From Archangium sp. (lineage in GTDB: Bacteria > Myxococcota > Myxococcia > Myxococcales > Myxococcaceae): DNA of 5,619 nt. Position 1 is the first letter of the stretch. Each line of letters opens with the position of its first letter. The DNA is taken from the NCBI GenBank assembly GCA_016793525.1, contig JAEUJT010000430.1, positions 1 to 5,619 on the forward strand. Direction: 5' to 3'. Both the position numbers and the translations under genes were made by a program. Positions 1 through 5,619 of this stretch are shown in pieces. The notes beneath the pieces were generated by a model. The model was not told the DNA's origin, made no database searches, and saw only the letters and a list, made by a program, of their open reading frames with translations.

Positions 1-642
1 GCCGACGCGCTGCGGCTGTACGAGCTGTTCATGGGCCCGCTGGAGCAGGTGAAGCCCTGGCAGATGGCCGGCGTGGCGGGCGTGCAGCGCTTCCTCGAGC
101 GGCTGTGGCGGTTGGTGGTGAACGAGGAGACCGGGGCCGTCAACGCCAAGCTCTCCGATGACGCGGCGGCGAGCGAGGTGGGCCTCACCAAGGCGCTCCA
201 CGCGTGCATTCAGCGGGTCGAAAAAGACACGCTCGGCTTGCGCTTCAACACCGCCATCAGCCAGATGATGACGTTCGCCAACGAGGCCACCTCGGCCAAG
301 GTGGTGTCGAAAGACACCATGCGCACCTTCGCCAAGGTGCTGTCGCCCTACGCGCCGCACCTCGCCGAAGAGCTCTGGGCGCGGCTCGGCGGCGTGGGGC
401 TCGTCTGCCAGCAGCCGTACCCGGCCTTCGACGCGGCGCTGCTGGTGGAAGACAGCATCACCTACGCGGTGCAGGTGCTGGGCAAACTGCGAGGCGAAGT
501 GCGGGTGCCGGTCAACGCCACCGAAGCCGAGGTGCGCGCCGCGGCCGAAGCCGACGAGAAGGTGAAGGCGGCGTTGGCGGGCAAAACGGTGAAGAAGTTC
601 GTGTTCGTGCCCAAGCGGCTGGTGAACTTCGTTGTTGGGTAG
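1..642 (+). CDS. leuS: Leucyl-tRNA synthetase, C-terminal 213 residues (5' end outside window)
   Basis: This is the 3' end of the class I synthetase that charges tRNA-Leu in the cytoplasm. The frame is open from base 1 and ends at TAG 640-642. The opening residues DALRLYELFMGPLEQVKPW match the conserved LeuRS stretch at the start of the helical anticodon-binding domain, which here spans about residues 1-150 of the fragment and includes LSPYAPHLAEELW. The last 60 or so residues (from about YAVQVLGKLRGEVRVP to KRLVNFVVG) are the small bacterial LeuRS C-terminal domain that contacts the tRNA elbow. The Rossmann core, editing domain and KMSKS loop lie upstream of the window. The coding sequence overlaps the start of lptE by 11 bases, an arrangement related to the leuS-lptE order known from enterobacteria. 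Nothing suggests damage. The identification is very secure. Confidence 0.97.
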   Translation, partial: ADALRLYELFMGPLEQVKPWQMAGVAGVQRFLERLWRLVVNEETGAVNAKLSDDAAASEVGLTKALHACIQRVEKDTLGLRFNTAISQMMTFANEATSAKVVSKDTMRTFAKVLSPYAPHLAEELWARLGGVGLVCQQPYPAFDAALLVEDSITYAVQVLGKLRGEVRVPVNATEAEVRAAAEADEKVKAALAGKTVKKFVFVPKRLVNFVVG

Positions 643-1114
643 AGCCGCGCTGACGGCGCTGTTGCTGACGGGGTGCGGCTACCGCTTCATCGCCCCCGCC
701 AGCACGCTGCCAGCGGGCCTGAAGTCGGTGCACGTGCCGGTGTTCGTCAACGCCACGCCCGAGGCCGGCGTCGAGGCGCTGTGCACGCAGTCGTTGCGCG
801 ACGTGTACCTGCGCAACGGCCTCCTCGGTGGGGAGGGCGCCGACGGTCGCATCGAGGGCACGGTGGTGTCAGTGTCCTCCGTTCCGCTCACGGTCAGCCC
901 CCGGCGCTTGCCGAACTACCGGCTGGCCATGGTGGTGACGCTGAAGCTGATGCGCGGTACGACGCCGATCCACGCGGTCACCGTCACCGGCGGAGAGGAG
1001 TTCCCCGGCGGGGCCGACATGTTGTGGTCGGAGACCTGGCGCGGGGCGGCCATGCGCCGGGTCATCGACAACCTGATGCGCGAGGCCTCCGAGCGCCTCG
1101 CCACGGGTTGGTAA
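632..1114 (+). CDS. lptE: LptE-family LPS assembly outer-membrane lipoprotein
   Basis: The predicted 160-residue protein resembles LptE, the outer-membrane lipoprotein that plugs the LptD barrel and helps insert lipopolysaccharide into the outer leaflet. It has a very short signal peptide with lipobox LTGC, so Cys15 would be the lipidated first residue of the mature protein. The CGYRF that follows is typical of LptE N-termini. The body fits the small alpha/beta LptE fold: beta strands around VHVPVFVN, a helix after it, IEGTVVSVSS, LAMVVTLKLMR, and a C-terminal helix ending MREASERLATGW. Length is normal for the family. An in-frame TGA at 623-625 forces the start downstream, so TTG 632 or the adjacent TTG 635 must be used. 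GGTGA at 621-625 is a weak possible ribosome binding site. The start lies inside leuS, which suggests translational coupling. LptE sequences diverge strongly, so the call rests on lipobox, size, CGYRF and position after leuS. Confidence 0.85.
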   Translation: MLGRAALTALLLTGCGYRFIAPASTLPAGLKSVHVPVFVNATPEAGVEALCTQSLRDVYLRNGLLGGEGADGRIEGTVVSVSSVPLTVSPRRLPNYRLAMVVTLKLMRGTTPIHAVTVTGGEEFPGGADMLWSETWRGAAMRRVIDNLMREASERLATGW

Positions 1115-1131
1115 GGCTGCGGCGTGTACCG

Positions 1132-1383
1132 GCAGTTGGTGACCGGCCCACAGACGTTCGCGTCACAGAACCCAGCGCATTGGAAGGAGTTGGCGCAGCT
1201 CTCGCCGGTCGTTCCGAGCCGAACGCAGACCTCGGTCAGATTCGATGCAGAGGCCGTGCAGAAGAACCCGTCGGCGCAGTCCACGTCGTAGTCGCACGTA
1301 CCGCCAGCGCCGAAGGGGGCGGTGATCGCGAGGCACCAGTGCGTCGGCGCGCAGTCATCGTTCGAGGTGCAACCGGTCTGTCG
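1132..1383 (-). pseudogene. Remnant of a secreted Cys-rich (Dickkopf-N-like) protein
   Basis: Read on the minus strand from just after an in-frame TGA (1386-1384), this frame has 12 cysteines in about 75 residues. They fall in three similar modules: TGCTSNDDCAPTHWC, GTCDYDVDCADGFFC and ESCANSFQCAGFCDANVC. The recurring C-x5-C-x5-C spacing, with acidic residues before the middle Cys and G/H-x-C after, is typical of disulfide-rich extracellular repeats common in myxobacterial surface and lipoproteins. The frame has no signal peptide and no ATG; the only usable start inside it is GTG at 1284. After the last Cys there is no stop, and the frame runs on into sequence antisense to lptE, losing all Cys pattern. 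Both ends therefore look cut off. I read it as a piece of a once longer gene left by rearrangement. A short intact protein from GTG 1284 is possible but less likely, since such domains need export to form disulfides. Confidence 0.6.
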
Positions 1384-1410
1384 TCATGAAGTCCCCCGTG
1401 AGTCGCCGGC

Positions 1411-1451
1411 AAAAAACACGAAGAGCCGCGACACCCGCAGGTGCGCGGCTC
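1411..1451 (-). terminator. Intrinsic terminator of rpsT
   Basis: On the minus strand, 23 bases past the rpsT stop codon, GAGCCGCG (1451-1444) pairs with CGCGGCTC (1430-1423). The stem continues inward as CACC/GGTG across one bulged T, closed by the loop TGCG. That gives a 12-bp GC-rich stem followed by TTCGTG and then six Ts (1416-1411). This is a classical Rho-independent terminator. It works only for the rpsT direction. Confidence 0.9.
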
Positions 1452-1473
1452 AGGGCGGTACCGCTCGCGCTGC

Positions 1474-1755
1474 TTACTTCTGTGCGGCGGTAGCGGTCTT
1501 GACCGACAGGTTGTGCGCCAGGCGGGCCACACGGCGCTGCGCGTTGCGGCGGTGCAGCACGCCCTTGCTCGCCGCCTTGTTCAGCAGGCTGGTGGCGTGC
1601 TTGAGCGCGTCTTTCGCCTTCGAGGCGTCGCCGCCGGTGATGGCTTCGCGGGCCTTCTTGATCGCCGACTTCACTTCAGACTTCACGGCGACGTTGCGCG
1701 CGTTGCGCTTCAGGGACTGACGGTGACGCTTTTCGGCGGAGTGGGTGTTGGCCAC
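1474..1755 (-). CDS. rpsT: 30S ribosomal protein S20
   Basis: The 93-residue, lysine/arginine/alanine-rich protein is S20, a primary 16S rRNA-binding protein of the small subunit. The N-terminus MANTHSAEKRHRQSLKRNARN follows the family signature MANxxSAxKRxRQ. Then come VKSEVKSAIKKAREAI, an acidic GGDASKA turn, and the conserved region around ASKGVLHRRNAQRRVARL, matching the three-helix bundle. Length is within the usual 85-95 residues. The start is GTG at 1755-1753, which gives the canonical second residue Ala and has a good ribosome binding site five bases upstream. The gene has its own promoter and terminator, so it is a single-gene unit, convergent with lptE and divergent from the gene at 1905. 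In E. coli rpsT also uses a non-ATG start (UUG) and S20 represses its own translation; whether the GTG here has a similar role is inference. Confidence 0.98.
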   Translation of the reverse strand: MANTHSAEKRHRQSLKRNARNVAVKSEVKSAIKKAREAITGGDASKAKDALKHATSLLNKAASKGVLHRRNAQRRVARLAHNLSVKTATAAQK

Positions 1756-1760
1756 GGGTT

Positions 1761-1768
1761 CTTTCCTT
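1761..1768 (-). promoter_or_regulatory. Ribosome binding site of rpsT
   Basis: AAGGAAAG on the minus strand ends five bases before the GTG start of rpsT. It is one of the clearest Shine-Dalgarno-like sites in the window and settles the choice of the GTG start. Confidence 0.75.
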
Positions 1769-1793
1769 ACAGAGAGAAAAAAGAAGAGGTCCG

Positions 1794-1822
1794 CGTCTAG
1801 CGTCGACGCCCCGGGGAGTCAA
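1794..1822 (-). promoter_or_regulatory. Probable sigma70-type promoter of rpsT
   Basis: On the minus strand a TTGACT hexamer (1822-1817, five of six bases of the -35 consensus) is followed after exactly 17 bases by TAGACG (1799-1794), which keeps T1, A2 and A4 of the -10 consensus. Transcription would start near 1787 and give a leader of about 30 bases carrying the ribosome binding site. The strong -35, ideal spacing and position in front of a ribosomal protein gene support it; the -10 is weak. The spacer contains two adjoining 8-bp palindromes, CGTCGACG and CCCCGGGG (1801-1816). Confidence 0.6.
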
Positions 1823-1856
1823 CGCGTCAGGCTCACTCTCGGCGTGACGCCCGTTC

Positions 1857-1870
1857 GAGCGCAGGCGCTC
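1857..1870. repeat. Short perfect inverted repeat between rpsT and the 1905 gene
   Basis: GAGCGC (1857-1862) and GCGCTC (1865-1870) form a perfect 6-bp dyad with a 2-base centre, in the 149-base gap between divergent genes and 35 bases before the ATG at 1905. No T-run follows on either strand, so it is not a terminator. It could be an operator, but short GC palindromes are common by chance in DNA of this composition. Confidence 0.3.
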
Positions 1871-1904
1871 AGCGAAAAATCGACACTCCGGTACCCTTGG
1901 CGCC

Positions 1905-2795
1905 ATGCACCGCGCGCTGACGGGGGCGATGGTCGTGGCGACGCTCTCGTGCGGTGTGCCCGAGCGGCAGTCGCATTCGCTTTCGCTGAACCTGCTGCTG
2001 GCCGACGGCACAACCGCGTCGGTTCGGCTCAATGGGCCCGCGGGCTTCGGGGGCGTCGCTGGCACGTCGACGGTTCGGGCGAGCTGGCCCTTCATCGCCG
2101 ACGAGCGCGAAGATCGGTTCGTCACCGAATTGACCCCGTGGCGCCTGGGCACCTTTGAGGCGCACGCGTACGAGGCGCGGGTCGGCGGCGCGGCCTACCG
2201 GGAGACCTCGGAGCGCGTTCTTCGGCTCCACGTCGAGCGGATCCAGTGGAACCACGCCGCACATTTTCCGTGGACTCACCATGGGCGCATCTCGGGCCAC
2301 ATCGGCGATGTCGCGGTCTCCGGCGCGTTCACCACCAGCGAGAGCGGCGACTGCGACAACCCGCGCACCCGCCCTGGGGCGATGACGTGCGGTACCCTCT
2401 GGCCAGTCGACTTCGAGGCCGGCGAGCCGGCGAAGCAGCTCCGCTTCGAGGTGGTGGGCCTCGCCAGCACCTGCCCGACGGCCATTCGCAACCGGTTCTT
2501 TGATGGCACCTCGGCGTCGTTGACGCGCGAGCGCTTTCGCGTGGGCTCGGCGCAGGAGGTGCCGTGCGTCGCGACCGACCTCCCCTCCGAAGTGGCGAGC
2601 GGCTGGAAGCGGGTGCCGACGACGCGCATCACGTGCGGGCTCGACACGGTCATCGAGGTCGACGGGTGCCGTTGGGCGACGACGGTGAATGTGTTCGACC
2701 AGCTCCAGCTCTTCATCACCGCGGCGGTGGTCGACGGGAGCTGCGGGCCGCAGGCATGCCTGCTCACCGCGCCGCTGCTGCCGCCGGTGCCGTGA
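1905..2795 (+). CDS. Exported Cys-rich protein of unknown function, possible lipoprotein
   Basis: I do not recognise this 296-residue protein. Its first 15 residues have Arg3 and then a hydrophobic run (ALTGAMVVATLS) ending at Cys16, so it is probably exported. The sequence before Cys16 (TLSC) is a poor lipobox, so lipidation is uncertain. Eight further cysteines lie in the second half (Cys150, 162, 190, 221, 244, 255, 280, 285), an even number that could make four disulfides outside the cytoplasm. The first half has alternating beta-strand-like stretches (LSLNLLLADGTTASVRLNG, RVLRLHVERIQW) and no Cys, suggesting two domains. The protein ends in a proline-rich LLPPVP. ATG 1905 is the natural start; no Shine-Dalgarno sequence precedes it, and TACCCT at 1892-1897 could be a -10 placed for a leaderless or near-leaderless message. 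Codon use fits the neighbours, so it is a real gene. A gap of 106 bases separates it from the next gene. Confidence 0.8.
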   Translation: MHRALTGAMVVATLSCGVPERQSHSLSLNLLLADGTTASVRLNGPAGFGGVAGTSTVRASWPFIADEREDRFVTELTPWRLGTFEAHAYEARVGGAAYRETSERVLRLHVERIQWNHAAHFPWTHHGRISGHIGDVAVSGAFTTSESGDCDNPRTRPGAMTCGTLWPVDFEAGEPAKQLRFEVVGLASTCPTAIRNRFFDGTSASLTRERFRVGSAQEVPCVATDLPSEVASGWKRVPTTRITCGLDTVIEVDGCRWATTVNVFDQLQLFITAAVVDGSCGPQACLLTAPLLPPVP

Positions 2796-2861
2796 GGGGG
2801 CCCTCGACTCCTTCACGGACGGAGATCGCCTTCGCCGCGAGCGGCAACTGAGGCCCCGAGA

Positions 2862-2884
2862 TTCGGCTAGGTTCGCCAGCCGAA
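2862..2884. repeat. Perfect 7-bp inverted repeat upstream of the DUF1571 gene
   Basis: TTCGGCT (2862-2868) and AGCCGAA (2878-2884) are exact complements separated by nine bases, 17 bases before the ATG at 2902. No T-run follows, so it is not a typical terminator for the upstream gene. TAGGTT at 2868-2873 inside it is a weak -10-like hexamer. It could be an operator or a leader hairpin for the two-gene unit downstream, or chance. Confidence 0.35.
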
Positions 2885-2901
2885 CAGAGGGCGGTTCCGA
2901 C

Positions 2902-3600
2902 ATGTGGCAGCTGTGTTTCGTAGGAATGGTGCTGGCTCAGGTCGACGGCGGCTCCGGCTCCGGTGACATCGGCGACGTGCTGAAGCGCGCGCAGCAGGCC
3001 GTGGTCGCGCTGGGCACCTACCGGTACCACATGGTGAGCCAAGAGCGTGTCGGCGGCACGCTGCTCCCGGAGAACGAGGTCGACCTCTTCGTGCGAGAAA
3101 CGCCCTTCGCCGTGCGCCTCGAATACGTGGGCGGTCCTGCCAAGGGTCGTTTCATCATCTACGACCCGGCAGTGCGTGCAGACGAGTTCCGGGTGCGTGA
3201 GAGCGGGCTGCTGCGCGTCACGGGGGCCTGGTGGGTGCCCGTCGACAGCCCATTGGCGAAACGCACCAGCAACCACTCGGTGCGGGAAGCCGGCCTCGGG
3301 CGGCTGCTCGATCGTCTGGCGCGCAATCACGTCATGGCTGCCCCTTTGGGCGGCTTCGCGATGAGTGCTCCGAAAACGGACGCGCAGGGCCACCGCTGCG
3401 CCGACTTTCGTGCGCCCGAGGGCAAGGTGCACTTCGACTATCGGGTGACGCACCTCTGCTCCGACCCCGTCACGGGCCTGGTGACGCGTGTTGAAGGCTA
3501 CGACGACGCGGGCGCGCTGCTCGAGCGCTTCGCCTTCACCGACATTCAGCGCGCAACGCTGTCCGACGACTTCTTGCACCCGGTGCGCGCCAAGCTGTGA
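2902..3600 (+). CDS. DUF1571-family exported protein
   Basis: The 232-residue product matches my recollection of the DUF1571 family, proteins of unknown role found in myxobacteria and planctomycetes. Family-like stretches are ALGTYRYHMVSQERVGGTLL (residues 36-55), the strand segment VDLFVRETPFAVRLEYVGGP (60-79), KGRFIIYDP (81-89), and PVDSPLAKRTSNHSVREAGL (113-132). The overall strand-rich pattern recalls LolA/LolB-like lipid carriers, but that link is an inference. A short hydrophobic N-terminus (FVGMVLA) with possible cleavage before Gln13 suggests export; it lacks the usual basic residue near the start, which is odd. Cys166 and Cys186 could form a disulfide. ATG 2902 is chosen because upstream in-frame codons are low-complexity, overlap the previous gene, and offer no better start nearby; GAGG at 2887-2890 is a weak binding site. 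The stop overlaps the next gene's start (GTGA), so the two are almost surely co-expressed. Confidence 0.85.
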   Translation: MWQLCFVGMVLAQVDGGSGSGDIGDVLKRAQQAVVALGTYRYHMVSQERVGGTLLPENEVDLFVRETPFAVRLEYVGGPAKGRFIIYDPAVRADEFRVRESGLLRVTGAWWVPVDSPLAKRTSNHSVREAGLGRLLDRLARNHVMAAPLGGFAMSAPKTDAQGHRCADFRAPEGKVHFDYRVTHLCSDPVTGLVTRVEGYDDAGALLERFAFTDIQRATLSDDFLHPVRAKL

Positions 3601-5619
3601 TCGCTCGCCTCTCAGCGCACGTGGCGTGGGGCCTGTTCCTCTGCGCGCGGCTCGCGTTGGCCCACGACGACGGCGGCGTCGACGACATCGTGCCACCCGC
3701 GCTCCTCGAAGCGCTCCCGCTCTCCGCGCCCGACGGAGGCGCGCCGGGCGACGTCGACGTGGCGCTCACCGTCGACGGGTCTGGCGCGGTGATCGACGTG
3801 CAGCTGAGGCACAGCCCCGATGAGGCGTTGGCGGCCGAAGCGCTTTCGGTCGCGCGGCGCTTGCGGTTTCGTCCCGCCACGCGAGGTGGCGAGCCCATCG
3901 CGGTGGTCATCGACTTTCGGTTTCACTTCGCCGCCCCCGTGGTGCCCGACGCTGGGCCGCCGATGGCCCGCATCACCGGGCAGCTGCTGACCAAGGGTAC
4001 GCGCGAGCCGGTGCCGTCGGCCGTGGTGATGCTCTCAGGCACCGAGCTCAACACCTTCAGCGATACTGAGGGCCACTTCACGCTCGAGGTGCCTGCGGGC
4101 CGGGCCAAGCTCGAGGTGAAGGCCCCAGGCCATCGCCCCAAGACATTCCCCGAGGTGGTGGGCCCCGGGGTGGAGCTCAAGGTCGTGTATCGGCTCGAGC
4201 CGGAGTTCGGTCGCCCGTACGAGACGATCGTTCGAGGGCAGGCCGACCGGGCCGAAGTGTCGCGGGTACACCTCACGGGCGCCGAGCTCACCGAGGTGGC
4301 GGGGACGGGTGGAGAGCCGCTGCGGGTGGTGATGGTGTTGCCGGGCGTCACCACCCCGGCCTCGGGGCTGAGCTACCCAGTGGTGCGGGGCGCGCTGCCG
4401 GCGGCGACCGGCTTCTTCATCGACGGGGTGCGTATTCCCCAGTTGTACCACTTGCTGCTCGGGCCCTCGGTCATTCACCCCGACTTCATCGAGGCCATCG
4501 ACTTCTTTCCCGCCAACGCGCCGACGCGTTTCGGCCGAATCACCGGCGGCGTGGTGTCGGCCCAGGTGTCGAAGCCGCGCACCGATCGGGTGCACGTCAC
4601 CGCGTACGCCGATCTCATCAACGCCGGCGCCTTCGCCGAGGTGCCGATTCAGAAGACCGGCACGTCGATCACCGTCGCGGGGCGGGTGAGCTACTCCGGG
4701 TGGTTGCTGGCGGCGCTGGCGGGGGCGCTCGCTCAGCAGTCGAAGCCGGTGGTCGACTTTTACGACTACCAGGCGCGGGTCGAGCAGCGCCTCGGCGCGG
4801 GCACCCTGCGGCTGCTGGCGTTCGGCAGCTCCGACCTGGTGGGCGCGCGCGACAGCGACATCACCCGCCCGTCGGCCTTCGTCACCTCGCGGTTCCATCG
4901 CATCGACCTGCGCGCCCAGTACCCGCTGGGGCCGGGGCAGCTCGAAGCCGGAGGCAACGTGGGGTGGGAGACGCTCGGGCTCTTCGCGGAGCAGAACGGC
5001 GGCCGCATCGGCGCGTTCTTGATGGACCGCTTCGTGCTGACCGGACGGGTGCAGTACCGAGTGGAGCTGGGCTCCGACTGGCAATTCAAGGCGGGGGCCG
5101 ACGTCGAGCGCCAGCTCGCCGACGTGGAGACCACCACCGAGATCGCGATGATGCCGTCGGTCTTTCGGCCGCCTCGGGCCGTGGGCGTCTTCGGTGGGCC
5201 CTTCGCTGAAGTGGGCTTTTTTCACGGCCCGTGGAGCGTGGTGGCCGGAGTGCGGGCCGATGCGTGGCACCTGGTGCCTGACGTCACGCAGCTCTCCGTC
5301 GAGCCGAGGCTCGATGCGCGGTACGTGGTGAACGAGACGGTGACGGTGCGCGCCACCGCTGGCCTCGCTCACCAGGCGCCGCTGCTGCTCATCAGCTTGC
5401 CGGTGGTCGACGTCGCGGCGCTGCGAGACGGGCTGCACCAGGTGGGGCAATTCAGTGCCGGCGCGCAGGTGGCGCTGCCGTTGAAGCTGCAGCTGTCGGT
5501 CGACGGGTACTTCAACCCGATTTTCCAAGCGCGAGAACGCAGCCTGCGCCAGTTCGTCTCGGGCATCTCGAGCCTCGACGATCGCTTCACCGGAGGCCGC
5601 ACCGGCCGCGCGTATGGGC
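3597..5619 (+). CDS. TonB-dependent-receptor-like protein with N-terminal TonB-CTD-like domain (3' end outside window)
   Basis: The frame is open for 674 codons from GTG 3597 to the window edge. Order of parts: signal peptide (residues 1-22, MIARL... ending LALA, cleavage before His23); a TonB C-terminal-like domain (about 52-111) with DVALTVDGSGAVIDVQL and LRFRPA plus a closing strand VVIDFRFHF; a carboxypeptidase-regulatory-like sandwich (about 123-200) with ITGQLL, SDTEGHFTLEVPAG and a KAPGH turn; a receptor plug (about 208-327) with LPGV (248-251), FFIDGVRIPQLYH (273-285) and RFGRITGGVV (311-320); then alternating amphipathic strands of an outer-membrane barrel (about 330 onward, incomplete). 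The product should sit in the outer membrane with its first domains in the periplasm. I see no inner-membrane anchor, so the TonB-like domain cannot act as an ordinary energised TonB. The GTG overlaps the upstream stop by 4 bp, and Arg4 plus the hydrophobic core support this start. Substrate is unknown. The receptor call is secure; the TonB-like call is good but made by eye. Confidence 0.88.
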   Translation, partial: MIARLSAHVAWGLFLCARLALAHDDGGVDDIVPPALLEALPLSAPDGGAPGDVDVALTVDGSGAVIDVQLRHSPDEALAAEALSVARRLRFRPATRGGEPIAVVIDFRFHFAAPVVPDAGPPMARITGQLLTKGTREPVPSAVVMLSGTELNTFSDTEGHFTLEVPAGRAKLEVKAPGHRPKTFPEVVGPGVELKVVYRLEPEFGRPYETIVRGQADRAEVSRVHLTGAELTEVAGTGGEPLRVVMVLPGVTTPASGLSYPVVRGALPAATGFFIDGVRIPQLYHLLLGPSVIHPDFIEAIDFFPANAPTRFGRITGGVVSAQVSKPRTDRVHVTAYADLINAGAFAEVPIQKTGTSITVAGRVSYSGWLLAALAGALAQQSKPVVDFYDYQARVEQRLGAGTLRLLAFGSSDLVGARDSDITRPSAFVTSRFHRIDLRAQYPLGPGQLEAGGNVGWETLGLFAEQNGGRIGAFLMDRFVLTGRVQYRVELGSDWQFKAGADVERQLADVETTTEIAMMPSVFRPPRAVGVFGGPFAEVGFFHGPWSVVAGVRADAWHLVPDVTQLSVEPRLDARYVVNETVTVRATAGLAHQAPLLLISLPVVDVAALRDGLHQVGQFSAGAQVALPLKLQLSVDGYFNPIFQARERSLRQFVSGISSLDDRFTGGRTGRAYG

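Follow-up and report, generated by a model that had tools for sequence, protein, structure and literature searches.

Described receptors and the window protein

The C-terminal domain of TonB is normally part of a separate protein that powers outer-membrane receptors. Such domains form dimers in crystals and, to some extent, in solution, and the account in PMC6118199 treats the biological relevance of this behaviour as disputed; the same source identifies the last strand of the domain as the binder of TonB boxes. Among the receptors, Oar of M. xanthus and the SusC-type TBDTs combine a CarboxypepD_reg domain, a TonB box, a plug and a barrel, and their descriptions in these sources include no TonB_C domain (PMC6434023, PMC7782687). 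The STN receptors FpvA, FecA and FoxA carry a small folded periplasmic domain ahead of the TonB box (PMC11658791). A Pfam survey of 34,893 TBDTs published in 2019 distinguished five architectures at the N-terminus; TonB_C is not among the domains that its legend names (PMC6434023). The myxochelin receptor MxcH (NCBIfam NF038079) shows the order signal peptide, TonB_C, TonB box, plug and barrel, and its model suggests that positions 1 to ~103 may be the TonB_C part.

The window, i.e., the whole stretch of 5619 bases analysed here (~69% GC), encodes a TonB-dependent outer-membrane receptor of the Oar type, whose N-terminal part bears an additional domain with the predicted fold of the TonB C-terminal domain (Table 1). 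No Ton genes are found among the upstream neighbours of the receptor inside the window, which ends before any downstream gene. The tRNA-ligase gene is one that we take to be of the leucyl type, and the 296-residue ORF gave zero Pfam matches at E up to 1 and a single NCBIfam line at chance level (E 0.08). The DUF1571 ORF also matches MucB/RseB under the Pfam cut-off, and its stop overlaps the GTG start of the receptor (GTGA, 3597-3600), an arrangement that suggests possible translational coupling; the public gene call for the receptor (P0001) begins at residue 9 (3621). DUF1571 was rejected as a conserved receptor partner, with zero blastp matches of the upstream ORF among the ORFs of 79 related loci.

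Table 1. Features of the window and domain order of the receptor (coordinates in the window, residues of the receptor)
Feature	Coordinates	Residues	Strand	Basis
tRNA-ligase gene, 3' end (Anticodon_1)	in window			Pfam
LptE-like gene	in window			Pfam
S20 gene	in window		minus	Pfam
ORF without family, 296 aa	1905-2795		+	
DUF1571 ORF	2689-3600		+	Pfam, E 7e-27
TonB-dependent receptor ORF, GTG start, open at window end	3597..5618	674 codons/aa	+	
Signal peptide	3597..3662	~1-22	+	read by eye
TonB C-terminal-like domain	3696..3932	34-112	+	Pfam, NCBIfam, structure model
CarboxypepD_reg domain (NTE of Oar/SusC-type receptors)	3966..4196	124-200	+	Pfam, fold matches
Putative TonB box, PYETIVR	4215..4235	207-213	+	conservation; function inferred
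Plug domain	4248..4571	~218-325	+	Pfam just under cut-off; homologue fold
Beta-barrel start, incomplete in window	4584..5618		+	Pfam under cut-off; homologue model

The first-pass annotation had proposed, for positions 3597-4580 (receptor residues 1-328), that a TonB C-terminal-like domain lies in one chain with a receptor plug, and family matches and predicted fold both bear this out; the two segments that it had pointed to, VDGSGAVIDVQL and LRFRPA, are present in the receptor chain. Pfam TonB_C matches residues 44-111 (E 8.3e-9, 36.2 bits, cut-off 24.6) and NCBIfam tonB_Cterm also passes (37.1 bits, cut-off 27.1). The carboxypeptidase-regulatory-like domain, also correctly read, passes as CarboxypepD_reg at residues 126-188 (E 6e-11, 43 bits, cut-off 32.3). 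Plug falls just short (residues 248-318, E 2.2e-4, 22.1 bits, cut-off 23.9), and the barrel match at residues 477-595 is below its cut-off of 27 (E 3.8e-4, 20.9 bits).

AlphaFold2 models, all of single chains, were obtained for a homologue and for part of the window protein. P0002, the homologue with the best score, is modelled as a complete TBDT with plug and 22-stranded barrel, and with a predicted N-terminal helix at residues 2-17. Because the structure search with this full-length model covered residues 213-869 only, a separate model of the N-terminal segment was made and used as a query. In the window protein (residues 23-243), ten-residue blocks over TonB_C have mean pLDDT values of 84-98, and the model matches the TonB C-terminal domains 6i97_D, 9ddz and 1u07, while its CarboxypepD_reg part matches 9hfj and 6ytc, a likeness shared with Oar and SusC-type receptors. 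The protein has the CarboxypepD_reg NTE ahead of the TonB box that characterises Oar-like receptors together with the C-terminal fold of a TonB energy transducer.

The domain shares fold and Pfam family with the C-terminal domain of TonB but differs in its setting and composition: it is N-terminal after a signal peptide, acidic where TonB domains are mostly basic, placed apart on the tree, and without a visible anchor. As read from the sequence, the anchor and proline-rich linker of the transducer are absent, with 10-20 residues between signal peptide and domain, unless an uncleaved signal peptide serves as the anchor; the earlier observations that the domain lacks a membrane anchor and sits on the receptor side, near the N-terminus, agree with this. 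The STN domain of FpvA, FecA and FoxA, in contrast, is another Pfam family (PF07660), for which no match is listed in the window receptor at E up to 1, and no regulator was identified in the window family.

MxcH is related in architecture but distinct as a receptor. Its model matches the window protein with 36.2 bits over model positions 13-96 only, i.e., the N-terminal domain, and the cut-off of 925 bits is not reached; the missing end of the window protein cannot explain the absent match over the plug. The M. xanthus receptor L104 scores 1020 bits with the MxcH model and E 5.4e-17 with Pfam TonB_C, and both L104 and L101 differ from the window protein in having no CarboxypepD_reg match. In four of five genomes the MxcH cut-off is passed, by six matches in all; four of these begin at model position 1, and two begin at position 95 or 104 and so lack TonB_C. 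MxcH-family receptors without N-terminal TonB_C (G002:C1:1943409-1945472, and L103 of G005 by Pfam) are natural variants.

The architecture is therefore already visible in public databases and within the MxcH model, and the reservation of the first-pass annotation, that similar fusions may exist in myxobacterial databases and that novelty is uncertain, was well founded. Public names of such receptors include 'TonB family protein' and 'energy transducer TonB'. No description of a TonB_C-receptor fusion was found in the titles and abstract openings of the papers listed by open-literature searches; the original MxcH paper (Eur J Biochem 2000, 267:6476) may already mention a TonB-like part. The N-terminal architecture of the window protein comes in addition to those named in the legend of the 2019 TBDT survey (PMC6434023).

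Distribution and evolutionary history of the fused domain

A protein search from the window receptor returned 337 homologues, and PF03544 is recorded (precomputed column) for 106 of the best 120 of these. The family's own TonB_C profile matches 114 of 121 proteins, and some of the other seven are cut or late-starting. At the genome level, 79 loci, nearly all titled Myxococcota, hold 81 plug ORFs, 72 of which carry TonB_C (L007 and L048 are partial at contig ends). On this count, an artificial join of two genes is rejected. Two loci titled Comamonas sp. KCTC 72670 (L039, L075) fall beside Myxococcus rows on the receptor tree and are probably mislabelled. In Corallococcus interemptor (L022), fused receptors occur in tandem (1399-4512 and 5994-8804), each followed by a lipoprotein-like start.

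The survey of how widespread this domain order is also covered receptors outside the window's own family. M. xanthus AM003 has 21 TonB_C matches, five of which are receptor fusions: L104/L083 (MxcH), L084, L088, L089 and L090, the last with CarboxypepD_reg, Plug and barrel all below the Pfam cut-off. Among the matches listed, at least 28 of 29 sampled genomes of the phylum have a TonB_C match. From the listed matches, 20 in long frames were chosen non-randomly, one per genome; the domain lies near the N-terminus in 15 and at the C-terminal end in five. TonB_C passes in all 15 N-terminal cases and Plug is seen in 14 (12 above the cut-off), while the fifteenth, L113, shows no Plug and has CarboxypepD_reg just below its cut-off. 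A second protein search with eight of these fused receptors as queries returned 1661 proteins; among the best 120, all have PF03544 and all match the fused-domain profile near the N-terminus. The named organisms among the matches listed in both protein searches are Myxococcota, the queries being myxobacterial. With the TonB_C domain alone as query, only two proteins were returned, one of them the window's own, probably because divergence leaves too few shared words. From these counts, we conclude that Myxococcota commonly have this architecture, in forms that include CarboxypepD_reg and in forms that do not.

To place the fused domain among TonB domains, a tree was built from 94 domains and 87 columns (27 of 91 inner branches open), in which domains were labelled from the reading frame alone as "TonB-type" (frame stops at most 40 codons past the domain) or "fused" (frame continues); the doubtful L152 was excluded from both tree and charge counts. 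The two groups are strongly sorted: the TonB-type label requires three changes, compared with a mean of 30.4 after shuffling and none of 500 shuffles as low, although relatedness alone also clusters labels. P0121 forms a very long branch among the TonB domains. A recent duplication of a neighbouring tonB was considered and is unsupported, as the adjacent TonB domains of L113, L114, L116, L126 and L165 group with other TonBs; the fused domain did not, at least, arise as a recent copy of the adjacent tonB gene.

Within the window's subfamily, a receptor tree of 89 rows, nine of them without the domain, needs at least five changes between presence and absence, with the direction of loss or gain taken from nesting and with the partial plug ORF L012 3-2036 and P0086, whose N-terminus is unknown, left out of the count. 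The domain is therefore not essential. It is nevertheless under purifying selection: over 33 pairs, the median dN/pooled dS is 0.35 for TonB_C, 0.43 for CarboxypepD_reg and 0.10 for the plug (absolute values are rough, owing to codon bias), and in an alignment of 121 proteins, the window's included, G63, V65, A82, F91 and P93 do not vary in any of the 111-113 rows covering them. A passive remnant of little function would agree with the absence of the domain from some close relatives, with its evolving faster than the plug, and with the window copy, from which the aromatic-Pro motif that often opens the domain is missing. The constraint expressed in the ratio of 0.35, the five invariant residues and the retention of the domain in 72 of 81 plug ORFs all speak against such decay, which we regard as highly improbable.

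TonB box, charge and a possible role in TonB recruitment

Three features, an acidic domain on a variable tether, a TonB box that is kept and the proximity of TonB genes, suggest that the domain pairs with TonB to recruit or select it. We tentatively favour, as possible rather than probable, a reading in which the fused domain is tethered in the periplasm and binds the C-terminal domain of the inner-membrane TonB. Rather than substituting for TonB, it would pair with that domain in the way that TonB domains can pair mutually. Such pairing would concentrate, or select, one of the cell's several TonBs next to the TonB box, which would then take over so that the plug opens. A bolder version, in which a widespread class of Myxococcota receptors uses an inverted-charge TonB copy as a TonB catcher, a mixed dimer preceding engagement of the box and the receptor choosing its TonB, is more doubtful. 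There are precedents: for one SusC, the NTE domain has been proposed to select the TonB (PMC7782687), and Oar of M. xanthus is described as being placed at the pole by one Ton system (PMC6434023). Against TonB recruitment, Oar, a receptor without the fused domain, is described as also contacting several TonBs (PMC6434023).

The first-pass annotation had found no clear TonB box before the plug. This is contradicted by the conserved PYETIVR between CarboxypepD_reg and plug, which we infer to work as the TonB box and which would presumably serve an ordinary TonB. In the 121-protein alignment, T210 is conserved in 118 of 118 rows, E209 in 114 of 118 and R213 in 114 of 119. By eye, a similar stretch is present in all 24 related N-termini inspected, in which the spacer from the fused domain to the box is variable, with or without CarboxypepD_reg. 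P0067, L011, L060 and L062 lack TonB_C, run from the signal peptide directly into CarboxypepD_reg and keep P-[YF]-ETVVR; in L071 and L076-L079, also without TonB_C, the box is altered, differing at its first position and retaining E-T. Because relatives without the domain keep the TonB box, and because the presence of the domain changes among relatives, the domain is an accessory.

The main rival to TonB recruitment is the cap that the first-pass annotation had put forward, in which the fused domain would pair with the TonB box of its own chain, or of a neighbouring copy of the receptor, and block TonB until ligand arrives. The idea has a precedent in the signalling domain of FpvA and FecA, that of FpvA being described as pairing with the TonB-box strand (PMC11658791), and it deserves to be weighed because the hydrophobic/aromatic pattern of the box-binding last strand is kept in the fused domain. 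The box, however, is not a strand in either AlphaFold2 model (P0002 and the window segment), where pLDDT is <50 at residues 213-217 of P0002 and ~74 for the box block of the window segment, and nothing in the strand assignments and confidence values of these models points to the fused domain holding the box; the box is kept in the relatives without the domain named above, and its distance from the domain varies. We thus consider a cap rather doubtful. The same last-strand pattern means that the domain may act as the decoy for TonB that had also been suggested.

Of the differences between the fused and the TonB-type domains, charge is the clearest. Forty TonB-type domains have a median net charge of +4 and a median pI of 9.56 (pI <7 in 5/40), whereas 38 receptor-fused domains have medians of -7 and 4.48 (pI <7 in 37/38); 20 of the 38 fused rows were Pfam-scanned and 18 were not, the median being -7 in both halves, and 19 of the 20 Pfam-checked rows have pI <7. 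The Mann-Whitney p for the difference is 2.5e-13, with relatedness ignored, and since the groups are nearly separate on the tree, the difference may represent one inherited change. The window's own domain has a net charge of -4 and a pI of 4.85, and the 16 domains of its subfamily have a median of -5.5 (pI <7 in 15/16); CarboxypepD_reg (+1) and plug (-1) of the same family are near neutral. In the second set, pI is <7 in 118 of 120 fused domains (best 120 of 1661).

If dimerisation, one of the functions suggested at first pass, is understood as pairing with TonB itself, it would fit this difference. That the fused domain serves to dimerise receptors or to anchor them to peptidoglycan is very unlikely: TonB C-terminal domains are described as dimeric in crystals (PMC6118199), but acidity in 37/38, 15/16 and 118/120 domains would disfavour both self-pairing and binding to anionic peptidoglycan. 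A simple charge complementarity with TonB is itself disfavoured by the TonB domains encoded beside fused receptors, which are among the least basic (net 2, 0, 0, 0, 2, 6 and 2 in seven pairs); the five TonB-type domains with pI <7 include three of them (L114, L116, L126).

Gene order provides a further line of evidence on TonB recruitment. Pfam matches at L113 give the order exbB, exbD, tonB, orf, receptor, in which the orf has no family and a lipoprotein-like start; exbB-, exbD- and TonB-like ORFs lie directly upstream of the receptor at L114, L116 and L124 (by eye), and in M. xanthus the TonB ORF L080, cut by a contig end, is just upstream of the fused receptor L089. A TonB gene beside a fused receptor speaks against replacement of TonB by the fused domain. 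The domain could instead be a signalling module or adaptor that binds another periplasmic protein (such as an anti-sigma factor, a substrate-binding protein or ExbD). Signalling by N-terminal domains is described for some TBDTs (PMC11658791), and evolution faster than that of the plug would suit varied partners; on the other side, the domain matches TonB_C with no STN match listed, and no regulator was identified among neighbouring ORFs, a weak point given their coarse, unannotated clustering. We judge such a role unlikely.

TonB recruitment would be an interesting mechanism if shown. A TonB-like domain of mostly opposite charge in the receptor chain, together with natural relatives without it, would make two questions testable in the laboratory organism M. 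xanthus: how a cell with many TonBs and many receptors matches them, and whether the TonB C-terminal domain acts as a dimer.

Lipoprotein-like starts behind the receptors

A lipoprotein-like start lies 2-5 bases past the receptor frame in 22 of 70 relatives under a strict rule, compared with 22 of 2000 random places. Examples include L002, L007, L008, L013, L016, L020, L021, L022, L068, L070, L072, L074, L075 and L079, among others. The same arrangement is seen behind receptors without TonB_C (L079, and L060 by eye). Receptor and downstream lipoprotein could possibly form a pair like SusCD or BtuBG, and motifs like PEDPIFxYG often come after the lipoprotein-like start.
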